In this document: piece after piece, positions 1 to 5,255 of the stretch
Numbering within the stretch: the stretch's first letter is position 1
How the letters are laid out: every line of letters starts with the position of its first letter
From: Thiobacillus sp.
Lineage (GTDB): Bacteria > Pseudomonadota > Gammaproteobacteria > Burkholderiales > Thiobacillaceae
Assembly (NCBI RefSeq): GCF_024708915.1
Contig: NZ_JANJXQ010000104.1
Coordinates: forward strand, 1-5,255
Reading direction: 5' to 3'
DNA: 5,255 bases
Translations under genes and position numbers: made by a program
Notes under the pieces: model-generated
The model's input: the letters and a program-made list of their open reading frames with translations, nothing else
What the model was told of the DNA's origin: nothing
The model's database searches: none

Positions 1-384
<384 letters not shown>

Positions 385-823
385 TCAGGGGCAGTCTGCG
401 TCCTGGACGATGCGCCGGATGAGATCGGCCGCAAATCCGCGGCTTTGCAGGAAGCGCATCTGCCTGGCTTGCTCCGGCGCGTCGGCGGGCGCGGCGCCGA
501 ATTTCTTCTTCCATACTGCGCGCGCGCGCTCGAATTCGCTGCCGCGGTTTTCGCCCAGCACGGCCTCGATGATGGCGTCGCCCACGCCGCGCTGACGCAG
601 GTCGTAGGCAAGCTTGACGCTGCCGGTGCGGGCGCGGTGGTCGGCAACGTAGCTGTCGGCGAAGCGCTGGTCGGAGAGCCAGTTTTTGGCCTCGAACTGG
701 TCCAGCAACACGGCGATGTCCGCGCGAGCAAAGCCCGCAGTTTCGAGCTTGCGGGCGAGCTCGAAGCGGCTGTGCTCGCGCCGTGCCAGCAGGCGCAGGG
801 CGCGCTCGCGCAGTTCGCCTGGC

Positions 824-840
<17 letters not shown>
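385..840 (-). CDS. recX: RecX, regulator of RecA filaments
   Basis: A 151-aa cytosolic protein of the RecX family, which binds RecA and limits filament growth on single-stranded DNA. The usual family length is about 145-165 aa. Signature blocks visible are the N-terminal helical segment [18 protein letters not shown] (11-28), the hallmark [17 protein letters not shown] (54-70), the RQRGV turn (82-86), and the C-terminal repeat [17 protein letters not shown] (129-145). These correspond to the three tandem three-helix modules of RecX. The ATG at 838-840 lies inside the 3' end of recA, overlapping by 17 nt in another frame, and no alternative start is found just upstream. A GAGG sits directly against the ATG, too close for an ideal ribosome site, so expression probably depends on coupling to recA translation, which would keep RecX below RecA. 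Confidence 0.93.
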
Positions 841-1864
<1,024 letters not shown>

Positions 1865-1872
1865 GGTTTCTC

Positions 1873-1878
1873 TCTCCT
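1873..1878 (-). promoter_or_regulatory. recA ribosome binding site
   Basis: AGGAGA on the minus strand, extended by GAG, lies 8 nt before the recA ATG. It is the clearest Shine-Dalgarno sequence in the window and suits a highly expressed gene. Confidence 0.8.
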
Positions 1879-1932
1879 GATCAGTCGGTTTGCGTGGGTG
1901 TGGGCAGTCGGCGGAGCGTCTGCATGGCCCGC

Positions 1933-1961
1933 AATGTAGGCGATAGATTTATCGGTGTCAA
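1933..1961 (-). promoter_or_regulatory. recA sigma70-type promoter
   Basis: On the minus strand a perfect -35 hexamer TTGACA (1961-1956) is followed after exactly 17 nt by TACATT (1938-1933), a 4/6 match to TATAAT with the key A2 and T6. Transcription would start near 1926, giving a leader of about 62 nt before the recA ATG. AT-rich DNA directly upstream of the -35 (about 1962-1990) could act as an UP element. The 17-nt spacer holds a small perfect inverted repeat (CGATA-N4-TATCG, 1941-1954), a typical place for a repressor site. No CTGT-N8-ACAG LexA box is present. Promoter assignment is by inspection only. Confidence 0.6.
1941..1954. promoter_or_regulatory. Small palindrome between recA -35 and -10 (possible operator)
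   Basis: CGATA-GATT-TATCG is a perfect 5-bp inverted repeat with a 4-bp spacer, lying wholly within the 17-bp spacer of the recA promoter. A protein bound here would block RNA polymerase. It is short enough to occur by chance in AT-rich DNA, and no known regulator is recognised. It partly overlaps a second, imperfect inverted repeat, TATCGGTG (1950-1957) and CACCTATA (1972-1979), which matches at 7 of 8 positions and frames the recA -35. Confidence 0.35.
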
Positions 1962-1988
1962 TAAAAAATATCACCTATATAAAAAATA
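1961..1988. repeat. Direct repeat of an A-tract element in the recA-WYL spacer
   Basis: The 10-mer ATAAAAAATA occurs identically at 1961-1970 and 1979-1988, start to start 18 bp. The repeats form the core of an AT-rich island (about 1941-2008) that contrasts sharply with the GC-rich coding DNA on both sides. A-tracts like these bend DNA and can serve as UP elements for the promoter reading toward recA. A role as paired binding sites is possible but unproven. Confidence 0.5.
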
Positions 1989-2008
1989 CAACTTTATGAA
2001 TTGTATTT
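1984..2008. promoter_or_regulatory. Perfect 8-bp inverted repeat: candidate operator of the WYL regulator
   Basis: AAATACAA (1984-1991) and TTGTATTT (2001-2008) are exact reverse complements separated by 9 bp (CTTTATGAA), so arm centres are 17 bp apart. This geometry suits a dimeric winged-helix protein. The right arm overlaps the probable -35 of the plus-strand WYL gene, so binding there should repress that gene. The site centre lies roughly 70 bp upstream of the inferred recA start point, where an activator could act. BrxR and CapW, the closest described relatives by appearance, bind inverted repeats upstream of their own genes. Which protein binds here is inference. Confidence 0.55.
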
Positions 2009-2028
2009 GATGCCGGTCGCCCTATAAT
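2001..2028 (+). promoter_or_regulatory. Promoter of the WYL regulator gene
   Basis: A perfect -10 TATAAT is at 2023-2028. The best partner 16 nt upstream is TTGTAT (2001-2006), only a 3/6 match to TTGACA, so the promoter would be weak or regulated. A start near 2035 gives a leader of about 27 nt. The -35 lies in the right arm of the 1984-2008 inverted repeat, as expected for autoregulation. Confidence 0.5.
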
Positions 2029-2061
2029 TTCGGCCACACCGGATCGAGCGGAGCGAGCACT

Positions 2062-2952
2062 ATGATTGCAAAAGAAAAAATGCATCTGGATGTGAAGTGG
2101 GCGACACGTCAGCGGCTGCAGTACATCGAAATCATGGCCTGGTATGCCGGGATCGTGACCCGCAGCGACGTCGCCCGCGCCTTCGGCCTGTCCGATCCGG
2201 CGGCGACCAAGGATCTCAAGCTCTACGGCGATCTGGCCCCCGGCAACCTGGTCTACCAGCACAGCGTGTTCGGTTTCGTGCCGGGCGCGGATTTCGGCGC
2301 CGTCTTTGCCGACCTCGCGCCCGCGGTCGTGCTGCCGGTCATTGCCGCCAATCTGGCGGTGGCGAACGGGCCGTACGGAAACGAGCCGGTGTATGGCCTG
2401 GCGACCGCGGCGCTGCCGCTGCCGGCCCGCTTGCCGGGCGCGCAGACCCTGGCGCAGATCACCCGCGCCATCCACGGCCGGCGCAAGCTGCGCGTCGGCT
2501 ACCGTTCTCTGTCCAGCCGGGAGAGCGGGGCGGAGCGGGTGCTGGAGCCGCACACCCTGGTCAATACCGGGCTGCGCTGGCATGTGCGGGCGTATAGCGA
2601 GGACACCTGCGATTTCCGCGATTTCGTGCTGTCGCGCGTCATGGCGGCCAGATGCCTGGATACGCCCGCCGAATCCGGCGAGCAGTACGACGACGACTGG
2701 GTGGAAACGGTGAGCCTCAAGCTGGCCCCGCACCGCGGGCTGGATGCGCCCAGGCGCGAGAGCCTGCTGCTGGATTACGGCGCGAGCGGCGAAACCATCG
2801 AGGTGAGGGTGCGGCGCGCCCTGCTCGGCTACGTGTTGCAGCGGCTCGGCGTCGACACCACGCCGGAACATACCTTGAATCCGAACGCCTACCAGCTGAT
2901 GCTGCTGAACCGCGACGAGATCGAACCGTTCGCCGCCTGGGCTTTTGGGTGA
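2062..2952 (+). CDS. WYL-domain transcriptional regulator, BrxR/CapW-like, divergent from recA
   Basis: A 296-aa predicted DNA-binding protein. Residues 13-75 form a winged helix-turn-helix; the recognition segment is in SDVARAFGLSDPAATKDLKLY (35-55), followed by LAPGNLVYQ (58-66). A linker to about 125 leads to the WYL domain (about 128-200), with RVLEPHTLVN (159-168), RWHVRAYSE (172-180) and DFRDFVLSRV (184-193). The canonical W-Y-L triplet reads W-H-V. The C-terminal part (about 212-296) fits the WCX extension that helps dimerisation. This layout is that of single-chain WYL regulators such as BrxR and CapW, which form homodimers and repress defence operons. WYL domains in PafBC and DriD sense single-stranded DNA. 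The ATG at 2062 has GGAG at 2050-2053 (8 nt spacing); a second Met at codon 7 is less well served. No defence genes are visible here. The target is unknown; recA and itself are the obvious candidates. The gene sits on the opposite strand to all its neighbours, suggesting insertion into the cinA-recA block. Confidence 0.85.
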   Translation: MIAKEKMHLDVKWATRQRLQYIEIMAWYAGIVTRSDVARAFGLSDPAATKDLKLYGDLAPGNLVYQHSVFGFVPGADFGAVFADLAPAVVLPVIAANLAVANGPYGNEPVYGLATAALPLPARLPGAQTLAQITRAIHGRRKLRVGYRSLSSRESGAERVLEPHTLVNTGLRWHVRAYSEDTCDFRDFVLSRVMAARCLDTPAESGEQYDDDWVETVSLKLAPHRGLDAPRRESLLLDYGASGETIEVRVRRALLGYVLQRLGVDTTPEHTLNPNAYQLMLLNRDEIEPFAAWAFG

Positions 2953-2982
2953 GCGGGGAGCAGGAGGACTGCCAAAGCATTT

Positions 2983-3076
2983 TTATCCGCGAAGGACGCG
3001 AAGCAACACGAATGAAACCCGCTCGCCATTTTTTTCTTCGCGCAACTTCGCGCAACTTCGCGCCCTTCGCGGATAA
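2983..3076. repeat. Intergenic inverted repeat with tandem 10-mer between the convergent WYL gene and cinA
   Basis: The left arm (2983-3003, beginning TTATCCGCGAAGG) and right arm (3056-3076, ending CCTTCGCGGATAA) are reverse complements at 20 of 21 positions. Weaker complementarity extends about 9 nt further inward. Inside, the 10-mer CTTCGCGCAA is repeated exactly at 3036-3045 and 3046-3055 and continues as a diverged third copy that merges with the right arm. The element fills most of the 153-bp gap between two converging genes, so its long hairpin could limit readthrough on both strands. A run of seven T at 3029-3035 lies in the loop, not after the stem, so it is not a classic intrinsic terminator. 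The CGCGAAG core resembles dispersed intergenic repeats of environmental proteobacteria; that is recollection, not a search. Confidence 0.7.
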
Positions 3077-3105
3077 CGCCTTTTGCAGCCTTTCTGCGGG
3101 AGCGG

Positions 3106-3603
3106 TTATCCAATCAATTCGATCAATCCACGCAGCGCCGCGGCCACTGCGCGCGAGCGGATTTCCTCGCGGTCGCCGTCGAGGCGGCAGGTGGACGACA
3201 TGACCGTGCCGTCCGCCAGCGCCCAGCCGTAGCACACCAGGCCGACGGGCTTTTGCGGGGTGCCGCCGCCGGGGCCGGCGATGCCGGAAATGGCGAGTGC
3301 GGCCTGGGCGTGGCTGTGCGCCAGAGCGCCGGCCGCCATCGCGCCGGCGGTTTCCTCGGAGACGGCGCCGTATTCGTCGATGGTTTCGGCGGGCACACCG
3401 AGCATCTCGGTCTTGGCGGCGTTGGCGTAAGTGATGAAGCCGCGCTCGTACCACTGCGAGCTGCCGGGCAGCGCGGTGAGCAATTGCCCGACCCAGCCGC
3501 CGGTGCAGGATTCGGCGGTGGCCAACATCCAGCTGCGCGCGCGCAGCTTGTCGCCGAGTTCGGCAGCGAGCCGGCGCAGTTCTTCGTCGCTTACACGAGC
3601 CAT
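3106..3603 (-). CDS. pncC: CinA C-terminal-domain protein, probable NMN amidohydrolase
   Basis: A 165-aa stand-alone CinA C-terminal domain. Characterised members (PncC) hydrolyse nicotinamide mononucleotide to nicotinate mononucleotide and ammonia, recycling NMN released by DNA ligase in the cytosol. The family signature ESCTGG (31-36) contains the catalytic serine (32), and SGIAGPGGGT (106-115) followed by KPVG (118-121) forms the other half of the active site. The N-terminal MoaB/MoeA-like domain of full CinA is absent, as in E. coli PncC. The ATG at 3601-3603 is preceded by AAGGA a few bases upstream and overlaps the pgpA stop by 13 nt, indicating coupling. A longer open frame reaches further upstream but lies within pgpA and has no family similarity. 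The gene is often named cinA in this neighbourhood. It normally precedes recA; here the WYL gene lies between them. Confidence 0.93.
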   Translation of the reverse strand: MARVSDEELRRLAAELGDKLRARSWMLATAESCTGGWVGQLLTALPGSSQWYERGFITYANAAKTEMLGVPAETIDEYGAVSEETAGAMAAGALAHSHAQAALAISGIAGPGGGTPQKPVGLVCYGWALADGTVMSSTCRLDGDREEIRSRAVAAALRGLIELIG

Positions 3604-4088
3604 TGGATTCCTTTCATCGCGGCGATTGCGTACGCTGCCGCCAGCAGGTCGTCGAACATCACGCCGAAGCCGTTTTTCAGGTGCGCGTCGGCGAGCCGGA
3701 TCGGCCAGGGTTTCAGGATATCGAACAGGCGGAACAGCGCAAACGCCAGCGCAATCCACAGCCAGCCGGCGGGGCTGAATAGCGGCGCCGGGATAAACAT
3801 GAGAACGAGCGCGAAGGCGACGATTTCGTCCCACACCATGCCGCCGTGGTCGGCGACGCCGAGCGCGCGGCCGGTGCGTCCGCACGCCCACACGCCCAGC
3901 AGGAAGGCGGCGATCAGCAGAACGATCCGGTTCGGCAGGTCGGGTGCGGCGGCACCGATCAGCCAGAACAGCGGCAGGCCGAGCAGGGTGCCGGCGGTGC
4001 CGGGCGCTTTCGGTGCGAGCCCGCTGCCGAAACCGAAGGCGATCAGGTGCGCCGGGTGGGCGAAAAGGAATTTGAAATCAGCTTGCAA
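3591..4088 (-). CDS. pgpA: Phosphatidylglycerophosphatase A (PgpA)
   Basis: A 165-aa integral inner-membrane enzyme that removes the phosphate from phosphatidylglycerophosphate to give phosphatidylglycerol. Conserved blocks are GFGSGLAPKAPGTAGTLLGLP (19-39, the first membrane-associated motif), DHGGMVWDE (80-88, acidic catalytic/metal site), FRLFDILKPWPI (119-130) and GFGVMFDD (140-147). Hydrophobic stretches at about 36-48, 55-68, 90-103 and 108-122 fit the membrane segments of the family. No ATG or GTG lies before the first conserved block, so the best start is the TTG at 4086-4088 (MQADFKFLF...), which overlaps the thiL stop by 11 nt. No clear Shine-Dalgarno sequence precedes it. A rare start with such an overlap points to translation coupled to thiL. 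The upstream extension of the open frame is within thiL and was not used. Confidence 0.93.
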   Translation of the reverse strand: MQADFKFLFAHPAHLIAFGFGSGLAPKAPGTAGTLLGLPLFWLIGAAAPDLPNRIVLLIAAFLLGVWACGRTGRALGVADHGGMVWDEIVAFALVLMFIPAPLFSPAGWLWIALAFALFRLFDILKPWPIRLADAHLKNGFGVMFDDLLAAAYAIAAMKGIQWLV

Positions 4089-5031
4089 AGTGGTCGTATC
4101 CGGTACGTTCGAAGGGCAGCGGCTGGCCGTCGGGGCCGACGACCGCGAGTCCGGGTTCGGCGCGGATGCTGCCGATGCGGGTGATTGCGACACCGGCATT
4201 GTCGGCGGCCGTCCGCACGGCATCGTACTTGCCGGGCGGCGCGGTGAAGCACAGCTCATAGTCGTCGCCGCCCGCCAGCACGCAATCGCGCGCGACTTGT
4301 TCATGCAGATACGCCCGCACCGCCGGCAGCATGGGCAGCGCGGCGAATTCGAGCACGGCACCGAGCTGTGAGCGTTGCAGAATGTGCCCGAGGTCGCCCA
4401 GCAGCCCGTCCGAGATGTCGATCGCGCTCGTCGCAATGCCGCGCAGCGCGATGCCGAGCGCCACCCGCGGCGTCGGCAGATAAAGCGCAGGCAGCACGCG
4501 GGCGGCGTCGATCTGCTCCATGAACAGGCGGCCCTGGCGATACGCCAAGGCCATGGCCGCCGAGCCGATCACGCCGGATACCCAGACGTCGTCGCCGGAC
4601 CTGGCGCCGTCGCGTCGCAATGCCTCGCCCGGCGGGACTTCGCCGATGACCGTGATGCTGATCGTCAACGCGCCGCGCGTGGTGTCGCCGCCGACCAGTT
4701 CGATCCCGTGCTGGTCGGCCATGCGGAAAAAACCGCGCGCAAACGCGGTGAGCCAGGCGTCGTCCGTGGTCGGCAGCGCGATGGAGAGCGTGGCCCAGCG
4801 CGGCGTTGCACCCATCGCGGCAAGGTCGGACAGGTTTACCGCCAGCGATTTGTGGCCGATGCCGGCGGGGCTGTCCTGCGGCGAGAAATGGCGGCCTTCG
4901 AGCAGCATGTCGGACGACACCGCGAGCTGTATGCCCGGCGTCGGCGCCAGCAGCGCGCAGTCGTCGCCCACGCCCAGCACCGCGCCGGGGGTGGCACGGG
5001 CGAAGTGGCGGGCGATGAGGTCGAATTCCAT
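4078..5031 (-). CDS. thiL: Thiamine-monophosphate kinase
   Basis: A 317-aa cytosolic enzyme that phosphorylates thiamine monophosphate with ATP to give the cofactor thiamine diphosphate, the last step of the pathway. It belongs to the PurM/ThiL fold: VGDDCA (21-26), SSDMLLEGRHF (39-49), NLSDLAAMGA (66-75), GGDTTRG (114-120), AIDISDGLLGDLGHI (203-217) and AGGDDYEL (253-260) supply the Mg-ATP and substrate sites, and the protein ends with the family GYDHF (311-315). Length is normal. The ATG at 5029-5031 (MEFDLIARHF) lines up with the E. coli N-terminus. The frame stays open upstream to a GTG at 5134-5136 overlapping the nusB stop, but that extension would be a repetitive LTPHASR peptide encoded by the heptamer array, which contains no stop in any frame. 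It was rejected as the start. No ribosome site precedes the ATG; the repeat array ends two bases away. Confidence 0.95.
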   Translation of the reverse strand: MEFDLIARHFARATPGAVLGVGDDCALLAPTPGIQLAVSSDMLLEGRHFSPQDSPAGIGHKSLAVNLSDLAAMGATPRWATLSIALPTTDDAWLTAFARGFFRMADQHGIELVGGDTTRGALTISITVIGEVPPGEALRRDGARSGDDVWVSGVIGSAAMALAYRQGRLFMEQIDAARVLPALYLPTPRVALGIALRGIATSAIDISDGLLGDLGHILQRSQLGAVLEFAALPMLPAVRAYLHEQVARDCVLAGGDDYELCFTAPPGKYDAVRTAADNAGVAITRIGSIRAEPGLAVVGPDGQPLPFERTGYDHFAS

Positions 5032-5033
5032 GG

Positions 5034-5103
5034 GGCGTGAGGGGTGAGGCGTGAGGCGTGAGGCGTGAGGCGTGAGGCGTGAGGCGTGAGGCGTGAGGCG
5101 TGA
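5034..5103. repeat. Ten-copy 7-bp tandem repeat (GGCGTGA) abutting the thiL start
   Basis: Ten consecutive heptamers fill 5034-5103. Nine are exact GGCGTGA; the second from the left (5041-5047) is GGGGTGA. Read along thiL mRNA the unit is TCACGCC. The array ends two bases before the thiL ATG and occupies the place where a ribosome binding site should be. Such near-perfect arrays mutate by slippage, so copy number probably varies between strains. The regular 7-bp period without spacers rules out a CRISPR. Confidence 0.9.
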
Positions 5104-5145
5104 AGGGGGAGCCCCGCCTGACTCCTTACGCCTCACCCCTCACGC
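5035..5145. repeat. 18-bp perfect inverted repeat spanning the nusB-thiL junction
   Basis: GCGTGAGGGGTGAGGCGT at 5035-5052 is exactly complementary to 5128-5145. The shared GGGG variant shows that the outer copy pairs specifically with the array end next to thiL. In the transcript the arm covering the nusB stop would pair with the arm directly before the thiL ATG, forming a long stem that loops out the rest of the array. A smaller GGGG/CCCC hairpin lies inside. It could affect thiL translation or transcription past nusB; no U-run follows, so it is not a typical terminator. Confidence 0.75.
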
Positions 5146-5255
5146 TTTCCCTTCTTCGCATGCTCGATCTCCACTGCGCGCACATCCTGCGCCAGCTTGT
5201 CGAGCACGCCGTTGATGTATTTGTGGCCGTCGGTGCCGCCGAATTTCTTCGCCAG
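5133..5255 (-). CDS. nusB: NusB transcription antitermination factor, C-terminal part (runs off right edge)
   Basis: The last 40 residues of NusB, which with NusE (ribosomal protein S10) binds boxA RNA during antitermination of ribosomal RNA transcription. The visible sequence [20 protein letters not shown] followed by LAQDVR matches the conserved end of the family, where the [18 protein letters not shown] block forms the last helices. The frame closes with a TGA at 5133-5135. The final residues (KREG) and the stop are encoded by the inverted copy of the thiL-proximal repeat, so the repeat has evidently altered the extreme C-terminus. nusB-thiL-pgpA is a common proteobacterial order, and nusB probably leads the transcript here. 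The N-terminal part is outside the window. Confidence 0.93.

Follow-up and report, generated by a model that had tools for sequence, protein, structure and literature searches.

The recA locus and its divergent WYL gene

We analysed a window of 5,255 nucleotides, the whole of the Thiobacillus sp. stretch presented here. Within it, recA, the presumed target (824–1864, minus strand; TIGR02012, 574.5 bits), is followed at its 3' side by recX (385–840, minus strand; NF001055 above its cut-off), which overlaps the end of recA. On the opposite strand, an open reading frame with an ATG start (2062–2952, plus strand) encodes a 296-residue WYL regulator with the order wHTH, WYL domain (PF13280, Pfam E-value 1.2e-14) and WCX-like C-terminal domain, which sequence matches and Foldseek of an AlphaFold2 model place in the CapW/BrxR type. 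The WYL gene and recA lie head to head across a spacer of exactly 197 bp (1865–2061). A preliminary description of the window had reported both this single-chain WYL gene divergent from recA over 197 bp and the lack of a CTGT-N8-ACAG site in the spacer. The open reading frames, TIGR02012 and Pfam confirm the first; the second holds even with two mismatches allowed, at which stringency the spacer has no match and the entire window has 13, against 12.7 expected by chance.

A consensus scan placed the recA promoter at 1933–1961 on the minus strand, with a −35 element TTGACA (1961–1956), a 17-bp spacer and a −10 element TACATT (1938–1933). This TTGACA-N17-TACATT arrangement is near-consensus, and one promoter-like site was found where shuffles gave 0.2. 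The presumed WYL promoter (2001–2028, plus strand; TTGTAT at 2001–2006, 16 bp, TATAAT at 2023–2028) was read from the sequence and was missed by the consensus promoter scan.

Two further repeats were seen by eye in the window. Between the WYL gene and pncC (2953–3100), cgcgaa/ttcgcg words recur with inverted copies (cgcgaaggacgcgaa ... ttcgcgcccttcgcgg) and resemble a small dispersed repeat or a terminator, and 5' of thiL (5037–5101) a 7-base unit of the gcgtgag type is repeated in tandem about eight times.

The WYL protein is a relative of CapW and BrxR

The closest solved chains by sequence were 7tb5, 7qfz, 7tb6, 7t8k and 9c5g. Profile matches to five CapW/BrxR sequences had E-values of 7.5e-48 to 1.2e-40 over at least 275 residues; the PafBC profile match was 2.4e-7, and DriD was absent among the sequence matches at E 0.001. 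An AlphaFold2 monomer model (mean pLDDT 83) gave the same order by Foldseek E-value, BrxR/CapW first (E-values to 2.1e-22). The Foldseek TM-score was ~0.3 for all matches and the rmsd to BrxR/CapW ~20 Å, so that the monomer model is without global superposition of the domain arrangement. Judged by sequence and profile, the WYL protein belongs with CapW/BrxR rather than with DriD/PafBC. The preliminary description had taken PafBC and DriD, which are activators, as its nearest models; both profiles and Foldseek correct this, since CapW/BrxR, described as repressors, are far closer.

Of the eight CapW pocket residues named in PMC9122588, seven are kept (Y147, S149, R172, H174, R186, F188 and R192), with W-H replacing W-Y; the eighth, W156 in S. 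maltophilia CapW, is matched by R159 in the window protein. The recognition-helix region S44–D51 is near-invariant over 31 orthologues, with variation at position 46, which is what a conserved operator would lead one to expect. By its title, PDB entry 9c5g shows CapW of R. leguminosarum in complex with single-stranded DNA (ssDNA), and PMC13373217 describes CapW/BrxR as repressing until ssDNA is bound.

The recA-WYL pair recurs across distant lineages

We scanned genome contigs with the WYL alignment alone and kept the best 80 of 87 loci. A divergent recA lies beside the WYL orthologue in 78 of the 80, at identities down to 58%, and the spacer in these 78 loci, which are those with upstream DNA, measures 146–321 bp. 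The other two (L073 and L080) begin within the WYL gene. Records named Thiobacillus span 68–95% identity, one truncated locus aside, and MAGs named Ectothiorhodospiraceae, Legionellales, Thiotrichaceae and Granulosicoccaceae span 58–68%. In these 80 orthologue loci, pncC is often found on the other side of the WYL gene. The arrangement is far beyond chance, because it recurs in every locus that holds upstream DNA. Because the neighbour is recA in 78 of the 80 loci, the WYL protein is a CapW/BrxR relative in fold and sequence and not a defence-linked CapW or BrxR.

To guard against selection effects, we also took an even draw of 274 genomes from the class. WYL matches in this draw were bimodal, with 19 orthologues at 457–547 bits and the rest at 150–195 bits. 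All 19 orthologues lie on recA (in L117, at a contig end, 29 recA residues are visible), and none of the 11 paralogue loci examined, out of 15 paralogue places in the draw, is at recA. The pair, which the preliminary description knew from one strain, is thus conserved far beyond it, as both the orthologue loci (78 of 80) and the even draw (19 of 19) show.

Many of our numbered genomes (G001 onwards) are MAGs. The MAGs in which two Thiobacillus-like sequences (L003 and P0003) stand are labelled Rhizobium and Candidatus Thermoplasmatota, probably through binning errors. Close plasmid copies were sought with megablast and none was found; all 637 tblastn records were below 60% identity.

A conserved 76-bp footprint covers the recA promoter

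When 78 spacers and that of the window were anchored on TGTCAATA (at most one mismatch), they aligned without gaps over 76 bp, with flanks that align poorly. L026 was excluded from the MAFFT spacer alignment only. We refer to L001–L052 plus the window as the beta set and to L053–L079 as the gamma set, a split by locus number, which is identity rank and not taxonomy (L058, in the gamma set, is labelled Thiobacillus). The conserved footprint (1933–2008 in the window), common to the 79 spacers and described by a weight matrix, is the presumed WYL operator region. Its shared letters are A.T.TAGG..aTA..TTt.....TGTCAATA.....TAtcAccTa..TA.....TA..a..T.aT...TT.TAtt. They span the recA −10 (TAnAnT) and −35 elements and the WYL −35 region, and many of them are not σ70 positions; conserved letters also lie between the recA −35 and −10. 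The −35 hexamer TTGACA is exact in 73 of the 79 spacers, with the 17-bp spacing kept, and the cctataat of the presumed WYL promoter is conserved within the beta set.

The footprint contains several repeated elements. TA-N5-TA elements form direct repeats 18 bp apart in both the beta and the gamma set. Inverted arms of the form TAGG..ATA/TATcACCTA flank the recA −35, and in the window these are TAGGCGATA (1937–1945) and TATCACCTA (1969–1977). Measured against column shuffles, the inverted similarity of this pair, at −19/+13, lies above the 95th percentile for the beta set and for all spacers together; the top pairs listed for the gamma set do not include it. Further from recA, the window has a perfect inverted repeat, AAATACAA-N9-TTGTATTT (1984–2008), that overlaps the presumed WYL −35 and had been missed in the preliminary description. 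Its core TAnnA-N9-TnnTA palindrome (1987–2005), the positions of which are conserved across spacers, has the geometry of a DriD site. As the entire operator, the exact long palindrome was rejected; it is restricted to part of the Thiobacillus set, and the dyads seen over the spacers as a whole are looser. The footprint reaches to about −80 of recA, and this reach, together with a distal part that resembles the site of the activator DriD, would suit an activator too.

The five bases within each TA-N5-TA element (window 1964–1968 and 1982–1986) tend towards A-runs in many of the Thiobacillus spacers, and towards T-runs in the gamma spacers and some of the beta ones; the two elements tend to switch together.

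Gene and footprint are present together or absent together

The footprint weight matrix scored 34–100 bits at all 19 loci of the even draw that have the WYL gene (WYL+) and found no match in 63 recA upstream regions without the gene (WYL−), all of which scored −38 bits or less. The matrix had been trained on rows that included eight of these 19 loci; with these eight overlapping rows held out, the scores were 34–101 bits for the 19 WYL+ loci versus at most −35.6 for the 63 WYL− regions. The WYL− set comprises 40 fetched regions and 23 from the draw, and L159, from a WYL+ genome but at a contig end, was kept out of it. Many WYL− recA upstream regions have instead a −10-like element of the GGGATAAT or GTGATAAT type.

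Many recA genes that lack the WYL gene (L138, L140, L143–L146 and others) have an upstream element in common, TATGGGATAAT or TGTGGGATAAT, which marks another conserved type of promoter.

In an rpoB tree built from 40 genomes (12 WYL+ and 28 WYL−; 40 of the 51 with a match among 59 searched), the trait changes at least seven times, five of the changes being forced by supported branches. Gene and footprint change together in five of five independent pairs on supported branches (p 0.0625, the minimum for five pairs); in this test gene and footprint were given identical labels, since the weight matrix had shown no difference between them in those genomes. Over 67 loci, the WYL tree is congruent with that of RecA (Mantel r 0.87, a value reached by 0 of 999 permutations); 13 of the 80 were left out for a short recA, stops or no recA.

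A multi-gene regulon under the long pattern was considered and rejected. In genomes G001–G017, the pattern matched the pair locus in 15 of 17 (not in G010 or G015), plus at most one three-mismatch match per genome; the extra three-mismatch matches in G004, G008 and G011 are of nearly the same sequence. In several gamma genomes, long-pattern matches were no more numerous than in the reversed control. This rejection holds for the long pattern and does not extend to a regulon built from single short sites.

LexA is present beside the pair

The preliminary description had linked the pair to the absence of lexA. That correlation fails: of 33 pair genomes, 26 have a lexA match above the curated cut-off, nearly full-length in 25 and partial in G010. 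In the even draw, some lexA match was found in 17 of 19 WYL+ genomes (none in G115 or G246, a weak one in G031), versus 207 of 274 overall. Also counting against the link, 13 of 14 Thiobacillus-type lexA upstream regions carry an exact CTGT-N8-ACAG box, and the remaining one has two one-mismatch boxes. The exact 19-bp box TACTGT-N8-ACAGT is present at lexA in all seven Thiobacillus-type genomes searched; elsewhere in those seven, one-mismatch matches did not exceed the control, and the only exact match was a second box in G007, a perfect LexA-type palindrome (at about 1304–1325 of L276, G007:C28) 5' of a Y-family-polymerase-like gene. The genes that follow lexA in G005 are imuA, a 466-residue open reading frame and an error-prone DNA polymerase gene; from its position we take this frame, which is without an NCBIfam match, as a putative imuB. 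Six of 11 lexA upstream regions from gamma pair genomes (L088, L089, L090, L092, L093 and L096) have GTTC-N7-GTTC-like direct repeats with at most one mismatch, and in the other gamma regions the automatic start call failed. These repeats are of the type known from alphaproteobacterial LexA, not CTGT-N8-ACAG.

LexA and the SOS response would likewise make recA damage-inducible, but none of the 79 recA spacers has a LexA-type site, whether CTG[TC]-N8-[AG]CAG or exact GTTC-N7-GTTC; with one mismatch, the latter occurs in one of 26 gamma-set spacers. LexA is present in most pair genomes, with its own boxes elsewhere than at recA. The missing box is weak evidence by itself, because most of the WYL− recA upstream regions sampled lack one too: among the 63, eight have a relaxed CTGT-type site (six of them exact), two others have the GTTC type, and 53 have neither. 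For this reason we rejected the lack of a LexA box at recA as a diagnostic of WYL control. As far as these motif and gene searches can tell, the pair is no substitute for an absent LexA, lexA being there in most pair genomes; it stands beside LexA, on recA, without visible LexA contact. For the strain of the window itself, we infer a lexA gene from relatives 86–96% identical in the WYL protein.

Comparison with characterized WYL regulators

CapW, the CBASS-associated WYL repressor (7tb5, 7tb6, 9c5g), shares length and domain order with the window protein and aligns with it over 280 residues. It is reported to be divergent from its target operon, as the WYL gene is from recA. CapW binds promoter DNA near −10/−35, where the presumed operator of the window lies. 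It differs in its target, a defence operon rather than housekeeping recA, in its identity of only ~30%, and in that the WYL gene studied here holds a conserved position across distant lineages. BrxR, the BREX regulator (7t8k, 7t8l, 7qfz), gave the best profile and Foldseek matches and is described as a homodimeric repressor with AT-rich inverted repeats that have half-sites of 10–11 bp and a 5-bp spacer, versus TAnnA-N9-TnnTA and 18-bp direct repeats here; BREX genes are absent beside the WYL gene of the window.

DriD, the WYL activator of Caulobacter (8tp8), is reported to be ssDNA-sensing and LexA-independent. Its site, given as ATACGAC-N7-GTCGTAT in PMC12340889, shares the TAnnA-N9-TnnTA geometry, and the targets named there are didA, bapE, recJ and dnaG; its fold match is much weaker (Foldseek E-value 2.0e-7 versus 2.1e-22). 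PafBC, the mycobacterial WYL activator (6sj9, 9fnd), is reported to provide an ssDNA-triggered, LexA-independent route to recA alongside LexA. It differs in being a heterodimer or fusion at a proteasome locus that controls more than 150 genes by sigma adaptation, and its match to the window protein is confined to the WYL stretch (2e-9).

A model for control of recA

The pairing and the co-occurring footprint argue that the WYL protein very probably controls recA by binding the footprint. This upholds one part of the preliminary proposal, that a single-chain WYL protein controls a recA without a LexA box, while the part that tied it to the absence of lexA falls away. The ssDNA sensing proposed there agrees with a family reported as ssDNA-sensing; damage sensing and an effect on recA are predicted.

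In our model, a CapW/BrxR-like homodimer would bind the ~76-bp footprint, over the recA −10/−35 and the DNA just upstream, and would most likely keep recA (with recX) and its own gene down, the overlap of the footprint with the presumed −35 of the WYL gene giving self-repression. ssDNA arising in DNA damage would enter the WYL pocket, and the protein would release the operator. Induction of recA would then come from direct sensing of ssDNA and would not pass through RecA-driven LexA cleavage, and LexA in the same cell would retain itself and the mutagenesis polymerases. The homodimer, the binding, the sign of control, the ssDNA signal and the induction by damage are the elements that we infer. 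We put the probability of the full model, an ssDNA-released WYL repressor of recA and of itself, at roughly 0.57. The repressor sign is favoured because of the family, the TTGACA with 17-bp spacing, the conserved letters between −35 and −10, and the overlap with the presumed WYL −35.

Several other readings of the locus can be weighed against this model. The same regulator and target could work with the opposite sign: like PafBC or DriD, the WYL protein would, once activated by damage, switch recA on by recruiting RNA polymerase from sites 5' of the −35, and would repress only itself. Much of the footprint does lie 5' of the recA −35, its distal site has the DriD geometry, and DriD, PafBC and SiwR are all reported as activators. 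The nearest relatives of the window protein are repressors, however, the near-consensus recA −35 with its 17-bp spacing contrasts with the poor −35 elements of DriD-activated promoters described in PMC12340889, and the conservation between −35 and −10 also speaks for repression; we regard activation as unlikely, if a serious competitor. It seems less likely again that the WYL protein controls recA but answers neither to ssDNA nor to DNA damage, its signal being some other nucleic acid, a nucleotide or a metabolic cue. The ligand is deduced from relatives and one of the eight CapW pocket residues differs (W156 to R159), but the other seven are kept, WYL proteins of three branches are reported to bind ssDNA, and recA as target suits a damage signal.

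Two further readings would sever the protein from recA. If the WYL gene regulated only itself or an unrelated regulon and synteny kept it by recA, the footprint would be the promoter of recA itself under another factor, and inheritance of the whole region could produce the co-occurrence. We consider this improbable: the WYL gene is scattered on the rpoB tree, with at least seven changes, and the footprint follows it each time, paralogues are not found at recA in the loci examined, and the long pattern has no consistent second locus in the Thiobacillus genomes. The gene could also be a leftover or a passenger from a phage-defence island that happened to land by recA. Its nearest characterized relatives guard CBASS and BREX systems, which speaks for this reading, but the conserved position by recA, the open frames and the score gap between orthologues and paralogues make it very improbable indeed.

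Implications

recA is a textbook target of LexA. The WYL sensor considered here probably sets the amount of RecA in the cell. Control of recA by WYL proteins is itself already known, from PafBC and, according to PMC10693628, from DriD, and CapW/BrxR repressors are known from defence operons. In the open-licence literature, which leaves subscription papers and preprints largely outside, we found no CapW/BrxR-type member described as dedicated to recA and divergent from it, and noticed no report of a proteobacterial recA-linked WYL gene other than DriD; recA has 0 occurrences in the main text of the BrxR family survey PMC9122601.

We tentatively suggest, at a confidence somewhat short of even, that the SOS response is split between two sensors, a CapW/BrxR-type direct reader of ssDNA having taken over recA and LexA keeping itself and the mutagenesis polymerases. 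With recA and the operator, the reader would have moved as one unit, gained or lost several times across Beta- and Gammaproteobacteria, and it would share an ancestor with the WYL repressors of phage defence. The finding also opens a general puzzle to direct test, namely what governs recA in bacteria whose LexA has no site there. A conserved, dedicated second regulator of recA that reads ssDNA would imply that recombination and mutagenesis are tuned independently of each other in some proteobacteria. If true, it would also mean that a family known from phage-defence islands has a housekeeping member, and a common ancestor would connect the way DNA repair is controlled with the way immunity is.
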